Source: Phycisphaerales bacterium (GTDB lineage Bacteria > Planctomycetota > Phycisphaerae > Phycisphaerales > UBA1924). From it: 64,000 bases of DNA. Position numbers and translations under genes: made by a program. The stretch is taken from positions 248,001-312,000 of the forward strand of contig JAJDDK010000004.1 in assembly GCA_029260345.1 (NCBI GenBank), given 5' to 3'. Position 1 is the first letter of the stretch. Each line of letters begins with the position of its first letter. The notes under the pieces are model-generated. The model was given only the letters and a program-made list of their open reading frames with translations. It was not told the DNA's origin and made no database searches. This document shows, one piece after another, positions 1 through 64,000 of this stretch.

Positions 1-469
1 GCCAAACCGCCGCGACGCCCAGCCCCACAAACACCGGCGCAAACAGAAACGTCGCGACACCATGTCCAAACGGCCGGTGCGTCGCTTGCATTCCCGACAG
101 CACCGCCGCAACGACAAAGAGTGTCAATGCGACGATCGCCGGCGCCTTCCAGCCGCCCCGGCCGGCGCGCACGAACTCGCGCGGCCCGATGTTCTCATCC
201 ACCTCTACGGCGCCAACCTTGGTCTTGATGACCTTGTTCTGCACCTGGTCGTAGCCGCAGTGCATGCAGACGACGGCGTCTGCATTGGGCATCGGCTTGC
301 CGCACTTGGGGCACCGGTCGTCCGGATCGCTTGCCGGAGGCTCGGACGGCGCGGCGTCAAGACCATAGGTGGAGTCGCCGGCGTTCAGCGATTCGGCCGC
401 GCTCTCGGCGGGCGCCGTGTCGTGGTCGTTCTTGTTTTCACTGTGCGGTTCACTCACCGGCGCTGTCAT
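1..469 (-). CDS. Zinc-ribbon membrane protein, C-terminus beyond window edge
   Basis: This minus-strand frame opens with ATG at 469 and runs open to the left edge, so the C-terminus is missing. The N-terminal 50 residues are rich in Ser, Glu, Asp and Ala. A zinc ribbon follows (CPKCGKPMP, then CMHCGYDQ, about residues 53-76), then a hydrophilic linker and two hydrophobic segments that look like membrane helices. The Cys-x2-Cys-Gly-Tyr-Asp signature matches many other membrane proteins in this window. The gene is divergent from the arginase-family gene at 583. The function is unknown; the ribbon suggests metal binding facing the cytoplasm. Confidence 0.7.
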   Translation of the reverse strand, partial: MTAPVSEPHSENKNDHDTAPAESAAESLNAGDSTYGLDAAPSEPPASDPDDRCPKCGKPMPNADAVVCMHCGYDQVQNKVIKTKVGAVEVDENIGPREFVRAGRGGWKAPAIVALTLFVVAAVLSGMQATHRPFGHGVATFLFAPVFVGLGVAAVW

Positions 470-582
470 CCTTACGAAAATTGCTGAGCATTGCGGCCCG
501 CGTGCCTCCAGAGAAAGCCTACGCTTGACGCCCATGCGATGCGAGCCCGTGTGCACGCCGCGCCCAGCCGGAGCCCTGACCG

Positions 583-1626
583 ATGAACTTCAGTCCCGAT
601 GACATCATGTGCGCCGAAGACGGCCTCTTCGGCCTGCCGACCACGGTGGACGAAGCCGGCATTGTCGTCATTCCGGCGCCTTTCGACGGGACCACCACAT
701 ACGGGACGGGCACCGCCGACGGCCCCCGCGCCATCGCGAAAGCGTCCGTCCAGATCGACCTCTTTGATCTTCAGTTTGGGCGCATTTACGACGTCGGCCT
801 CGCCATGACCGAAGAAATCCCCGGCCTGCGCGACCTCTCCGATCGCGTGCGCGCCGTCGCCGCGCCAATCCTCGATCGCGGCATGGTGCGCCCCGAGGAC
901 CGCGCTGACATCGCCACAACCAACGAATTGTGCGCCCAAGCCGAGCAGCTCGTCTTCGACGCGGTCACCGCGCAACTTCGCAACGGAAAAATGATCGGCA
1001 TGCTCGGCGGCGAACATTCCATGTCGCAAGGCGTCATCCGCGCGTGCCTCGATCACGAACGCGCCTCCGACCCGTCAGCCACGATCGGCATCCTTCAAAT
1101 CGATGCGCACATGGACCTTCATCCCGCGTACGCCGACATGGTGTACTCGCACGCATCCGTCATGCGCAATGCGCTGGAAATGATGGACGGTGTGTCGCGA
1201 CTCGTGCAGGTGGGCATTCGCGATGTCGCCGAGCGCGAAGTGGAGTACGCACGGGAGCAGTCGCCGCGCATCGCGACGTACTTCGATATTGATCTCTGGC
1301 GCCGACTTGATGACGGGACATCGTGGCGTGAGTTGTGCTACGAAATTGTCGAATCCCTGCCACAGCTTGTCTACATCACATTCGACATCGATGGACTGGA
1401 GCCAACGCAGTGCCCGCACACGGGAACGCCAGTCCCCGGCGGCTTGACCTTTAATCAGGCAAGTATGCTGCTTGAAACATTGGCGCAATCCGGGAAACGA
1501 CTTGTCGGCTTTGATCTTGTCGAAGTCGCGCCCGGACCCGCTGAAGCGCCGGAGTTTGACGCCAACGTCGGCTCGCGCATCCTCTTCAAACTGTGCGGCG
1601 TCGCGGCCGCATCGCTCCAGCGTTAA
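583..1626 (+). CDS. speB: Arginase/agmatinase-family ureohydrolase
   Basis: This is a binuclear-manganese ureohydrolase of the arginase/agmatinase fold that would hydrolyse agmatine or another guanidino compound to urea and an amine. The metal-ligand motifs are present: GGEHS (His145), DAHMD (174-178) and DID (268-270, followed by GLEP). A Gly-Thr-Pro-x-Pro-Gly-Gly stretch follows them, as in agmatinases. At 347 residues it is longer than a typical 300-residue agmatinase, with about 45 extra residues between the N-terminal strand and GGEHS. The substrate cannot be fixed from sequence; formiminoglutamase and guanidinobutyrase are alternatives. It converges with the next gene and their stop codons overlap. 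Confidence 0.85.
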   Translation: MNFSPDDIMCAEDGLFGLPTTVDEAGIVVIPAPFDGTTTYGTGTADGPRAIAKASVQIDLFDLQFGRIYDVGLAMTEEIPGLRDLSDRVRAVAAPILDRGMVRPEDRADIATTNELCAQAEQLVFDAVTAQLRNGKMIGMLGGEHSMSQGVIRACLDHERASDPSATIGILQIDAHMDLHPAYADMVYSHASVMRNALEMMDGVSRLVQVGIRDVAEREVEYAREQSPRIATYFDIDLWRRLDDGTSWRELCYEIVESLPQLVYITFDIDGLEPTQCPHTGTPVPGGLTFNQASMLLETLAQSGKRLVGFDLVEVAPGPAEAPEFDANVGSRILFKLCGVAAASLQR

Positions 1627-3410
1627 TCCTCGCCTGGCGCGGCCTCAATGCCGGTCTGCTCCTGAATCCATTCCGTCATCAGGACAAGCACTTCCGGCGC
1701 AATCGTTTGCTCAATCGCGAGGTATTCACTCGGCAAGCCGAGCCGCGCCGTTTGCAGCAAGTGATTCAGCCCCGGCATCGTCACCAGCGTTGACTTCGAA
1801 TTCCCCGCGGTGTTCAGTGCGCCGCGGATCTGCGGCATGTTCTCATCCGGCGGCACCTGCAAATCCAGATCGCCCGTGATCACCAGCACCGGGATCTTCA
1901 ACGTGCGCAGCGCCGGACGATTGTCCAGCGCCATCACATCGCGGAACCAGGCGGACGTCATCATCGCCATCTGCTGATCAACAATGCGATCCGCGTACTC
2001 CTCCGCATCACTGGCGCCGCCGCGCTCCAGGAGCGCCAGCTTGCGCAGCGCCTCAGCGACCACGTCATCGGACTCGCCCCGAGCAATTGCGTCAAGCAAT
2101 TCCTCGTGCGCTTTCTGTTCGAGTTGTCGCTGCTCCGGCGGAACGCCAGCGGCGCCGCGCACCGCGTCACGCTGCATGACCAGCAGTTCCTTCCCGCTCA
2201 CCCCCGGCGCCGCGAGCATCACCATGAAGGACACGTCGTCCGAACGCGACGCTGCGATCGGCCCGATCCATGCGCCTTCGCTGTGACCGATCAAACCAAT
2301 CTTTGACGCATCGACGCCCGGCTGCTTCTTGAGAAACTCAACGCCCGCAACAGCGTCGGCGACGTTGGTCTTTGCAACGGTCTGCATGATGTCGCCGCCG
2401 GACGAACCGACGCCGCGATCATCCACGCGAAGCACCGCCACGCCGCGCCGCGACAAATAGTCCGCGATCACCCAAAAAGGCTTGTGCCCCATGAGCGTTT
2501 CGTCACGATCCTGCGGCCCCGAACCCGTCAGCATCAGCACTGCCGGGTGCGGCCCTTCGCCTTCGGGCATCGTCAGCGTGCCGGCCAGCGTCACGCCATC
2601 AACGGGGCTTGTGTATGTGACTTCGCGCTCGCTGTACGGAAACGGCGGCTTCGGATTTTGAGGCCGCTTCAAACCGACCGTTTCGTTCGGATCCGTCAGT
2701 TGCGTCATGCGCACAATGAACTGGGATCCCGCCTGCGAGAACATCCCGCTCGCCGATTCCTGCCCAACCCGCTCCAACTGAAAGATCGCCGGCGGCGGGG
2801 CGCCCTCCTGATCAAGCAGAATCGTGAAACCGATCTCCTCGTCAAAGCGCACGTCCTTCAGCGCCATGTTCGAGATGTTCTGAATTGGAACATCAATAAC
2901 GGCCGACCATCCGGTGTCGCCTTCTGGTGTGAAAGTGACCAGAAATTCAACATCCAGACCGGGGAGCTTCGCGACGCCTTTCCATCGCTGCACTTCGCGC
3001 ACGATCTCGCCGTCAAATTCCTCCACCGGCGGCGCCTGATCCAACCGGAATGCAAACGTCTGACCCTGCTGAGTCAACGTGCCGACAACCGACTCGCCAT
3101 TGCCACCGAGCCGACCTTCAAACACCGCGCCGACCGCGTTCCATGAAAACGAGATGGTCCGGTCTTCAAACGAAATCTCATCAAGAGGTTGTTCAACCGT
3201 GCCTTGTGACGGAATCGTGATCGTCCCCCACTGCTCGCCGTCCTCATTCGCGCCGATCTCGATCGAAAACTCCAGCGTCGCTCGATTGGGGAGTGTGACC
3301 GCGCCAGACCAAATGCCCGGTTCGATGGATTGAGCATTCGCCGCGGACGCGAATCCCAGCGCCGCCGCGATCCAAACCAAAGTCATCAACACCATGCGGC
3401 GTGCAGCCAT
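1623..3410 (-). CDS. Exported alpha/beta hydrolase (esterase/peptidase S9-like)
   Basis: The protein has 595 residues. A signal peptide (Met-Ala-Ala-Arg-Arg start, hydrophobic core, Ala-Asn-Ala-Gln cleavage region near residue 27) sends it to the periplasm or surface. Residues 30-240 hold two similar beta-rich modules. The C-terminal half is an alpha/beta hydrolase, with an oxyanion-type LTGSGPQDRD turn and the nucleophile elbow GHSEG (Ser377). ITGDLDLQVP probably carries the acid, and GLNHLL the histidine. The family includes esterases and acyl-peptidases; the substrate is unknown. The stop codon overlaps that of the convergent arginase-family gene. ATG at 3410 is chosen because it begins the signal peptide. 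Confidence 0.85.
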   Translation of the reverse strand: MAARRMVLMTLVWIAAALGFASAANAQSIEPGIWSGAVTLPNRATLEFSIEIGANEDGEQWGTITIPSQGTVEQPLDEISFEDRTISFSWNAVGAVFEGRLGGNGESVVGTLTQQGQTFAFRLDQAPPVEEFDGEIVREVQRWKGVAKLPGLDVEFLVTFTPEGDTGWSAVIDVPIQNISNMALKDVRFDEEIGFTILLDQEGAPPPAIFQLERVGQESASGMFSQAGSQFIVRMTQLTDPNETVGLKRPQNPKPPFPYSEREVTYTSPVDGVTLAGTLTMPEGEGPHPAVLMLTGSGPQDRDETLMGHKPFWVIADYLSRRGVAVLRVDDRGVGSSGGDIMQTVAKTNVADAVAGVEFLKKQPGVDASKIGLIGHSEGAWIGPIAASRSDDVSFMVMLAAPGVSGKELLVMQRDAVRGAAGVPPEQRQLEQKAHEELLDAIARGESDDVVAEALRKLALLERGGASDAEEYADRIVDQQMAMMTSAWFRDVMALDNRPALRTLKIPVLVITGDLDLQVPPDENMPQIRGALNTAGNSKSTLVTMPGLNHLLQTARLGLPSEYLAIEQTIAPEVLVLMTEWIQEQTGIEAAPGED

Positions 3411-3510
3411 GCCTTCTCCTCACATCAATGGAATGCGGGGCGCAATCGCCCCATGATCAGCCTTCATTTCAATTCTACGGGTCATCATCGCCGGCGTTTC
3501 GGGTCGCGAC

Positions 3511-4470
3511 TCAATCCGCGCCGTCCAGCTTGCGACGGAGCGTCATCGCCGCCCCCAGAATGCCCGCTTTTTCTTCAAGCGTTGATGCGACCACACGAAC
3601 TTTTTCGAGCGAAGCCGGGAAAGCAAATTCGCGCACCGTCGTTCGCACATGCTCCACATACGGCTCGCCGATCGCCTCGGTCAGCCCGCCGCCGAGCAGC
3701 ACCACCGGGACCGACAACAGCGTCACCGCCGAACTGATCCCAATTCCAAGCAGCTCCGCGGCGTCATGCACCACCGAACACGTGAGTTCATCGCCGGACT
3801 TGTACGCCTTCGCAATGATGCTCGATCGAACGGACGCGACATCACCATCGGACAATTCATGCAGTACGGTTTTGTGCGTGGGCGCGAGCTGCGCCAGCCG
3901 CCGCACCACCGCTGTGCGCGAGCAGATGTCTTCAAGTTTGCGCAAACCTTTCGCCGCACGCGGGAACAGGGTGATGTGCCCGATCTCGCCGGCCGTGCCG
4001 AACCCGCCTCGATGCAGTTCACCATCAAGGATGATCGCACCGCCGACGCCCGTGCCGACCCAGACACCCAGCGCTTCGCGCTCGCCTTTGATCGCGCCGT
4101 AGTGCAGTTCGCCCAGCACCGCCGCGTTCACATCATTCTCGACTGCAACCGGCGTCTGAAGTCGCTCGACGAGTTCGCGCTCAATCGGAAAATCGCGCCA
4201 CCCAAGATTCGGCGCATCCAGCAACACACCGTTCTCATGATCGACCGCAGCCGCAATCGCAAGGCCCACGCCGCCAACCTGCGCCGGCGTCACGCCGCCT
4301 TCTTCGCACACGCACTTGATCGCGTCGACGAGCCGCTCAAAGAGCACGTCCGTGCCTTTGTTGGCGCGCGTTTTCTTCTTAAGTTGCGATATGATCGCGC
4401 CCGACGCATCCACCACGCCAAGCTGCATGTTGGTCCCGCCCAGATCAATGCCGACAACCAGATCGCTCAT
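3511..4470 (-). CDS. ROK-family sugar kinase (glucokinase-like) lacking the Cys cluster
   Basis: This ROK-family kinase probably phosphorylates glucose or another hexose with ATP. The phosphate loop VGIDLGGTN is at the N-terminus, the catalytic ENDVN follows near residue 100, then the glycine-rich GTGVGG loop and GEIGH. The usual CxCGxxGCxE zinc cluster after GEIGH is absent; the region reads TLFPRAAKGLRKLEDICSRT. I place the start at 4470 because that ATG overlaps the gatA stop as ATGA, implying translational coupling. An ATG at 4494 would add eight residues. The gatA pairing has no obvious metabolic logic and may only be co-transcription. Confidence 0.85.
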   Translation of the reverse strand: MSDLVVGIDLGGTNMQLGVVDASGAIISQLKKKTRANKGTDVLFERLVDAIKCVCEEGGVTPAQVGGVGLAIAAAVDHENGVLLDAPNLGWRDFPIERELVERLQTPVAVENDVNAAVLGELHYGAIKGEREALGVWVGTGVGGAIILDGELHRGGFGTAGEIGHITLFPRAAKGLRKLEDICSRTAVVRRLAQLAPTHKTVLHELSDGDVASVRSSIIAKAYKSGDELTCSVVHDAAELLGIGISSAVTLLSVPVVLLGGGLTEAIGEPYVEHVRTTVREFAFPASLEKVRVVASTLEEKAGILGAAMTLRRKLDGAD

Positions 4471-5954
4471 GACGGAGGCTTTTGCAGATGCCACTCAGTC
4501 GCCGCCTCGTGCATGCGCGCAATGCGCAGCATGCGGACTTCATCAAAGGCAGGTGAAACGAGTTGCGCGCCGATCGGCAGCTTCACGCCATCCTCGACCG
4601 CCATCCCGACCGGGAACGACATCGCCGGAAGGCCGGAGAGGTTTGCCGCGACCGTGTAAAAATCTTCGAGATACATCGCGAGCGGGTCTTCGGTCTTGGC
4701 GCCGAGTTTGAACGCCGGATCGGGCGTCGTTGGCATCAGCACCGCGTGCACGTTGTTCTCACCGAATGCACGATCAAAATCGTTCTTGATGACCCGCCGC
4801 GCCTGCAGGGCCGTCTTGTAGTACGCGTCGTAATACCCTGACGACAGCGCATACGTTCCCAGCATGATGCGCCTGCGCACTTCCGGTCCAAACCCTTCAG
4901 CGCGGCTCTTCGAATACAGCGCCACCAGATCCTCACCCGGTCCGATCTCCGCGCGCCGCCCGTATCGAATGCCGTCGTACCGCGCCAGGTTCGTCGAAGC
5001 CTCCGCCGGCGCGATGATGTAATACGCCGCGATGCCGTAACCGATATTCGGCAAGTCGATCGGCACAATCTCAGCGCCAAGCGACTGATACGTCGCCACG
5101 ACCGCGCCGAACGCCTCCAGCACCGCCGGATGATTGTTCTCGTCTTTCGCCTGCGTTGGCACGCCGAGTCGTAAACCCGTCAGCGGCTGATTCACCGTCG
5201 CCAGAAAGTCCGGGGTATCGACGCGGGCGCTGGTGGAGTCCAACTCATCGGCGCCGCAGATGACATTCATCATCAGCGCGGCGTCCTCGACATTCCGCGC
5301 AAACGGACCGATCTGATCAAAGCTCGACGCAAACGCGACCAAACCCCATCGCGACACGCGCCCATACGTCGGCTTGATCCCAACCAAACCCGTGTGCGCC
5401 GCCGGCTGACGGATTGACCCGCCCGTGTCCGAGCCGAGCGACGCCGCGACCAAGCGCGACGCGACGCACGCGGCCGAACCGCCGCTGGAGCCGCCCGGCG
5501 TGCGCTGCGGATCCCACGGATTGCGCGTCGGCTGAAACGCCGAGCGCTCCGTCGATGAACCCATCGCGAATTCATCCATGTTCGCCTTGCCGACGATCAC
5601 GGCGCCTGCGTCCATCAGCTTCTGCACGGCCGTTCCGGTGAACGGCGATTCGTAATTCTCGAGAATGCGCGAGCCGCACGTGGTGCGCCCCCACGACAGA
5701 CACATATTGTCCTTGATCGCGACCGGAACTCCGGTCAGCGCGCCGACAGCCCCGGCGCTCTCAGCCTTGATCCGAGCATCCAGCCGCGCCGCCTGTTCGA
5801 GCGCTTCCTTCTCAAAGACCTGAAGGAACGCCCCCAAGGCGCCGTCCTGCGCGGCGATGCTGGCCAGGCTCGCCTGTGTCGCTTCTGTGCTGGAGGTGTC
5901 GCCGCGGGCGATCGCGTCACGAAGTTCGATGAGTGTGAGGTCAGTGAGGTTCAC
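4467..5954 (-). CDS. gatA: Aspartyl/glutamyl-tRNA amidotransferase subunit A
   Basis: GatA is the glutaminase/amidase subunit of GatCAB, which converts misacylated Glu-tRNA(Gln) or Asp-tRNA(Asn) to the correct amide in the cytoplasm. The amidase-signature triad is complete when counted from the GTG at 5954: Lys81 (VAIKDN), Ser156 (PGGSSGGS) and the nucleophile Ser180 (DTGGSIRQP). The frame stays open to an ATG at 6038, but those 28 residues look non-family (Arg/Pro-rich), so GTG at 5954, giving Val-Asn-Leu-Thr-Asp, is preferred. The partner gatC lies about 5.6 kb away on the same strand, beyond three inserted zinc-ribbon genes. The gene ends in an ATGA overlap with the ROK kinase. Confidence 0.95.
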   Translation of the reverse strand: MNLTDLTLIELRDAIARGDTSSTEATQASLASIAAQDGALGAFLQVFEKEALEQAARLDARIKAESAGAVGALTGVPVAIKDNMCLSWGRTTCGSRILENYESPFTGTAVQKLMDAGAVIVGKANMDEFAMGSSTERSAFQPTRNPWDPQRTPGGSSGGSAACVASRLVAASLGSDTGGSIRQPAAHTGLVGIKPTYGRVSRWGLVAFASSFDQIGPFARNVEDAALMMNVICGADELDSTSARVDTPDFLATVNQPLTGLRLGVPTQAKDENNHPAVLEAFGAVVATYQSLGAEIVPIDLPNIGYGIAAYYIIAPAEASTNLARYDGIRYGRRAEIGPGEDLVALYSKSRAEGFGPEVRRRIMLGTYALSSGYYDAYYKTALQARRVIKNDFDRAFGENNVHAVLMPTTPDPAFKLGAKTEDPLAMYLEDFYTVAANLSGLPAMSFPVGMAVEDGVKLPIGAQLVSPAFDEVRMLRIARMHEAATEWHLQKPPS

Positions 5955-6072
5955 CGCCGCACTGTAGCAAAGCGGCCTCGACCGCCCTGCGCCCCGATCC
6001 CGGGGGTCAATCTCCGGATAATCTGGAACCTCGCCCACCGCGGCGTCGTCTTACCCCTGACGGAGGACCGAC

Positions 6073-7623
6073 GTGCCCATTCTGCTTTGGATCATCGCCG
6101 GCGTCCTCACCCTCCTCGGCGGCGCCGCCCTCTGGCGCGGTCTCCGCGGCCGCCGCCTCAACGACCACCCGATCTGCCGCAAGTGCAAATTCGATCTGGT
6201 CGGTGTGTATTCACCGAACAACAAAGATGCTGGCGGGACGGGTGTCTCGCCCGTCCAAACAAACGAAGACCACCCACGCTGCCCCGAATGCGGCCGCGAT
6301 CTGAACCGCAAGCGCGCGGTCCGCCACGGCGAGCGGCGACGACGCCCGCGATTCATCATTGGTGGCGCTCTCTTATTTCTCATCGGCGTGAGCGCCCTCG
6401 GCGTGGCGACCTGGAAGAACGCATCCAATTTCGATGTGAACACCATCAAGCCCGAGTGGTTGCTGATGGTGCAACTTCACGATGCGTCATGGAGACCAAA
6501 CGACGCACAGTTCCGCGAATTGCGAAGACGTCTCGGCGCCGGCTCCCTCAGCGATGGGACTCTGCGCAAGCTCGCCATGGAGGGTCTGGCGCGGCAGTCC
6601 ACCGATCGCCCCTTGCCAAATGAATCCGGGCAACATGGCCGCCGCGTTGAAGAATGGAAAGTCGAATGGGGCTCAATCATCGTTCGGGCAATCCGTCGTG
6701 GCCTTCTCAGTGACGGCGCGATCATCCGCTTTCTCTCAAACGCCATGTTTGTAACGACGTCGGCTCATCCAACCACACCAATCGGCATGCCACTGCGGCT
6801 CAACATCAGCTATCAAACAGATCTCGCCGGGTACCACAACAATCCGCCCGTCGTTCACGCAGAATTCGCCTTCATATCCGTAGACGGTGAAATCATTGCG
6901 CGCAATGTCGGCGCGCACAACATTCGATTGTGGGAGCATTCCGGCGGCTTTGGAACGCGCCTCAAAGTCCCGTTCGAGAACATCGAACCTGGCTTGCACC
7001 GTGTGGGCGCCACCATTCGATACCGCTTCTACGACGACTGCGGCGGACGATACGAACCGCACGAACATGCAACAACTCCTCGCGTTGAATGGCGCGAGAC
7101 GCACGTCTTTGACGTGCACATTCAACCGGCAGGTACGCCGGAATATGACTTGATCGTCCGTCCGGAGGATCGCGCCGCTATGCACGATGGCGCGGCGGCG
7201 CAATTTGATTCCATTCGTGTCACGGAAGGACATTGGTCGCCTCAGGCGAAGGAGCGACTTACTTTGCCTCCATTTCCTCACCCTGTGTGCGCTGAAGTCA
7301 TTCTGCGATGCACTGAAGGGGACTTCGTGATTCAGCACTTGATTTTTGACTCGCACACTGGAGGCTCCTTTATTCCAAAGGGTCCTGAAGAGTTCCCAAC
7401 ATTGGACGAGTCAGTCACGATCATCCTGCGCCCAAAGCCTGAACTCGCAGAGCGGCATCTGCCGCTGCAAGCGATGTGGGGAGAGGACATCGTGCTCGAA
7501 AACGTGCCCGTCAATCGACTGACGCCGGCGGAAGTCGAGGCGGAGCAAGCGGAACGTCGCCGCGCCATCGAAGAGCTGTATCGCAAGAAATACGAAAAGG
7601 AATCCAAAGGCGGTGGCGCATGA
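6073..7623 (+). CDS. Zinc-ribbon membrane protein, paralogue 1 of 3
   Basis: The protein has 516 residues, with a GTG start at 6073 about seven bases after a GGAGG site. Order: a membrane helix (residues 1-22), a basic loop, a zinc ribbon with Cys pairs near 35/38 and 70/73, a second helix (about 95-113), a conserved N-T-I-K-P motif, then about 380 residues probably outside the membrane. The loop between the two Cys pairs contains Gly-Thr-Gly-Val-Ser-Pro-Val, encoded by a dispersed inverted repeat. It is the first gene of a three-paralogue operon. The function is unknown and I recognise no enzyme motif in the large domain. Confidence 0.8.
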   Translation: MPILLWIIAGVLTLLGGAALWRGLRGRRLNDHPICRKCKFDLVGVYSPNNKDAGGTGVSPVQTNEDHPRCPECGRDLNRKRAVRHGERRRRPRFIIGGALLFLIGVSALGVATWKNASNFDVNTIKPEWLLMVQLHDASWRPNDAQFRELRRRLGAGSLSDGTLRKLAMEGLARQSTDRPLPNESGQHGRRVEEWKVEWGSIIVRAIRRGLLSDGAIIRFLSNAMFVTTSAHPTTPIGMPLRLNISYQTDLAGYHNNPPVVHAEFAFISVDGEIIARNVGAHNIRLWEHSGGFGTRLKVPFENIEPGLHRVGATIRYRFYDDCGGRYEPHEHATTPRVEWRETHVFDVHIQPAGTPEYDLIVRPEDRAAMHDGAAAQFDSIRVTEGHWSPQAKERLTLPPFPHPVCAEVILRCTEGDFVIQHLIFDSHTGGSFIPKGPEEFPTLDESVTIILRPKPELAERHLPLQAMWGEDIVLENVPVNRLTPAEVEAEQAERRRAIEELYRKKYEKESKGGGA

Positions 7624-9059
7624 TGTTGTGGATTGCTTTTTTCCTTCTGTTTGCCCTCGCCCTCACGACCCTCTTCCTCGGCCTGCGCGGCAAGCGCGTC
7701 AACGACCACCCAATCTGCCGCAAATGCAAGTTCGATTTGGTCGGCGTCTACGCGGCGGAAAACAAAGCCACCGGTGCGACGGACGTCCCGCCCGTCGTGG
7801 CGAACGACAACAGCAATCGATGCCCCGAGTGCGGCCGCGATCTGAGCCGCAAGCGCTCCGTGCGCTTCGGCGCGCGGCGAAAGCGCCCATTCCACCTCTC
7901 CACCGCCGCCGCGCTGCTCTTCCTTTCCATCGGCATCGGCGGCGCCTGGGGCTGGGGGCGCGCCAACACCTTCAACTGGAACACGATCAAACCAACGTGG
8001 TGGCTGGTGATCGAAGCCGACAGCGCTGACACGGCCATCTCCGGCGCTGCGCTTGATGAACTCGTGCTTCGAGCGGCGAAACAAGAACTCCTGCGCGGCA
8101 CGCACGAACGACTCGTGCAGCGCGCCCTCACGATTCAAGCCGATCCAATTGCGAACTGGCACACTAGTTGGGGTGATTTGGTCGAGATCGCAATGTCGCA
8201 GGATTGGCTCTCGGACGACGACACGCTCGCCTATATCAAGAATGTGCCGGGGATCATGGCGCGTGTGCGCTCACCAGTTGTGCATGGCGGCGTCACATCA
8301 CTGAGCTTTGTTTTCGCGCCATACCGCGCCGGCAGCGGCGACCATCGTGCGTACCAGTTGCTGGGCGAACCACTTGAACTGCGCCTCAACGGCGAGGTCG
8401 TGCCGCACCAAACTGGGTATGCCTCATTCTCACCCGGTCGTGGTACACCGAGCTGGGCGATGAGCGATGTCCTCCCCACCACAATGCCCGGCGACAACAC
8501 GGTGGATGCGACCATGCAACTTCGCCTGCGTCGCACGGCGCGTATGGGTCCCGGCGGCGCCGGCATTGGCATCTCTGATATCCCGCCTGAGCCCTCAGAG
8601 ACGGACTCCAAACCTTGGACAGTCACTCTGTCCACCACCTTTACCGTCCTCGAACCCGGTGAGAGCGATGTCACCCTCATCGCGGCGCCGCAACATGCCG
8701 ACGCGATTCGCAATTCCATCCGCATTGATCGTGCGCACATCGAGCGCACGCCCGAAGGCGACACAGTGCAAATCAGCGTGATGATCTCGCAACCCCCCAT
8801 AGACGTTGCATTCCAGATCCTCGCGCGCAAAGGAGACGTCGAAGTGCCGCTCGGTCTTTGTCATGGTGGCCCGAACGCCAGCATGGGGACTGGCGGACGT
8901 GCGACCGAAGTAGATATTGATCTCAATGGCGCTCAACTCATTTTCCGAGGCAGCGCCGCGGCCGCGCGCCGATCGCACACGATGCGCGAAATCTGGGACG
9001 GCGAGATCGTGATCGACGACGTGGTCTGGGAAATCGAGGAGCCGCAGGACGAATGGTGA
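7620..9059 (+). CDS. Zinc-ribbon membrane protein, paralogue 2 of 3
   Basis: The architecture matches the preceding gene: an N-terminal helix, a split zinc ribbon (HPICRKCKFDL then RCPECGRDL), a second helix, an FNWNTIKP motif and a large extracytoplasmic domain (479 residues). I place the start at 7620, where ATG overlaps the upstream TGA as ATGA; a longer in-frame opening to 7476 only reads through the neighbour. The inter-knuckle loop here is Gly-Ala-Thr-Asp-Val-Pro-Pro-Val, a decayed version of the repeat-derived loop in paralogues 1 and 3. The function is unknown. Confidence 0.8.
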   Translation: MMLWIAFFLLFALALTTLFLGLRGKRVNDHPICRKCKFDLVGVYAAENKATGATDVPPVVANDNSNRCPECGRDLSRKRSVRFGARRKRPFHLSTAAALLFLSIGIGGAWGWGRANTFNWNTIKPTWWLVIEADSADTAISGAALDELVLRAAKQELLRGTHERLVQRALTIQADPIANWHTSWGDLVEIAMSQDWLSDDDTLAYIKNVPGIMARVRSPVVHGGVTSLSFVFAPYRAGSGDHRAYQLLGEPLELRLNGEVVPHQTGYASFSPGRGTPSWAMSDVLPTTMPGDNTVDATMQLRLRRTARMGPGGAGIGISDIPPEPSETDSKPWTVTLSTTFTVLEPGESDVTLIAAPQHADAIRNSIRIDRAHIERTPEGDTVQISVMISQPPIDVAFQILARKGDVEVPLGLCHGGPNASMGTGGRATEVDIDLNGAQLIFRGSAAAARRSHTMREIWDGEIVIDDVVWEIEEPQDEW

Positions 9060-10633
9060 TGACCTGGACGATTGTTGGGCTGTTGCTTCTTCTCGGCGCA
9101 GTGGTGATGCACGCGGGCCTGCGCGGCAAGCGCATCAACGACCACCCCATCTGCCGCAAGTGCAAGTTTGATTTGATCGGTGTTTACCCACCGGAAAGCA
9201 CCGGCGACGGTGGGACGGGCGTCTCGTCCGTCCAAACAAACGAAGGTCACCCCCGCTGCCCCGAGTGCGGCCGCGACCTTTCCCGCAAACGCGCCGTCCG
9301 CAACGGCGCCCGCCGCAAGCGGCCAGTCGTTATCACCGGTGGCGCCCTCTTGCTGCTGCTTGCGATTGGAGTCAGCGCCGCCTGGGGCTGGGGACGCGCC
9401 AACAGTTTCAATTGGAACACGGTCAAACCGGTCTGGCTGTTGCGAATGGAAGCTGAAGGCGCCAACGACGGCGCGGCGGATGCAGCGCTCTCCGAACTCA
9501 TCGCGCGCGCAAGTCAAGGCAATCTGTCTGCGAGCGCCCACCGTGCGCTCGCACAGCGCGCCATGGAGATCCAAAGCGATTTCGACCGCTCATGGCGCCC
9601 CCTGTGGGGGAATCTCATCGAAATAGCGCATCAATCCAAGGTCATTTCTGATGATGACTTTGCACTGAGTCTTCAGCGCAGCACGCAAATGTGGACGTTC
9701 ATTGACCCGTCAACCGTCCCGTCAGATTTTTCCTTTGCGCTGAACCGTCCGCCAGATCGTCCAAATCCACAAAAGCCACTGTACGAAGGCGAACGCCAAT
9801 ACCTCGTGTTTTCCTTTGGCATGCGCGGCGCCGCGTCGACCGATCTCTTCATGCGCCCAGTCCTCGAGACGTTCACCGTTGACGGAAAAGAGGTCAATGC
9901 AGGCATCGGTATGCACCAACAAATGGGAATGACTGGCGCCAGCGGCTTCAACAATGTGAGTATCACGATGTTCGAACCCATGCCCGCCGGCGTTCATGAA
10001 GCGGTTTCGACGTGGAGAATCCATGTATTCAAAGACCTCGTGGTACATCGCGGCAAATGGGGCAGCGGCACGGTAGCCATCGACTCGAAAACCGGCGAAC
10101 CTCTGGAGCTGTCGCTCCCATTCCGTAAACGCGAGCACACGCCTGTCGTCGATTTTCCCATCACGATAAGTTTTCAGTTCACCGTCGAGCCGCAACGCGA
10201 GCCGCGGACGGTGCAATTGGTGCGCGATCCGGAATTGAAAGCGCTGGTCGAGGAATCGATCAGTATTCAATTCAAGGAAGTGCGCCGCGAAGGCGAGTAC
10301 ATTCACTTTCTAATGGAGCGCAGCGTCAAACCGCTGCCGGTGGCAATTGCGTTTGACGTCTTCATTCGCGACGGTGACCAAGAGTGGCCGTCGGCGCCGC
10401 TGCACATGGCGCTGGATGGTGAATTGCGAATGCGAAGCATGCGAATCCTCACCAAGCCCGAGGAATTCGGCGTAGCATCCGATCACGTCGACCTCATCCT
10501 ACGGCCCAACCCTACCTCCGTTGAACTCACCGAAGGCTTCGACGCGATCTGGGGTGAAGAAATCATTCTTCGCGGCGTGCCCATTGAATGGATCACTGAG
10601 CTAGAAGAATCATGGAAGGTCAAAGAGCAGTAA
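9053..10633 (+). CDS. Zinc-ribbon membrane protein, paralogue 3 of 3
   Basis: This third tandem paralogue has 526 residues and its start overlaps the previous stop by seven bases. Membrane helix, split zinc ribbon, second helix and FNWNTVKP motif are conserved, while the large C-terminal domain has diverged strongly. The inter-knuckle loop again carries the repeat-derived Gly-Thr-Gly-Val-Ser-Ser-Val. The 3' end overlaps the convergent pirin gene by 24 bases. The trio probably arose by tandem duplication; the three outer domains may bind different partners (inference). Confidence 0.8.
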   Translation: MVMTWTIVGLLLLLGAVVMHAGLRGKRINDHPICRKCKFDLIGVYPPESTGDGGTGVSSVQTNEGHPRCPECGRDLSRKRAVRNGARRKRPVVITGGALLLLLAIGVSAAWGWGRANSFNWNTVKPVWLLRMEAEGANDGAADAALSELIARASQGNLSASAHRALAQRAMEIQSDFDRSWRPLWGNLIEIAHQSKVISDDDFALSLQRSTQMWTFIDPSTVPSDFSFALNRPPDRPNPQKPLYEGERQYLVFSFGMRGAASTDLFMRPVLETFTVDGKEVNAGIGMHQQMGMTGASGFNNVSITMFEPMPAGVHEAVSTWRIHVFKDLVVHRGKWGSGTVAIDSKTGEPLELSLPFRKREHTPVVDFPITISFQFTVEPQREPRTVQLVRDPELKALVEESISIQFKEVRREGEYIHFLMERSVKPLPVAIAFDVFIRDGDQEWPSAPLHMALDGELRMRSMRILTKPEEFGVASDHVDLILRPNPTSVELTEGFDAIWGEEIILRGVPIEWITELEESWKVKEQ

Positions 10634-11308
10634 CTCCGTCTCTTCCCCCGCTTCGATCGCCACAAGTTCTTCCTCCGTTACTCCCACCGCATCTCCGGCG
10701 CCAAGCTCCTCACCATTCACCATCGCGCGGCCGCGCACGATCTGCACCCACGCGCTGCGCCCCGGCGCCAGTTCATGCGTCACACCTTTGCCGGCGCTCA
10801 GCAACGTCCCCAGCAGCGCGGCGTCCTGATGCATCGACAACGATCCATCGCGCCCGTCGCTCGACACCAGCGTCACGAGTTTGTCGCGTCGGTCTTCAAG
10901 CGGGAAGTGCTTTTCTTCGTACCCCGGCTTCAAACTGCGCTCCGACGGGAACAGCCAGATTTGCAGCAGATACGCGCCTTCATTTTCTGAAGGGTTGAAT
11001 TCGGAATGCGTGACGCCCATGCCGGCGGTCATGCGCTGGATGTCGCCGCGCCGGATGACGGACTGACCGCCGCTGGAGTCTTTGTGCGCCAGCGCCCCGT
11101 CGATCATGTACGTGATGATCTCCATGTCGCGGTGCGGGTGTTCGGGGAAGCCGGCGCCGGGCGCGACGATGTCTTCGTTGATGACGCGAAGGACGGAGAA
11201 GTGCGTCCATTCGGGGTCGCGATAATCACCAAAGCTGAAGGTGTGTTTGGTGTCGAGCCAGCCGAAGTTGAGGGCGCCGCGGTCTGAAGAGCGTCGAATG
11301 GTGATCAT
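10610..11308 (-). CDS. Pirin-family bicupin protein
   Basis: This 232-residue cytoplasmic bicupin is of the pirin/YhhW type, some members of which have quercetin 2,3-dioxygenase activity. The N-terminal cupin carries the iron-binding set: HPHRDME near residues 57-63 and GVTHSEFN near 98-105. The second cupin is degenerate, as is usual for the family. The ATG at 11308 gives the typical Met-Ile-Thr-Ile-Arg-Arg N-terminus. Its tail overlaps the end of the convergent zinc-ribbon operon. The physiological role is not deducible. Confidence 0.9.
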   Translation of the reverse strand: MITIRRSSDRGALNFGWLDTKHTFSFGDYRDPEWTHFSVLRVINEDIVAPGAGFPEHPHRDMEIITYMIDGALAHKDSSGGQSVIRRGDIQRMTAGMGVTHSEFNPSENEGAYLLQIWLFPSERSLKPGYEEKHFPLEDRRDKLVTLVSSDGRDGSLSMHQDAALLGTLLSAGKGVTHELAPGRSAWVQIVRGRAMVNGEELGAGDAVGVTEEELVAIEAGEETELLLFDLP

Positions 11309-11333
11309 TTCTCATCTCCAATCGTTTGTGTAC

Positions 11334-11356
11334 ACACGGGCGAGACGCGCGTGCCG
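11334..11356. repeat. Short inverted repeat (ACGGGCG/CGCGCGT-type copy)
   Basis: This copy of the dispersed ACGGGCGAGACGCCCGT element sits in the gap between pirin and gatC. The right arm has one change (CGCGCGT). Further right, the gap holds two hairpin-capable stretches: one around 11410-11436 rich in GTGGGC/GCCACCC, and one at 11455-11487 with CGTGG...CCACG ends. I see no gene between 11309 and 11527; the short frames there are repeat-derived. Confidence 0.6.
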
Positions 11357-11527
11357 ACGTTGAAAGTCTTTTGGCGCCGCCTTATTGAACGCGCGCAACC
11401 ATGGCCGCGTGGGCGTGGGCATGCCACCCGATGGTGAAAAACCCTTGTCACGGCGTGGCACTGCCGCTTGCAGCGGCCGTACCACGGCACCCGGTTAGAG
11501 GACATTTCAACGCAATATGTTTCGCGA

Positions 11528-11854
11528 TTACGCGCCGCCGCCGTCGCCGAGCACTTTGGGCACCTTCACGAATGGCGGGTGTGACCCCGGCGCCATCTTC
11601 ATGAGGTCTTCCGTCGTCAGCCCTTCGCGCGGCGTGTCGTCATCCACGCGGTTCGTCGCGTCCATCGGGTTGTTCAGCGGCTCGACATCTTCAAGATCAA
11701 GTTCGCGCAAGCGTTCGATGTAGCCGAGCACCGCCGCGAGGCGCGTCGTCTGCGTGCGGATCTCGTCATCACTGATCGCAAGCCGCGACAGGTGTGCGAC
11801 TTTGCGGACCACGTCTTCGCTGAGCGGCTCCGGCGCTGGGGTGGTGTCGGCCAT
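11528..11854 (-). CDS. gatC: Aspartyl/glutamyl-tRNA amidotransferase subunit C
   Basis: GatC is the small subunit that holds GatA and GatB together in the tRNA-dependent amidotransferase. The 108-residue product has the family pattern: VRKVAHLSRLAIS at the N-terminus, the central ELDLEDVEPLNN, and DDTPREGLTTEDLMKMAP. The ATG at 11854 is chosen because the family begins just before the Val-x-x-Val-Ala-x-Leu-Ser-Arg helix; the frame runs open to 12142 but without family sequence. It lies on the same strand as gatA, separated by the pirin gene and the three-paralogue operon. gatB is not in the window. Confidence 0.92.
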   Translation of the reverse strand: MADTTPAPEPLSEDVVRKVAHLSRLAISDDEIRTQTTRLAAVLGYIERLRELDLEDVEPLNNPMDATNRVDDDTPREGLTTEDLMKMAPGSHPPFVKVPKVLGDGGGA

Positions 11855-12008
11855 GGGCGCATGGTAGTCGCGAACGCGGCTCGCATGTCTCCAGTTGACC
11901 GCTCGCCACCGGTCTCTACGATCCGAGCGGTTCGCGGGGCGATGTGCCCCGCGGACTGGACCATGAACGCCTGGGCGGGGCGGAAGCCTCGCCGCGGAGA
12001 TTTCCGGC

Positions 12009-12938
12009 ATGCTTCCCAAGCCCCCACCAAAAGAGGGCGCCCTCGGTTTCTTGTATGTCCCGCCGTATCGCGTGCAGGGATTTTCCGTCGCCGGTGAAGC
12101 GACGGTGGTGCAGGCGCCGGAGCTCGATATCTGCTTTGACATGGGCTATTGCCCGCGAGCCGCGCTCGCGAGCAAGTTCGTCGCGATCAGCCACGGGCAC
12201 ATGGATCACGTCGGGGGCCTGGCGTACTACTGCTCGCAGCGCGTCTTTCAGGGCATGGGCCCGGGAACGATCATCTGCGATGCGCGCCTCGCGCCCGCGA
12301 TCAAACGCATGATGGACGGCTACATCGACCTCGAGCAGCAGGTCACGCCGTACGAGATCGTCCCGCTCGAGCCGGAGCAGGAATACGAGATCAAGAACAA
12401 CGTCGTCGTGCGCGGCTTCGAGCTTGAACACGGCGCGCCCGCCTTCGGCTACAGCGTCATCGAAAAGCGCAGCAAGCTGAAACCGGAATACGTCGATTAC
12501 CCGCAGGAAAAACTGCGCGAATTGAAAGAGCGCGGCGTCGAGATCACGCGCATTCTCGAAATCCCGCTCATGGCGTATCTCGGCGACACAGCGCCGTGCC
12601 CGCAACTCGTGCGCGAAGACGTGCGCAAAGCGCAGGTTGTCATCAGTGAATGCACGTTCATCGATCCTGACCATCGCAAGCGCGCCAAGATCGGCAAGCA
12701 CTTGCATGTTGAAGACATCGCGGAATGGCTGCCGGTGCTGGAATGCAGCGCGCTGGTGCTGATTCACTTGTCGCGGCGCAACACCATTGCGCAGGCCAAG
12801 CGCGAACTGCTTTCACTGGTCGGCAAGGAAAAAGCGGAGCGCGTGCTGTTTTTGATGGATCAGCGCGGCTCGCGCTTGCGCTACGAAGAACAAGTCGCCG
12901 CGGCGGAAAAGCTGGCGACCGATGCACAACGCGACTGA
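12009..12938 (+). CDS. Metallo-beta-lactamase-fold hydrolase (RNase Z-like)
   Basis: The protein has 309 residues. The metallo-beta-lactamase zinc motif HGHMDH is at about residues 58-63 in ISHGHMDHVGGL, and later elements fit the fold: an ELEHG-like strand, YLGDTAPC and IHLSRRNT. The His-x-His-x-Asp-His form with a following Gly-Gly-Leu resembles RNase Z/ElaC-type enzymes that cut tRNA 3' trailers, but the exosite arm of true RNase Z is not evident, so the activity is uncertain. It lies between gatC (divergent) and dnaA (same strand, about 220 bp gap). No strong ribosome-binding site precedes the ATG. Confidence 0.8.
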   Translation: MLPKPPPKEGALGFLYVPPYRVQGFSVAGEATVVQAPELDICFDMGYCPRAALASKFVAISHGHMDHVGGLAYYCSQRVFQGMGPGTIICDARLAPAIKRMMDGYIDLEQQVTPYEIVPLEPEQEYEIKNNVVVRGFELEHGAPAFGYSVIEKRSKLKPEYVDYPQEKLRELKERGVEITRILEIPLMAYLGDTAPCPQLVREDVRKAQVVISECTFIDPDHRKRAKIGKHLHVEDIAEWLPVLECSALVLIHLSRRNTIAQAKRELLSLVGKEKAERVLFLMDQRGSRLRYEEQVAAAEKLATDAQRD

Positions 12939-13002
12939 AGAGTCAAGCGCATTCTCAATGTTTTCCGGGCGCATCGAGTCCGACTTTGACGTGGAAAACC
13001 GG

Positions 13003-13031
13003 TTGACAGCATGCGAAGCTCAACGTAGTTT
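13003..13031 (+). promoter_or_regulatory. Candidate sigma70-type promoter for dnaA
   Basis: A perfect -35 hexamer TTGACA (13003-13008) is followed after 17 bases by TAGTTT (13026-13031), a weak -10. This is about 130 bp before the dnaA start. The rest of the 12939-13159 gap shows no gene. An AAAGGA ribosome-binding site lies about six bases before the dnaA ATG. Confidence 0.4.
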
Positions 13032-13159
13032 TCGCTCGCTCGAAGTCGCCTTTGTTCGCCGGTGGACTTGGACGAGAGTGCGATGACACATCGCAACGAC
13101 GGCGCGGCGATCGAGCGAGTGGTGAAGTCACGACAACGGCTGCTGATTAAAGGAACTCC

Positions 13160-14524
13160 ATGGCGGACGCTCCCGATCATGTGATCTGGGATGGTGTGCT
13201 TGCGCACCTTCGCTCATCATCGCCGACTTTGTGCCGGCAATGGTTTGACGAAATTGAACCCATGGGCATCAGCAACGGTGTGTTGTGGCTCCGCGCTTCT
13301 ACGGAGATGCAGCAGCGCTACTTGCAGACGTCGTGCGCTTCCCCGTTCCGCGATGCAGCGCAAGCGGCGACCGGGCGCCTGTTGTCCGTTGAATTCATCG
13401 GCCCCGGTGAAGTGCCGCCAAGTCCGAAACACAACGGGTTGGATCAATCATCGAATCAAACGCGACGTGTAGTGCGACGCGAAGCCGGTGACGATGAACT
13501 CGTGCTGCATCCGGATCACGGATTCGAGAATTTCATCGTCGGTCCGACGAATCGTCTCTCGTATGCCGCCGCTCGCGCAGTCGCGGACAACCCGGGAACC
13601 GTCTACAACCCGATGTTCATTCACGGCGGCGTAGGGCTTGGCAAGACGCACCTGCTTCAGGCGATTTGTCACCGCTATCTCGAAGAAGGCCTTGAGGGCC
13701 GCATCTTGTATCTGTCCTGCGAGGCTTTCATCTCGCGCTTTATGGATGCGGTGCAGGCGGGCAACCTCAACGAATTTCGGCGTCAGTTCCGCGATGTCGG
13801 CATGCTCGTCATCGACGACGTCCACTTCCTCTGCAAGATGGATTCGTCGCAAGAGGAGTTCTTTCACACGTTTAACACGCTCTACCAGTCCAACCGGCAG
13901 ATCGTGCTTTCGTCCGACGCCCCGCCCAACGACATCCCCGACCTCGAGCAGCGGCTCGTTTCCCGGTTCAATTGGGGCCTGGTCACGCAGATCGCCCCGC
14001 CGGAATACGAGACGCGCGTTCAGATCGTGTTGAACAAAGCCAAGTTGCGCGGCTTCACCATCTCCGAAGACGTCGCCGCCCTGATCGCCGCCCGTTTCGA
14101 CGCCAACATCCGCGAACTCGAAGGCGCTCTTCTTCGCGTGCAGGTCCATGCGCACGTGCACAGCGTCCCCATCACGCTGGATGTCGCCAAAGACGCGCTC
14201 GGTGTCGCGATCGCCGCGACCAAGCCCCGTGTGAGCGTGCAGGTGATCATCGAGCGCGTGTCTGACTTCTTCGGCGTGCCCGTGCCGCAACTGCTTTCCC
14301 GGAAGCGGACCCGATCCGTCGCCCTGCCGCGCCACGTTGGCATGTACCTCTCTCGCCAACTCACCATGCACTCCCTCGAGGAGATCGGCGGCTACTTCGG
14401 CGGTCGCGACCACACCACCGTCATGCACGGAGTGAGTGTGATCAAGGACTTACGCGAGCGCGACGAAGACCTCGACGCCGCGGTGCGAGAGATCGAGCGC
14501 GGCCTCGTCGCCGCCGCCGAATAA
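13160..14524 (+). CDS. dnaA: Chromosomal replication initiator protein DnaA
   Basis: DnaA binds DnaA boxes at oriC and, in its ATP form, melts the origin. Domain I is residues 1-75, followed by a short linker. The AAA+ domain carries Walker A GGVGLGKT (156-163) and Walker B VIDDVH (217-222). The C-terminal helix-turn-helix ends with the DnaA signature GGRDHTTVMHG (from about 414). All motifs are intact, and 454 residues is a normal length. Three exact DnaA boxes lie within 400 bp downstream, so the region is a likely origin. The usual neighbour dnaN is absent; the next gene is mutM on the opposite strand. Confidence 0.97.
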   Translation: MADAPDHVIWDGVLAHLRSSSPTLCRQWFDEIEPMGISNGVLWLRASTEMQQRYLQTSCASPFRDAAQAATGRLLSVEFIGPGEVPPSPKHNGLDQSSNQTRRVVRREAGDDELVLHPDHGFENFIVGPTNRLSYAAARAVADNPGTVYNPMFIHGGVGLGKTHLLQAICHRYLEEGLEGRILYLSCEAFISRFMDAVQAGNLNEFRRQFRDVGMLVIDDVHFLCKMDSSQEEFFHTFNTLYQSNRQIVLSSDAPPNDIPDLEQRLVSRFNWGLVTQIAPPEYETRVQIVLNKAKLRGFTISEDVAALIAARFDANIRELEGALLRVQVHAHVHSVPITLDVAKDALGVAIAATKPRVSVQVIIERVSDFFGVPVPQLLSRKRTRSVALPRHVGMYLSRQLTMHSLEEIGGYFGGRDHTTVMHGVSVIKDLRERDEDLDAAVREIERGLVAAAE

Positions 14525-14581
14525 GGGTCATTCCCACCAGAACTTGCTGCGCTCGACCCTGTCGGACCGGTCGGGGGAGTT

Positions 14582-14590
14582 TGTGGATAA
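14582..14590 (-). promoter_or_regulatory. DnaA box (TTATCCACA)
   Basis: A perfect consensus 9-mer on the minus strand, reading TGTGGATAA on the plus strand, 58 bp after the dnaA stop. Confidence 0.7.
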
Positions 14591-14890
14591 GCGCCATCGC
14601 GTTGGCGCTCAAACCACCATGAAAACGGTTTCATCTGGGCGGCGGCGGAGAACTGACGACACCAATCCGCCCAGCGACCTCCCCAGCGACACACAACCGA
14701 CAACATGAACACTCTATGGATTACTTCGCAAAACATGCAATACAAACGACTTACAACACACCATCACGCCGTTATCCCCGCGACCGGCGCGGTTACTGAA
14801 GATGATGATGAATGAATGACATATCTCGTTCTGGAGAGAGGAGCTTTCCGACCCCAGTCCGATCCGTGAGGACACCACCACCAAATTCAA

Positions 14891-14899
14891 TTATCCACA
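14891..14899 (+). promoter_or_regulatory. DnaA box (TTATCCACA)
   Basis: A perfect consensus 9-mer on the plus strand. It faces the next box at 14913, and the two form an inverted pair separated by 13 bp. Confidence 0.7.
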
Positions 14900-14912
14900 G
14901 ATGTGAGTTGTT

Positions 14913-14921
14913 TGTGGATAA
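14913..14921 (-). promoter_or_regulatory. DnaA box (TTATCCACA)
   Basis: A perfect consensus 9-mer on the minus strand, the second half of the inverted pair. It lies just beyond the stop codon of mutM. Confidence 0.7.
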
Positions 14922-14933
14922 GCAGAATTACGA

Positions 14934-15758
14934 TCATCGCTGGCATCGGCCGCACCAGACGGTGGTTCGCTGGGCGATCACCCCATCACGAAGCAAGCTG
15001 CCGCAGGTCAGGCAATTTAGCCCTGCTCGCCCATAGACCCGCCAGCGGGAGCTGAAATCACCCGCATCACCGTTCGCATCGCGATAGTCACGAATGGTGG
15101 AGCCTCGGGCGGCGATGGACTCCTCCAGCGTCTCACGGATGGCGTCAGCCAGTCGCGAGGCTCGAGCCTTGCTGATCGCGCTCGCCCGCGCCTGCGGCCT
15201 CGCGCCCGCCCGGTGCAGCGCCTCATCGCAATAGATGTTGCCCACTCCGGCGATCACCGACTGATCCAAGAGAGCCGCCTTCACGCAGCGGTCCGTTCGT
15301 TTGAGCGCACTGTGCAGGAACGCCGCGTCAATCGCCAGACCGTCCGGCCCCAGCGTGCTCCACCGCTCCTGGACGAGCGAGTCGAACGTGCGATACGTCC
15401 ACACGCCGCCGAACCGGCGCGGATCGCGCATGCGCCAAAAAGTCGATTTCCTCGCGGCGCCGTTCAGCGTCCATTCCACATGCGTGTGCGATGGCGCCTC
15501 TGTCATTCCCTCTGAAACCAGCGCCTGGCCACTCATGCCAAGATGAACGCACACCGCGCGGCCATCCCGAGTCACGACGGCGAACTGCTTTCCGTGCCGC
15601 TCAATGCGATCGATCACGCCGCCGACAAGCAGATTCTTGGCAGTTTGACCGCCGCGCACGTAATCCGGCCGGCGCACGTCCACACGCTCCACCCGCCGCC
15701 CCACCAACGTCGCGGCAAGCGCGCGCCGAACCGTCTCAACCTCAGGCAACTCCGGCAT
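14934..15758 (-). CDS. mutM: Formamidopyrimidine-DNA glycosylase
   Basis: Fpg/MutM is a bifunctional glycosylase/AP lyase that removes 8-oxoguanine and formamidopyrimidines from DNA. The start at 15758 gives the invariant Met-Pro-Glu-Leu-Pro-Glu-Val-Glu-Thr, with catalytic Pro2 and Glu3. The H2TH region (VIAGVGNIYCDEALHRAG) is intact. The C-terminal zinc finger has CLTC and CGRC pairs, with GVIAQRTTVWC between them. The frame stays open to 15878 only through repeat sequence. The length of 274 residues is typical. It converges on the candidate origin. Confidence 0.95.
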   Translation of the reverse strand: MPELPEVETVRRALAATLVGRRVERVDVRRPDYVRGGQTAKNLLVGGVIDRIERHGKQFAVVTRDGRAVCVHLGMSGQALVSEGMTEAPSHTHVEWTLNGAARKSTFWRMRDPRRFGGVWTYRTFDSLVQERWSTLGPDGLAIDAAFLHSALKRTDRCVKAALLDQSVIAGVGNIYCDEALHRAGARPQARASAISKARASRLADAIRETLEESIAARGSTIRDYRDANGDAGDFSSRWRVYGRAGLNCLTCGSLLRDGVIAQRTTVWCGRCQR

Positions 15759-15786
15759 GACAGATTGATCGTACGCCGTGATCCGA

Positions 15787-15820
15787 CTGATCCGAACGCG
15801 CCCGTGAGGAAGCGGTTTCC
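15787..15820. repeat. Dispersed 34/35-bp repeat, copy 1
   Basis: This begins CTGATCCGAAC, continues GCGCCCGTGAGG and ends AAGCGGTTTCC. A second copy at 44964-44998 differs by a single inserted C. It lies just upstream of the mutM start and next to REP-like hairpins. The function is unknown. Confidence 0.65.
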
Positions 15821-15824
15821 GCGT

Positions 15825-15922
15825 CCCTCTCCCTTTGGGAGAGGGTGTCATGACAATGTCATGACGGGTGAGGGCCAAGTTTCTCTTCCTCTCCTCCCGG
15901 GAGAGGGCCGGGGTGAGGGGAG
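15825..15922. repeat. REP-like hairpins upstream of mutM
   Basis: CCCTCTCCC (15825-15833), loop TTT, GGGAGAGGG (15837-15845) forms a perfect 9-bp hairpin. A direct repeat TGTCATGAC-AA-TGTCATGAC follows, then a second hairpin around 15888-15912 ending in the common GGCCGGGGTGAGGGG tail. These resemble REP-type intergenic elements. Confidence 0.7.
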
Positions 15923-15940
15923 TTGGGCTTACATTCCAAA

Positions 15941-16039
15941 GGTGCCGTGGTCTTGTCCGATCTTGGACAAGGCCACGATTATGCGACGAAGAACATCAAA
16001 CGCGTGGCCTTGACTGAGGACAGCCAAGACCACGGCACC
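15941..16039 (+). repeat. 99-bp cloverleaf-capable repeat, copy A
   Basis: Contiguous arms: outer GGTGCCGTGGT (15941-15951) with ACCACGGCACC (16029-16039). Arm 1 is CTTGTCC (15952-15958), loop GATCTT, GGACAAG (15965-15971). Arm 2 is GCCACG (15972-15977), a 25-nt loop, CGTGGC (16003-16008). Arm 3 is CTTGACTG (16009-16016), loop AGGA, CAGCCAAG (16021-16028) with one A/C mismatch. No base is unpaired at the junction. Alternatively CTTG and CAAG extend the outer stem to 15 bp and arm 2 to 10 bp around a 12/12 internal loop. Confidence 0.85.
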
Positions 16040-16080
16040 ATTGAAGAATACGGCTTTGCACTGGATTCCCCTCATCCGTC

Positions 16081-16153
16081 ATCCCGACAAGTCGGGATGC
16101 CACCTTCTCCCGGCGGGAGAAGGGTTCTGACTCCCTCTCCCTCCGGGAGAGGG
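16081..16153. repeat. Chain of three REP-like hairpins after copy A
   Basis: ATCCCGAC-AA-GTCGGGAT (16081-16098), CCTTCTCCC-GGC-GGGAGAAGG (16103-16123) and CCCTCTCCC-TCC-GGGAGAGGG (16133-16153) follow one another directly. The same chain accompanies the cloverleaf repeat at 42781-42840 and, inverted, at 57053-57100. The first two hairpins also occur without the cloverleaf at about 60000-60045. Confidence 0.8.
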
Positions 16154-16186
16154 CCGGGGTAAGGGGCGTTATGCGAACAATTCGAA

Positions 16187-16285
16187 GGTGCCGTGGACTT
16201 GTCCGATCTTGGACAAGGCCACGATTGTGCGACGAAGAACATCAAAAGCGTGGCCTTGACTGAGGACAACCAAGACCACGGCGCC
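16187..16285 (+). repeat. 99-bp cloverleaf-capable repeat, copy B
   Basis: Same length and orientation as copy A, 147 bp further on. Arm 1 is identical. The outer stem keeps pairing through a T-G wobble (GGTGCC against GGCGCC) but has one A/A mismatch next to the junction. Arm 3 loses one pair (CAACCAAG). Between this copy and the MoxR-type gene (16286-16479) I see no gene; the frames that cross it are repeat-derived. Confidence 0.85.
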
Positions 16286-16479
16286 ATCGAAGACTACGGC
16301 CTTGCACCGGATGCCCCGTATTCATCCAGGCAATCGCTTCACGACCTTATCCCACAGCAAGAATGGTTTCCCCGAACCCTTTCCCGCCCCACGGGTAAGA
16401 TCACTGTGGCGCAGCTCGCCGAGCTGTGGATGGATCCACTCGCCTGTTTTCACTCCTCTCGCGAAAAGGAGTTCGCCCC

Positions 16480-17562
<1,083 letters not shown>

Positions 17563-17565
17563 GCA

Positions 17566-18564
17566 ATGTCCGAATCGCGCACCAATTCCACTACCTCCCC
17601 CTCCGACGCGATGATGTATCTGCATCCGCAGACGCTCGCGCGGCTTGGCACGCTGGAGCTCCGCGCCAAGCACATCGTTGAGGGCGTGATGAGCGGCATG
17701 CACCGCTCGCCGCACCACGGATTCAGCGTCGAGTTCGCTCAGCACCGGCAGTACGTCCCCGGCGATGACATCCGCCACCTGGACTGGAAGGTCTACGGGC
17801 GCACGGACAAGCTCCAGCTCAAGCAGTATCAGCAGGAGACCAACCTCGACCTGATGCTTCTGGTCGACGCCTCCGGCTCGATGGATTTCGGCTCGCGGCT
17901 GTTCTCCGACGCCTCCGCCGCAGGGAAGAAGGAATCCGCCGATGGGCGCCCGTACTGGAGCAAGTTTGATCATGCCACGGCGCTCGCCGCTGCGATGAGC
18001 TACATCGCCATTCGCCAGAGCGACCGCGTCGGCCTCGTTGTCTACGCCGATTCGATCAAAGCAATGGTGCGCCCGTCAAGCGCGCAGGCCCAGTGGCGAC
18101 AGATTGTCGGCGCTTTATCAACCCACCCGGTCAACGCGCCGACGGACATCAGCCGCGCTGTGGATCAAACACTCGGCAAGATCAACAACCGGCGCCTCCT
18201 GGTTTTCATCAGTGACTTTTTCGAAGACGCCGACAAAATCCGCGCGGCTCTCGCCCGCTGCAAGCACCGCCGACAAGATGTCATCCTGTTTCAAGTTGTG
18301 GACAAGCGCGAACAGGAGTTCGACCTGAAGGACGCCGCGCCGTTTGAAGGGCTCGAAGGCGAGCCTCGAGTGCGCATCGACCCGCGCGCCCTGCGCACGG
18401 CGTACCTTGAAGCGTTCAACGGACACATCGAAAAGATCCACCGCATCGCGCGTTCGTTTGGTTTCGAACATCGCCTTGTTTCAACGCACGACTGGCTCGG
18501 CCCGCCGCTGGCGGCGTTCCTGGCGCGGCGCAATGCGCGTCTGAAGCGGAGTAAGGCGGGATGA
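17566..18564 (+). CDS. DUF58 protein with von Willebrand A-like domain
   Basis: The 332-residue protein has the DUF58 core in about residues 45-90 (RQYVPGDDIRHLDWKVYGR). A vWA-like fold follows, with MIDAS motif DASGSM near residue 103, which coordinates a divalent cation. No signal peptide or membrane helix is obvious, so it is probably cytoplasmic and a direct client or partner of the adjacent MoxR ATPase. It is followed by a 382-bp gap of repeats before the BatA-like gene. Confidence 0.9.
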   Translation: MSESRTNSTTSPSDAMMYLHPQTLARLGTLELRAKHIVEGVMSGMHRSPHHGFSVEFAQHRQYVPGDDIRHLDWKVYGRTDKLQLKQYQQETNLDLMLLVDASGSMDFGSRLFSDASAAGKKESADGRPYWSKFDHATALAAAMSYIAIRQSDRVGLVVYADSIKAMVRPSSAQAQWRQIVGALSTHPVNAPTDISRAVDQTLGKINNRRLLVFISDFFEDADKIRAALARCKHRRQDVILFQVVDKREQEFDLKDAAPFEGLEGEPRVRIDPRALRTAYLEAFNGHIEKIHRIARSFGFEHRLVSTHDWLGPPLAAFLARRNARLKRSKAG

Positions 18565-18946
18565 GGCGGGATTTACCACAGAGGCGCAGAGATCGCAGAG
18601 CGAAGATTGGGCGCGCCTATTCGGGTGCAGTTCGTCATCGATCAATCGTTGCGCCGCTCGCCGCCGCCTCCGTCTCCCCGCCGCTCCACACAAGTATTCT
18701 CCTCCGTGCTCTCTGCGCCTCTGCGGTGAAAAATCCCCGTTCGGTCGGGAACGAATCACACAAAGCGCCGGACGCCGTGGTTCGCGGCGAAGCCGAGAGA
18801 CACGAAGAAGCGCATAGCGCAACGATGACGTCCGCGCGCCACACGGGCGAGACGCCCGTGCCACCGACTCTCGTCTTTTCGACCTCTCTCCCCCTGGCGC
18901 CTGGCTCCCGGCCCCTGACGCCTCGCCTCCGACAGGAGGCGCACCC
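18565..18946. repeat. Intra-operon gap with inverted repeat pair and short repeat
   Basis: No gene is visible. TACCACAGAGGCGCAGAG (18574-18591) and its near-complement CTCTGCGCCTCTGCGGTGA (18711-18729) form a 120-bp-spaced inverted pair. The same sequence occurs at 52208-52283 and 53076. A perfect copy of the ACGGGCG-AGA-CGCCCGT element is at about 18842-18858. An AGGAGG ribosome-binding site at 18934-18939 serves the next gene. Whether transcription crosses this gap is not known. Confidence 0.7.
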
Positions 18947-21220
18947 ATGACCTTCCTCAACCTCGGCCTTTTCGCCGCCGGCGCTGCGGCTGTCTCCATC
19001 CCGATCATCATCCACTTCCTGTTCCGCAGGCGGCGCAAACCTGTCGTCTGGGCCGCGATGCGCTTTCTCATCGAGGCGTACAAGAAACACCAGCGCCGCC
19101 TCAAACTCGAACAGTGGCTGCTTCTCGCAACGCGCTGCCTGCTTCTCCTATTGATTGCGCTGGCGATCGGTCGCCCGGTTGCGGAGTCCGCCGCGCAAGC
19201 CCTCGGCCTCGGCGGTGGGCGCACGATTTACTTCGTCGTGGACAACTCCCTCGCCGCGTCGGCGCGCGACATCGCCGGCGACGGCCGCTCTTCACTTGAT
19301 CGCCAAAAAGAAAAAGCGAGTCAACTCATCGATGCGCTCGGCTCAGGCGATCGAGCCGCGCTCATTTCACTCGGCGCGCCCGCACAACCCATCGTTGTGC
19401 CCCCCTCTGCTGACCTCGCCGCCGTGCGCGGCCTCATCGAATCACTCGAAAACACCGACGCCCGCGCCGACCTCGCCGGCGCTTTCTCCGCCATCTCACG
19501 CGAACTGCGCGAAGACCCTGACCGCAGCGGACAAGCCGTCGTCGTCGCGCTGTCCGACTTCCGACTCGGCGCGGCGGATGTCTCACGCCCGCTCGACGCC
19601 GTGTTCGCCGAAATCCCGCGACTCAAACTCAGCGCTTCGCGACCCGCAGACGCCCCTCTCGGCAACGTGCAGGTGATCTCCGCCGAACCGCTTCGTCGCA
19701 TCGTGCTCGCGCGGGACGCCACCGGAGGCGCTGCGGTCGATGTGCGCGTGCGCCTGCGCCGCACCGGCGCTGCCGTTGGCGAATCCGGCGTTTCCACCGT
19801 GCGTCTCACCATCGAACGCGCCGGCGGCGAGCCTGCCACCTTCGCTTCCACACAAGTCCGCTGGAGCGCCGGTCAATCCGAAGCGGACGTTGTCCTGAGC
19901 GCGCCCGTTGCGAACCTCAGCGAGAACGGCGTCGCCGCAATTGTTGCGTCGATTGATCGCGATGCGATCGAAGGTGACAACCGATTTGCTCGCCCCGTGC
20001 AGGTGCGCAGCGCTGTGCGCGTTGGTGTGGCCGCGCGTCGTCGCTTCGGCGCCCTGCCTGCCCCCGACGCGCTGCTTCCCGAGGACTGGCTGCGACTCGC
20101 GCTGGCGCCCTCCGACACCGATCCAATCGAAGTTATCGACGTCGACCCAAACGCGATCGACACACCAACGCTTGCGGCTCTCGACGCCATCTTCCTGCCT
20201 CGACCCGATCTCATTGATGAACCCGCATGGCGGCGCATCGGCGCCTTTGCGCGATCCGGCGGCTTGGTGTTCGTTTCACCACCAACCGAAACCACCGTGC
20301 ATCTCTGGTCAGACCCGATGGCCCGCGCGCTTGGTTTGCCCTGGCGCATCGTGCGCGAAGCACAATCGCTCGGTGAAGGCGAACCGCTTTCAGATGAACA
20401 GCCGCGCAGCCCGATCTTTGAAATGGTGCAGAGCGAACTGCCGGAGCTGGCCCGCTCCGTCACCGTGTTTCAAACATTGCCCATCATCGAAGGCGCGGAC
20501 GCCCCCGGCATGCGCCCGCTTCTTGTGCTTGAAGACGAATCAACGTGGTTGATCGCCGCGCCGCCGGGCCGTGATGAAAGCGAAACCACGGAAGAAGGCC
20601 AGGACAACACCGAAAGCGCGCGAGGCCTCGTGCTGTATCTCGCCAGTGCGCCGGCGCTCACCTGGACGGACCTCCCTGCGCGCCCCTTCATCGTGCCGCT
20701 GCTGCAAGAGCTCGTCAGGCAAGGCGTCGGCGAAGCCGCGGGAGGCAGCGTGTTCACCGCCGGCGAACGTTTGCAACCACCGGCGCGCACGGCGGAACTT
20801 GTGCCGCTCAAGGATGAACAGGACCGCTCGCGCCTCTCCGTCGCGCCCAGTGGCCTGACCGTTGAACCCGTGCGCAACGCCGGACTCTGGCAAGCCATTG
20901 ATCGCCAAAGCGCCGCGCGCGGCCTCGTCGCCGTCAACGCCGACATCAGCGCCGGGCGCACCGAAGTGCAGCCCGCCAGCGCCGTGCGCGAATGGCTCCT
21001 CGGCAGCGGCGTCGCCGGTGATGATTTCGCCTGGATCAGCGAGGCAGACTCCGATTCATCCGGCGCCACGATCGCGCAAACCGCTGACAACAGCGCGTGG
21101 TTGAGCTATCCGCTGCTCATCGCCGCGGCTCTCATCGCCCTTCTTGAACTCGCGCTCGCACGTTTATTCAGTCACGCATCGATCAAACCGGCGGCGTCCG
21201 CCACCGGAGGCAGCGCATGA
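18947..21220 (+). CDS. BatA-type N-terminal membrane protein with vWA-like core
   Basis: The protein has 757 residues, starting at ATG 18947, seven bases after AGGAGG. The N-terminus matches the BatA/aerotolerance region: helix 1 (about 7-25), Arg-Arg-Arg-Arg-Lys-Pro, then helix 2 (about 58-75). A vWA-like domain follows (YFVVDNSLAAS, where the MIDAS Ser set is partly degenerate), then beta-rich sequence and a C-terminal membrane helix near 715-740. It is probably anchored at both ends with the large domain outside. Its ATGA overlap with the next gene indicates coupled translation. Confidence 0.85.
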   Translation: MTFLNLGLFAAGAAAVSIPIIIHFLFRRRRKPVVWAAMRFLIEAYKKHQRRLKLEQWLLLATRCLLLLLIALAIGRPVAESAAQALGLGGGRTIYFVVDNSLAASARDIAGDGRSSLDRQKEKASQLIDALGSGDRAALISLGAPAQPIVVPPSADLAAVRGLIESLENTDARADLAGAFSAISRELREDPDRSGQAVVVALSDFRLGAADVSRPLDAVFAEIPRLKLSASRPADAPLGNVQVISAEPLRRIVLARDATGGAAVDVRVRLRRTGAAVGESGVSTVRLTIERAGGEPATFASTQVRWSAGQSEADVVLSAPVANLSENGVAAIVASIDRDAIEGDNRFARPVQVRSAVRVGVAARRRFGALPAPDALLPEDWLRLALAPSDTDPIEVIDVDPNAIDTPTLAALDAIFLPRPDLIDEPAWRRIGAFARSGGLVFVSPPTETTVHLWSDPMARALGLPWRIVREAQSLGEGEPLSDEQPRSPIFEMVQSELPELARSVTVFQTLPIIEGADAPGMRPLLVLEDESTWLIAAPPGRDESETTEEGQDNTESARGLVLYLASAPALTWTDLPARPFIVPLLQELVRQGVGEAAGGSVFTAGERLQPPARTAELVPLKDEQDRSRLSVAPSGLTVEPVRNAGLWQAIDRQSAARGLVAVNADISAGRTEVQPASAVREWLLGSGVAGDDFAWISEADSDSSGATIAQTADNSAWLSYPLLIAAALIALLELALARLFSHASIKPAASATGGSA

Positions 21221-23604
21221 ATCGATTCTTCACATGGCTGCTCGATATCGAAACACTCGACCTCGGCGCCGAAGGCGTGCGACTTGGTTTTGAACGCCCG
21301 CTGCCCGGTTGGGCATGGCCGGGGCTCATCGGCGCGATCCTCGTCGTGTCGTTCTGGAGTTACCGGCGGCTCGAAGGTTCACGCGCCGCGCGCATGGTGC
21401 TCGCAACGCTTCGCGCGCTCTTGCTCGCGACGATCGTCACACTCATCGCCGGGCCGCGACTGGTTGAGCGCGATGAAACGGTGGAGCGCGATTGGGTCGT
21501 CGTGCTTGCGGATCGCTCCGCCTCCATGACGATCGAAGACGCTGAGAACTTGCGCGGCGATCGCGAATCCCGTGAAGCACAGCTCCGCACCGCCCTCTCC
21601 CAGTCCTGGCCGATGTGGAATGAACTCGCTCGCGAGCGCGTCGTGCTCTGGCTCGGCTTTGACGCCGGCGCCTACGAACTCAATGTCTCGCGCAGCGGCG
21701 CCGACGCCAATGACGCCGCCGTCGATCTTGGCGCTCCCGTCGGCTTGCGCACCAATCTTGCACAAGCGCTTGATCAAGCCCTGCAACGCGCCGCCGCCCG
21801 CCCGCTCGCCGGCGTCGTGGTGTTAAGCGACGGTCGCTCTATCGATGAACCCAGCCGCGCTGCATTGCGTCGTTTGCAGGCCGAGCGCGTGCCCATCTTC
21901 ACCATCCCGCTCGGCAGCGCCGAACCCGTCGGCGATCTTGCGATTCGTTCCGCACAAGGCCCCGGCATCGCATTTGTGAACGACCTCGCGCCCGTGCGCG
22001 TCGAGATCGATCGACTCGGCGAAGCCGCAGCGCTGCGCGGCTCCGTCCAGCTCATCGATCGCGCGACCGGCATCGTGCTCGACGAAAAACCGCTCGACGA
22101 AGCCGACGAGTCTGGCGCCGTCACACTCATCACGCGCCCCCAGGACGCCGGCCGCGCGCAATGGACCGTGCAGCTCGTCCCCGACGGCGGCGACCTCATC
22201 GAAGGCAACAACACCGCCGAACTTGGCATCGAACTCGTCGATCGCCCGCTCCGCGCGCTCTACATCGACGGTGTCGCGCGCTGGGAGCAGCGCTACCTCA
22301 AGAATCTTCTGCTCCGCGAAGCGAGCATCACGTCCAGCAATCTCATCCTCGCGCCCAACCGCCGCTACTTGCAGGAAGGCGATGTCGAACTCAATGAACT
22401 TCCGGTTTCGCCTGAAGAATGGGCGGAGTTTGACGTGGTCGTCCTCGGCGATGTGCGACCGGAAGTCTTCACCACGGACCAGCTTCGCAATTTGCGCGAA
22501 CACATCGCCGTGCGCGGCGCCGGACTCATCTGGATCGGCGGCGCCAGCGCCACGCCCGACGCCTGGGCCGGCACCGTCCTCGCCGATCTCCTCCCGTTCA
22601 CGATGACGACGCCCAAGCTGCCCGCCATCAACGAGCGCATCGTCCTCGCGCCCACCTCCACCGCCGAGCGACTCGGCGTCTTGCAACTCGGCGCGACGCC
22701 AACGGCGCCATGGCCCAGCGCGATTTCCGATCCGCAATCCGGATGGTCGCTCTTGCGCTGGTCGCAGCGCATCGAACGCCGCGCCCTCAAGCCCGCCTCT
22801 GAAATCCTCGCCGTCGGCATTCCTGCGGCGGACGTCATCGGCTCCGTCCCAACACCCGTGCCCGCCGATGCCGGATTCCCAATCGTGCTCTCCATGCGTT
22901 TCGGCGCCGGACGCGCGCTGTACGTCGCCACTGACGAAATCTGGCGCTGGCGATACGGCCAGGGCGAACTGCTTCCGGAACGATTCTGGCTCCAAATGGT
23001 GCGGCTGCTGGCGCGCGAAAGTTTGTCGCGCTCGCAGCGATCAGCGCTCATGACCGTGGCGCCGCGCCAACCGATCGTCGGCGAACCGGCGCGCATCACC
23101 ATCGAAGTCCTCGATCAGTCGCTCGTCGAACTCGACCTTGCGTCACTCACCGTGCGGCTCACGCGACAGCCCGGCGCGACAGACTCCCCCGAACTCGCCG
23201 ACACTCCTCAGATCGAACTCACCCTCCGTCGCGAAGCGGATCAGCGCCGGCGCTATGCCGCAACATGGGCGCCATCACTTCCCGGCCGCTGGCGCATTGA
23301 CGCGATCGATTCACCGCTCGTCGGTCTCGATCTCTCCACCGAAGTCGAAGCGATCCTCGCGGACGATGAGCTCCGCCGGCCCGAAACCAATCATGCGCTG
23401 CTGGCGAATCTCGCCGATGCGTCCGAAGGGCGGCTCATCGAGCCGGTCAACCTCACTGAACTGTCAACGTTTCTGCCCAACCGTCAGTTGCGGCTCGTGA
23501 CCGAACGCTACGAAACACTGTGGGACACGCCGCTGGCGCTGATCATGGTCATCTTTTTGCTCACAGCGGAATGGGTCGGTCGTAGGATCATTCGTCTCAT
23601 CTGA
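21217..23604 (+). CDS. Membrane protein with vWA-like domain and glutamine-amidotransferase-like region
   Basis: The 795-residue protein has two N-terminal helices (about 30-48 and 55-80). A vWA-like domain starts at VVVLADRSASM (MIDAS Asp-x-Ser-x-Ser near residue 100). The central region (about 340-560) has the YIDGVARWEQRYLKNLL and LIWIGGASA pattern typical of the class I glutamine-amidotransferase-like module in planctomycete vWA membrane proteins. I see no catalytic Cys there, so it is probably non-enzymatic. A single C-terminal helix is followed by Arg residues. It starts inside the stop codon of the BatA-like gene. Confidence 0.82.
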   Translation: MNRFFTWLLDIETLDLGAEGVRLGFERPLPGWAWPGLIGAILVVSFWSYRRLEGSRAARMVLATLRALLLATIVTLIAGPRLVERDETVERDWVVVLADRSASMTIEDAENLRGDRESREAQLRTALSQSWPMWNELARERVVLWLGFDAGAYELNVSRSGADANDAAVDLGAPVGLRTNLAQALDQALQRAAARPLAGVVVLSDGRSIDEPSRAALRRLQAERVPIFTIPLGSAEPVGDLAIRSAQGPGIAFVNDLAPVRVEIDRLGEAAALRGSVQLIDRATGIVLDEKPLDEADESGAVTLITRPQDAGRAQWTVQLVPDGGDLIEGNNTAELGIELVDRPLRALYIDGVARWEQRYLKNLLLREASITSSNLILAPNRRYLQEGDVELNELPVSPEEWAEFDVVVLGDVRPEVFTTDQLRNLREHIAVRGAGLIWIGGASATPDAWAGTVLADLLPFTMTTPKLPAINERIVLAPTSTAERLGVLQLGATPTAPWPSAISDPQSGWSLLRWSQRIERRALKPASEILAVGIPAADVIGSVPTPVPADAGFPIVLSMRFGAGRALYVATDEIWRWRYGQGELLPERFWLQMVRLLARESLSRSQRSALMTVAPRQPIVGEPARITIEVLDQSLVELDLASLTVRLTRQPGATDSPELADTPQIELTLRREADQRRRYAATWAPSLPGRWRIDAIDSPLVGLDLSTEVEAILADDELRRPETNHALLANLADASEGRLIEPVNLTELSTFLPNRQLRLVTERYETLWDTPLALIMVIFLLTAEWVGRRIIRLI

Positions 23605-23667
23605 CCGGCGGTTTGGCCGGTATCACCCGTGGTTGGCCGATGAAGTGTGTAGCCGCAAGGAGCTTGC

Positions 23668-26600
23668 GTGACTGAGAAGCCCGCCAATCCGACCGCCGCG
23701 CCCGGCGCCATAAAGGCCGTCGAAGAAGCGCTGCGCCGTTTCGGCGCTCGAGCGCGGCTCGCGCTGCTCACACAACGTTCCGCACGCCTGCTCGCCGTGG
23801 CCATCGCGATCGTGGTGGTGCTCACCGTGGCGGACTACTTCCTCCGTTTGCCCGCGGGGCTTCGCTGGGTTCACCTGATTGTCGGCCTGGGCGTCATTGG
23901 CTGGGCGATTTGGAAATTCATCGCGCCCGCGTGGCGATTGCGCCCGACGCTCGCGACCCTTGCCCTGCGCGTTGAAAAAACACATCCCGAACTTGCGGGC
24001 GTCCTCGCGTCCGGCGTTGAATTTGATCTCGATGCGTCAATTTCGCATCGCGCGAGCAATGTCGAGCGCACACTCGCCCAGCGCGTCGCCGAAGAGGCCG
24101 CGAGCCGTTTCGAACTGGACGACCTCAAAGGCATCCTGCGCGTAAACCACGTTGCGCAGGCCATCGTCGCGCTCACATTTTCGCTCATCGCGGCGGCGCT
24201 GATCGTCGTTATGTCTCCTCAGCTCGCCGGCATCGGCGTTACACGAACGCTGGCGCCATGGACGGATGCGCAGTGGCCCAAACGCACCGCCGTGGCCGAT
24301 GCGACCGATATCGAAGTGCATCCGCTCGGCGCCGCGATCCCGCTGCGCGCCGCACTGACCCGAAGCGTGCGCACACCCGAGCGCACCGACGTTTCCGTTG
24401 AGTATCGAAACATTCGCGCGGGTTCCACCGGCGCGATTCGACGCGAACTCATGACGTGGCAGCAGCGCGACATCAGCGCCGGTCCCACGGACGGCGGCGC
24501 GCTTTTCGAACGCCTCATCGAAACCGACGCCGAATCCATCGAATACCGATTCGTCACCTTCGACGATCGCATAAGCTGGAAGCGCGTCCGCCTCGTCGCG
24601 CCGCCCGCCGTGGAAACGGCGTCGGCGATCATCACGCCCCCTGCCTACGCCGCAGCGTTGCGCACCGAAGGCCTCGCCGCGCCCCTCACCGAACGCACGA
24701 CCGTCAATCTCGGCGACGGAACTGATGAACGCGCCATCGCGCCGCCGGCCCTCGCCGGCAGCCGCATCGAACTCTCGCTCACGCTGAACAAAGCGCTCAA
24801 CGCGGACCCGACAAACTTGAACTGGCTCGACAACGTCATCGGCGATGAAATCCTGAACGCGGACTTTTCATTCGAAAGCGCCGCCGCCGATTCGAACGAA
24901 TGGACACTCTCTTGGACGCTCGCTGATTCCGTGCGGCTTCCAATCTCGCTCGTTGATGAATACGGCATCGAATCCACCGCCGAATCCGTCTTCCGTTTCG
25001 AAAGCGTTCAAGATCGTCCCGCCACCGCAACTGTCACCGAACCGGCGCAGGACATGAGCGTGCTCGCCACGGCTGTGGTGCGCGTCGTCGGCGAAGGCCG
25101 CGACGACGTCGGTCTCGACGCCGTATGGCTCGAGCGGCAGCGCGTGCGTCCCGCTGGCGGGCAGCCCTCCGGCCCCGGCGGCGCCATCGAACCGGTTGAG
25201 GAGCCTGTTGAAGTCATCCGTAGCGCTGCCGACGGCGAGCGCGTGCTCGAAGTGGAAACCGAACTTGATCTGGCGCCGCTCGGTTTGCGTCCTGGCGATC
25301 AGCTTTGGCTTTTCGCCGTCGCTGACGATGTGTTCGCCATCAACGGCGCCGCGCACGAATCCACGCGATCCATCACGCGCGTGCTGCGCATCATTGACGA
25401 GTCCGAATTCATCACCGAAATCCGCGCTGAACTCTCTGCGCTGCGGCAAGGCGCCATCCGGTTGTTCGACGATCAGCAATCCCTGCGCGATCTTGATCAG
25501 GACCAGCGGGCCGCGACAGAAGCGTTGCGCCGGCAGGCCCAGCTCACCGAACGCATCGCCCGTCTTGGCGAACAACTTAGCCGCGTGCAGCAGCGCGTCG
25601 AAGACAACGCACTGAACGATCGGCAACTCGACAACGTGCTCGATGATGCACGCCGCTTCCTTCAGGAAAGCGGAAACTGGTCCGGTCGCGCCACTGATCG
25701 CATGGAAGAAGCCAAGAGCGATCGCGACGATGCCGAAGCCGAAGCCGAAGATGAGCCGCTCGATCAAGAGGAAGAGCGCCAGATCGATGATGCCCAGCAG
25801 CGCGTGCAGGATGAACTCGCCGGTTTGGCTGAACTGCTCGACACCGGTGAAGACGCTTGGGTCGCGCGTCGGCAGCTTGAAGAACTGTTGAACGAGCAGA
25901 TTGAGCTTCAGGAAAGCACCGCCGCCGCGGCTCGCGAAACCGCCGGTCGCGAAGCGAGCGAACTGACGCCGGAAGAGCGCACCGAACTCGACCGCATCGT
26001 GGACAAACAATTGGAGCTGGCGCAAGACGCCGAGGAACTGGCGCAAGACCTCGAAGAGCGCGCCCGCGAACTCGAAGAACATGACCCTGCTGCGGCAGCG
26101 GGCATGCGCCAAGCCGCACGACGCGCGCGCCAGTCGCAGGTGTCCCAAACCATGCAGCAAGCCGCGCAGCAGGCTGAGCAAAACCAAATGGCGCAGGCGG
26201 GCGAACAGCAACAGGAAGCCGTCGAAGAACTTGAGCAGATGCTCGAAGACCTCGATGAGGCCGAACGCTCGCGCGAGGAAGTGCTGCGCCGTGTACTTGC
26301 CAGCCTCATCGAATCACTCGAAGCGCTCATCGAACAACAGAAGAGCGAGCTGGCGCGGCTCACCGAAGCGCGCCCCGACGGCCCCTTCGATGGCCTTGAT
26401 GAAGGAATGATCCGCCTGAATCAGAACACACTTGGCGTGCTGGATCAGGCCTCCGGTGCGGGCCGCGAACTCGCGCCCGTGGCGCAACTCATCGGCCGCG
26501 CCGTCGATGCACAAACCGAATCCATTATCGCGCTTCGCGCCAAACCCGTTGACGATGTCCGCGCCGACGATCAGGAACGCCGCAGTCTCGAACTGCTCCA

Positions 26601-27306
26601 GCAGGCGCGTGATGACGCCGAGCGACTCGATCAACAAATGCAGCAGCGTCAGCAGGAGCGCGCCCGTGAAGAGCTGCGACAGGCCTATCGCGAAGCGCTG
26701 GAACGGCAGGTCGCCGTGCGCGCCGAAACCGCGGACTTCGCCGCGCTCGAAGCCCTCGACCGGCGCCAGCGCGCCGCGGTGCGCCGTCTCACGCAACAAC
26801 AGCGCGCCATTCGTGAATCCCTCGATGAGCTGCTCACCAAGTCGCAGGAGTTGAGCGAAGCAGCGATTTTCGACTACGCACACCAGCGGCTCAATGAAGA
26901 GATTGACGACGCCGCGAGCCGGCTCGACGAAGACGACGTGAGCGGCGCCCTTCCGCCCGAAGACACCGCCGTAGCGATTCTGCAAGGTCTGGTTGAGGCA
27001 TTGAAAGAACCGCCGCAAAATCAGGATGACTTCGCCCAAGCGGGCGGCGGTGGTGGCGGGGGCGGCGGATCACCGTCCGAAGAACCGCTCATCCCGCCAA
27101 TTGCCGAGCTTCGCCTTCTTCGCCAGATTCAAATCGACGTGGCCCGCAGAACGCGCCTGGTCGATGATTCCGGCGGAAATGCGGCTCTCGTCGAGCGACT
27201 TGGCAAAGAACAGCAGCAATTGGGTGAACTTGGGACCGACCTCATACGTCGAATGCAGGAGCAGGGACAAGGACCGCCGCCGGTCCAGCAGGAGCCTCCG
27301 CAATGA
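23668..27306 (+). CDS. Giant coiled-coil membrane protein (DUF4175-like)
   Basis: The protein has 1,212 residues, with a GTG start at 23668 after an AAGGAG site. It has two N-terminal helices (about 45-90), a third near 168-185, and a beta-rich middle (about 200-560). A very long acidic, Gln/Glu/Arg-rich coiled coil covers about 580-1110 and includes EEAKSDRDDAEAEAEDE-type charge runs. A nine-residue polyglycine hinge lies near 1126-1134 before the last segment. This organisation matches the DUF4175-like proteins that follow vWA genes in planctomycete MoxR operons. A scaffold role is inferred. The last bases overlap the next ATG. Confidence 0.8.
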   Translation: MTEKPANPTAAPGAIKAVEEALRRFGARARLALLTQRSARLLAVAIAIVVVLTVADYFLRLPAGLRWVHLIVGLGVIGWAIWKFIAPAWRLRPTLATLALRVEKTHPELAGVLASGVEFDLDASISHRASNVERTLAQRVAEEAASRFELDDLKGILRVNHVAQAIVALTFSLIAAALIVVMSPQLAGIGVTRTLAPWTDAQWPKRTAVADATDIEVHPLGAAIPLRAALTRSVRTPERTDVSVEYRNIRAGSTGAIRRELMTWQQRDISAGPTDGGALFERLIETDAESIEYRFVTFDDRISWKRVRLVAPPAVETASAIITPPAYAAALRTEGLAAPLTERTTVNLGDGTDERAIAPPALAGSRIELSLTLNKALNADPTNLNWLDNVIGDEILNADFSFESAAADSNEWTLSWTLADSVRLPISLVDEYGIESTAESVFRFESVQDRPATATVTEPAQDMSVLATAVVRVVGEGRDDVGLDAVWLERQRVRPAGGQPSGPGGAIEPVEEPVEVIRSAADGERVLEVETELDLAPLGLRPGDQLWLFAVADDVFAINGAAHESTRSITRVLRIIDESEFITEIRAELSALRQGAIRLFDDQQSLRDLDQDQRAATEALRRQAQLTERIARLGEQLSRVQQRVEDNALNDRQLDNVLDDARRFLQESGNWSGRATDRMEEAKSDRDDAEAEAEDEPLDQEEERQIDDAQQRVQDELAGLAELLDTGEDAWVARRQLEELLNEQIELQESTAAAARETAGREASELTPEERTELDRIVDKQLELAQDAEELAQDLEERARELEEHDPAAAAGMRQAARRARQSQVSQTMQQAAQQAEQNQMAQAGEQQQEAVEELEQMLEDLDEAERSREEVLRRVLASLIESLEALIEQQKSELARLTEARPDGPFDGLDEGMIRLNQNTLGVLDQASGAGRELAPVAQLIGRAVDAQTESIIALRAKPVDDVRADDQERRSLELLQQARDDAERLDQQMQQRQQERAREELRQAYREALERQVAVRAETADFAALEALDRRQRAAVRRLTQQQRAIRESLDELLTKSQELSEAAIFDYAHQRLNEEIDDAASRLDEDDVSGALPPEDTAVAILQGLVEALKEPPQNQDDFAQAGGGGGGGGGSPSEEPLIPPIAELRLLRQIQIDVARRTRLVDDSGGNAALVERLGKEQQQLGELGTDLIRRMQEQGQGPPPVQQEPPQ

Positions 27307-28061
27307 AACGACCGCCCGCAACGACATTTCGATCGTGGATCGGCGCTCCGTGTGCGCTGTCAGTCGCGTGCGCGCTCTTGTTCGTTCCTTATGCGAGTGC
27401 GCAAGAGCAACCCTCTGAGCCAGCGAAAGAAGAACCCGCCAAAGAAGCGCCTGCCGAGAAAAAGCCGGCGCCCCCCAAGGCTCTCCCCGACCTCGATGAA
27501 CTGCTCGGTCTTCCCACGGAAAAGAAAACCGACCCTGAAGCGCCGCTGGTTGATCCCGAACAGCTCGAACTCGAACGTGCGCTGGAATCGCGCAACGTCT
27601 CTGAAATGTTCGAACAGGCCGTGCAGCAAATGTCGGACGCCGCCAAGCTGCTGAGCGAATCGCGCAGTGTCGGCCCCGCCACGCAGCGCGTGCAGCAAGA
27701 GATCATCACCAAGCTTGAGAAGTTGATCGAAGAAGCGGAGAAGCAGCAATCCTCCTCGTCCTCGTCATCTTCGTCCTCTTCCCAGCAACAGCAGCAGCAA
27801 CAACAACCGCAGCAGCCACAGCCGGGTCAGAATCAACAGGCGAACCAGGGCGACAATCGCGATGAGCGCCTCCCCCCTGGCGTGCAGCAGGCGCAGCTCA
27901 ACGGTCAGATTGACGCCATGGTGGCGGCGTGGGGCGCACTGCCGGCGCGCGTGCGCGATGCGCTGCTGCAAGGCGCAGGCGACAAATACAGCTCGCTCTA
28001 CGAATCCATGACCGAAGCCTATTACCGCCGCCTCGCCGAGCAGAACACGGAGCCTCGATGA
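27303..28061 (+). CDS. Exported low-complexity protein (poly-Ser/poly-Gln)
   Basis: The 252-residue protein begins with a signal peptide (basic N-terminus, hydrophobic core, Ala-Ser-Ala-Gln near residue 34). A Lys/Pro/Glu/Ala-rich linker follows, then a helical region (85-145) and a run of 11 Ser and 8 Gln (about 149-168). The conserved-looking C-terminal helix contains WGALPARVRDALLQG and YSSLYESMTEAYYRRLAE. That C-terminal pattern recurs in small proteins of these operons. It is coupled by ATGA overlaps on both sides. The function is unknown, perhaps a periplasmic partner of the coiled-coil protein. Confidence 0.8.
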   Translation: MKRPPATTFRSWIGAPCALSVACALLFVPYASAQEQPSEPAKEEPAKEAPAEKKPAPPKALPDLDELLGLPTEKKTDPEAPLVDPEQLELERALESRNVSEMFEQAVQQMSDAAKLLSESRSVGPATQRVQQEIITKLEKLIEEAEKQQSSSSSSSSSSSQQQQQQQQPQQPQPGQNQQANQGDNRDERLPPGVQQAQLNGQIDAMVAAWGALPARVRDALLQGAGDKYSSLYESMTEAYYRRLAEQNTEPR

Positions 28062-29143
28062 TTGACCTTCGCTCCTTTGCATCCGCCGCTCATTTCACGC
28101 TGGTCGGCGCTGCGCTGTTCACCGTGACCGCCGCCGCTCAGCCGGTTCGTCCGGAAGCGCCAGGCGCCGAAAACACCGCCGCCGCCAATGAAATCACGCC
28201 AGAGCTGGATCGCTCGATCTCGCGCGGGCTTGCGGCTCTCGCCGCCGCGCAGCATCCCGATGGTTCCTGGGACGGCGGCACGCGCTACGGGCGTCACGTC
28301 GGCATCACGGGTCTTGCCGCACTCGCATTCATGGCCGATGGTCACCTTCCCGGTCGTGGCGAATACGGCGACAACGTGCAGCGCGCCCTTGAGTTTGTTC
28401 TCAGTCACGTCACCGAAACCGGACTGCTCGCTGAAGACACTTCACACGGCCCTATGTACGGCCACGGTTTCGCGACGTTGTTCCTTGGCGAAATCTACGG
28501 AATGACCGCCGGCGGGCAAGACACGGCGCTTGCCGCTCGTTTGCACGAGACCTTGGTCAAAGCCGTACGCCTCATCGTGCAATCGCAAAATCCCGACGGC
28601 GGCTGGCGGTACAACCCGGTTCCATACGACGCCGACATCTCCGTGACCATCTGCGAGATCATGGCCTTGCGCGCCGCTCGTAACGCCGGCATCGAAGTGC
28701 CGAAATCCACCATCGATCGCGCGGTCGAATACGTGCGCCGTTGTCAAAATCCCGATGGTGGTTTCAAGTATCAACTCACCAGTGGCGGCTCCGCGTGGCC
28801 GCGCTCAGCCGCGGGTGTGGCGAGCCTGTACTACTCCGGCATCTACGACGACGACGCGATCGATCGCGGCCTCGAATACCTCAAAGATTCCGCCATGCCC
28901 GGGCCGCGCTCACGTCCGGGCGCCCATTATTTCTACGGGCACTACTACGCCGTGCAGTGCATGTACCTCGCCGGGGGCGAACACTGGCAGGAATGGTGGC
29001 CGCTCATTCGCGATGAATTGATCTCACGCCAGACCGAAACCGGCCTTTGGACTGATAACCACGCGGGATCGTCCTATGGTTCTGCGATGGCTCTCATCAT
29101 TCTGCAAATGCCGAAGCGATACTTGCCGATTTTCCAGAAATGA
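28058..29143 (+). CDS. Exported terpene-cyclase-fold (alpha/alpha toroid) repeat protein
   Basis: The 361-residue protein has a signal peptide ending near Ala-Ala-Ala-Gln. The rest is squalene-cyclase/prenyltransferase-type repeats with QNPDGG/QHPDGS turns at about 67, 173 and 226 (AQHPDGSWDGG, SQNPDGGWRY, CQNPDGGFKY). The catalytic DXDD of squalene-hopene cyclases is not visible, so this is probably a binding or structural toroid, not a cyclase. I choose ATG 28058 for the ATGA overlap and the signal peptide; an in-frame opening to 27929 reads over the previous gene. It belongs to the MoxR/vWA operon. Confidence 0.85.
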   Translation: MIDLRSFASAAHFTLVGAALFTVTAAAQPVRPEAPGAENTAAANEITPELDRSISRGLAALAAAQHPDGSWDGGTRYGRHVGITGLAALAFMADGHLPGRGEYGDNVQRALEFVLSHVTETGLLAEDTSHGPMYGHGFATLFLGEIYGMTAGGQDTALAARLHETLVKAVRLIVQSQNPDGGWRYNPVPYDADISVTICEIMALRAARNAGIEVPKSTIDRAVEYVRRCQNPDGGFKYQLTSGGSAWPRSAAGVASLYYSGIYDDDAIDRGLEYLKDSAMPGPRSRPGAHYFYGHYYAVQCMYLAGGEHWQEWWPLIRDELISRQTETGLWTDNHAGSSYGSAMALIILQMPKRYLPIFQK

Positions 29144-30348
29144 CGATTCGTCGCTCCAATCCGTTTCGTGCGCTGCACGCACTCGCCATTGCGGGCGCTG
29201 CCACGCTTGCATCGACGTCCAGTGCACAACTGGATGTCTCGCGCGTCCTGCTTGACGCGCGCGGCGAAGCGCACCAGATCCGCCTCATCTCCATCGGCGA
29301 CGAAGCCATCATTTACGAGGACGCGCTGGGCCGACGTCGACAGGCGACTGTTGGCGGGTACGTCGCGCTGCTTCCGGCGCTGCCGCCGGACGCTTCACCT
29401 GCGTCGATGCCATCCGGCGCGCCAATCGGAACTGATCGCGGCGTGCTCGAACTCAACGACGGCCAGCGCTTCCCCGGTCAGCCCGCGCCCACCGGCGGCG
29501 AAGACGACACACTCGTCTGGAGTCACCCGACGTTCGGCCTCGTCAGCGCCGCGATTGACTCTATCGCGCGCCTCGCGCTCAAGAATCACAAAGAAGACGG
29601 CGCCGCGCCGCTCCCGACGGATCGCGTGGATGATCAACTCGTGCTCGTCAACGGCGACCGCCTTGTCGGATTTCTCGTGAGCTTCGGCGACCCCGTCGAA
29701 TTCGAAGTGGACGGCGAGATCATCGCCATTCCGCTTGATCGCATTTCCGAAGCGACGCTCGCCAACCCGCCGTCGCCAATGTCCGGCATGGTGGTGTGGC
29801 TCGAAGACGGCTCCGTCGCCGTCGTCGCGTCATTGCAAACGCGGCTCGACGAAAGTGTCTCCGTTCGGCTTCTCGGCGGACAAACGGCGCTCGTGCCGCT
29901 CGATCATGTGCGCGCCGTTGCCTTTGACGCCGGACGACTCAATTCCCTGGCGGCCCTGCCACTGCAAGATCAGCGCGCCATCGGCGAGCGCGGCGTCTTC
30001 GACCCCGTGCGCATCTTGGCCAGCCCACTCAGCCCTGTGGACCTCAACGCTCCCGACGTTGAGTTTCCAGGCCCGATGGAAACACACTGGAAACTCCCTG
30101 ACGGCGCCGTCCGATTCGTCGGCGTCGCGGAACTGCCGCTCGAATCACTCCCCTGGGGCGACTGCGATCTCGTCGTTTCACAAAACGGGACAGAGCTCAT
30201 GCGCGAACGCCTCAGCCAGGAGCGCACGCGCCTTGAGTTTTCCCTTCCGGTTTCGCCCGGAACGTTGCGCATCGCCGTCGAGCTTGGTGAATACGGCCCG
30301 ATCAGCGATCGCGTTGTTCTGCGGCGACCACTCGTGCTGACAGAATAG
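29140..30348 (+). CDS. Exported protein of unknown function, last gene of MoxR operon
   Basis: The 402-residue protein has a signal peptide (Ile-Arg-Arg-Ser start, Ala-Ser-Thr-Ser-Ser-Ala-Gln near residue 30). The mature part is beta-rich with repeated LxDG/VNGDRLVGFLVSF-like strands, reminiscent of small beta-barrel modules, and ends in a carbohydrate-binding-like beta domain. No catalytic motif is recognised. It starts in an ATGA overlap with the toroid protein. I do not recognise the family with certainty. Confidence 0.75.
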   Translation: MTIRRSNPFRALHALAIAGAATLASTSSAQLDVSRVLLDARGEAHQIRLISIGDEAIIYEDALGRRRQATVGGYVALLPALPPDASPASMPSGAPIGTDRGVLELNDGQRFPGQPAPTGGEDDTLVWSHPTFGLVSAAIDSIARLALKNHKEDGAAPLPTDRVDDQLVLVNGDRLVGFLVSFGDPVEFEVDGEIIAIPLDRISEATLANPPSPMSGMVVWLEDGSVAVVASLQTRLDESVSVRLLGGQTALVPLDHVRAVAFDAGRLNSLAALPLQDQRAIGERGVFDPVRILASPLSPVDLNAPDVEFPGPMETHWKLPDGAVRFVGVAELPLESLPWGDCDLVVSQNGTELMRERLSQERTRLEFSLPVSPGTLRIAVELGEYGPISDRVVLRRPLVLTE

Positions 30349-30379
30349 CGCGCAGCCGACCCGTGCGCCGACTGCGCGC
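30348..30379. terminator. Possible shared terminator hairpin between convergent genes
   Basis: GCGCGCAG (30348-30355) and CTGCGCGC (30372-30379) are perfect 8-bp inverted arms around a 16-nt loop. They lie immediately after the operon stop and before the end of the convergent FKBP gene. No U-tract follows on either strand, so a strong intrinsic terminator is not supported. Confidence 0.3.
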
Positions 30380-30392
30380 CAGTCGCATTCGG

Positions 30393-30851
30393 TCACTTCA
30401 CTTCGATCAGTTCGATTTCAAACGTCAGGTGTTCATGCTCAGGAATGACGCTCGCGTAGCCGCCGCGCCCCCAGTGCAGTTCCGGCGGGATCTCGACAAT
30501 GCGCCGGCCGCCGGCGCGCATGCCGCGCACCGCATCTTCCATGCCGGCGATCACACCCGCATCTCCCAGACGAAACGCCTGCGGCCCGCCCATGTCGTGC
30601 GTGTTCAAAATCTCTTTTCCAGACTCCAGCCGGCCGACGTAATGCGCCAGAACGGTGCGCCCGTCCTTCGCTTCACTACCGGCGCCCGGCTTGTCGAAGA
30701 TGATCTTCACGCGCGGCATGCGCGGCTTGAACCGCTCCGGCGCCGTCGAGCGATCACACCCGACCACCCCAGTCGTCGCAAGAGCGAGCGCAACCACGAC
30801 AAACGCGGCGGCTGGCTTCAAGCAATTCGTTGGGATTGAGTGAGAGCGCAT
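30393..30851 (-). CDS. FKBP-type peptidyl-prolyl isomerase lipoprotein
   Basis: The 152-residue protein has a lipoprotein signal (hydrophobic stretch, lipobox ending Gly-Val-Val-Gly-Cys, Cys about 32). It then has a single FKBP domain: VLAHYVGRLESGKEI, GVIAGMEDAVRGMRAGGRR and IPPELHWG. The typical active-site Trp of GWDEGV is Met here and the Tyr of LAYG is Trp, so activity may be altered. It would help proline isomerisation in folding of exported proteins. Confidence 0.88.
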   Translation of the reverse strand: MRSHSIPTNCLKPAAAFVVVALALATTGVVGCDRSTAPERFKPRMPRVKIIFDKPGAGSEAKDGRTVLAHYVGRLESGKEILNTHDMGGPQAFRLGDAGVIAGMEDAVRGMRAGGRRIVEIPPELHWGRGGYASVIPEHEHLTFEIELIEVK

Positions 30852-30913
30852 GCATCAAACATCGACCCGCGGCGCTCCCGCCTGCAGCTTCGCACGGCCC
30901 GCAGAGCCGGTGT

Positions 30914-31564
30914 TTACGCGAATCGGCCCTGAATGGCGTTACACATTGCCTGGCTGACCTCGTCCACCGATCCTCGCGCGTCAATCAGCACATGCCGCTG
31001 CGGATCTTCCCGGACCTGGGCCCGATACCCCTCGCGGACCTGCTTTCGATACTCCGCCCCGCGGCTCTCAATGCGGTCCAGTTCCCGATCCATCCGGGCT
31101 TCCGCCGTCGCTTCATCAACGTCAAAAACCACGACCAGATCCGGCCACACATCGCGGCACGCCGCCCGCGCCACCGCGAGAATGTCCTGCATCGGAACGC
31201 CACCCGCATGACCCTGATACGCCAGCGTGCTCGTCACGAAACGATCCGCCAGCACGATTTCGTGGCGCTGGAGCGCCGGCCGAATGCGCTCATCCACCAG
31301 TTGCGCGCGGCTCGCCATGTAGAGCATCATCTCGCACCGGATCGACATCTCCGGCGATTTCGTATCAAGCAGCAACTCACGAATGCGCTCGCTGATCGCC
31401 GTGCCGCCCGGCTCGCGCACCTCACACACGGTGTGTCCTGCATGGCGGCACAGTTCAACAAAACGCGCGTACTGCGTGCTCTTGCCCGAACCGTCCGGCC
31501 CCTCGAACACGAGGAATCGACCCCGGAGTCGTTCAAGCCAACCATCTTTGGGTGCGCTGCTCAT
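30914..31564 (-). CDS. tmk: Thymidylate kinase
   Basis: Tmk phosphorylates dTMP to dTDP in pyrimidine deoxynucleotide synthesis. The P-loop is FEGPDGSGKST (about residues 18-28). The DR motif is DRFVTSTLAYQG, and the lid region is Arg-rich (AEARMDRELDRIESRG). The 216-residue length fits the family. The gene stands apart from holB, its common neighbour elsewhere, and is followed downstream by the FKBP gene on the same strand. Confidence 0.94.
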   Translation of the reverse strand: MSSAPKDGWLERLRGRFLVFEGPDGSGKSTQYARFVELCRHAGHTVCEVREPGGTAISERIRELLLDTKSPEMSIRCEMMLYMASRAQLVDERIRPALQRHEIVLADRFVTSTLAYQGHAGGVPMQDILAVARAACRDVWPDLVVVFDVDEATAEARMDRELDRIESRGAEYRKQVREGYRAQVREDPQRHVLIDARGSVDEVSQAMCNAIQGRFA

Positions 31565-31599
31565 GAAGCGAGGATTCTAGAGAAGCGGCGCTCTTTCGC

Positions 31600-32010
31600 T
31601 TACGGCACGATTTCGATCTTGTATTTCTTCGTGCGCGGCGCCATACCTTGCGCCATCTCGGTCGGCGTCAGCACTTCGACGATTTCCAGCTCGGTCGTTC
31701 CCGGCAGCCTCGTGCGCGCCGTGATGACCAGCCTCGCGCTACGACCGGTCCCCACCACCTGCCGGTTCAGCGGCGTCAGAAACGCCGAGTCGAATGATGA
31801 GACGCGCCACAAACGCGTTCCGTCCTCTCCGAGTGGAAGTTTGACCGTCAACGTTTCATCGACACCGATGAATCGTGCTGACCCCACGCTGAAGCCGGAC
31901 ACACTGGGCCCGCCGCCGCACCCGGCGCCGACGAGAAGTGAGAGCGCAATCACCGCGCCAGCCAGCGCGCCACGTCGTTGATTCATCATCGAACTCAATT
32001 TCATGCTCAT
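31600..32010 (-). CDS. Small lipoprotein, beta-rich (chagasin-like possible)
   Basis: The protein has 136 residues. Lipobox LVGAGC (Cys about 31) follows a hydrophobic signal. The mature part is about 100 residues of beta strands (GVDETLTVKLP, RLWRVSSF, KKYKIEIV). The spacing of a W-containing strand, a hydrophobic middle and a closing KxYxIxI strand recalls chagasin-type (I42) protease inhibitors, but the diagnostic Asn-Pro-Thr-Thr-Gly loop is absent. Treat this as a lipoprotein of unknown function. Confidence 0.7.
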   Translation of the reverse strand: MSMKLSSMMNQRRGALAGAVIALSLLVGAGCGGGPSVSGFSVGSARFIGVDETLTVKLPLGEDGTRLWRVSSFDSAFLTPLNRQVVGTGRSARLVITARTRLPGTTELEIVEVLTPTEMAQGMAPRTKKYKIEIVP

Positions 32011-32086
32011 CCTCCACCAAAGTGCAGCGAGGAAGAGCGTACCGCGATTCAGCGCACGCGCCGAATTGGGCGAGCCAGCCGCGATT

Positions 32087-32554
32087 TCAGCCGAACATCG
32101 CCGCCGCGGCTTTTTCCATTTCTTCAGGCGTCATGTCCTTGATGTGCGTCGCAAAAGCCCATTCATGCCCGAACGGATCCGTCACCTTGCCGTACCGGTC
32201 GCCCCAGAACGCATCCATCGCCGGCATGCTCACCGTCGCGCCGGCTTTCTCCGCTTTTGCGATCGCGGCGTCACAGTCGCGCACATACTGATGCATCGTG
32301 ACCGTCGAGCCGCCCAGCGCCTTCGGATGACGCGCTTTCATGTTCATGCATTCGCCGAAGTCATCGCACAAATAGAACTTCGCCCCGCCCACCTGCATCT
32401 CCGCATGCATCACCATCGCGCCGTCCGGCGAGGTCATGCGGCACAGCTCTTCAGCGCCAAACGCCTTCTTGTAAAAGTCGATCGCGTCCGCCGCGCCCTG
32501 CACGACGAGATGCGGAATCACGCCTTCGCAACCTTCGGGAATGGGATTGGTCAT
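32087..32554 (-). CDS. VOC-family protein (PhnB/glyoxalase-like)
   Basis: The 155-residue vicinal-oxygen-chelate protein has two beta-alpha-beta-beta-beta halves. HLVVQGAADAIDFYKKAFGA opens the first half and VTDPFGHEWAFATH closes the second, as in PhnB-like proteins. MVMHAEMQVGGAKFYLCDD marks the middle. Metal or substrate cannot be inferred. It is a soluble single gene with no operon partner evident. Confidence 0.88.
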   Translation of the reverse strand: MTNPIPEGCEGVIPHLVVQGAADAIDFYKKAFGAEELCRMTSPDGAMVMHAEMQVGGAKFYLCDDFGECMNMKARHPKALGGSTVTMHQYVRDCDAAIAKAEKAGATVSMPAMDAFWGDRYGKVTDPFGHEWAFATHIKDMTPEEMEKAAAAMFG

Positions 32555-32609
32555 CTCGATCTCTCCTGATTTTGACGGGGCCTTGACGCTGAATCTACCG
32601 GCTAGTGCG

Positions 32610-33725
32610 TCAGCCGGTCCAACTCGCCATCAACTGACCGAGATCCTGCGCATCCACCACGCCATCCCCATTGAGATCAGCCGGGCACGACTTCGGATCG
32701 CCGCACGGCCCCCATGTCGCGAGCATCATGCTGAGGTCGACCCCGGTGACTTCATTGTCGCCATTCAGATCGGCGGCTTGAGCGAGTTCGACGATGACGG
32801 GATCTTGCTCTTCTGCTGGATTCAAGGCGAGATCGAGGAGCGCATCGTTGGTTGTTTCGCCGTTGTCGGGGAGGGCAATGCGGACATATCGACCGACGGG
32901 CGGCGCGAGGTTTTCGTGACCTTGTGCAATGGGAAACACGAGCGTGCGATTGTCAGCGCTTGGCGTGATTATTGGACTTCCAGGGAACGAGAGTCTTGCA
33001 AACGCGGTGAATTGCCCCATTTGTGTTGAGGAAAACTCGAAATCCGTGTTGTCCAGATTCTCAAACATCGAAGACGAAACAACGTCGTCAAACACCATCA
33101 CCATGCGACTTTGTTGACCACGATCATCCCGAATCACGCGCACCAGCCGCGGTCCATCAATGTCCGGCTCCAGAATCATGTCCGCGCCTTCGTTGTTGAG
33201 ATCGAGAAGTGTTTGCACACCGTTGCCGCTTTGGTCGTTGACCACAAGACCAATGCCGACGCCGACGGCCGTTCCTCCGCCAAAGACACTTACGACGCCA
33301 ACAAATGCATTTGCCGTATTGATCGCTGTGCGAAGATTTGCCCCAAGCGGTGAGACCGCCGGGTCAATCTCCGTAGGCGTAATCGCGCCTTCGCCATTCG
33401 CTGCGTCTGCACTTCCATTGACGTCGGCGAATACAGTAATGGCTTGAAGGACGCCATTAGCGTCGTGGATGAAGACCACAACATCGATTTGGAAATCGTC
33501 AAGGGGATTCAACGCGCCCGGCGCCGATGCAATAGTGATCTCTGGTCCGTTCGGCCCCATCACTTCGCGCAGCCCGTCCAGCGGCGACACTACTAGCACG
33601 CCGCCAGTGTCGAACTGGGTAGTGTTTGGGTTGATGTTGCCGCCTGCAAAGGCAATGTTGCCCGTCGTGATTAAGCTGAACGAAATTGCAGTTGCATAGC
33701 GGACTGATCGCTTCGCAATGGTCAT
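32610..33725 (-). CDS. Secreted dockerin-tailed protein, tandem paralogue 1
   Basis: The protein has 371 residues. ATG 33725 is chosen because GAGG lies seven bases before it, although an ATG at 33743 is in frame. A signal peptide ends near Ala-Phe-Ala. The mature part starts NPNTTQFDTGGVLVVSPLDGLREV, as in the neighbouring gene. The C-terminal 60 residues are two dockerin-like calcium loops (DLNGDNEVTGVDLSMMLATWG and DLNGDGVVDAQDLGQLMASW) joined by CGDPKSCPA. No cohesin gene is visible here. The body domain is unrecognised. Confidence 0.85.
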   Translation of the reverse strand: MTIAKRSVRYATAISFSLITTGNIAFAGGNINPNTTQFDTGGVLVVSPLDGLREVMGPNGPEITIASAPGALNPLDDFQIDVVVFIHDANGVLQAITVFADVNGSADAANGEGAITPTEIDPAVSPLGANLRTAINTANAFVGVVSVFGGGTAVGVGIGLVVNDQSGNGVQTLLDLNNEGADMILEPDIDGPRLVRVIRDDRGQQSRMVMVFDDVVSSSMFENLDNTDFEFSSTQMGQFTAFARLSFPGSPIITPSADNRTLVFPIAQGHENLAPPVGRYVRIALPDNGETTNDALLDLALNPAEEQDPVIVELAQAADLNGDNEVTGVDLSMMLATWGPCGDPKSCPADLNGDGVVDAQDLGQLMASWTG

Positions 33726-33761
33726 TTCAATTCCTCTATTCAATGCTCGATGAGTCTTGCC

Positions 33762-34871
33762 TCAGTTTGACCAACTGGCGATGAGCTGCGACAGATCCAT
33801 CGCATCCACCACGCCATCCCCATTGAGATCAGCCGGGCAGGACTTCGGGTCGCCGCACCGGCCCCACGCTGCGAGCAACATGCTGAGATCGACGCCGGTG
33901 ACGGCGTTATCGTCGTTGAGGTCCGCAACATTGGCGGATTCCACGATGACCGCCTCTTGTTCGTCCGCTGGATTCATGGCGAGATCAAACAGTGAATCGT
34001 TCGTCGTGCCGCCGTTGTCGGGCAGAGCGATGCGGACAAAGTTGCCGACTTCTGGCGCCAGATTCTCCTCAAACGGGCTGATTTCAAACACGAGTGTGCG
34101 ATTGTCAGCGCTTGGCGCGAGCGATGGGTTTCCAGGAAAAGCAAGAGCAGAAAACGCGGCAAACTGCCCCATCTGCGTTGACGAAAAGTCGAAATCCGTA
34201 TTCTCAAGGCTCTCAAAAAGTGACGGTGAAATGACATCATCAAACGCCATCACCAATCGCTCTGGTTCACTGCGCTTGTCTCGAACAACGCGCAGCAGCC
34301 GCGGCCCGTCGATATCCGGCTCGAAGATCATGTCGGCGCCTTCGTTGTCGAGATCGAGAAGCGTCTGCGCCCCATTGCCGCTCTGATCATTGACCACCAG
34401 CCCGATGCCTGTTCCCGTGACGAGACCGCCGCCCGTGACATTAATGACGCCGACAAATAAATTCGCCGTATTGATCGCTGTTCGAAGGTTTGAACCGAGC
34501 GGTGCGGCGGAGGGGTCAACATCAATAACCGTGGCGCCATTTGCCATTGAAGTGTCAGCGCCGCCATTAATGTCTTCGAAAATCGCAATTGCCATGTTGA
34601 CCCCATTGTCGTCATGCACCAGAACTACAAAGTCAACATCAAGTTGATCAAGCGGCGCAAAGACCCCCGGAGGAGACGCGATCGTCAACTGCGAACTGTT
34701 CGGCCCTGTCACTTCGCGCAATCCATCCAGAGGGGAGATTACGAAAAGGCCGCCGGTGTCAAATTGCGTGGTGTTCGGATCGATGACACCCGCAAACGCT
34801 GCGTGTCCTGCGAACAAGAGCCCTGACGCAAAGGCTGCTACGCCGCACGTTCTCGAACGGTTCATCATCAT
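33762..34871 (-). CDS. Secreted dockerin-tailed protein, tandem paralogue 2
   Basis: This 369-residue protein is clearly paralogous to the gene at 32610, with the same TTQFDTGG, SPLDGLREV and paired dockerin loops. The start at 34871 is supported by AAGGAG six bases upstream. A signal peptide ends near Gly-His-Ala-Ala-Phe-Ala. C-terminal loops are DLNDDNAVTGVDLSMLLAAWG and DLNGDGVVDAMDLSQLIASW. Tandem duplication is the simplest explanation. The function is unknown. Confidence 0.85.
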   Translation of the reverse strand: MMMNRSRTCGVAAFASGLLFAGHAAFAGVIDPNTTQFDTGGLFVISPLDGLREVTGPNSSQLTIASPPGVFAPLDQLDVDFVVLVHDDNGVNMAIAIFEDINGGADTSMANGATVIDVDPSAAPLGSNLRTAINTANLFVGVINVTGGGLVTGTGIGLVVNDQSGNGAQTLLDLDNEGADMIFEPDIDGPRLLRVVRDKRSEPERLVMAFDDVISPSLFESLENTDFDFSSTQMGQFAAFSALAFPGNPSLAPSADNRTLVFEISPFEENLAPEVGNFVRIALPDNGGTTNDSLFDLAMNPADEQEAVIVESANVADLNDDNAVTGVDLSMLLAAWGRCGDPKSCPADLNGDGVVDAMDLSQLIASWSN

Positions 34872-34987
34872 GATGCGCTCCTTACGAGTGGTCCCCATCG
34901 CGCCGCCGACGGCCACGCGCGACACCAACCTAAGTCAATGAGCGCATTGACTCCATACTCGATCCGCAAATTTCACAAATTGGCGAA

Positions 34988-36544
34988 TCAGCCAGTCCAA
35001 TTGGCCAATAGTTGCGCAAGATCAGCGCCATCGACGATGCAGTCTCCGGTGAGATCCGCCGCGCACGGTGGTGGGCACGGGGCGCCGCAGACTCCCCAGT
35101 TCGCAAGCAGGTTCGCCAGGTCGGCGCCGTTCACAAAGCCGTCGCCGTTCAGATCCGCCGGACCGGCGCTCGTGAAGATGTCGCAATTGTAGAGCGGCGG
35201 CCCAACTCCAGCCGCGCCCAGTGCTGCGAGTTCGACCACGATCGACGCGATTACGTTGTTCCCTTCCGTGTCCATCGGCGCCGACATGGGCTGGCACACC
35301 ATTGCGAGCGCCGGGCCATTGGCGCCTTCAATCGTTTGCGCTACGGTCACCTGTGTCAGCGCAACGGGGCTGGAGGCATTGAGCGTCATTGCGTCTGAGT
35401 TTGCGCCAAAGATCACAAAGCATTCGGTCGGGTCAAAAATTGACGCCTTGCTCAAGTGCGGCGTCAGTCCGTCCGGATTGAACCGCACGCCTGTTGTGAA
35501 CGCCGCGGCCGGGATGGACGGGTTCGGCGCCTGCACGACACCATTTGATGTCGGGTGGTAATAGATTGAATACCCGGAGCTCACAGAATCAACAGTCATG
35601 GCGCCGCCGACGATGGTGGTCGTGCCGGTGGGGCCGCCGGTTGGCGGCGTGGCGACGATGCCAAAGGTGTAATGCGTGCCATCGCCATCAAACGCGCCGT
35701 TGAATTCAGGACTGACCGTGTCATCGCCGGGAAGAACACCGGAATTGTCCGCGACCGACGCCTGCACGTTCGGTGAATCGCCATCCGGTGCGGGCGTGCC
35801 GCCCGAACCGAAATTCTCTCGCCACAGCGCGTAGTCAATCGAGTCCACGACCATGTCGCCATTGCCATCCGCCGCCAAACCCGATCCGGTTTGCCCAAGT
35901 GATTCGCGCCAAATGGCGTAGTCGACTGAATCCACCACACTGTCGCCGTTGTAGTCGCCCGTCAGCCCGCCTTCGGGCCGGCTTGTGCCGAACTGCGACA
36001 GCGCATCGGTCGGCTGCGCAAAGGAGCCAACCAGGGTGAGGAAGTTCACCGGGCTGGACCCGATGATGCTCTGATTGAATGTGCCGGAGCACGTGTTGCC
36101 ACTGAAGTCCATCGTCGCTTCGCCAAGGAATGCGAATGTCTCATTATCAAAAATGGGAGCAAATCCCGGCGTGCTGATTTCATTGAAAATATCAATGAAA
36201 ACATCGCTCCCGAATCCAGAGATCTTGGTGAACTCTGAAAATCCATTCTGCCCGGGGGTGACGCCCGTCGCACTCGATTGATCCGTGTCGATCTCCACGA
36301 ATCCGGCAACACTGTTTGTCGTCATGGCCGACGGAGCCGCGATGTTCTGAGCAAACACAATCGTGAACGTCGCCGTCGTCCCGTCCTGCGAGAGAGACAT
36401 CGATGTGATGTCCGGCAGGAACCCGCCGGCGCCAAACACATCCTGCTCATCACCAGTCGGATCAGTCACGGGATTCGCAAGCGCCGAACTGCCCGCAACG
36501 AGAATTGGAATGACCACGAACCACGATGCGCGCGAATACTTCAT
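34988..36544 (-). CDS. Secreted protein with two different dockerin-type repeat pairs
   Basis: The 518-residue protein starts at ATG 36544, eight bases after GGAGG, ahead of a signal peptide ending near Ala-Leu-Ala. An N-terminal beta domain (about 35-190) is followed by an internal pair of loops of the DYNGDSVVDSVDYAIWRESLG type. A second beta domain (about 270-450) and a C-terminal pair of the DLNGDGFVNGADLANLLANWG type complete it. The internal pair resembles the common planctomycete Asp-Tyr-x-x-Trp-Arg repeat and differs from the tail used by its neighbours. The partner is unknown. Confidence 0.85.
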   Translation of the reverse strand: MKYSRASWFVVIPILVAGSSALANPVTDPTGDEQDVFGAGGFLPDITSMSLSQDGTTATFTIVFAQNIAAPSAMTTNSVAGFVEIDTDQSSATGVTPGQNGFSEFTKISGFGSDVFIDIFNEISTPGFAPIFDNETFAFLGEATMDFSGNTCSGTFNQSIIGSSPVNFLTLVGSFAQPTDALSQFGTSRPEGGLTGDYNGDSVVDSVDYAIWRESLGQTGSGLAADGNGDMVVDSIDYALWRENFGSGGTPAPDGDSPNVQASVADNSGVLPGDDTVSPEFNGAFDGDGTHYTFGIVATPPTGGPTGTTTIVGGAMTVDSVSSGYSIYYHPTSNGVVQAPNPSIPAAAFTTGVRFNPDGLTPHLSKASIFDPTECFVIFGANSDAMTLNASSPVALTQVTVAQTIEGANGPALAMVCQPMSAPMDTEGNNVIASIVVELAALGAAGVGPPLYNCDIFTSAGPADLNGDGFVNGADLANLLANWGVCGAPCPPPCAADLTGDCIVDGADLAQLLANWTG

Positions 36545-36682
36545 TGCCCCGTCCTCCGAGTGAAATAAGGTTTTCAACTCACCAAAGGTACGGCGGCAGC
36601 CCCAAGAATCAAGGGAAAAGCCCCGATTTATTACTTCACGGCGACTCAGAGCCTGAAATCGCCAACAAATTCTGGGGCGTCC

Positions 36683-37432
36683 TCACCCGGTCCAGTTCGC
36701 CAGCAGCGCTGCGAGATCCGCGCCGTTGACGACGCAGTCTTCATTGATGTCCGCAGCGCACGATGGCGGGCACGGAACGGCGCACGGTCCAAAATTCGCG
36801 AGCAGGCTGGCAAGGTCGGCGCCGTTGACGAATCCGTCACCGTTGAGATCCGCAGGCGAGCTCGGAGGGCATGACGTCATCGACGGGTTCAGTGAGTCCG
36901 TGCTTTGCAGAAACGTGCCCATGAGAATCGCGACGTCGACGGGTCCGTCGAATGGCACGTCTTCGCCCATGAGGCAGCCACTCACAGAATTCGCCGTCGT
37001 CGTGAAGGGAATGTCCACAGGCGGCAATGTGTTTGTGATGTCGTACATCCGGAACATGCCGGGCGTATCGAATGCCTGATAGAAATCAATGATGAAGTCC
37101 GAACCGAAATCCTTGTCCTGCGGGAAAAATGCATCGTTGATGCTCTGTTGCGGCCCCTGTCCGGTCTCGCCACTCTGATCCGCGTCGATGTCAATGAAGC
37201 CGTACAGCGCATCTTCATCCAAACTGCCGGGCGGTGAGAATGAGTTGTAAAACGTAATCGTGAAGCAGAAGTGGCCCGGGCCAACGGTCACCTCCGCGCT
37301 GGCGATGTCCTGAAACGGTGGCCCTTGCTGCAATGGGTCGGACGTATCGCCCTGCGGATCAGGAAACGGCGCGGCGTGCGCCATTGCGGCGAAAACAAAC
37401 ATCATCGCCATTGTCATCACTTGCATCTTCAT
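36683..37432 (-). CDS. Secreted dockerin-tailed protein, short
   Basis: The 249-residue protein starts at ATG 37432, preceded by GAGGGG. A signal peptide ends Ala-His-Ala-Ala. The 160-residue body has the same FIDIDADQSG and GSDFIIDFYQAFDTPG signatures as the N-terminal domain of the upstream neighbour at 34988 (EIDTDQSS, GSDVFIDIFNEISTPG), so the two share a domain. The tail has two loops (DLNGDGFVNGADLASLLANFG and DINEDCVVNGADLAALLANW). Confidence 0.85.
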   Translation of the reverse strand: MKMQVMTMAMMFVFAAMAHAAPFPDPQGDTSDPLQQGPPFQDIASAEVTVGPGHFCFTITFYNSFSPPGSLDEDALYGFIDIDADQSGETGQGPQQSINDAFFPQDKDFGSDFIIDFYQAFDTPGMFRMYDITNTLPPVDIPFTTTANSVSGCLMGEDVPFDGPVDVAILMGTFLQSTDSLNPSMTSCPPSSPADLNGDGFVNGADLASLLANFGPCAVPCPPSCAADINEDCVVNGADLAALLANWTG

Positions 37433-37542
37433 CGATCGGTCCCCTCAAAACGAAACGGATTCCACAGTTGCACACGTCAATTGTGGCCGAGGGGCGCAAT
37501 CGATCAACCATGTTTTTCGTAAATCGGACGCGTGAATCGCCC

Positions 37543-39093
37543 TCACACGCTCCAGTTCGCCAGGAGCGACGCTAGATCAGCGCCATTCACGAACCCATTT
37601 TCATCGAGATCTCCGGCGCAACCGCCGCACGCGCCCCACTGCGCCAGCAGCGCCGCGAGATCCGCGCCGTTGACAACTCCATCGCCGTTCAGATCACCAA
37701 TCGTCGGAAGCCCGACGGAGCCATCCGCATTCACGCGCTGCGCGACCACGAAATCATTCAGCAGTTCCCCATCGCTCAGCCAACTCGCGGCGACGGCCTC
37801 GCCGAGCGGCGCCAGACGCACCGAACCCGCCGGGGCCGCATCGGAGATCGGCGATGATCTTGAATTCACGACGCCAGCGCCATCGATGCGATGCATCACA
37901 ACATGCGCCGAGCCTGGAACACCGGGATCATTGGACACTGCGGCAAACATCTGGCTTCCGTTCCAATGCGCATCAAAGTGCCCGAGCGGTCCAATCGAAG
38001 TCACGCCAACGCCGCTGTCGCCAAAGAGGCGCTCGCCATTCAATGTGAGTCGCTGCGCGCGCACATTTTGTTCCGCAACACCGTCGCGCCACGCAACGAA
38101 TAGGTCACCCGTCGCCTCATCCTGCGAGATCGCGGCGTCAAACTGGCGCGACACATCAAGAGAGATACGCACGCCCTCCGGTCCGGCAAACGCAAGCGAG
38201 CCATCGGCAAATACGCGCTGCATGAACATCGGCACGATCGTCCCGGCGGACTCCACGCCCCGCGTCCAGACCACAACGGCGCCGCCAGATCCATCAGGAA
38301 TCGCCACGGGATCAGTGTGGCGCGATGAACCGGGGAATGGCGGAACAACCACTGTTGACTCGTTCCATGCGACGGCGCCGTCAGCCGTCACACGCGCGGC
38401 CCACACCCGGCGCACGTACTCCAGCGGCGTATCCCAGAACACAAACGCGCCGCCAGCGCTATCGGGGATGAGAGCAAAGAGGCTCATGTTTGAACCGCTC
38501 GGGCTCGAAAACGAAGCCGGTGATTCCCACACGGCGGCGCCGCTTGGCGAATAGCGCTGCACCACAATCGTGCCACCTTCGTTCCACGCAACCAGCGCTT
38601 CGCCGTTGGCAAGCCCAAGCAATTGGCCGGGCCGACCATTTGGCGCGGTGGACACGGTGATTCCGTCGTCGCCCCACATCATGCCGCCATCTGGCGCGAT
38701 CCGAAGCACGGAAGAATCCGCAATCGTGAAACCGACGCGGCTCACCACAACAGAACCATCCGCACATGGCGCTAGCAGCGCTTCCTGCGGCACACATCCA
38801 CCATGCGGACTCAATGGCAAGCCATCCGGGAACAGCACTGAACCGTTGGCGTCAATGCGCTGCACGCGCACCGAGCCGGCGCATTGTGTATCCACCCACG
38901 CCGCCCACGTCGCGCCGTCGGGTGTTGTCACGAGCTGGTGATCAACCGAGCCGATTCCTTGAATCCCGCCGACGACCAGCGGCGACGTCGGATCATCCGG
39001 CCACTCGGCGAAGCACGGCGTTGACAGAGTAAACCCCACCGCCGCTATGACCATTGATGGCCCGCCCGCGATCCGCGCATGATCCAATTTCAT
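37543..39093 (-). CDS. Secreted beta-propeller-like protein with dockerin tail
   Basis: The 516-residue protein uses ATG 39093 (an AAGGGG site lies seven bases before). A signal peptide ends near Pro-Cys-Phe-Ala. The body has many repeats of about 50 residues with the pattern hydrophobic-Ala-Trp-x-Asp/Glu and VQRxxxDGS (AAWVDTQC, VAWNEGG, FVFWDT, VAWRDG), consistent with a beta-propeller. The tail has DLNGDGVVNGADLAALLAQWG and DLDENGFVNGADLASLLANW. The ligand is unknown. Confidence 0.85.
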   Translation of the reverse strand: MKLDHARIAGGPSMVIAAVGFTLSTPCFAEWPDDPTSPLVVGGIQGIGSVDHQLVTTPDGATWAAWVDTQCAGSVRVQRIDANGSVLFPDGLPLSPHGGCVPQEALLAPCADGSVVVSRVGFTIADSSVLRIAPDGGMMWGDDGITVSTAPNGRPGQLLGLANGEALVAWNEGGTIVVQRYSPSGAAVWESPASFSSPSGSNMSLFALIPDSAGGAFVFWDTPLEYVRRVWAARVTADGAVAWNESTVVVPPFPGSSRHTDPVAIPDGSGGAVVVWTRGVESAGTIVPMFMQRVFADGSLAFAGPEGVRISLDVSRQFDAAISQDEATGDLFVAWRDGVAEQNVRAQRLTLNGERLFGDSGVGVTSIGPLGHFDAHWNGSQMFAAVSNDPGVPGSAHVVMHRIDGAGVVNSRSSPISDAAPAGSVRLAPLGEAVAASWLSDGELLNDFVVAQRVNADGSVGLPTIGDLNGDGVVNGADLAALLAQWGACGGCAGDLDENGFVNGADLASLLANWSV

Positions 39094-39248
39094 GATGAGA
39101 CCCCTTTTCGACGCCACCGATCAACCATGGCGACATGCCTATTCTTGTTCGCGAGCGGAGCCGATCGTGCAATATGTTGCTGCAAATTTCCGGATTGGCG
39201 ATGCTCTTGAGGGGTCGCAGACGCACGAGACGCCACCCCGGAGCCTCG

Positions 39249-40547
39249 TCAATCGCAAGGACCCCAATTCGAGAGCAAGGTCGCAAGGTCGACGCCATCG
39301 ACAGAGCCGCTGAGGTCCGCATCCGTCGGAAACAGGCCTCCGGCCATGCCCCACCCGTTGAGCAGAAACGCGAGGTCCGTGCCGTTGACAAGGCCGTCCT
39401 GATTGACGTCGCCCCTGCACAGACCGCCATTGATCAGCAATTTGTTGCGACCAAAGATCACCGCGACGAATACATCTTCATCACCGTCGCCATCAACATC
39501 CCCCACGGCGACGCCGCTGGCGAATTCAGAAATGACAAACTGAAATACACCATTGAGTTGGCCGCCAGATTGGTTCAACCAAGACTCCACCGTGAAGGCG
39601 CTGCTTGAGTTGATGACGTCAATAAACTGATCTCCATCAAGATCGATCGGCAAGCTCTCGCGGCGGCCAACTCCAGGAAACCGCTGCCCCGAATCATGAA
39701 ATCCGCCGGCGCCATCGTTCACCCAGATGGACGATGTAAAGACCGGCTCCGCAGTCGACACAAATGCGTCAAGATCGCCATCATTGTTGAGATCGACCAG
39801 TAGAACACTGGTCTCGGCGCCCGCCGGTAGTTCAAAACTCGTCTCGACGAAGTGACCCGAGCCATCATTGAGCCAAAGCGCCGGACCGAGTTCGCTTCCC
39901 GACGTGACGGCCCTCGTGCCGAAAAACAAGTCAATGTCGCCGTCGCCGTCCACGTCTCCTGAATCGACGCACGAGAGGTTCACCGTCAGTTCTTGCGTCG
40001 GCGCGAAGAATGCGGAGCCAGTTTCAATCCGCATGTTTCGAAAGATCACAGCCTTTCCGCCGAATGCAGGAGTCGCCGCCAAATCCATGTCCCCATCGCC
40101 ATCGAAGTCAGCGCTAACGATTGAGTCGGCGTTGGGAATGGACTGGTTGATAGGGCCCTCGGTGAACGAGAAACTCCCCAAGCCATCATTGAAGTAAATC
40201 GATCCCGTCACGCAGAGATCCGTGTCGCCGTCGAGATCCCAGTCCCCCGAAACAGCTCTATACCCATCTTCCGATTGCGGCAGGGCCTGCCCAAAGGTGA
40301 ACTCACCTGACCCGTCATTGAACCAGACCTGCGCTGGTTCGTCGTCGCGGTATGTAAACAATGCGTCCAGATCATCATCGCCATCGAAATCTTCAAGCAA
40401 AACGTCGTAACAGATGCCCATGGGAAACACTTGCGGCGACGTCGCAAAAAACCCGGGTCCGGTCGCCGACGCAAACGAAGTCGCTACGCCGCATGCCGTG
40501 GCGCCAGATAGGAATCGAAATCGATAAATGGGCCTGCGCTTGATCAT
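39249..40547 (-). CDS. Secreted FG-GAP/VCBS-repeat protein with dockerin tail
   Basis: The 432-residue protein has a signal peptide followed by about six to seven FG-GAP/VCBS-type repeats, each with a calcium loop such as DFDGDDDLD, DWDLDGDTDL, DFDGDGDMDL, DVDGDGDIDL, DLNNDGDLDA and DVDGDGDEDV. This predicts an integrin-like seven-bladed propeller. The tail carries DVNQDGLVNGTDLAFLLNGWG and DADLSGSVDGVDLATLLSNWG. The truncated gene at the right window edge has the same organisation. Confidence 0.87.
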   Translation of the reverse strand: MIKRRPIYRFRFLSGATACGVATSFASATGPGFFATSPQVFPMGICYDVLLEDFDGDDDLDALFTYRDDEPAQVWFNDGSGEFTFGQALPQSEDGYRAVSGDWDLDGDTDLCVTGSIYFNDGLGSFSFTEGPINQSIPNADSIVSADFDGDGDMDLAATPAFGGKAVIFRNMRIETGSAFFAPTQELTVNLSCVDSGDVDGDGDIDLFFGTRAVTSGSELGPALWLNDGSGHFVETSFELPAGAETSVLLVDLNNDGDLDAFVSTAEPVFTSSIWVNDGAGGFHDSGQRFPGVGRRESLPIDLDGDQFIDVINSSSAFTVESWLNQSGGQLNGVFQFVISEFASGVAVGDVDGDGDEDVFVAVIFGRNKLLINGGLCRGDVNQDGLVNGTDLAFLLNGWGMAGGLFPTDADLSGSVDGVDLATLLSNWGPCD

Positions 40548-40558
40548 GAGATTTGACC

Positions 40559-40597
40559 TTTCACATTGGATCGTACGAAAGTGTACGAGTGAAAGGA
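40559..40597. promoter_or_regulatory. Stem-loop upstream of the FG-GAP protein gene
   Basis: Outer arms CCTTTCAC and GTGAAAGG enclose an inner hairpin CGTAC-GAAAGT-GTACG. The structure lies 10-50 bp before the minus-strand start at 40547, so it could be in the 5' leader of that gene. The rest of the gap to cysS is featureless. Confidence 0.35.
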
Positions 40598-40652
40598 ATC
40601 ATGTGTTTCGAAGGAAAGCGATATTTCGCCGCAATCCAGCGCCCAATCGAGG

Positions 40653-42215
40653 TCAGAGACTCGCCTTCCGCGTCCACGTCGTCCCCTGCGGCCCGTCCTT
40701 GATCTCGATCCCCATCGCCGCGAGTTGATCGCGGACGGCGTCGCCCCGTGCAAAGTCCTTGTCTTTTCGAGCTGCGTTTCTTTCGGCGATAAGCGCCTCA
40801 ATCTGCGCGGCGTCCGCATCGTCGCCCTGAGTTTCGTTCGCTTCCAGTTCGAGCACGCCAAGCGCGCGGTCAAATTCGCGCAGTAGCGCCATGTCCGCTT
40901 TCGTCGGCGATGCGTTCGCGCCGATCCACTGATTCAACACGCCGATGGCGCCCGCAACGTTGAGATCGTCATTCATGGCGCGCGCAAATTCGCCAGCCAC
41001 CATCGCATTTCGAACACCGGCGTCGCTTGATGATTCCGCCGCGTCAAGGAAGCGTCGCCATCGCTCCACCATGCGCGTCGAATCCTTCAAACCCTGTTCA
41101 GTGAAGTTTGCATTTGACCGGTAGTGCGTCTTGATCAGTTCCAGCCGGATCGCCGCGGGATCGAAGCCCTTTGCCATGAGGTCGCGAATCGTGAAGAAGT
41201 TGCCCTTGCTCTTGGACATCTTCTCGCCTTCGACGAACAGGTGGCGCGGGTGGAACCAGTAGCGCGCAAAGTACGCCGCACCCGTGGCGCCACGGCTCTG
41301 CGCAATCTCGCATTCGTGATGCGGGAAGATGTTGTCCTCACCGCCGGAGTGCAGATCGATCACATCGCCAAGGCGCTGCCGCGCCATGACCGAGCATTCA
41401 ATGTGCCAGCCTGGGTAGCCTTCTTTGAGCGGCACATCGCGCCCCAGCAGCTTCGATGGATCCCAGCGCATGGAGTGCGTCGGGTCCGGCTTCCAGAGCA
41501 TGAAGTCCGCCGCGTGTTTTTTCACCGCCTGATTCGCATCTTCAACGCGCCCGCCGGCGCCCGCGCGAATCTTGTCCAGTGTGTTGCCGGACAGTTTGCC
41601 GTAGTCAGTAAACGACTGCACATCGAAATACGCCACACCATCCGAAGCGACGTACGCATGGCCGTTCTCGATCAGTTCGAGAATCATCTCGAGCATCTCA
41701 CGGATGACGTGCGTCGGGCGCGGCAAGAGCGTCGGATCATTCTCCGCGTCCTCGACCACCTTCATCCCGAGCATGCGCGCATCTTCGAGAAATGCATTCG
41801 CATAGAACTCGGCGATGGCATACGGGTCGTTGGGGTCGATGCTGGCGCCGGGGGGAAGCTTGCCGGATTTCTTGGCGTCGAGCAGGCGCTTGCGAGCCGC
41901 GTCCATTTTGTCTTCACCGGCGCCGTCCGCCGCGGCGTCGTCCGTCATGTGCCCGACGTCCGTCAGATTCATCACATGCGTGACGTCGTAGCCGCCGCTC
42001 TGCTCATCAAGCGAGCCGTCGGGATTCACGCGCGTGCACAGCGGCGACTCCAGCCAGCGGCGCAGGACGTCCGCCGCGAGGAAGGAACGGAAATTTCCGA
42101 TGTGCGCGTAGTCGTAGACCGTCGGGCCGCACGTGTAGAACGTGGCCTTTCCTGCTTCGAGCGGGATGAACGTCTCGGTTCGACCGGTCAACGTGTTGTG
42201 AATCTGAAGCGGCAT
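40653..42215 (-). CDS. cysS: Cysteinyl-tRNA synthetase
   Basis: CysS charges tRNA(Cys) with cysteine. The 520-residue class I synthetase has FYTCGPTVYDYAHIGNFR (zinc Cys and HIGH motif as HIGN) at the N-terminus. The downstream zinc ligands are in WHIECSVMARQ and HHECEIAQS, and KMSKSKGN is the second signature. The start at 42215 gives Met-Pro-Leu-Gln-Ile-His-Asn; an in-frame ATG three codons upstream is less likely. The C-terminal anticodon-binding helices are present. It is slightly longer than the usual 460-residue form, with an insertion around DDAAADGAGEDKMDAA. Confidence 0.96.
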   Translation of the reverse strand: MPLQIHNTLTGRTETFIPLEAGKATFYTCGPTVYDYAHIGNFRSFLAADVLRRWLESPLCTRVNPDGSLDEQSGGYDVTHVMNLTDVGHMTDDAAADGAGEDKMDAARKRLLDAKKSGKLPPGASIDPNDPYAIAEFYANAFLEDARMLGMKVVEDAENDPTLLPRPTHVIREMLEMILELIENGHAYVASDGVAYFDVQSFTDYGKLSGNTLDKIRAGAGGRVEDANQAVKKHAADFMLWKPDPTHSMRWDPSKLLGRDVPLKEGYPGWHIECSVMARQRLGDVIDLHSGGEDNIFPHHECEIAQSRGATGAAYFARYWFHPRHLFVEGEKMSKSKGNFFTIRDLMAKGFDPAAIRLELIKTHYRSNANFTEQGLKDSTRMVERWRRFLDAAESSSDAGVRNAMVAGEFARAMNDDLNVAGAIGVLNQWIGANASPTKADMALLREFDRALGVLELEANETQGDDADAAQIEALIAERNAARKDKDFARGDAVRDQLAAMGIEIKDGPQGTTWTRKASL

Positions 42216-42355
42216 AACGTGCAAGCGTAGCGATCATGAAGGGAGATGGAACGCGAAGGAAAACGGAGGAAGACGGAGGGGTGCGGAGAGGTCAGTCTCA
42301 CTCCCTCTCCCACCGGGAGAAGGCAGGGGTGAGTGTGTTGTGCGTTCAAAGCGAT

Positions 42356-42454
42356 GGTGCCGTGGTCTTGTCCGATCTTGGACAAGGCCACGATTGTGCT
42401 ACGAAGCACATCAAACGCGTGGCCTTGGCCGAAGACGTCCAAGACCACGGCACC
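42356..42454 (+). repeat. 99-bp cloverleaf-capable repeat, copy C
   Basis: The outer 11-bp stem and arm 1 are identical to copy A. Arm 2 is GCCACG...CGTGGC. Arm 3 differs in sequence (CTTGGCC, loop GAAGAC, GTCCAAG) yet still pairs along its length with one C/T mismatch, so a different arm sequence keeps the fold. Confidence 0.85.
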
Positions 42455-42598
42455 GTAGAAAAACACGTTCAAGCACTGGATCCCCCTCATCCGACAACGT
42501 TTGCGCGTTACCACTTTCTCCCGGCGGGAGAAGGGTTCTTACTTCCTCTCCCTCCGGGAGAGGGCCGGGGTGAGGGGTATTGTGCGAGCAATCTCAAC

Positions 42599-42754
42599 GG
42601 TGCCGTGGTCTTGTCCGATCTTGGACAAGGCCACGATTGTGCGACGAAGCACATCAAACGCGTGGCCTTGGCCGAAGACGTCCAAGACCACGATTGTGCG
42701 ACGAAATACAACGAACGCATGGCCTTGACTGAGGACAGCCAAGACCACGGCGCC
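42599..42754 (+). repeat. Expanded 156-bp cloverleaf repeat, copy D
   Basis: The outer arms and arm 1 match copy C. After a copy-C-type arm 3 the sequence re-enters an inner loop (CCAAGACCACGATTGTGCG) and then closes with a copy-A-type arm 3 and outer arm. The extra 57 bp equals one inner loop plus one arm 3. It looks like an internal duplication through the similar CAAGACCACG and CAAGGCCACG segments. Confidence 0.8.
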
Positions 42755-42847
42755 ATTGAAGAATACGGCTTTGCACTGGATTCCCCTCATCCGTCATCCC
42801 GACAAGTCGGGATGCCACCTTCTCCCGGTGGGAGAAGGGTTCGACTT

Positions 42848-44170
42848 CTACTTCGCCGTCGTATCCGCCGCGTGCATGTCTTCGCGGGACCCCGGCATGT
42901 CGAAGTCGATCCGCACGCGCGTGACGCGAGTCGGCTCGGCGGAAAGCACCGTCACGAGGAAGCCATTTTTGCGAAACGATTCGCCCTGTTCGGGCAAGCG
43001 TCCAAGCTCGGTCAAGACAAAGCCGCCAACGGTGTCGTAATCATCGCTCTCGGGCAGCGCGACGCCAAGCGCTTCGAGCCGGTCGTTTACATCGTTGATG
43101 CTCGCCCGGGCGTCAACCTCCATCGCGCGGGCGTCCTGCACGATCGTGATGTCCGGCGGCGCCTCGTCCAGCGGCTCAAACTCATCCTGAATCTCGCCGA
43201 CGATTTCTTCCAGCACGTCTTCAATCGTGACCAGCCCCGCCGTGCCGCCGTATTCATCAAGCACGATCGCCAGGTGCACTTTGTCGCGCTGGAATTCAAG
43301 CAGCATTTCCGTGATCGGCTTCGTCTCAGGAACGAACCGCGCCGTGCGCACGATGTTGTCGATCTGAAACACCGCCGCGTCTTCAGCGAGGAATCCGAGC
43401 AGGTCTTTCGCATACAGCAGCCCGACGATGTGATCGAGATCACCCTCGTACACCGGAATGCGGCTGTGCCCCGCCTTGCGAATGAACTGCTTGATGTCGT
43501 GCAGGTCGTCGGTCTTCTCGATGCCTTCGATCTCAGTGCGCGGCGTCATCACTTCCTCCACCGTGCGCGACTTGAAGTCCACGACGGCTTTGATCATGTG
43601 ACGCTCCGCCTGATTGAAACTGCCTTCGTGCTCCGCTTCGGAGACGACCGAAAGCAATTCGCGCTCAAACTCTTCTTCCGGCGTGCCATTATCGACACCC
43701 GCAAGGCGCTTGATGATTTCATCGATCACGCCCAGCGCCCGGACCAACGGCCAGCACACCATATGAATCAATCGAATCAACCAACCCAGCCGCAGCACCA
43801 CGCCTTCTCCGGCGTGGTCCGCAATGCTCATCGGAATCACCACGCCAAAGATCGAAAGTAGGCCAAGCGACACACCGCCCGCCATCGCCAGATTGGGCCA
43901 CGTCACAATGGAGCCTTCGCCCACGCCCGTCGCCCACACCAGCGCCGCGACCACCACCACTAAATTGCACACCACGCGCGGCAAGGACACCGCCAGCGCA
44001 TGCCCGCCAATGTCATCAAGAATCGGCGCCAGACGATGGCCGCGCCCTTCGCGTGTGGCTCGCTCTTTGAGCTTGCTGCGCGACGCATTGCGCAACGACA
44101 TTTGCAGTGAGGCGAAAAGCCCCGTCAGTGTGGCCGCGACAATCGCAACCCAGAAGGCGCCGGTGTTCAT
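42848..44170 (-). CDS. CorC/HlyC-family membrane protein with DUF21 and paired CBS domains
   Basis: The 440-residue protein has four N-terminal hydrophobic segments forming the DUF21/CNNM membrane domain (about 1-155). Two CBS domains follow (about 205-330; VMTPRTEIEGI and VLDEYGGTAGLVTIEDVLEEIVGEI are the CorC signatures), then the CorC/HlyC C-terminal domain (DDYDTVGGFVLTELGRLPEQGE). Such proteins take part in magnesium or cobalt homeostasis or membrane resistance. The start overlaps the ybeY stop by four bases. The stop codon lies within 10 bp of a REP-like hairpin. Confidence 0.9.
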   Translation of the reverse strand: MNTGAFWVAIVAATLTGLFASLQMSLRNASRSKLKERATREGRGHRLAPILDDIGGHALAVSLPRVVCNLVVVVAALVWATGVGEGSIVTWPNLAMAGGVSLGLLSIFGVVIPMSIADHAGEGVVLRLGWLIRLIHMVCWPLVRALGVIDEIIKRLAGVDNGTPEEEFERELLSVVSEAEHEGSFNQAERHMIKAVVDFKSRTVEEVMTPRTEIEGIEKTDDLHDIKQFIRKAGHSRIPVYEGDLDHIVGLLYAKDLLGFLAEDAAVFQIDNIVRTARFVPETKPITEMLLEFQRDKVHLAIVLDEYGGTAGLVTIEDVLEEIVGEIQDEFEPLDEAPPDITIVQDARAMEVDARASINDVNDRLEALGVALPESDDYDTVGGFVLTELGRLPEQGESFRKNGFLVTVLSAEPTRVTRVRIDFDMPGSREDMHAADTTAK

Positions 44171-44739
44171 GTCGCATCCCCCGATTCGGGGGCATACACA
44201 GCGCCGACGCCGATGGCTCGCAGAATCTCATCTTCGCGCGCATGCATCGCGGCGGACTGTTCCGCCGTCGCATCGTCGTAGCCCGAGCAGTGCAGCGCGC
44301 CGTGAATGATGTAAAGCAGCAGTTCGTGTGAGAGCGCAATGCCGCGCGATTCGGCGCTGCGGGCCGCTTCATCCACGCAGACCATGATGTCCACATCCAG
44401 CGGCGCCGCCTTGTCGCCAGCGTGATCAAAGGTGAGCACGTCGGTGGTGGTCGGGTCGTTGAGGTAGTTGTCGTGGAGGCGCGACATTTCGTCATCGCCG
44501 ACGAGCCGCACGCGCACCTCGCCGCCGTCGCGATCGCGGGCCAGTTCGGCCAGGGCCGCCTCAGCGCGCTGCGACAACTCGCGGCGGTCCCGTTCCGGGA
44601 GTCGCCGATCGGCGTCGATCAGATCGAGCAGGGGTTGGCTCGGACTGGGAGGCTGTTCAGGCTCCGGTTCGGCTTGTTGGTGGGCCGGTCCGGAATCGTC
44701 GCTCGCCTCGGTGGGGGCGGTGGGCACACTGGCTCGCAT
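44167..44739 (-). CDS. ybeY: Endoribonuclease YbeY, third zinc ligand His replaced by Asp
   Basis: YbeY is a zinc endoribonuclease for 16S rRNA 3' maturation and 70S quality control. The 190-residue product has NDPTTTDVLTFDH, SHELLLYIIHGALHCSGYDD and an Asp/Glu-rich start. The canonical motif is HGxLHxxGYDH; here the last residue is Asp, so the third zinc ligand changes. The first 45 residues are a Pro/Glu/Ala-rich extension that is probably disordered, so a later start is possible. It is coupled to the CorC-like gene, a YbeY partner in many bacteria. Confidence 0.9.
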   Translation of the reverse strand: MRASVPTAPTEASDDSGPAHQQAEPEPEQPPSPSQPLLDLIDADRRLPERDRRELSQRAEAALAELARDRDGGEVRVRLVGDDEMSRLHDNYLNDPTTTDVLTFDHAGDKAAPLDVDIMVCVDEAARSAESRGIALSHELLLYIIHGALHCSGYDDATAEQSAAMHAREDEILRAIGVGAVYAPESGDAT

Positions 44740-44963
44740 CGTCTGTCGCGATCACCTCACGTTGAATGATGGGTCGGATGCCGCCTGCATCGTCGGATCG
44801 ACCCGCCGTCTCCAGCCGGCAAGTGTAGAACACATGGGGATCGGGTCCAGTGGCATTCGCCGGGGAGGGGGACATTTCAGAACTGGGGCGGGAAGGCCCG
44901 GTAACCGATGGCCGAGGCGAAGGGTGAAACCTGCGCGAATTGCGGCCGGCGCTGGCGTCCCCT

Positions 44964-44998
44964 CTGATCCGAACCGCGCCCGTGAGGAAGCGGTTTCC
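44964..44998. repeat. Dispersed 34/35-bp repeat, copy 2
   Basis: Identical to 15787-15820 except for one inserted C after GAAC. It lies in the 592-bp gap 44740-45331, which otherwise holds the palindromic element at 45074-45326 and no supported gene. Confidence 0.65.
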
Positions 44999-45073
44999 AC
45001 CATTCACTTCATCACGACAGAACTGTCCAAGTTCAGGACGACCGTTATCTATGAACAGTCGGCGCCCTCAACA

Positions 45074-45326
45074 GCCCCAACGGGGCAACGGATTGTTGCC
45101 CAGGGTGAAGCGATCCCGGCTCGCCGGGAGAGCGCAACCCGTGGAAAGCTGGCCTCTTGATGTGGGGAGCGCCGGCGGGGCGAAGGAATCTTTGTAATCA
45201 AATGAAATGCTTCTTCCTGCGCCCCTTCGGGGCGCTGTTGTTGTTAAAGCCGCACTCCACGAGTTGCGCTCGCCGCTTGCGCGGCTTTCTCCACTCGTGG
45301 CAACAATCCACTGCCCCTTTGGGGCA
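45074..45326. repeat. 253-bp palindromic-ended element, copy 1
   Basis: The left end (GCCCCAACGGGGCAACGG, then ATTGTTGCC) is the near-reverse-complement of the right end (GGCAACAATCCACTGCCCC then TTTGGGGC). Internally there are further inverted pieces, including GCGCCCCTTCGGGGCGC and two copies of a CACGAGTTGCGCTCGCC-type segment. A diverged second copy is at 53135-53369. The right end stops six bases from the stop codon of the exported methyltransferase-like gene. Confidence 0.7.
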
Positions 45327-45331
45327 GGCCC

Positions 45332-46372
45332 TCACTCCGGCCTTCGCAAGATCGTGTACATCCCGCGCAGCGATGACTCGAAGTCCATCGGCGGCTCGCG
45401 CTGATCCCACCCCAGCGCGCTCCCCATCTGATGTGAAAACGCCGTGTCGTCCACATCCAGCGCCACCACGTCGAAACCAATCTCTTCAAGCAGCTCGCGT
45501 TCAAACGGACACTCGCCGCTCCGCCATGGCTGATACGGCTCATCCTCACCCAGTGGCGGCGGGTACAGGTTGTAAATCACAAACACGCCGCCGGGCGCCA
45601 GCGCATCAAACATCGCCTGCACATACTCCTCATCACTCACACCAAGATGCACCAGCATCCGCGAGTCCACCTCGCGCTCGGGATGGATGTACCCCTTCTT
45701 CAGCGTGTTCTTCGACATCATCAGATCGAACCCGCCGCCGGCTTCCTGCACCAGTTCCGCATTCGCCGGCCATTGCCCGTACAGCAGTGTGATTGATCCC
45801 TCTTCCCCTTCACCCGCAACATCAGCGCGCTCAATCACACCAAGATCAGACTCGTCATAGAACTTGTCGAGCAGTTCCAGCACTTCAACACCAATGACAT
45901 CCGCGCCGAGGCTCGCCAGCAGCCGCAGATGCCCGATTCCGCCGAAGCCGAAATCGAAAACGCGAGCCCCGTCCGCGCTGTCGAACCCGGCGCCCGCCGC
46001 GAGGTCAATCGCGCGCACATACGCCAGCGGCGTGCCATAAAACGTCTGGTAGTAGAAGCGCTCACCAAGCTCCATCCGCGAATACTCAGCGCGCTCATCT
46101 TCTGAAAGCCGCATCGCTTCGTCTTCCGAAAGAGCCGCACGATCGCTGCGCCGGAAATACACCACGCGCTCGCCTTCGATGGGCGGCAATTCACCAACCG
46201 CCGTCAGAAAGTCCTTCGCCAGATCGCTCTCCACGAGCGGCCGCAGTTTCGCGGCTTCGGTGCTCATCTGCTCCAGCATTGTCGGCGACGCATCATCCTG
46301 AGCCGCCGCGCCCGAAGCGCCGAACACCGAAACAGCCAAAATCGCGGCGCCGCCCAATCCGAATACGTTCAT
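45332..46372 (-). CDS. Exported class I SAM-methyltransferase-like protein
   Basis: The 346-residue protein starts at ATG 46372, with GGAGG seven bases upstream, and a clear signal peptide ends Ala-Ala-Ala-Gln. The mature protein has a Rossmann methyltransferase signature: VFDFGFGGIGHLRLLASLGADVIGVEV as motif I with acidic end, FDLMMSKNTLKKGYIHPE as the post-II/motif IV region, and ALAPGGVFVIYNLYPPP as motif VI. Export of a SAM-dependent fold is unusual because SAM is cytoplasmic. Either it acts on another ligand or SAM is supplied outside. A frame to 46480 lacks signal character. Confidence 0.75.
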   Translation of the reverse strand: MNVFGLGGAAILAVSVFGASGAAAQDDASPTMLEQMSTEAAKLRPLVESDLAKDFLTAVGELPPIEGERVVYFRRSDRAALSEDEAMRLSEDERAEYSRMELGERFYYQTFYGTPLAYVRAIDLAAGAGFDSADGARVFDFGFGGIGHLRLLASLGADVIGVEVLELLDKFYDESDLGVIERADVAGEGEEGSITLLYGQWPANAELVQEAGGGFDLMMSKNTLKKGYIHPEREVDSRMLVHLGVSDEEYVQAMFDALAPGGVFVIYNLYPPPLGEDEPYQPWRSGECPFERELLEEIGFDVVALDVDDTAFSHQMGSALGWDQREPPMDFESSLRGMYTILRRPE

Positions 46373-46489
46373 GTCGAATCCTCCCGCGGTCCGCCGCCAC
46401 CAGACGCCGCGACGGGTGGTACCGAGAGGCACGATGGCATGTTGCGGCGGCGCCAGTGAGATCGTTGCTACGCTTCGCAAAGAGCAAAT

Positions 46490-47146
46490 ATGTTCGGAAT
46501 CTTCCTAGCCATCACGGTTCTTGGTGAATTGGCAGTGCTGATTTATTTTTTCTACGCGCTGCCAGCGCTGTGGCGGTCGCAACCGCTCGGCAAGCGCCGC
46601 GTCGCTGGCTTCATCGCATCGACGCTCGCCATTCCGCCTATCGGCGGCGCAGTATTGGCGGCGCTATTTTTACTTGCTGACATCGTGAGTAAAGAATTCG
46701 GAATGCAGGCTTCTGATTACCTTGAAATCCTTCTGAGTTCATTGATCTTAATTTGGATCGGCTCCACGATGTGCGCGGGTGTTCTACGGGAATACTTTCG
46801 AGATCGCGGCATCACCAAGCCCCCACTTATAGCTGCGGGCTGGTCCACCATCATCGTCGGTGGACCAGGGGCGATGGTTATTGGCAGTGACTTCGAATGG
46901 CTTCTAGGACTCATCCTGATCCTCGCAGCCGTCACGTGGCATGCCATCACATCGTCTGGCGTTCTGAAGCGCGCCAGCGTCCTTCGCGCCAACCGATTGC
47001 GGGATGCGAGGCTCTGCGTAATGTGCCGATACGACCTGCGCGGGATTGCGGGCGACGTTTGCCCGGAATGCGGGATGCAGGTTGCAGGGAGGGCGACTAC
47101 GGCCATGGTGAATGATGGGAACACGCCGGAGGATTCAAGCGAATAG
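46490..47146 (+). CDS. Zinc-ribbon multipass membrane protein, type A copy 1
   Basis: The 218-residue protein has about six hydrophobic segments (from residue 3 onward, including YFFYALPALWRS and ILILAAVTWHAI). A C-terminal cytoplasmic zinc ribbon at about 177-198 reads CVMCRYDLRG, then CPECGMQ. It pairs with the next gene and is duplicated as 47821/48533. The function is unknown. A role as a membrane sensor or metal-binding adaptor is only speculation. Confidence 0.8.
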   Translation: MFGIFLAITVLGELAVLIYFFYALPALWRSQPLGKRRVAGFIASTLAIPPIGGAVLAALFLLADIVSKEFGMQASDYLEILLSSLILIWIGSTMCAGVLREYFRDRGITKPPLIAAGWSTIIVGGPGAMVIGSDFEWLLGLILILAAVTWHAITSSGVLKRASVLRANRLRDARLCVMCRYDLRGIAGDVCPECGMQVAGRATTAMVNDGNTPEDSSE

Positions 47147-47152
47147 CAGGTC

Positions 47153-47818
47153 ATGTACGGAATCGAGCCTAACAAGGAGCAAGCGTTGCTTTCCCTTGTT
47201 GTGCTCGCGGCATTGAACAGCGCATTCTTTTTGATATGCACAGGTCCATTGCTCGTGATGCCGCTTCGGTCCAGAGGGCGACGGCTGCGCACTCTTATTG
47301 TCCCTTCAATCACAATCCCATTTGCGTACGCAGCAATCTGGATTGCATTCGATGTCTTCAGTGTTTGGATCAATGACGCATGCAATCGCGACCGGTCGGA
47401 TCAGCGAATGGCCATGTGGCTGAATACGAGCATCTTGTTTTTTGGCGCGTCGGTGGTTGCGGCGGAGTGTTTTCGTCGCGTGTTTCATCATTCGAGCACG
47501 ACAGCAATGTTGCTGACAGTCGGCGCGATTGGCGCTGCCGTGTGCCACTTTGTGGAGATCGATGTCTCAAGTGGCATGTCGAGGCATGGCGGCAACTATT
47601 TCTTTACGGAATCATTACCCGGTCCGGGCCTATGGATTGCGAGCGCTATATGGCAGGCTTTCATGTGGGGCCACTTCAAGCAACTCGCCGTTGACAAAGA
47701 GTTGATGCAGTACGTAGATTTTTCGTATTGCCCACGATGCGCATACGATCTTGCCGGCATCACCATTGACTTGTGCCCTGAGTGCGGCGAGCGAATTCGA
47801 ATCAAAAAATCTGAATAA
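47153..47818 (+). CDS. Zinc-ribbon multipass membrane protein, type B copy 1
   Basis: The 221-residue protein opens with NKEQALLSLVVLAALNSAFF and has about five hydrophobic segments. It ends with the ribbon CPRCAYDLAG...CPECGERI at about 193-214. It is six bases downstream of the type A gene and followed by type A copy 2 after two bases, so the four genes form one operon. It aligns with the gene at 48533 along its length (NKxxAL start, LNTS, FRRxF, GPGLW/GVGPW). The function is unknown. Confidence 0.8.
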   Translation: MYGIEPNKEQALLSLVVLAALNSAFFLICTGPLLVMPLRSRGRRLRTLIVPSITIPFAYAAIWIAFDVFSVWINDACNRDRSDQRMAMWLNTSILFFGASVVAAECFRRVFHHSSTTAMLLTVGAIGAAVCHFVEIDVSSGMSRHGGNYFFTESLPGPGLWIASAIWQAFMWGHFKQLAVDKELMQYVDFSYCPRCAYDLAGITIDLCPECGERIRIKKSE

Positions 47819-47820
47819 TC

Positions 47821-48477
47821 GTGGAATCCGACATGCTCATTCTCCTTTTCATGGCGCCGGTCGCGATCTACCTCGCGTATATGTTGCCGGCGCTGCGGAG
47901 ATCGAGTCCGTTTGAGTATCCCGGTTACGGCGGGTTTATCCTTCTGGCGTTCGCAACGATTCTTGTCGTGATCACGCCGCTGATGGTGGCGTTTCAAATC
48001 GTTGCTCTGTTGGCGACGATGATTGAGTTTTTCATCTCTGACGAAGTGATCCTGCTCTCAGCGGCGCTCTGCGTCAACTTGGTCGCTTCTGGATGGTGCG
48101 CGCTCATTCAACGGTCGTGTTTTGAAGACACGCGACTCACTCGCCCACCGCTCTTCGCCGGCGCGGCCGCGACTTGCCTCATACTTTGCTTAGGGCTTCC
48201 GGCCGTCGTTCATCCAGATTATTTAGGCGCCGAAAGTGCGCTACTCATTGCAGTGATTGCAGGAATAGTTTGGCACGTCATCAATTGCTACGTGACGTGG
48301 TCTGAGACGAACAAAGTTCGCGCCGAGCGAATTCGCGCTGCGAATAAGTGCGCTTCATGCATGTACGACCTCGCCGGAATCGACACCGACCGCTGTCCCG
48401 AATGCGGGATGCAGATTGCTGGGCGTATGAACAGCTCAGCCGGATCGACCGAACCTGCCCATCATTCGACGAATTGA
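47821..48477 (+). CDS. Zinc-ribbon multipass membrane protein, type A copy 2
   Basis: The 218-residue frame uses a GTG at 47821, or the ATG at 47833 that gives Met-Leu-Ile-Leu-Leu. It has hydrophobic segments and YMLPALRRS like the gene at 46490 (YALPALWRS). Both end in ALxCxxxAxxWHxI, then the ribbon (CASCMYDLAG...CPECGMQIAGR, about 177-198). It is a tandem paralogue of the gene at 46490. Confidence 0.78.
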   Translation: MESDMLILLFMAPVAIYLAYMLPALRRSSPFEYPGYGGFILLAFATILVVITPLMVAFQIVALLATMIEFFISDEVILLSAALCVNLVASGWCALIQRSCFEDTRLTRPPLFAGAAATCLILCLGLPAVVHPDYLGAESALLIAVIAGIVWHVINCYVTWSETNKVRAERIRAANKCASCMYDLAGIDTDRCPECGMQIAGRMNSSAGSTEPAHHSTN

Positions 48478-48532
48478 GAATTACGGTTCCAACAGCTCGA
48501 ACCGATTTGCGTCACCGTTCGAATAGTCCACG

Positions 48533-49225
48533 ATGCCGTGGATGAACACAAACAAAGCCGAAGCATTGGTTTGGCTTATTGCACTTTGCATTGTGAACAG
48601 TTGTCTGTTCACGAGTTACGCCGCGCCACTTCTGCGACGATCGCTCCGAGCCGGCGGTTGGCGGCTTTCAGTCATCGTCGTCCCTGCGTTTTTGATCCCG
48701 ATCGGGACGGCGTTGATATTGCTGGCCTTCGACATGGTCAGCGCATTTGCAAGTGAGGTATTCTGGACGCAGCGCCAGTATCAGCGGCTCGCAACTGCGA
48801 TCAACACGAGCGCCGTGTTCCTTATCGCTTCAATTCTGGCAACGAAGAGCTTTCGCCGCCTCTTCAGCGACCCAATCATTCCATGCGCCATGTTCGCTGG
48901 AGCGATCGTCGCCGCATGTGTGTCGGCGCCGTTTGAAGTGGTTCGAAGCTTTGATGTTCCAAGCCCCGGGAGTTGCATTCGATGGACGAATGCGATGCCA
49001 GGCGTGGGCCCATGGGTGGGTAGTACCGCCTGGCATTTCATCGTCGCACTCTCAATGTCGTGTTGGGTGCGTTACGGTTACCCAGTCCATGCGATCAGAA
49101 ACGAGTTCTGCAGCAACTGCGGGTATGACCTCGTTGGACTCTCTGGTGAAATCTGCCCTGAGTGCGGCGCGCGGAATTTCCCGCGGCATCGGCCATCTCA
49201 CATCGCGGCCGGTGACGATTCATGA
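48533..49225 (+). CDS. Zinc-ribbon multipass membrane protein, type B copy 2
   Basis: The 230-residue protein is a paralogue of the gene at 47153. It has NKAEALVWLIALCIVNS at the start, LAFDMVSAF, INTSAVFLIAS, and the ribbon CSNCGYDLVG...CPECGARN near 194-215. It completes the A-B-A-B order. The frame that continues into nuoD from 48747 is a different reading frame and not part of this gene. Confidence 0.78.
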   Translation: MPWMNTNKAEALVWLIALCIVNSCLFTSYAAPLLRRSLRAGGWRLSVIVVPAFLIPIGTALILLAFDMVSAFASEVFWTQRQYQRLATAINTSAVFLIASILATKSFRRLFSDPIIPCAMFAGAIVAACVSAPFEVVRSFDVPSPGSCIRWTNAMPGVGPWVGSTAWHFIVALSMSCWVRYGYPVHAIRNEFCSNCGYDLVGLSGEICPECGARNFPRHRPSHIAAGDDS

Positions 49226-49230
49226 GCCTG

Positions 49231-49259
49231 TTGGGCCCCTCCCCCGCCCCCTCTATACT
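49231..49259 (+). promoter_or_regulatory. Candidate promoter for nuoD
   Basis: TTGGGC (49231-49236), 17 bases, TATACT (49254-49259) is a good sigma70-type pair. It sits 30 bp before the nuoD ATG at 49290, with AGGGAG at 49272 as a ribosome-binding site. It lies just past the stop of the preceding membrane protein, so nuoD can be transcribed separately. Confidence 0.5.
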
Positions 49260-49289
49260 GCTCGTCCAGCTAGGGAGACCCGTTCCGCC

Positions 49290-50579
49290 ATGCCGTACAC
49301 GCTCAAGCCGTCCAACGCGTTCGACATCGATATCGAGACCACGGAGTACCTCAAAGACCACGTGGACACCGGCGATCGCTGGGTGCTCAATTTCGGCCCG
49401 CAGCACCCCGCGACGCACACCACGCTGCGGCTCATCCTCGAGCTCGACGGCGAACGCGTCGCCCGCTGCACGCCGCACATTGGGTACCTGCACAGCGGAT
49501 TCGAGAAGCTCGGCGAGCATCTTGATTACAACCAGTACGTCACGATCGTCAGCCGCATGAATTATCTGTCGCCGATCGCCAACGACATCTGCTGGCATCA
49601 CGCGGTGGAGAAGGTGTTCGGGGTTGGATTGACGCCGCGCTGCATTGTTGTGCGCACGATCATGGCGGAAATCGCCCGCATTCAGGATCACCTCCTGTGC
49701 GTCGGCGCGGCGGCGCTGGACCTCGGCGCCATCACTGGCTTTCTGTACTCATTCAACCCACGCGAAAAAATCTACGACATCTGCGACTTCATCTCCGGCC
49801 AGCGCTTCCACCCGGACTGGACGCGCGTCGGCGGCGCCATGGCGGACCTGCCCGATGAAGAAGTCTTCCGGCGCATGGTGAAGGACTTCATTCATAACGA
49901 TCTGCCGCACGCGCTGAAGGACCTCGAAGGCCTCGTGCTGCGCAACAAGATTTTCTATGACCGCACCGTCGGCATCGGCGTGATGACGCGCGAAGAAGCG
50001 ATCGGCTGGAGCCTCAGCGGCCCGCTGGCTCGCGCTTCGGGCGTGCGTCGCGACTTGCGCAAGGATGAGCCGTACCTGTGCTATGCGGACAACTGGGATG
50101 GTCAGGGCGCTGAGGCCGTGCAGTTCAAAGTGCCTGTTGCGGAAGCCGGCGATGTGTACGCACGCTTCCAGGTGCGCATTGAAGAGATCCGCCAGGCCGT
50201 CGGCATCATCGAGCAGCTCATTGATCGCATCCCCGGCGGGCCGATGAATGTCTTCACCGATTCGAAGACGACCAAGCCGCCCAAAAGCGAGGTGTACGGA
50301 TCAATCGAAGGCTTGATTCAGCACTTCGAACTGATCATGACCAACCGCGGCTGGGAAGCCCCCATCGCCGAAGGCTACGGCGCCAACGAAACCGCGAATG
50401 GTGAACTTGGCTACTACGTCGTCGCGGATGGCTCGCCGCGAGCCTGGCGCGTGAAGACGCGCCCGCCGTCGTTCATCAATTACGCGGTGGTCAGCAAAAT
50501 GCTCGAAGGCCACATGCTGCCGGACGTGGTGGCGGTGCTGGGGTCGATCAATATTGTGGCGGCGGAATTGGATCGATAA
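49290..50579 (+). CDS. nuoD: NADH-quinone oxidoreductase subunit D
   Basis: NuoD is the 49-kDa subunit of complex I in the peripheral arm, lining the quinone site. The 429-residue protein has NFGPQHPATHTTLRLILEL, GYLHSGFEKLGEH, YDRTVGIGV and the C-terminal GELGYYVVADG...RVKTRPPSF. The ATG at 49290 gives the family start; the same frame is open upstream to 48747 but overlaps the neighbour in another frame. In standard nuo operons it sits between nuoC and nuoE; here nuoE is about 2 kb away and nuoF is on the opposite strand. Confidence 0.95.
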   Translation: MPYTLKPSNAFDIDIETTEYLKDHVDTGDRWVLNFGPQHPATHTTLRLILELDGERVARCTPHIGYLHSGFEKLGEHLDYNQYVTIVSRMNYLSPIANDICWHHAVEKVFGVGLTPRCIVVRTIMAEIARIQDHLLCVGAAALDLGAITGFLYSFNPREKIYDICDFISGQRFHPDWTRVGGAMADLPDEEVFRRMVKDFIHNDLPHALKDLEGLVLRNKIFYDRTVGIGVMTREEAIGWSLSGPLARASGVRRDLRKDEPYLCYADNWDGQGAEAVQFKVPVAEAGDVYARFQVRIEEIRQAVGIIEQLIDRIPGGPMNVFTDSKTTKPPKSEVYGSIEGLIQHFELIMTNRGWEAPIAEGYGANETANGELGYYVVADGSPRAWRVKTRPPSFINYAVVSKMLEGHMLPDVVAVLGSINIVAAELDR

Positions 50580-50593
50580 TTGAAAGGTGAGTC

Positions 50594-50962
50594 ATGGAGC
50601 CGTATCAGCAAAGATTGCTGAAGCGAGGAATCGTCGGTGTCGTTCTTGTCGCTCTTGCCTTCTCTGCCCGGAAAGGCGGACTCTTTGGTGATTCGCCGAC
50701 CGCCGAAAGCACAGTTGCGGTGTTCAACGATTCCACGGCCACGCTTGAACTCAATCTGATGCCATTGACGGAATCAAGCCGCGCCGAAACTTGGGGCATC
50801 GCGCCGGGGCAGACAATCGACGTGCCGTACAAGACGGGCGATTTCCTCGGGCTTACTGACACATCCTATTCGTGGGCGGAGCGATTTGAATTAATTGGCG
50901 TCGAGCACGTTGTAATCAGGCCGAGCGCAGGTCAAGCGCCGTTTCAGTTTGAGAGGCGATGA
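50594..50962 (+). CDS. Small membrane-anchored protein of unknown function
   Basis: The 122-residue protein has one N-terminal hydrophobic segment (about 12-26), then a beta-rich domain with VFNDSTATLELNLMPL and PGQTIDVPYKTGDF. It overlaps the next gene by ATGA and the two share a plan (membrane anchor, then about 85 beta-rich residues). It lies right after nuoD (14 bp) and may be co-transcribed. I do not recognise the family. Confidence 0.6.
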   Translation: MEPYQQRLLKRGIVGVVLVALAFSARKGGLFGDSPTAESTVAVFNDSTATLELNLMPLTESSRAETWGIAPGQTIDVPYKTGDFLGLTDTSYSWAERFELIGVEHVVIRPSAGQAPFQFERR

Positions 50963-51327
50963 TGTCGAGACGCGGAATTGTGATACCTGCGCTTCTCGTT
51001 TTCGTTGCGCTGCTTGTGTCCGCGCTTGTCCTCGCGCTCTTTATGGCAGCGATTCCATCGTCTGCCTATATCGAGAATAAGACGAATCAGTCTTTTGAAA
51101 TTCGATACGAAGCAGTTGGAAACCAATGGATTTATGAGACGTCAGACAAGACCTTTGTTCTTGATCCGGACAAGTCGATAGAACTCGGATTCCATGTCAA
51201 TGATCACGTTCAGCTCTATGACATTGATGGCTCATCGGCAATCGACTCGCTCGTACTCTTTTCGCAACAGATGATTCAGATCCAAGAGACGTCGCCGCAA
51301 GTGTTTGAGTTGGTTGTGCTTCGGTAA
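50959..51327 (+). CDS. Small membrane-anchored protein of unknown function
   Basis: The 122-residue protein has one hydrophobic segment (about 8-32), then a beta-rich domain with IENKTNQSFEIRYEAVGN and LDPDKSIELGFHVNDHVQLYD. It looks like a diverged sister of the preceding gene: the pattern of an extracytoplasmic domain with KS/TI and a late V-D-x-x-L stretch fits. It begins within the preceding stop. The function is unknown. Confidence 0.6.
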   Translation: MMSRRGIVIPALLVFVALLVSALVLALFMAAIPSSAYIENKTNQSFEIRYEAVGNQWIYETSDKTFVLDPDKSIELGFHVNDHVQLYDIDGSSAIDSLVLFSQQMIQIQETSPQVFELVVLR

Positions 51328-51483
51328 CTTCGTTGATTTTCGATAGTTGAATCCCAGATTCCCGCTTGGATCGCGCCGCCAATCCCGTTATTCTCCCCGC
51401 CAGCGGCGTCCTGCCCTGACCGGTTCGTTCGCGCCACGGGGGCGCGGCCCGTGCTTTGGGCGACGTTCGCTGGAGGACTGACA

Positions 51484-52185
51484 ATGAGATTGCTTTCGAT
51501 GTACGCCGCGTTGTTGCTCGCTTCGCCGGTCGCTCTTGCGCAGGATGAGAACGCCGCCAATGGGCCCGTGCCCTTCCCGCATCCGTGCATTACCGAAGTG
51601 CTGTTTCATGTGCCGCAGGATTCGGAAGGCGATCCGTCGCTGGACGGCGTGCGCGAAGCGGTCGGCGATGAGTTCATCGAGATTGCCAACCTGCACGACA
51701 AGGCGATTGACATTGGTGGCTACACACTCACCGATCGCGGCACGCAGCTCTCATTCACCTTCCCCGTGATGAAACTCGAACCCGGCGAAATCGCCGTTGT
51801 CTTCAACGGTCGCGAAACGGAAATCCGCGGCCCTGTCGGCGGCGCCACTACCGTTCCAAGCGAGCGCAATAAGAATTTCAACAACGCGTGGGTGTTCAAT
51901 CTCGGCAACACGAGCCGCATGAAGGCGCTGAACAATCAGAACGACATGGTGATGCTCTCGTCGCCGGATGGCCTGCCGGTGGACATCATCATGTGGGGCG
52001 CCAGCGACATGCGCGACTGGACGAGCAACCCGCGCATCGCGTACGTGAAGCCGTCGCCCAAGTGCGGTGTCCAGCGCGTACGCGACAGCGGCATGCTGCT
52101 GCTCCATCGCGACATCGACGGCGCCTGGTTCAGCCCCGGCTGGATCCCGGACCGCGTGACCGTCGCGGACGCTGATCCGGAGTAA
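51484..52185 (+). CDS. Exported lamin-tail-domain protein
   Basis: The 233-residue protein starts at ATG 51484, seven bases after GGAGG. A signal peptide ends Ala-Leu-Ala-Gln near residue 20. The body is a lamin-tail (LTD) type beta sandwich: ITEVLFHV, DEFIEIANLHDKAIDIGGYTL, LEPGEIAVVFNG and VMLSSPDGLPVDIIMWG follow in the expected order. These domains are common in secreted bacterial proteins and may mediate surface binding. The function is unknown. Confidence 0.82.
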   Translation: MRLLSMYAALLLASPVALAQDENAANGPVPFPHPCITEVLFHVPQDSEGDPSLDGVREAVGDEFIEIANLHDKAIDIGGYTLTDRGTQLSFTFPVMKLEPGEIAVVFNGRETEIRGPVGGATTVPSERNKNFNNAWVFNLGNTSRMKALNNQNDMVMLSSPDGLPVDIIMWGASDMRDWTSNPRIAYVKPSPKCGVQRVRDSGMLLLHRDIDGAWFSPGWIPDRVTVADADPE

Positions 52186-52207
52186 GAGCTCCTCTGAATT
52201 CTCGGAT

Positions 52208-52283
52208 TCACCGCAGAGGCGCAGAGGGCGCAGAGAAGGGCACTTGGACCTGAATCTCTGTGTTCTCTGCGCCTCTGTGGTGA
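52208..52283. repeat. Inverted pair of the CACAGAGGCGCAGAG repeat
   Basis: The left arm TCACCGCAGAGGCGCAGAG (52208-52226) pairs with the right arm CTCTGCGCCTCTGTGGTGA (52265-52283) at 18 of 19 positions around a 38-nt loop. A similar pair is at 18574-18729 and a single arm near 53076-53094. The gap 52186-52526 contains nothing else convincing; a frame reading into nuoE from 52329 is Pro-rich and not family sequence. Confidence 0.7.
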
Positions 52284-52526
52284 TACGAAGAATCGTGATT
52301 CCGATGATGTGGCCCGAAACCGAACGCAGTGGACGCGGAGGTCTTGCAGGGGTTGATTGCGGGCGCTATTCCGGCGCCGCTCCCACCAGGCTGTTCGTGC
52401 GCCTCAATGCCGCCTCCCGTTCCCAATCCCCAACTCCTGCCTCCCTCCGTCTTCCTCCGCGTTCATCCCCCTCTCCGCTCCGCCCCCGCTGACGGAATCG
52501 CCACTTCGCCCTATCCTGCCCTCACC

Positions 52527-53051
52527 ATGGGATGGATCACCAAACCGAGCGGGACCACGCAGATCGAGCGGCGTTCCGAGCCGTACCTCACCGACGCGAT
52601 CAAGCAGAAGATCGAGCAGGTCTATTTGCCGCGCTACGAGAAGAAGCAGGGCGCCCTGATCCCGACACTGCACGCCGTCCAGCACGAGTACGGCTGGCTG
52701 CCGGCCCAGGCCCTCGAAGAGATCGCGGCGTTCCTCGGCCTCACCGCCGGCGACGTGATGGACTGCGCGACTTTCTACGAAGAGTTCTGGCTCAAGCAGA
52801 AGGGCGAGCATGTCATCGCGGTCTGCCGCTCCATGGCGTGCGAAGTGTGCGATCACAAGAAAGTGACGGACGCCTGCCGCGACAAGCTCGGCATTGAACT
52901 CGGCGAGACGACGCCCGACGGCAAGTTCACATTGGTTGAACTCGAATGCCTCGGCGCCTGCGGCGGAGCGCCCGCCATGCTCTTCGACGAAACCTTGCAT
53001 GAGAACGCCACGCCGGAGCAGGTGAAGTCGTTGATTGATCAGTCGAAGTGA
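52527..53051 (+). CDS. nuoE: NADH-quinone oxidoreductase subunit E
   Basis: The 174-residue NuoE subunit has a thioredoxin-like fold binding the [2Fe-2S] centre N1a in the NADH module. The cluster Cys set is CRSMAC and ECLGACGGAPA, with ATFYEEF in the helical N-terminal part. The ATG at 52527 gives Met-Gly-Trp-Ile-Thr-Lys. The frame is open further upstream without conservation. It is about 2 kb after nuoD on the same strand with unrelated genes between. Confidence 0.94.
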   Translation: MGWITKPSGTTQIERRSEPYLTDAIKQKIEQVYLPRYEKKQGALIPTLHAVQHEYGWLPAQALEEIAAFLGLTAGDVMDCATFYEEFWLKQKGEHVIAVCRSMACEVCDHKKVTDACRDKLGIELGETTPDGKFTLVELECLGACGGAPAMLFDETLHENATPEQVKSLIDQSK

Positions 53052-53496
53052 TCGTGGTTACCGCGTCTCGGTTTTTACCGCAGAGACGCAGAGGGCGCAG
53101 AGAAATATTTGAGTGGAATACATTTGCACGGTCCTGCCGCCCTGAGAGGGCGCGGGATTGTTGCCTCGAGTAGAGCGAAGCGCAAGCTGAGCGCCACTCG
53201 TGGAAAATGTTCCATTTGAGGGAAGAGCCCCGTAGGGGCGAAGGATTCAGCGCATTTCGTTCTTTGTTGTCCTGCGCCCCTCCGGGGCGCTTTTGGTGAC
53301 GAGAACACTGTTCCACGGGTTGCGCTGCGCTTCACCCGTGGCAAGAACCTCTTGCCCCTTCGGGGCGGTCCCGGGATGCCTCTTTTGTATCGATCTGTAA
53401 TTGCAAATCTGAAATCTCAAATCTCAAATCTCAAATCCAAAGCCCCAACCTTCCCTCCCCAACTCTCCTCCTCCAACTCCTCCGCGCCCTCCGCGT
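53052..53496. repeat. 445-bp gap holding a second palindromic-ended element
   Basis: After nuoE, one arm of the CACAGAGGCGCAGAG-type repeat lies near 53076-53094. A diverged copy of the 45074 element runs from about 53135 to 53369: GATTGTTGCC near 53156, GCGCCCCTCCGGGGCGC near 53276, GGCAAGAACCTCTTGCCCC near 53339. Five tandem AAATCT(C/G) heptamers lie at about 53406-53440. I see no gene; the frames there are repeat-derived. Confidence 0.7.
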
Positions 53497-54012
53497 TCAA
53501 TCCCCTCTCCCCATTTGCGCTTTAATCGCCGCCTCCAGCACATCCGCATCCCGCGCGCCAACCAACTTCTTCTTCCCATCCTTCAACTGAAGCTCAACGC
53601 CGCGGTCGCCGCTGATGGTGTACGCCCATCCGCCGCCGGGGCGCCAGCGAATTCCCCACCCCGCCCAGTCGCGCATCGGGTGAAACGTCACCGCCTCCGC
53701 GGACTCGATCGCTTCAATCGGAATCCGCTTCGTCCAAATCGGGATGTATCGAATGACCACCGCGTCCGTGCGCACTTCGATGATGAGCCGCAGCATCATC
53801 ATGAACAGCGGAGTCAACACGCCACATGCGATCCAGATGACCCAGATCACTGCGTTCGGCGCCGGCTTGTTCCCCCACGGCTGGCCCATCACGATCTGCT
53901 CGATGAACCCCCACCACCCGATCGCCGCGACGCCGATGATGATCGGCCACGCAAACCACGGTTTCTTCGTCTGCACGTCGCGATGCACGATGTTTGGGTT
54001 CAGCGTCTCCAT
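53497..54012 (-). CDS. Two-helix membrane protein with PH-like C-terminal domain
   Basis: The 171-residue protein has hydrophobic segments at about 18-40 (PWFAWPIIIGVAAIGWWGF) and 55-78 (VIWVIWIACGVLTPLFMM). About 90 C-terminal residues follow with a Trp/Arg/Gly-rich core (RDWAGWGIRWRPGGGWAYTISGDRGVELQLKDGKKKLVGARDADVL). This resembles small bacterial PH-like membrane proteins (DUF6141-type), but no catalytic residue is evident. It is divergent from the small charged gene at 54064. Confidence 0.72.
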   Translation of the reverse strand: METLNPNIVHRDVQTKKPWFAWPIIIGVAAIGWWGFIEQIVMGQPWGNKPAPNAVIWVIWIACGVLTPLFMMMLRLIIEVRTDAVVIRYIPIWTKRIPIEAIESAEAVTFHPMRDWAGWGIRWRPGGGWAYTISGDRGVELQLKDGKKKLVGARDADVLEAAIKAQMGRGD

Positions 54013-54063
54013 GCCCTATTGTTCGGCGGAACGCCCCGATTCTTGCACTTTCCGGATGCCTTC

Positions 54064-54282
54064 ATGCCCACGCCCGACCCTGATCACAAGCCGCTGGCCC
54101 GCTCGCTGGGTGAGTTCGTCGGCCATATCTGGCGCGGCGTGACCGGCGACGTCACTCGTGAAAGGCACGAAGTGAGCCGCACCGTCGAAGAAGAAGAACG
54201 CGAGACGGAGCGCGGCAAGGTCACACTGCGGCGCACAACAATCGAAGAAATCGAGTTTGAGAAGGACCGTTCAGAGCCCTGA
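54064..54282 (+). CDS. Small highly charged protein, 72 residues
   Basis: The ATG at 54064 begins a 72-residue frame: a 26-residue start (KPLARSLGEFVGHIWRG), then a strongly charged helix (HEVSRTVEEEERETERGKVTLRRTTIEEIEFEKD). The same frame is open upstream to 53515, but that part is antisense to the preceding gene. The sequence looks like a genuine small coding gene and not a shadow, but there is no close family I can name and no strong ribosome-binding site. Confidence 0.45.
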   Translation: MPTPDPDHKPLARSLGEFVGHIWRGVTGDVTRERHEVSRTVEEEERETERGKVTLRRTTIEEIEFEKDRSEP

Positions 54283-54341
54283 GCGCAAGCGAGGGGTTTC
54301 TGTTGTGCATTTGCAATGTGAGCGCGGCCATACGTTGGTGT

Positions 54342-54437
54342 AGGCATCGAGGCATCGAGGCATCGAGGCATCAAGGCATCAAGGCATCAAGGCACCAAGG
54401 CACCAAGGCACCAAGGCAACGAGGCATCGAGGCGCTG
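54342..54437 (+). repeat. 8-bp tandem repeat arranged in blocks of three
   Basis: The AGGCATCG unit is repeated 12 times in perfect register: three AGGCATCG, three AGGCATCA, three AGGCACCA, then AGGCAACG, AGGCATCG and AGGCGCTG. Variants change in blocks of three units (24 bp), which suggests expansion of 24-bp higher-order units. The flanking gap 54283-54741 has no other gene. Confidence 0.8.
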
Positions 54438-54492
54438 GAGCACGAGCGTCATGCAACTCCGCTGCACTTGATCACGCCAAAGCACCGGGTGG

Positions 54493-54567
54493 CATGCCCA
54501 CGTCTCCGTGGGCATGGTTCGTCGTCCGAATGCAACAACACCGGTGGGATCCCGGCGCGCCGGGATC
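54493..54567. repeat. Two perfect palindromes upstream of pyrE
   Basis: CATGCCCACG-TCTC-CGTGGGCATG (54493-54516) has perfect 10-bp arms. GATCCCGG-CGCG-CCGGGATC (54548-54567) is a perfect 20-bp palindrome. Similar GTGGGC/GCCACCC text occurs at 11409-11433. They lie 175-250 bp before pyrE. Confidence 0.7.
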
Positions 54568-54741
54568 TCGCCCGTCTTCGGCGGAAACGAACGCAAATAA
54601 CGCGGAGGTTGAGCAGAAAAATCCGTGATCGTGCGATCCAACTACTTGCGTGCGAAGCAACAAGTCTGCCGCTACTGATCCCCCTCCTGCCCCCCCTCCG
54701 TCTTCCTCCGCGTTCATCCCCTCCCCCGCTATCCTTTTCGC

Positions 54742-55305
54742 ATGACACGCGAAGAACTTGCCGCAAAGGTTGCTGAAGCCGCGATGCTGCGCGGCGAATT
54801 CACGTTGCGCTCCGGGCGCACCAGCAATTACTACCTCGACAAATACCTCTTCACGACGAAGCCCGACCTGCTCACGGCGCTGGCGCAGGAATTCGCTGAG
54901 CGCGTGCGCTCAATCGACGCCGCCCAGCAGCGCGGCACAGGCGGCGATGAAGGCGTGCAGCGCCTCGCCGGCGCCGAACTCGGCGGCATTCCTATCGTCA
55001 CCGCCGTCGGTATGGCGACGAACCTGCCATTTGTCTTCGTGCGCAACCAGAAAAAAGATTATGGCACGGCGAAACAACTCGAAGGCGAACTGCGCGCCGG
55101 CGACCGCGTGATCCTGGTCGAAGACGTCGCCACCACCGGCGGTCAGGCCGTCGAAGCGATCAACACATTGCGGCACGAAGGCGCGCTGGTGCTGGCGGTG
55201 ATCGCCGCGATCGACCGGCAGGAAGGCGCGCGGGAGAACGTGGAGCGCGCCGGGTGCCGGTTTGAGGCGGTGTTTACGAAACGGGACTTGGGTGTGGAGG
55301 AGTGA
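54742..55305 (+). CDS. pyrE: Orotate phosphoribosyltransferase
   Basis: PyrE joins orotate and PRPP to give OMP in pyrimidine synthesis. The 187-residue protein has LRSGRTSNYYLDKY, AELGGIPIVTAVGM, the mobile loop VFVRNQKKDYGTAKQLEG, and the PRPP motif VILVEDVATTGGQ (about 127-139). The length and order are typical. It is directly followed by the zinc-ribbon membrane gene at 55306 with no spacing, so co-transcription is likely. Confidence 0.94.
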   Translation: MTREELAAKVAEAAMLRGEFTLRSGRTSNYYLDKYLFTTKPDLLTALAQEFAERVRSIDAAQQRGTGGDEGVQRLAGAELGGIPIVTAVGMATNLPFVFVRNQKKDYGTAKQLEGELRAGDRVILVEDVATTGGQAVEAINTLRHEGALVLAVIAAIDRQEGARENVERAGCRFEAVFTKRDLGVEE

Positions 55306-55860
55306 ATGAGTTTAGCGGCGCTCACTCTCGTCTTGTGTCCTGTGTACGCCGCGTTCTTGCTGATTGTGTTTCGATTTGCTCGTGTCCCTGTTCAATTTGA
55401 AGCGATACTGCACGCGTTTGTCCTTCCTTTGGTGTTCATTGCAGTCATGGCGTTCGTTGGCGTCGTTTCAGTCCTGCTTTTCTCTCGTAATGCGAGCGAT
55501 GTCGTTCTTTTTGCCATCGGGCTCTTCATTACCGGGGCTTACTCCGCAGTATTGACCGAACGATTCATCAAGGACTGGCGCCAATCGTGGTTGCCGCTCG
55601 CATTGTCTTCGCTCATGATCTTCTTGGGTTTTCTTATTCCGTCAGAAGGCGCATCCGTTGGGTTTGTGATTGGCATTGCACCCGTTGTATGGCATTCAGT
55701 GACTGCGGGCGTGCTCACAGCATGGGCGCAGCGCGAGCGTGAATCACGTCGCGATAAAACCAAATGTAGACAATGTGATTACGATCTCTCCTGCCTTCCC
55801 GGCCCGCGCTGCCCCGAGTGTGGGACGGAGATCCCGCAGCCAACCCAGCCACGCGATTAA
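55306..55860 (+). CDS. Zinc-ribbon multipass membrane protein (type A-like)
   Basis: The 184-residue protein starts at the base after the pyrE stop. It has about five hydrophobic segments, with IAPVVWHSVTAGVLTAW resembling the WHxI segment of the type A proteins at 46490 and 47821. It ends with the ribbon CRQCDYDLSC...CPECGTEI (about 154-172). The function is unknown. It heads a series of three similar genes. Confidence 0.75.
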   Translation: MSLAALTLVLCPVYAAFLLIVFRFARVPVQFEAILHAFVLPLVFIAVMAFVGVVSVLLFSRNASDVVLFAIGLFITGAYSAVLTERFIKDWRQSWLPLALSSLMIFLGFLIPSEGASVGFVIGIAPVVWHSVTAGVLTAWAQRERESRRDKTKCRQCDYDLSCLPGPRCPECGTEIPQPTQPRD

Positions 55861-55869
55861 ACTCTCCCC

Positions 55870-56466
55870 ATGGTCCTCCTCGCCGCCCCGCTTGCGTCGA
55901 TTCTGATGATGACCGTTCTCGTCATCGCCCTCCGCCTCACCGGCGACGCGGGTTTTCTGCGCAGCTGGCGATTGTGGCTCTTCACGCTTGGCTTCATCGG
56001 CTGGGGGCCGGTGCTGTATATGGTGCTGCATCAGTGGCTGGGGTCGTCGGAAGTTGGACCGTTCGTCACGACGTATGTGTTTCTCCTGACGGTGTCGGCG
56101 CTCGTGACGCTCATGCTCACGATTGTGCTGGAGACGTTTAACGTCGCCGCGCTCGCGGCGGGCACCGCGTTTCTGCTGTGTGCGCTCGCCATGAATGTCG
56201 CCGCGCTATTCGCCAAGCACGAGATACCGGCGCACTTGTGTCCGACGACGGGCTTCTGGGCGGCGCTGGCATGGAATACAGGTCTGGCCGGCGTCATGAT
56301 TCCCGCCGCTTTGCGCGAACGAACCATCAATGTGCGATCGGCCAATCGACAGTGCCTCAACTGTGGGTACGACTTGAATACGGTGCTGCGCAGCCACCGT
56401 TGCCCGGAGTGCGGCGAGGCGTTCCGTGAGCCGCGCGAGGGTGATTTGCCGCTCGGAGAAGCGTGA
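55870..56466 (+). CDS. Zinc-ribbon multipass membrane protein
   Basis: The 198-residue protein has about five hydrophobic segments (residues 3-135, including GFIGWGPVLYMVLHQWL). The Cys-His-containing loop AKHEIPAHLCPTTG is followed by the ribbon CLNCGYDLNTVLRSHRCPECGEAF (about 161-180). The stop overlaps the next start. The function is unknown. Confidence 0.75.
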   Translation: MVLLAAPLASILMMTVLVIALRLTGDAGFLRSWRLWLFTLGFIGWGPVLYMVLHQWLGSSEVGPFVTTYVFLLTVSALVTLMLTIVLETFNVAALAAGTAFLLCALAMNVAALFAKHEIPAHLCPTTGFWAALAWNTGLAGVMIPAALRERTINVRSANRQCLNCGYDLNTVLRSHRCPECGEAFREPREGDLPLGEA

Positions 56467-57050
56467 TGTTTCTCATCGAGCAAATCATCAATGCGCTCGT
56501 CGCGGCGTTCCTGGTGGAGCTGCCCTCGATCATTGCGATGGCGCATCTTATCCCGGCGCTGAAACGTGCGGGGCGCCCGCGATCGGTGCTGATTGTGGTT
56601 GGCGTCGCCGCCGCACTGGCGCCGGTGTTTGGGATTGGTGTTGGGTTTGCCGCCGACGGCGCGGCGGAGGCGCTTGGCCGTTCGCTGTCACTCACGTGGT
56701 TGCTCGCGATCGGCATCATCGCCAGTTCGATCGCATTTACGATCGCGCTGCGCGTTGCAAGCGGCGCCCGTTCGCTGCTCTTTGCCGGACTTGCGGCGAC
56801 GCTGGTTGTGGCTGGCCTGATCGGGATTGTGTTTGCGCTCGGCGGACATTCCGTGACCATGATGATGTTGATGGTCATCTTTGGCCTTCCGTTCTGGCAG
56901 CTTACGCTTGGATCATGGGCGTATGGCTGGTCTCATGCGGAGCGACACCGACTGATTGAGATCAACCCGACGTGTCTGCATTGCGGCTATGACATGCGCG
57001 GCTTGTCGGCGCACGTGTGCCCAGAGTGCGGCAAAGGCCCGGGCGGCTAA
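56466..57050 (+). CDS. Zinc-ribbon multipass membrane protein
   Basis: The product has about 194 residues. The frame can begin at GTG 56463 or ATG 56466; the ATG overlaps the previous TGA by one base and is preferred. Several Ala/Gly/Ile-rich membrane segments are followed by the ribbon CLHCGYDMRGLSAHVCPECGKG (about 169-187). The stop codon lies immediately before a REP-like hairpin at 57053. The function is unknown. Confidence 0.75.
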   Translation: MFLIEQIINALVAAFLVELPSIIAMAHLIPALKRAGRPRSVLIVVGVAAALAPVFGIGVGFAADGAAEALGRSLSLTWLLAIGIIASSIAFTIALRVASGARSLLFAGLAATLVVAGLIGIVFALGGHSVTMMMLMVIFGLPFWQLTLGSWAYGWSHAERHRLIEINPTCLHCGYDMRGLSAHVCPECGKGPGG

Positions 57051-57344
57051 CCCTTCTCCTTGCGGGAGAAGGTGGCATCCCGACTTGTCGGGATGACGGA
57101 TGAGGGGAATCCAGTGCAAAGCCGTATTCTTCAATGGTGCCGTGGTCTTGGCTGTCCTCACTCAAGGCCACGCGTTCGATGTTGTTCGTCGCACAATCGT
57201 GGTCTTGTCCAAGATCGGACAAGACCACGGCACCTTTGAAATGTTCGCATTCCGCCCCTCACCCCGGCCCTCTCCCGGGGGGAGAGGGAGTCAGAACCCT
57301 TCTCCCACCGGGAGAAGGTGGCAACGCGCAGCGTTGACGGATGA
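57051..57344. repeat. Composite repeat block, inverted orientation
   Basis: Starting directly after the stop at 57050: CCTTCTCC...GGAGAAGG (about 57053-57072), ATCCCGAC/GTCGGGAT (57077-57094), the spacer found beside copies A and D in reverse complement, cloverleaf copy E (57136-57234), then CCCTCTCCC/GGGAGAGGG-like and CTTCTCCC/GGGAGAAGG hairpins to about 57320. The module order mirrors that at 15940-16153 and 42599-42840. Confidence 0.8.
57136..57234 (-). repeat. 99-bp cloverleaf-capable repeat, copy E (inverted)
   Basis: This has the exact 11-bp outer arms on the opposite strand. Read on the minus strand, arm 1 is CTTGTCC-GATCTT-GGACAAG, as in the other copies. The next segment is ACCACG instead of GCCACG, so the first half can also form a 13-bp perfect hairpin (CGTGGTCTTGTCC/GGACAAGACCACG). 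Arm 2 loses one pair. The change looks like conversion of the inner arm to the outer arm sequence. Confidence 0.85.
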
Positions 57345-57365
57345 TGGGGTTGTGCGCACTCCCAT

Positions 57366-57392
57366 AAAAAAACCGCCGGACCACTCCGGCGG
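57366..57392 (-). terminator. Intrinsic terminator of the 57432 lipoprotein gene
   Basis: On the minus strand CCGCCGGA-GTGG-TCCGGCGG (57392 to 57373) is a perfect 8-bp GC-rich hairpin followed by TTTTTTTAT. It lies 40 bp after the lipoprotein stop. It is the clearest Rho-independent terminator I see in the window. Confidence 0.85.
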
Positions 57393-57431
57393 CTCTCAAA
57401 CATTTCTTGAATCAACGTGCCGCGCGAGCGG

Positions 57432-57923
57432 TTACTTCGGCATGCCCGGAATCGACGGCGCCGCGGCTTTGACTTTCTCGATCGCATCGCTGATGGAGTT
57501 CTGAATGCTGTCGAGCGCCATTGAAAGATCTTTCTGAACGTCTTGCCAGGCGTCGCCGCTGGCGGTTTTCATTTCGTTGAGCTTTTCGCGCGCATTCGCG
57601 AGCTGCGACTCAATCTGCGTGCGCACTTCGGTGATGTCGGTCGGCACGTTGTCCCCGGCGCGGGAAATCCACGTCTTGAGATTCTCCATCGCGGTGGTCG
57701 CGTCGTTGAGCTGCGACGTCATCGCCTGAACCGCGGCGTCGCGCTGCGCGTTGGCCGTTGAACTCGTCGCGGCGTCCGCGGCTTGTTGCGAGGCGCTTTC
57801 GCCCTGCGCTGCGGTGTCGGCCGGGGCCGAATCCGCGCCGGACGGTTGTTCGTTTCGCTCGCCGCAACCGATGAGGAGTGCGGACGAGCCAATGGTCAAG
57901 ATGAGAGCGTTTCGAAGTGTCAT
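57432..57923 (-). CDS. Lipoprotein with helical Ala/Gln-rich domain
   Basis: The 163-residue protein starts at ATG 57923, seven bases after GGAGG. The lipoprotein signal is MTLRNALILTIGSSALLIGC, so Cys20 is lipidated. A 45-residue Ala/Ser/Gln-rich linker is followed by amphipathic helices (about 65-155) with many Asp, Asn and Gln. It is probably an elongated helical outer-membrane or periplasmic lipoprotein. The terminator at 57366 follows it. The function is unknown. Confidence 0.8.
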   Translation of the reverse strand: MTLRNALILTIGSSALLIGCGERNEQPSGADSAPADTAAQGESASQQAADAATSSTANAQRDAAVQAMTSQLNDATTAMENLKTWISRAGDNVPTDITEVRTQIESQLANAREKLNEMKTASGDAWQDVQKDLSMALDSIQNSISDAIEKVKAAAPSIPGMPK

Positions 57924-58063
57924 GGTGATGCCTCCAGGCTGTGGCGGATCCGAAAATGTGCATGGCCCGCCGTCATTACAAGTGTAGGCGATTTGCGACA
58001 AGACCAAAATGTGAGTTAAGTTTCTTTCATCGCTCAGGTGCTGGGGCGATGGAGGCGCCGTCT

Positions 58064-58459
58064 ATGCCGCTGGAAACCGCGTTTACCGAGAAGATTGAGT
58101 CACCGACCGAAGATGACATCGAACTTGCGATGCGACGGATGGCGGAGGAGCCGGAAGACTTTGTCATTCTGACGGCGACCGAGGGCGATGGCTTCATTCA
58201 GGCAGCAACTGACGGTGATGAAATCAATGTTCAGTATCGAAGTCCCGACGCCGAGAAATTGTTTGCGGTGACGGAGTTGCAGTCGCTTGATTCGGCGATC
58301 GCTCTCCTGCATTCCTACCTGCGCGGCGACGGCGATTATTTGAGCGTCGTCGAATGGCGCGAGGAGGAATGGTATAAACGCACTTCAAATTGGGCCGGAT
58401 GTTTCTCTGTCTTGCTGATCGGCGCCGCGACCATCATCGGCGTCTTGTGCGCAACATGA
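58064..58459 (+). CDS. Small protein with immunity-like domain and C-terminal membrane helix
   Basis: The product has 131 residues. The ATG at 58064 is preferred because GGAGG lies eight bases before it; the frame is open earlier. A compact alpha/beta domain (about 15-110) has FVILTATEGDGFIQAA, INVQYRSPDAEKLFAV and LDSAIALLHSYLRGDGDYLSVVEW. A hydrophobic C-terminus follows (CFSVLLIGAATIIGVLC). The soluble part resembles small bacterial immunity-type or hypothetical domains; I cannot name it. It ends next to the 3' end of the opposite-strand nuoF. Confidence 0.6.
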   Translation: MPLETAFTEKIESPTEDDIELAMRRMAEEPEDFVILTATEGDGFIQAATDGDEINVQYRSPDAEKLFAVTELQSLDSAIALLHSYLRGDGDYLSVVEWREEEWYKRTSNWAGCFSVLLIGAATIIGVLCAT

Positions 58460-58462
58460 CGC

Positions 58463-59857
58463 TCACGCATTTGCAGCCGCGCCGACCGTCATTGTCACCG
58501 GCACAAACGTCGGTCGCACGCGGGCTTCAAACTCATCGCGGAACTTGTTGAGGATTGTGCGCACGGCCCAGTTGTTGCCGTCCGCGAGTCCGCAGATGGT
58601 GGTGCCGGGCATGGCGCCCATGCTGGTTGCGATTTCGAGCGTGAGATCGAGGTCTTTGGTGCGCCCGTCGCCGGCTTCGATGCGCTCCAGCAATTGCAGC
58701 ATCCAGCCGGAGCCCTCGCGGCAGGGCGTGCACTGGCCGCAGGATTCGTGCTTGTAGAAGCGCGCGAGGTTGCGCGCCACAGCGACCATGTCCGTGTCTT
58801 CATCAAAGATCGTCGGGCACGCGGTGCCGAGGCCGAGCACGTTGTACGCGCGGCCGATGTCGAAATCCATCGGGGCATCAAAGTCATCGGGACCGATCAC
58901 GCCGGTGGAAGCGCCGCCGACAATGGCGGATTTGAAGCGTTTTCCGCCGCGCATGCCTTTGCAGTGATCTTCGACGAGCGTGCTCAGCGGGATGCCGAGG
59001 TCGCACTCATAGACGCCGGGTTTGTTCACATGCCCGGAGACGCCCATCAGTTTGGAGCCATAGCTCGGTGGCCCGCCGATGCTGGATTCGCAGCCTTGCG
59101 CTTTGAACCACTCCGCGCCGTTTTCGATGATGGACGGCAGGTGCGCGAGCGTTTCCACGTTGTTGATGATGGTCGGGCGACCGAACAATCCTTCGATCGC
59201 GGGGAACGGCGGTTTGTTGCGCGGCCAGCCGCGCTTGCCTTCGATGGATTCAAGCAGCGCGGTCTCTTCGCCGCAGATATACGCGCCCGCGCCTCGATGC
59301 AGGTAGCACTCGACTTTCCACGGCGCGCCGGTGGCGGTGTCGGAGCCATTCAGCAAGCCACTCCCGCCGAAGACGCCATTTTCGTATGCCTCTTTGATCG
59401 CATTCTCGACCATGCGCGCCTGGTGGTGGTATTCGCCGCGAATGTAGATGTACGCCTTGGACAGGCGGCAGGCGTAGCAGCAGATCGCGATGCCTTCGAG
59501 CATTAGGTGCGGGTCGAAGTCCATGAGCAGCCGGTCCTTGAAGGTGCCGGGCTCGGATTCGTCCGCGTTGATGGCGAGGTAGCGCGGGCCGGGGTTGTTG
59601 GGGTCGTCGACCTTGGGGAGGAAGGTCCACTTGAGGCCGGTCGGGAATCCGGCGCCGCCGCGCCCGCGAAGCTGGCACTCCTTGACGACGTTGGTGACGT
59701 CGTCGGGGGCCATCGTGAGGGCTTTGCGGAGGCCGTCGTAGCCGCCCGTCTTGATGTACTCGTCGTACTTGACGATGTGGCGGTTTTTTTCATCGCCGAA
59801 CGGGTACGTCGGGATGCGGCGGGTCAGAACGGGCTCGGTCAGCTTCGGCGTGAACAT
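58463..59857 (-). CDS. nuoF: NADH-quinone oxidoreductase subunit F
   Basis: NuoF carries the NADH and FMN sites and Fe-S centre N3 of complex I. The 464-residue protein has the FMN/NADH loop GRGGAGFPTGLKW, the NAD-binding GAGAYICGEETALLESIEG, and the N3 ligands CGQCTPC and TICGLAD. The start at 59857 gives Met-Phe-Thr-Pro-Lys-Leu. The frame runs open to 60295 only through repeat and REP sequence. It is on the minus strand, away from nuoD and nuoE; nuoG is not in the window. Confidence 0.95.
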   Translation of the reverse strand: MFTPKLTEPVLTRRIPTYPFGDEKNRHIVKYDEYIKTGGYDGLRKALTMAPDDVTNVVKECQLRGRGGAGFPTGLKWTFLPKVDDPNNPGPRYLAINADESEPGTFKDRLLMDFDPHLMLEGIAICCYACRLSKAYIYIRGEYHHQARMVENAIKEAYENGVFGGSGLLNGSDTATGAPWKVECYLHRGAGAYICGEETALLESIEGKRGWPRNKPPFPAIEGLFGRPTIINNVETLAHLPSIIENGAEWFKAQGCESSIGGPPSYGSKLMGVSGHVNKPGVYECDLGIPLSTLVEDHCKGMRGGKRFKSAIVGGASTGVIGPDDFDAPMDFDIGRAYNVLGLGTACPTIFDEDTDMVAVARNLARFYKHESCGQCTPCREGSGWMLQLLERIEAGDGRTKDLDLTLEIATSMGAMPGTTICGLADGNNWAVRTILNKFRDEFEARVRPTFVPVTMTVGAAANA

Positions 59858-60109
59858 GGTGGACGGATTGTAGAGGACGAGGCGACGAGGGTTTGCCGCT
59901 CCCACCTCTCCCTCTGGGAGAGGTCGGCGAAGCAAAGCGGAGCCGGGTGAGGGCCGAAGTATTCCCCTGCGTTTTGCGTCAGATTCCCGGCCTTCATCCG
60001 TCATCCCGACACGTCGGGATGCCACCTTCTCCGAGAGGGAGAAGGAGCCCCCTCCTCGGTCCTCCCCCGCGGGGCGGGGGAGGAGGGGATTGCTTCGTAC
60101 GATGCGTTC
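59858..60109. repeat. REP-like hairpins upstream of nuoF
   Basis: CCTCTCCC...GGGAGAGG (59908-59926), then ATCCCGAC-AC-GTCGGGAT (60003-60020) and CTTCTCC/GGAGAAG with a neighbouring CTCCCCCGC/GCGGGGGAG hairpin up to 60090. The ATCCCGAC and CTTCTCC pieces occur here without the cloverleaf. The stretch has no gene; the open frame entering nuoF is repeat-derived. Confidence 0.7.
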
Positions 60110-60880
60110 ATGCGCCGTCGCTGGATGCTGATCCTGATTGTTGGATTGATCGAAGCCGCGTTGATCTACTCGCTCGGATTCGTCTGGCTCTCGGCGTCTG
60201 GGGGCGAGCTTCGCGATGATCTCGTCGCACTGCTCTATGAGCCCGAAGCTCATCTCTTCGTCGGCATCTGGACCACATGCATCATCGGCGCCCAAGCGGC
60301 GTTGCTCCTTCCCGTGCGCCGCCCCTTCGCCATCAGTGAAGCTGGGACATCACTGAAAGCCAGCCTCATCGCCGCGGCTCTCGCCATCGCGCTGCTCACC
60401 TGCGCCGGGATCTGGGCGCTCATCGAACTCATGCAACTTTGGGAGGACTTCGTCGGCCTTCCTGGGGCGGCGTGGATCTTGCTCGGCATGATCGGCTTTG
60501 CGTGGCTGCTCACGACTCCCCTACTGTTCATCTTCTGCCGCAATGCGCCGCGCGATTCGCTGATCGCGCGAATCTCAACGCGCCTGTTTCTCGGCACAAT
60601 GATTGAGACGGCCGCGATCATTCCGCTGGATGTCATGGTGCGCAAGCGCACCGACTGCTACTGCGGCTCAGGCACGTTCCTCGCACTCACCGCGACCGGC
60701 ACAGTCGGGCTCTTTGCGATGGGGCCAGCGATTTTCGCACCGCTCATCGCGCGACGTCGCAAGCGCTGGTGGCAAAGCCGCTGTGAAAATTGCGGCTATG
60801 ACATGACGGGCAACGCACAAGCCGACCGCTGCCCTGAGTGCGGCGCCGGGTGGCGCGCCGCTCATTCCGCAGCAAAATAA
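60110..60880 (+). CDS. Zinc-ribbon multipass membrane protein, larger form
   Basis: The 256-residue protein has about seven hydrophobic segments, the first being WMLILIVGLIEAALIYSLGF. It has an unusual internal DCYCGSG loop and a basic ARRRKRW linker. The C-terminal ribbon is CENCGYDMTGNAQADRCPECGAGW (about 225-245). Its 3' end overlaps the convergent exchanger by 19 bp. The function is unknown; the family relation to other ribbon proteins here is by the ribbon only. Confidence 0.75.
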   Translation: MRRRWMLILIVGLIEAALIYSLGFVWLSASGGELRDDLVALLYEPEAHLFVGIWTTCIIGAQAALLLPVRRPFAISEAGTSLKASLIAAALAIALLTCAGIWALIELMQLWEDFVGLPGAAWILLGMIGFAWLLTTPLLFIFCRNAPRDSLIARISTRLFLGTMIETAAIIPLDVMVRKRTDCYCGSGTFLALTATGTVGLFAMGPAIFAPLIARRRKRWWQSRCENCGYDMTGNAQADRCPECGAGWRAAHSAAK

Positions 60881-61893
60881 CCTGGCGCCCAAAACAGAAG
60901 CGCCCCGAGATACACAAGGAAAATCACCAGCAGCATCGCGCCTTCTGGGCGCGAGATGCGCCGATCCGTAGCGCACATGATTGCGAGCAGCACACTCACG
61001 CCGATCATCACCGGCGTATCCAGGAGAAACGACTGACGCGAAACCTGCTGGGTCGAAAACAAACTTGCCGCACCGAGAATGCCGAGCGCATTGAAGACAT
61101 TCGACCCCAGCACATTGCCCAGCGCCAGCTCCGGCTTCTTGCGCAGCGCCGCGATCAGCGACGTCGCTAGCTCCGGCATGGACGTGCCCGCCGCGACGAT
61201 CGTCAGTCCGATCACCAGTTCGGACATCTCGAGTGAACGCGCAATGCCGACCGCGCCGTCGACCAGAAGCGCCGCGCCGCCGATCAGCCCCACTAGACCC
61301 AGAATCACAAACACGATCGACGCCGCCGTCTTGTCGAACCATCGCCCCGGCCCCTTCGGAACCGCCAGCGCCGCAATCTCCGCCTCCATGTCCGCTTCAG
61401 GCGCATTGGGTTTCCGCCGGCCGACGAGATAGCCGCGCACGGTGAAAATAAGCAATCCGGCAAGCAGCGCGCCGCCCATCAACGGTGTAATTCTTCCTGC
61501 CGCCAGTAGTGCCACCAGCGGCGTGAACGCCACCGCGACCATCCACCCGATTTCGGCGCGCACCGCGCGTACATTCACCGGAATGCCGCACACGAGCGCC
61601 GTGAGGCCGAGGATCACGGCAATGTTAAAAATGTTGGAGCCGATCACGTTGCCAACGGCGATCGCATCGGCGCCTTTAAGCGCCGCTTGCACGCTTGCGG
61701 CGAGCTCCGGCGTGGAGGTGCCAAAGCCGACAATGGTCAGCCCGATGATGAAGCTGGAGACGCCGAGCCGTGATGCGATGGCTGAGGCGCCACGCACCAG
61801 CCCTTCGGCGCCGATGGAAAGCAAGACGAGTCCGCCGACGATCAGAAGGATGTCCCGCAGCATGGCTGCTGTCCGCTCCGAATGTGAAGCCAT
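60862..61893 (-). CDS. Calcium/sodium antiporter (CaCA family, YrbG-like)
   Basis: The 343-residue inner-membrane exchanger has about ten helices in two inverted halves. The alpha-repeat motifs are VGFGTSTPELAASVQAAL...GNVIGSNIFNIAVIL in the first half and VAAGTSMPELATSLIAAL...GNVLGSNVFNALGIL in the second. These are the cation-binding signatures of the CaCA superfamily. It would exchange calcium and sodium or protons. It overlaps the convergent ribbon-protein gene by 19 bp. Confidence 0.93.
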   Translation of the reverse strand: MASHSERTAAMLRDILLIVGGLVLLSIGAEGLVRGASAIASRLGVSSFIIGLTIVGFGTSTPELAASVQAALKGADAIAVGNVIGSNIFNIAVILGLTALVCGIPVNVRAVRAEIGWMVAVAFTPLVALLAAGRITPLMGGALLAGLLIFTVRGYLVGRRKPNAPEADMEAEIAALAVPKGPGRWFDKTAASIVFVILGLVGLIGGAALLVDGAVGIARSLEMSELVIGLTIVAAGTSMPELATSLIAALRKKPELALGNVLGSNVFNALGILGAASLFSTQQVSRQSFLLDTPVMIGVSVLLAIMCATDRRISRPEGAMLLVIFLVYLGALLFWAPGYFAAE

Positions 61894-61932
61894 GACAGTA
61901 GCGCGCGTAGGGCGGCGTTCAATGTCAAATGC

Positions 61933-62307
61933 TTATGGCTGGTAGATCGCGCAGATCGCGCCGGCTGGGTCTTTGATTACGCAGTATTTCGCCTGCCCCA
62001 TGCTCTTCGGCCCGGCGACGATGGAGCCGCCCTTGGCTTGGCACGCCGCGATTCCCTTCTCCACATCCTCGACGATGAAATACGGAATCCAGACGGGCGG
62101 CAGGTCGGTGTTGGAGCCGCGCGCATGGCAGACACCGCAGGTTGGGTCGCCGCCGGCGGGAGGGATCATGCAGAAGTCGGAGTAGTCCCCCATCGGCACT
62201 TCGGAATGCGTGAAGCCCACGACTTCCTTGTAGAAATCGCGCACGCCTTCGGCGTCGTCAATGGTGAGATCCATCCAGCCCATGGTTCCGGGTTTCATGT
62301 CGGTCAT
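61933..62307 (-). CDS. VOC-family protein (glyoxalase-like)
   Basis: The 124-residue vicinal-oxygen-chelate domain has GTMGWMDLTIDDAEGVRDFYKEVVGF at the start and FIVEDVEKGIAACQAKGGSIVAGP then IKDPAGAICAIYQP at the end. The Cys-containing segment GGDPTCGVCHARG is unusual for the family. The substrate is unknown. It is distinct from the PhnB-like protein at 32087. Confidence 0.87.
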   Translation of the reverse strand: MTDMKPGTMGWMDLTIDDAEGVRDFYKEVVGFTHSEVPMGDYSDFCMIPPAGGDPTCGVCHARGSNTDLPPVWIPYFIVEDVEKGIAACQAKGGSIVAGPKSMGQAKYCVIKDPAGAICAIYQP

Positions 62308-62551
62308 GCCAAGCCTCCGAGTTCTGAGTGTGTCATTTGCCGCGCCAGCCTACTGCGGCGCGCGGGGAGGCTTCTTGCCAAATCCTGCGATTCTGCGGCG
62401 CAAAGAAAAAGCCCACGACATTGAATTCGTGGGCTGATGGTTTTGATCCCGAGGACTTCGAACGGACGGGCGAGACGCCCGTCCCAGCGCGTCATTTTCA
62501 TTGGGCGCTCAACTCACAGCTCGGAGAGCTGTGCCACCCCGAGGCGCATCT
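62308..62551. repeat. Gap with a copy of the ACGGGCG inverted repeat
   Basis: No gene is supported. ACGGGCG-AGA-CGCCCGT lies at about 62466-62482. Another stretch, AAGCCCACGACATTGAATTCGTGGGCT (62411-62437), forms a hairpin with arms AGCCCACGA/TCGTGGGCT; its loop contains the EcoRI-like palindrome GAATTC. On the minus strand it might serve as a terminator for the IscA-type gene, but there is only a short T-run. Confidence 0.6.
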
Positions 62552-62881
62552 TCAGACCGCGAAGCTGGAGCCGCAGCCGCAGCTCGTGTTGGCGTTCGGG
62601 TTCTGAAACACGAAGCCGCGACCCATGACTTCATCCTTGAAATCGATCGTTGTGCCGTTGAGATATAGGAGGCTCTTCGGATCAACGATCACGGAGATGG
62701 CGCCGTTGTTGAAGATCTCGTCCGTTTCCTTCTGGTTCTCGGTGAGATCGAGCACGTAGCTGAAGCCGCTGCAGCCGCCGCCTTTGACGCCGACGCGCAG
62801 GCGAACCGTCTCGCGGTCCAGCTCCTGCTGGTTGATAATGCTTTCAATTTCACGGGCGGCGGAGTCGGTGAGGATGATCAT
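62552..62881 (-). CDS. IscA/ErpA-type iron-sulfur cluster carrier
   Basis: The 109-residue A-type carrier delivers Fe-S clusters to apoproteins. The conserved Cys are in GGGCSGFSY (about Cys42) and SCGCGSSF (about Cys102 and 104). The start at 62881 follows AGGAAG and gives Met-Ile-Ile-Leu-Thr-Asp-Ser-Ala-Ala; the frame to 62974 is not conserved. ErpA fits best by the VDPKSLLYLNGTTIDF region, but IscA/SufA cannot be excluded. No isc or suf operon is nearby. Confidence 0.9.
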   Translation of the reverse strand: MIILTDSAAREIESIINQQELDRETVRLRVGVKGGGCSGFSYVLDLTENQKETDEIFNNGAISVIVDPKSLLYLNGTTIDFKDEVMGRGFVFQNPNANTSCGCGSSFAV

Positions 62882-63155
62882 GGAATTCGCTTCCTGAATA
62901 AATGGCTCAGAAGGTGGTCGCGTCGCGGCCTGACGCCTCCGTCCGGGCGCCGCGACCATCAATGTATCGACCAATCATAGGCGACATGACGAGCGTGGTT
63001 GCCAGCGAAACGCGGTTTTTCGACCCGTTTTCGGGGCCGAATACCGGACCCTGATGGCCGCAGAACTTGGGCGGGCGGCGCTCGTAGGATCAGTACGAGA
63101 TGAAAGCGGCGGGCGGCGACGCTGTGCCGCGCCAATTCGGAAAGGAGTTTTCGTT

Positions 63156-63467
63156 ATGCAGATTCAGGTCAACTTCGCCAACATCCCCGCTTCCGACGCC
63201 CTGGACGACCACGTCCGTGACCGGGTCACCCACGACCTGAAGAAATTCGGCGAGCGCCTCACCCGAGTGGAGGCGCACCTGCACGACGAAAACGAAAAGA
63301 AACACGGCCCGGCGGACAAGCGCTGCACCCTGGAAGCCCGCCCGCGCGGCCTCGACCCGATCGCCGTGGAGGATCGGTCCGACGATTTCTTCAAGGCGGT
63401 GACGGGCGCGGCCCGCAAGCTGGAGCATGCGCTCGAGTCGCGGTTCGGGAAGCTGGAGCACACGTGA
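63156..63467 (+). CDS. Ribosome hibernation factor (HPF/YfiA-like, short)
   Basis: The 103-residue protein starts at ATG 63156, eight bases after AAAGGAG. The frame is open upstream to 63054 but without conservation. The HPF/RaiA fold pattern is visible: MQIQVNFANIPASDALDDHVRDRV, then RVEAHLHDENEKKHGPADKRCTLEAR and DDFFKAVTGAARKLEHALE. It lacks the C-terminal dimerisation domain of long HPF. It would bind the 30S subunit and inactivate ribosomes in stationary phase. The two cysteine-free halves are typical. Confidence 0.85.
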   Translation: MQIQVNFANIPASDALDDHVRDRVTHDLKKFGERLTRVEAHLHDENEKKHGPADKRCTLEARPRGLDPIAVEDRSDDFFKAVTGAARKLEHALESRFGKLEHT

Positions 63468-63494
63468 TCGCTCTTGACCTGGGCGCGCCGCAAT

Positions 63495-64000
63495 TCAATC
63501 GAAACATGGCCCCCAGTTCGCGAGCAGGAACGCGAGGTCGTGGGCGTCGGTGGTTCCATCTCCGTTGAGGTCGCCAAATGCGGTGCCCCAATTGTTGATG
63601 ACTTGCGCCAAATCAGCACCGTCCACGACAGCGTTGCCCGAGATATCCGCTTGCAGGCACGCCTCGGTGAGATCAGGGATGAACTCGCCGCCCTGCTCAA
63701 ACCATGACACGACGTCTTCGTTGTTCGTGCCGCCGGAGGGGCTGAAGATCGCCGCGATGTCCCGGTCTCCGTCTGCGTCCATGTCTGCGACGGCGATGCC
63801 GCGGGCGTTGTCGTTGGGGAGTATTTCCTGCGCAATTTCGTCCATGAACCATGCGCCCATGGCGCTGACGCGATTTTCGTAAATAATGATTCGTCCGGTG
63901 TCTCGAATGAGGTAATCCGGATCGCCGTCGCCATCGAGATCCGCAAGAGCTGTGGCGCCGCCGCCTTCGTAGGGGCCGGCGATGAACATTTGGGCAAACT
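63495..64000 (-). CDS. FG-GAP/dockerin secreted protein, N-terminus beyond window
   Basis: The minus-strand frame is open to the right edge, so only the last ~168 residues are present. Two VCBS/FG-GAP loops (DLDGDGDPDYL, DMDADGDRDIA) are followed by a dockerin-like tail (DISGNAVVDGADLAQVINNWG then DLNGDGTTDAHDLAFLLANWG). The organisation is the same as the gene at 39249. A Met at 63989 is internal, not the start. Confidence 0.85.
   Translation of the reverse strand, partial: FAQMFIAGPYEGGGATALADLDGDGDPDYLIRDTGRIIIYENRVSAMGAWFMDEIAQEILPNDNARGIAVADMDADGDRDIAAIFSPSGGTNNEDVVSWFEQGGEFIPDLTEACLQADISGNAVVDGADLAQVINNWGTAFGDLNGDGTTDAHDLAFLLANWGPCFD

Follow-up and report, generated by a model that had tools for sequence, protein, structure and literature searches.

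The closest described systems are the GTAG-tagged REPs and REPtrons (PMC3733652); here and below, comparisons with published work extend only to the accessible portions of the cited papers. REP stems are mostly 6-9 bp long with a small loop (PMC3733652), and like the element described in this work the GTAG repeats are short hairpins with a terminal tag, reach a high copy number, occur as dimers, lie in part within the frame of ORFs, including those of tRNA synthetases, and flank RAYT genes. Intragenic GTAG repeats are most numerous in O. terrae (Verrucomicrobia), for whose GTAG-20 elements the tag GTGG is accepted (PMC3733652). Our element differs in its GTGG tag, and RAYT genes within the frame of housekeeping genes are not described in the accessible text of that paper. 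In the Stenotrophomonas REPtron Sm (group 3 TnpAREP; PMC8266576) the tag likewise directly precedes a perfect palindrome of 16 nt with a 3-nt interruption, but the tag is GTAG, the sequence is different and the transposase, which was studied in vitro, is free-standing. Rickettsia palindromic elements (RPEs) are also palindromes in frame within proteins; the short ones carry a CGTC tag and CGTC repeats are without transposase association (PMC3733652), whereas here the element flanks a RAYT in three relatives. The classification of TnpAREP (Quentin et al., 2018; PMC6006769) assigns class 3 mainly to Planctomycetes, Acidobacteria and Proteobacteria, and its tabulated class 2 and class 3 motifs resemble those of the embedded RAYTs reported below. 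A few unexpectedly long proteins were dropped from that survey as fusions or annotation errors, so that embedded cases would have been lost. The REPIN/RAYT persistence model (PMC8049555) resembles our system in the combination of a single-copy RAYT with a dispersed repeat population; the long-term persistence of REPs and their transposases is debated there.

The window, that is the whole analysed stretch of 64,000 nucleotides from a Phycisphaerales bacterium, contains a repeat which the first-pass annotation had described as a palindrome with 7-bp arms and a 3-nt loop. The repeat is real, but the element is longer by one stem pair and a tag, and in full consists of an 8-bp stem with a 3-nt loop, preceded on its 5' side by the tag GTGG. 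In the 3.4 Mb genome ACGGGCGAGACGCCCGT is present in 28 exact and 23 one-mismatch copies, compared with none for a reversed-pattern control. The tag GTGG (CCAC on the opposite strand) was found in 44 of 53 copies, and GTAG is not the tag. The closing stem pair is of Watson-Crick type in 49 of the 53 copies (G-C 32, C-G 12, A-T 5) against 25.5 expected, a value as high being reached in none of 10,000 shuffles. The pair covaries irrespective of where a copy lies; with its exception, the majority of stem mismatches in the copies of the window's genome are uncompensated. Inverted pairs of the element occur in loci L032 and L035 of our set and in other genomes as well. Stem, loop and covarying closing pair match REP anatomy, and the repeat is best explained as an element of the REP type. 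The short stem and small loop satisfy the criterion of the GTAG superfamily, as do the dispersed high copy number and the dimers in opposite orientation; the tag can be accommodated there solely as the GTGG form that PMC3733652 mentions. A tail, TGTG..TTT, beyond the tag is partly conserved in the copies of the window's genome; it was excluded from the element because it is missing in the copy consensus of PNC21, J020 and B63T3L11. With a 24-mer and at most one mismatch the element was detected in at least 16 of 101 genomes, the window's own counted, in a patchy distribution.

A search of the window with the 17-mer and up to three mismatches yielded nine matches against 0.70 expected, and none of 100 shuffles reached nine (highest value five). 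The exact palindromes are each counted a second time through their minus strand, which accounts for two of the nine, and the match at 36252 is weak with three mismatches. The copies previously placed near 11334, 18842 and 62466 were confirmed to within two bases, but the first of them (11336..11352, plus strand) carries one mismatch and is not exact; it lies in the gap separating the ORFs 10610-11308 and 11528-12142. The copy at 18843..18859 (plus strand) is exact and is followed by GCCACCG, with the ATG at 18947 located 88 bases on. Likewise exact is the copy at 62466..62482 (plus strand), which has a degenerate tag (CCCAGCG) and is intergenic by a weak codon-usage test.

Three further copies lie in frame within a loop of three adjoining membrane proteins encoded in tandem on the plus strand. 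Gene 1 (6073..7623) encodes hydrophobic segments, recognized by eye, on either side of a ribbon-like CxxC...CPxC pattern, and a large C-terminal region after the second hydrophobic part. As no Pfam family, zinc-ribbon models included, scored above cut-off for this gene, the cysteine pattern is the sole basis for the label and the domains are termed ribbon-like here. The start codon of gene 2 (7620..9059) overlaps the stop of gene 1; the listed ORF starts at 7476, and the start at 7620 was inferred from this overlap and from the alignment. Gene 3 (9053..10633) completes the trio. All three copies are on the minus strand: 6238..6254 in gene 1 (one mismatch, degenerate tag) is read as GGTGVSPV, 9215..9231 in gene 3 (one mismatch) as GGTGVSSV, and 7779..7795 in gene 2 (two mismatches) as GATDVPPV. 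As the first-pass annotation had proposed, the peptides of genes 1 and 3 are situated between the two cysteine pairs (CRKC and CPEC) and the version of the middle paralogue is decayed.

The identical place of the peptide in all three paralogues could be explained if GTGVSPV were a conserved functional peptide of the ribbon family and the DNA palindrome a mere by-product of its codons. That annotation had itself named the observation which would refute an insertion: orthologues that all carry the heptapeptide, without intergenic copies in relatives. A regular-expression search of the window plus 50 loci, in which diverged members may be missed, gave 58 distinct ribbon segments; none of the 55 from other genomes carries the heptapeptide, and copies of the repeat were found in relatives, so that the refuting condition was not fulfilled. 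The segment comprises 40 amino acids in the three window paralogues and 19-34 in the 55 others (22 in 29 of them), from which we infer that about 18 amino acids were inserted in the trio. In addition, this DNA is also found in intergenic positions and, within unrelated proteins, in alternative frames (DGRDARPT, TGETPVPP, VGRASRP), and its closing stem pair covaries whatever the context of the copy. We therefore regard a conserved peptide as extremely improbable and the repeat as inserted. Most simply, on grounds of parsimony, a single insertion preceded the duplication of the trio.

In the whole genome of the window at least 20 of the 53 copies lie in frame within genes, namely 17 in 15 Pfam-supported proteins and the three in the ribbons. 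Among the 20, 13 are read in the GGTGVSPV frame; many of the genes are housekeeping genes and genes for enzymes, and one copy lies in a phage portal gene (L037). The Pfam scan covered 20 of the 24 listed repeat-bearing ORFs (L011, L015, L017 and L048 were left out) and gave a family for 16 of them. MutL (L041) was excluded from the count because the repeat may be located upstream of the true start. The codon-usage test called 13 of the 53 copies coding, 13 unclear and 27 intergenic; the gene 3 copy was classed as intergenic and the gene 2 copy as unclear, and the test is too weak alone, so that the count rests on Pfam and on frame reading. For the Ham1-like protein L039 an alignment with a PDB entry begins only at the repeat, and the insertion was thus not cleanly mapped. 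The element is open in all six reading frames; provided that the frame is kept and a loop is hit, its insertion would therefore add no more than a short peptide. According to the persistence model, a gene is destroyed when a repeat is copied into it (PMC8049555), an assumption to which the in-frame copies run counter; they also illustrate how short mobile hairpins can extend enzymes with peptides. The alternatives raised for the ribbon copies had been exaptation or tolerance, of which tolerance fits better, as no sign of a function of the peptide was found, although its function was not tested.

Numerous copies outside recognised genes and the conserved stem would also be expected of a host palindrome under selection, such as a terminator, an RNA hairpin or a protein-binding site, with the in-gene copies as accidents; supercoiling, termination and mRNA stabilisation are named as proposed roles of REPs in PMC3733652. 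The in-frame copies in enzymes, the copy in the phage portal gene, the patchy distribution and element-flanked RAYTs suggest dissemination instead, and we judge this interpretation to be unlikely. A secondary role of the repeat in the host is not excluded and would be compatible with an element of the REP type.

A candidate source of the element was found in relatives. Three of them (G039, G075 and G063) possess a REP-associated tyrosine transposase (RAYT) with inverted copies of the element on both sides, which meets the definition of a REPtron, and the entire cassette lies in frame within valyl-tRNA synthetase (ValRS). One flanking copy in G063 is changed in both stem arms with the pairing retained. 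Together with the scattered copies and the patchy distribution, these flanked transposase genes support the earlier designation of the repeat as mobile, the movement itself being inferred.

The genome of the window contains three Y1_Tnp genes: L049, which is IS200-like, L050, which is class-3-like, and the RAYT L051. The element borders none of these genes within 1.5 kb on either side, so that the definition of a REPtron is not fulfilled for this repeat in the window's own genome. A valS-type RAYT was not found in the assembly (96% complete; best E 0.066), and the ValRS shows no interruption. It could be supposed that one of the three genes moves the element in trans, in which case the copies would not be orphans. 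L051 lies above the curated RAYT cut-off (99.7 bits) and its frame is open; a hairpin with CCACC after it is situated about 0.2 kb from the frame of L049, and L050 is about 2 kb away from one copy of the element. The repeat on the flanks of L051, however, is not this element but GAGCAGTGGCACAC, present in 42 exact copies, and with no flanking copy within 1.5 kb of any of the three genes we consider mobilization in trans possible but doubtful. A mobiliser is thus not shown in the window's genome, and in view of the absent valS-type RAYT and the uninterrupted ValRS its copies look like orphans.

With considerable confidence we favor the explanation that a REP-type element was spread by a valS-type RAYT, entered a ribbon gene once before this was duplicated, and persists in the window's genome as orphan copies. 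A RAYT of the valS-embedded type, and hence a single-strand transposase with an HUH motif, would cut the single-stranded hairpin and join it at new places, cleavage and mobility being inferred. Selection would remove harmful insertions, and those which keep the frame of a loop would add merely a short peptide, usually GGTGVSPV. One insertion may have struck the loop between the cysteine pairs of an ancestral ribbon gene, from where tandem duplication would have brought it into three genes, in which it now appears to decay. The copies of the window's genome are then probable orphans of a lost transposase, the matching RAYT being absent from the assembly. Transposition remains an inference, since a near-identical strain with an empty site is not available and base-level proof is lacking.

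Embedding of RAYTs is not confined to the three element-flanked cases. The same ValRS loop carries a RAYT, of one of two types, in at least 19 of 101 genomes. The loop was read in 60 of the 101, in 58 by pattern and subsequently in L273 and L281; 12 of 70 loci had no pattern match, namely the ValRS loci L171, L186, L190 and L192, the two then read (L273 and L281) and six that are not ValRS. As the fetched loci were partly picked for long frames, 19 is a minimum and not a rate. We think it somewhat probable that REP transposase genes of the Phycisphaerales and of further Planctomycetota reside in frame inside essential housekeeping genes, chiefly in one ValRS loop, where most frameshifts and deletions would cost the host an essential enzyme, that this loop was captured repeatedly by different RAYT types, and that the repeats, including the membrane-protein copies of the window, descend from such hidden sources. 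An in-frame RAYT within an essential aminoacyl-tRNA synthetase would offer a concrete and testable answer to the question of persistence, the host gene protecting the transposase. Intragenic REPs are already known; for a RAYT within a housekeeping gene, or paired with valyl-tRNA synthetase, no report was found among the titles and abstracts listed in one open library, subscription papers and supplements being outside this scope.

At E 0.001 the Pfam family Y1_Tnp was recognised in 17 embedded members out of 19; the HUH-type motif is present in all 19 domains and the tyrosine motif in 18 (missing in G003). The curated RAYT model (NF047646, cut-off 80 bits) was run on three of the embedded domains, the other 16 not being included, and scored 99.8 bits for G039, 96.8 for G075 and 31.9, below cut-off, for the class-3-type domain L297. 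A structure prediction for the ValRS-RAYT of PNC21 from a three-row alignment (mean pLDDT 31.9, pTM 0.24) was not used. The names class 2 and class 3 were assigned to the embedded domains by motif alone, DHVH/WQ/Y..NP corresponding to the class 2 type and NHVH/W[TA]/Y....Q to the class 3 type. In the RAYT tree, from which no number of captures was deduced because just seven free genes were included, the ten class-2-type embedded domains cluster with modest support (0.76), and embedded and free members of the class 3 type are intermixed. Among the matches listed, further RAYTs lie in frame within LeuRS, AlaRS and RdgB.

The dispersed inverted repeat put forward in the first-pass annotation is real. 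Its core 17-mer ACGGGCGAGACGCCCGT was matched nine times in the window with up to three mismatches, far over the chance expectation of 0.70; two of these matches merely re-read exact palindromes on the minus strand, and a third is weak. The whole genome (G000; 3.4 Mb assembly in 8 contigs, 96% complete) contains 28 exact and 23 one-mismatch copies, 51 together, against 0 for the backward control. From the surroundings of 53 copies (up to two mismatches, taken from 40 fetched stretches and the window) a conserved unit N-ACGGGCG-AGA-CGCCCGT-N'-CCACCG was deduced. The outer stem pair N/N' is G-C in 32 copies, C-G in 12, A-T in five, G-T in two and unpaired in two; Watson-Crick pairing in 49 of 53 copies compares with 25.5 expected and was reached by none of 10,000 shuffles. 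CCAC, a 5' GTGG tag on the other strand, is intact in 44 of the 53. The element is a tagged hairpin and thus has the anatomy of a REP. Changes within the stem are mostly single and without compensation, as expected of decaying copies. None of the six frames contains a stop codon.

Three window genes for membrane proteins with a ribbon-like CxxC...CPxC pattern (6073..7623, 7620..9059 and 9053..10633, all on the plus strand) are tandem paralogues. The distance from the first to the second Cys pair is 40 amino acids in all three proteins, versus 19-34 in all 55 matching segments of other genomes (22 in 29 of them, 24 in ten). The extra stretch of about 18 amino acids contains the repeat, and among the matches listed several relatives align as two blocks flanking it. 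This bears out the proposal that the ribbon peptide is an inserted repeat; the copy of the middle paralogue, with two mismatches the furthest of the trio, is decayed as had been claimed. A single insertion preceding the duplications is the simplest history. Relatives occur in at least 48 of the 101 genomes searched, G000 counted. No Pfam zinc-ribbon model exceeded its cut-off for the window proteins, and the label "zinc ribbon" is based on the cysteine pattern alone. Relatives also carry the family in tandem arrays, the largest with eight copies (G009:C13, G067:C63 and G079:C15; loci L144, L145 and L147).

Frame reading and a Pfam scan, which took in 20 of the ORFs around copies, placed 17 copies in frame within 15 recognised proteins of G000. 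Two copies each are carried by NuoG and MetH. Single copies occur in RlmN, squalene-hopene cyclase, a DUF58 protein, 2-oxoacid dehydrogenase E2, a PrpD-like protein, Ada, a MurD-like Mur ligase, a BioF-like class I/II aminotransferase, a phage portal protein, DsbH-thioredoxin, Ham1/RdgB, a DPP-IV-like peptidase and a FabA-like protein; names going past the Pfam titles are our own assignment. Pfam matches enclose or bracket 14 of the 17 copies, although for L016 and L031 the second matched stretch came without coordinates; the other three (one in NuoG, plus L038 and L046) lie beyond the last match. With the ribbons, at least 20 of the 53 copies are in frame, read as GGTGVSPV-type (13), DGRDARPT (four), TGETPVPP (two) or VGRASRP (one); the two other frames are used by none of the 20. 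Possible N-terminal cases (MutL in L041, L036 and L009) were excluded as uncertain. In L010, L031 and L038 further repeat-like peptides (PLPLGEG..., SPERERGV) stand close to the element, so these genes seem to be invaded by several families of repeats.

Among the matches listed, the tagged 24-mer with at most one mismatch occurs in 16 of 101 genomes including G000: 60 copies in G039 (J020), 43 in G000, 34 in G075 (PNC21), 18 in G071, 11 in G013 and one to four in eleven further genomes, with none in 85. G039 and G013 (Phycisphaerales DLM2.Bin69) belong to the family of G000, G075 and G063 (Phycisphaerales UBA5793) to its order. A scan of an 84,980-species collection, which may omit records of the window's own genome, listed 79 stretches, 59 of them under planctomycete titles. 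The remaining 20 comprise seven from Vicinamibacteraceae and others from acidobacterial, verrucomicrobial, Chloroflexi, Zixiibacteriota, Omnitrophota, Syntrophaceae or unnamed bins; since these are metagenome bins, stray foreign contigs are possible.

A gene with the Pfam transposase domain Y1_Tnp, classed as a REP-associated tyrosine transposase (RAYT), lies between inverted element copies in G039 (3+3), G075 (1+2) and G063 (1+1). One of the G063 copies is changed in both arms with pairing retained (ACGGCCG-AGA-CGGCCGT). The domains of G039 and G075, the only two tested, scored 99.8 and 96.8 bits with the NCBI RAYT equivalog model (cut-off 80). In all three genomes the open frame carrying the RAYT is valyl-tRNA synthetase (ValRS, valS) on either side. 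PNC21 ValRS aligns with the solved Thermus enzyme 1gax at 4-393 on 3-362 and 656-699 on 376-419, which places 262 residues where 1gax has 13.

The loop from DQW to DWCISRQ was read in 60 of the 101 genomes; 19 contain an in-frame RAYT domain (L273-L281, L284, L286, L290, L294-L300), and the other 41 loops measure 39-120 amino acids without one. A wider search added G407. Two types share the loop, ten domains with DHVH/WQ/Y..NP and nine with [ND]H[VI]H/W[TA]..HGSTR/Y....QG; all 19 retain the HUH-type motif, and 18 of them the tyrosine motif as well. By a strict hairpin scan, eight of the ten DHVH-type domains have hairpins on both flanks, usually GTGG-hairpin upstream and hairpin-CCAC downstream, with stems varying by genome. 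G003 has one at one flank only, and G016 none, an imperfect pair appearing in a separate flank search. The same scan found no such hairpins around the nine [ND]H[VI]H-type domains. Within one genus, G063 carries the DHVH type and G067 and G071 the other, whereas their upstream ValRS parts are 84-90% identical; the inserts of G067 and G071 are 51% identical, their upstream parts 90%. The loop of G013 holds a bare repeat copy and that of G012 a related peptide.

G000 itself has a repeat-free ValRS loop of 60 amino acids (L165). The best match to the G039 RAYT domain in this genome reached only E 0.066, and no element was found within the 1.5 kb flanks of its three Y1_Tnp genes. Its own RAYT L051 (G000:C6:148449-149109) is flanked by a different REP-like repeat, GAGCAGTGGCACAC, with 42 exact copies genome-wide, several forming inverted pairs about 60-65 bases apart. 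With ValRS uninterrupted, no G039-type RAYT and L051 beside another repeat, the element is probably an orphan in G000, unless its RAYT is encoded in the 4% absent from the assembly or a different enzyme moves it in trans.

What the analysis shows is a tagged hairpin that has spread, copies of it lying in frame within genes, its insertion into the ribbon loop and, in related genomes, a RAYT flanked by it inside valS; the route between them is inferred. The RAYT domain would be produced as part of ValRS or cut out of it, may recognise the single-stranded hairpin via stem and tag by analogy with TnpAREP enzymes, and would join it to new sites, selection presumably retaining low-harm insertions. 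Such recognition is described for TnpAREP enzymes (PMC8266576): one system depends critically on the GTAG tag, and in two others the tag can largely be replaced. A RAYT inside an essential gene would be protected from loss.

Classic in-frame palindromes are the RPEs of Rickettsia. Intragenic REPs, also in tRNA synthetases of other bacteria, REPtrons and a GTGG variant of the REP tag in O. terrae have already been described (PMC3733652). Quentin et al. left out over-long TnpAREP proteins (PMC6006769). No report of embedded RAYTs was found in one open-access library, judged mostly by titles and abstracts; the embedded transposase is the part exceeding the known intragenic REPs and REPtrons.

Other long RAYT-containing frames (L329, L337, L338, L341, L342) may be simple fusions. 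By Pfam and frame reading, in-frame RAYTs also occur in leucyl-tRNA synthetase of G048 and G008 (L322, L306), alanyl-tRNA synthetase of G146 (L335) and Ham1/RdgB of G014 (L305). For G048, Pfam gave no Y1_Tnp at E 0.0001, and the call is based on a match to alignment A2 (E 1e-44). In valS, [ND]H[VI]H-type RAYTs often stand between other repeat peptides, TSRDREGA-like before and PLPHGRGS after (L274-L278, L295-L297), which suggests, at the peptide level only, another repeat family. The valS loop of G010 (L307) is occupied by tandem EAPARSA-like units without a RAYT.
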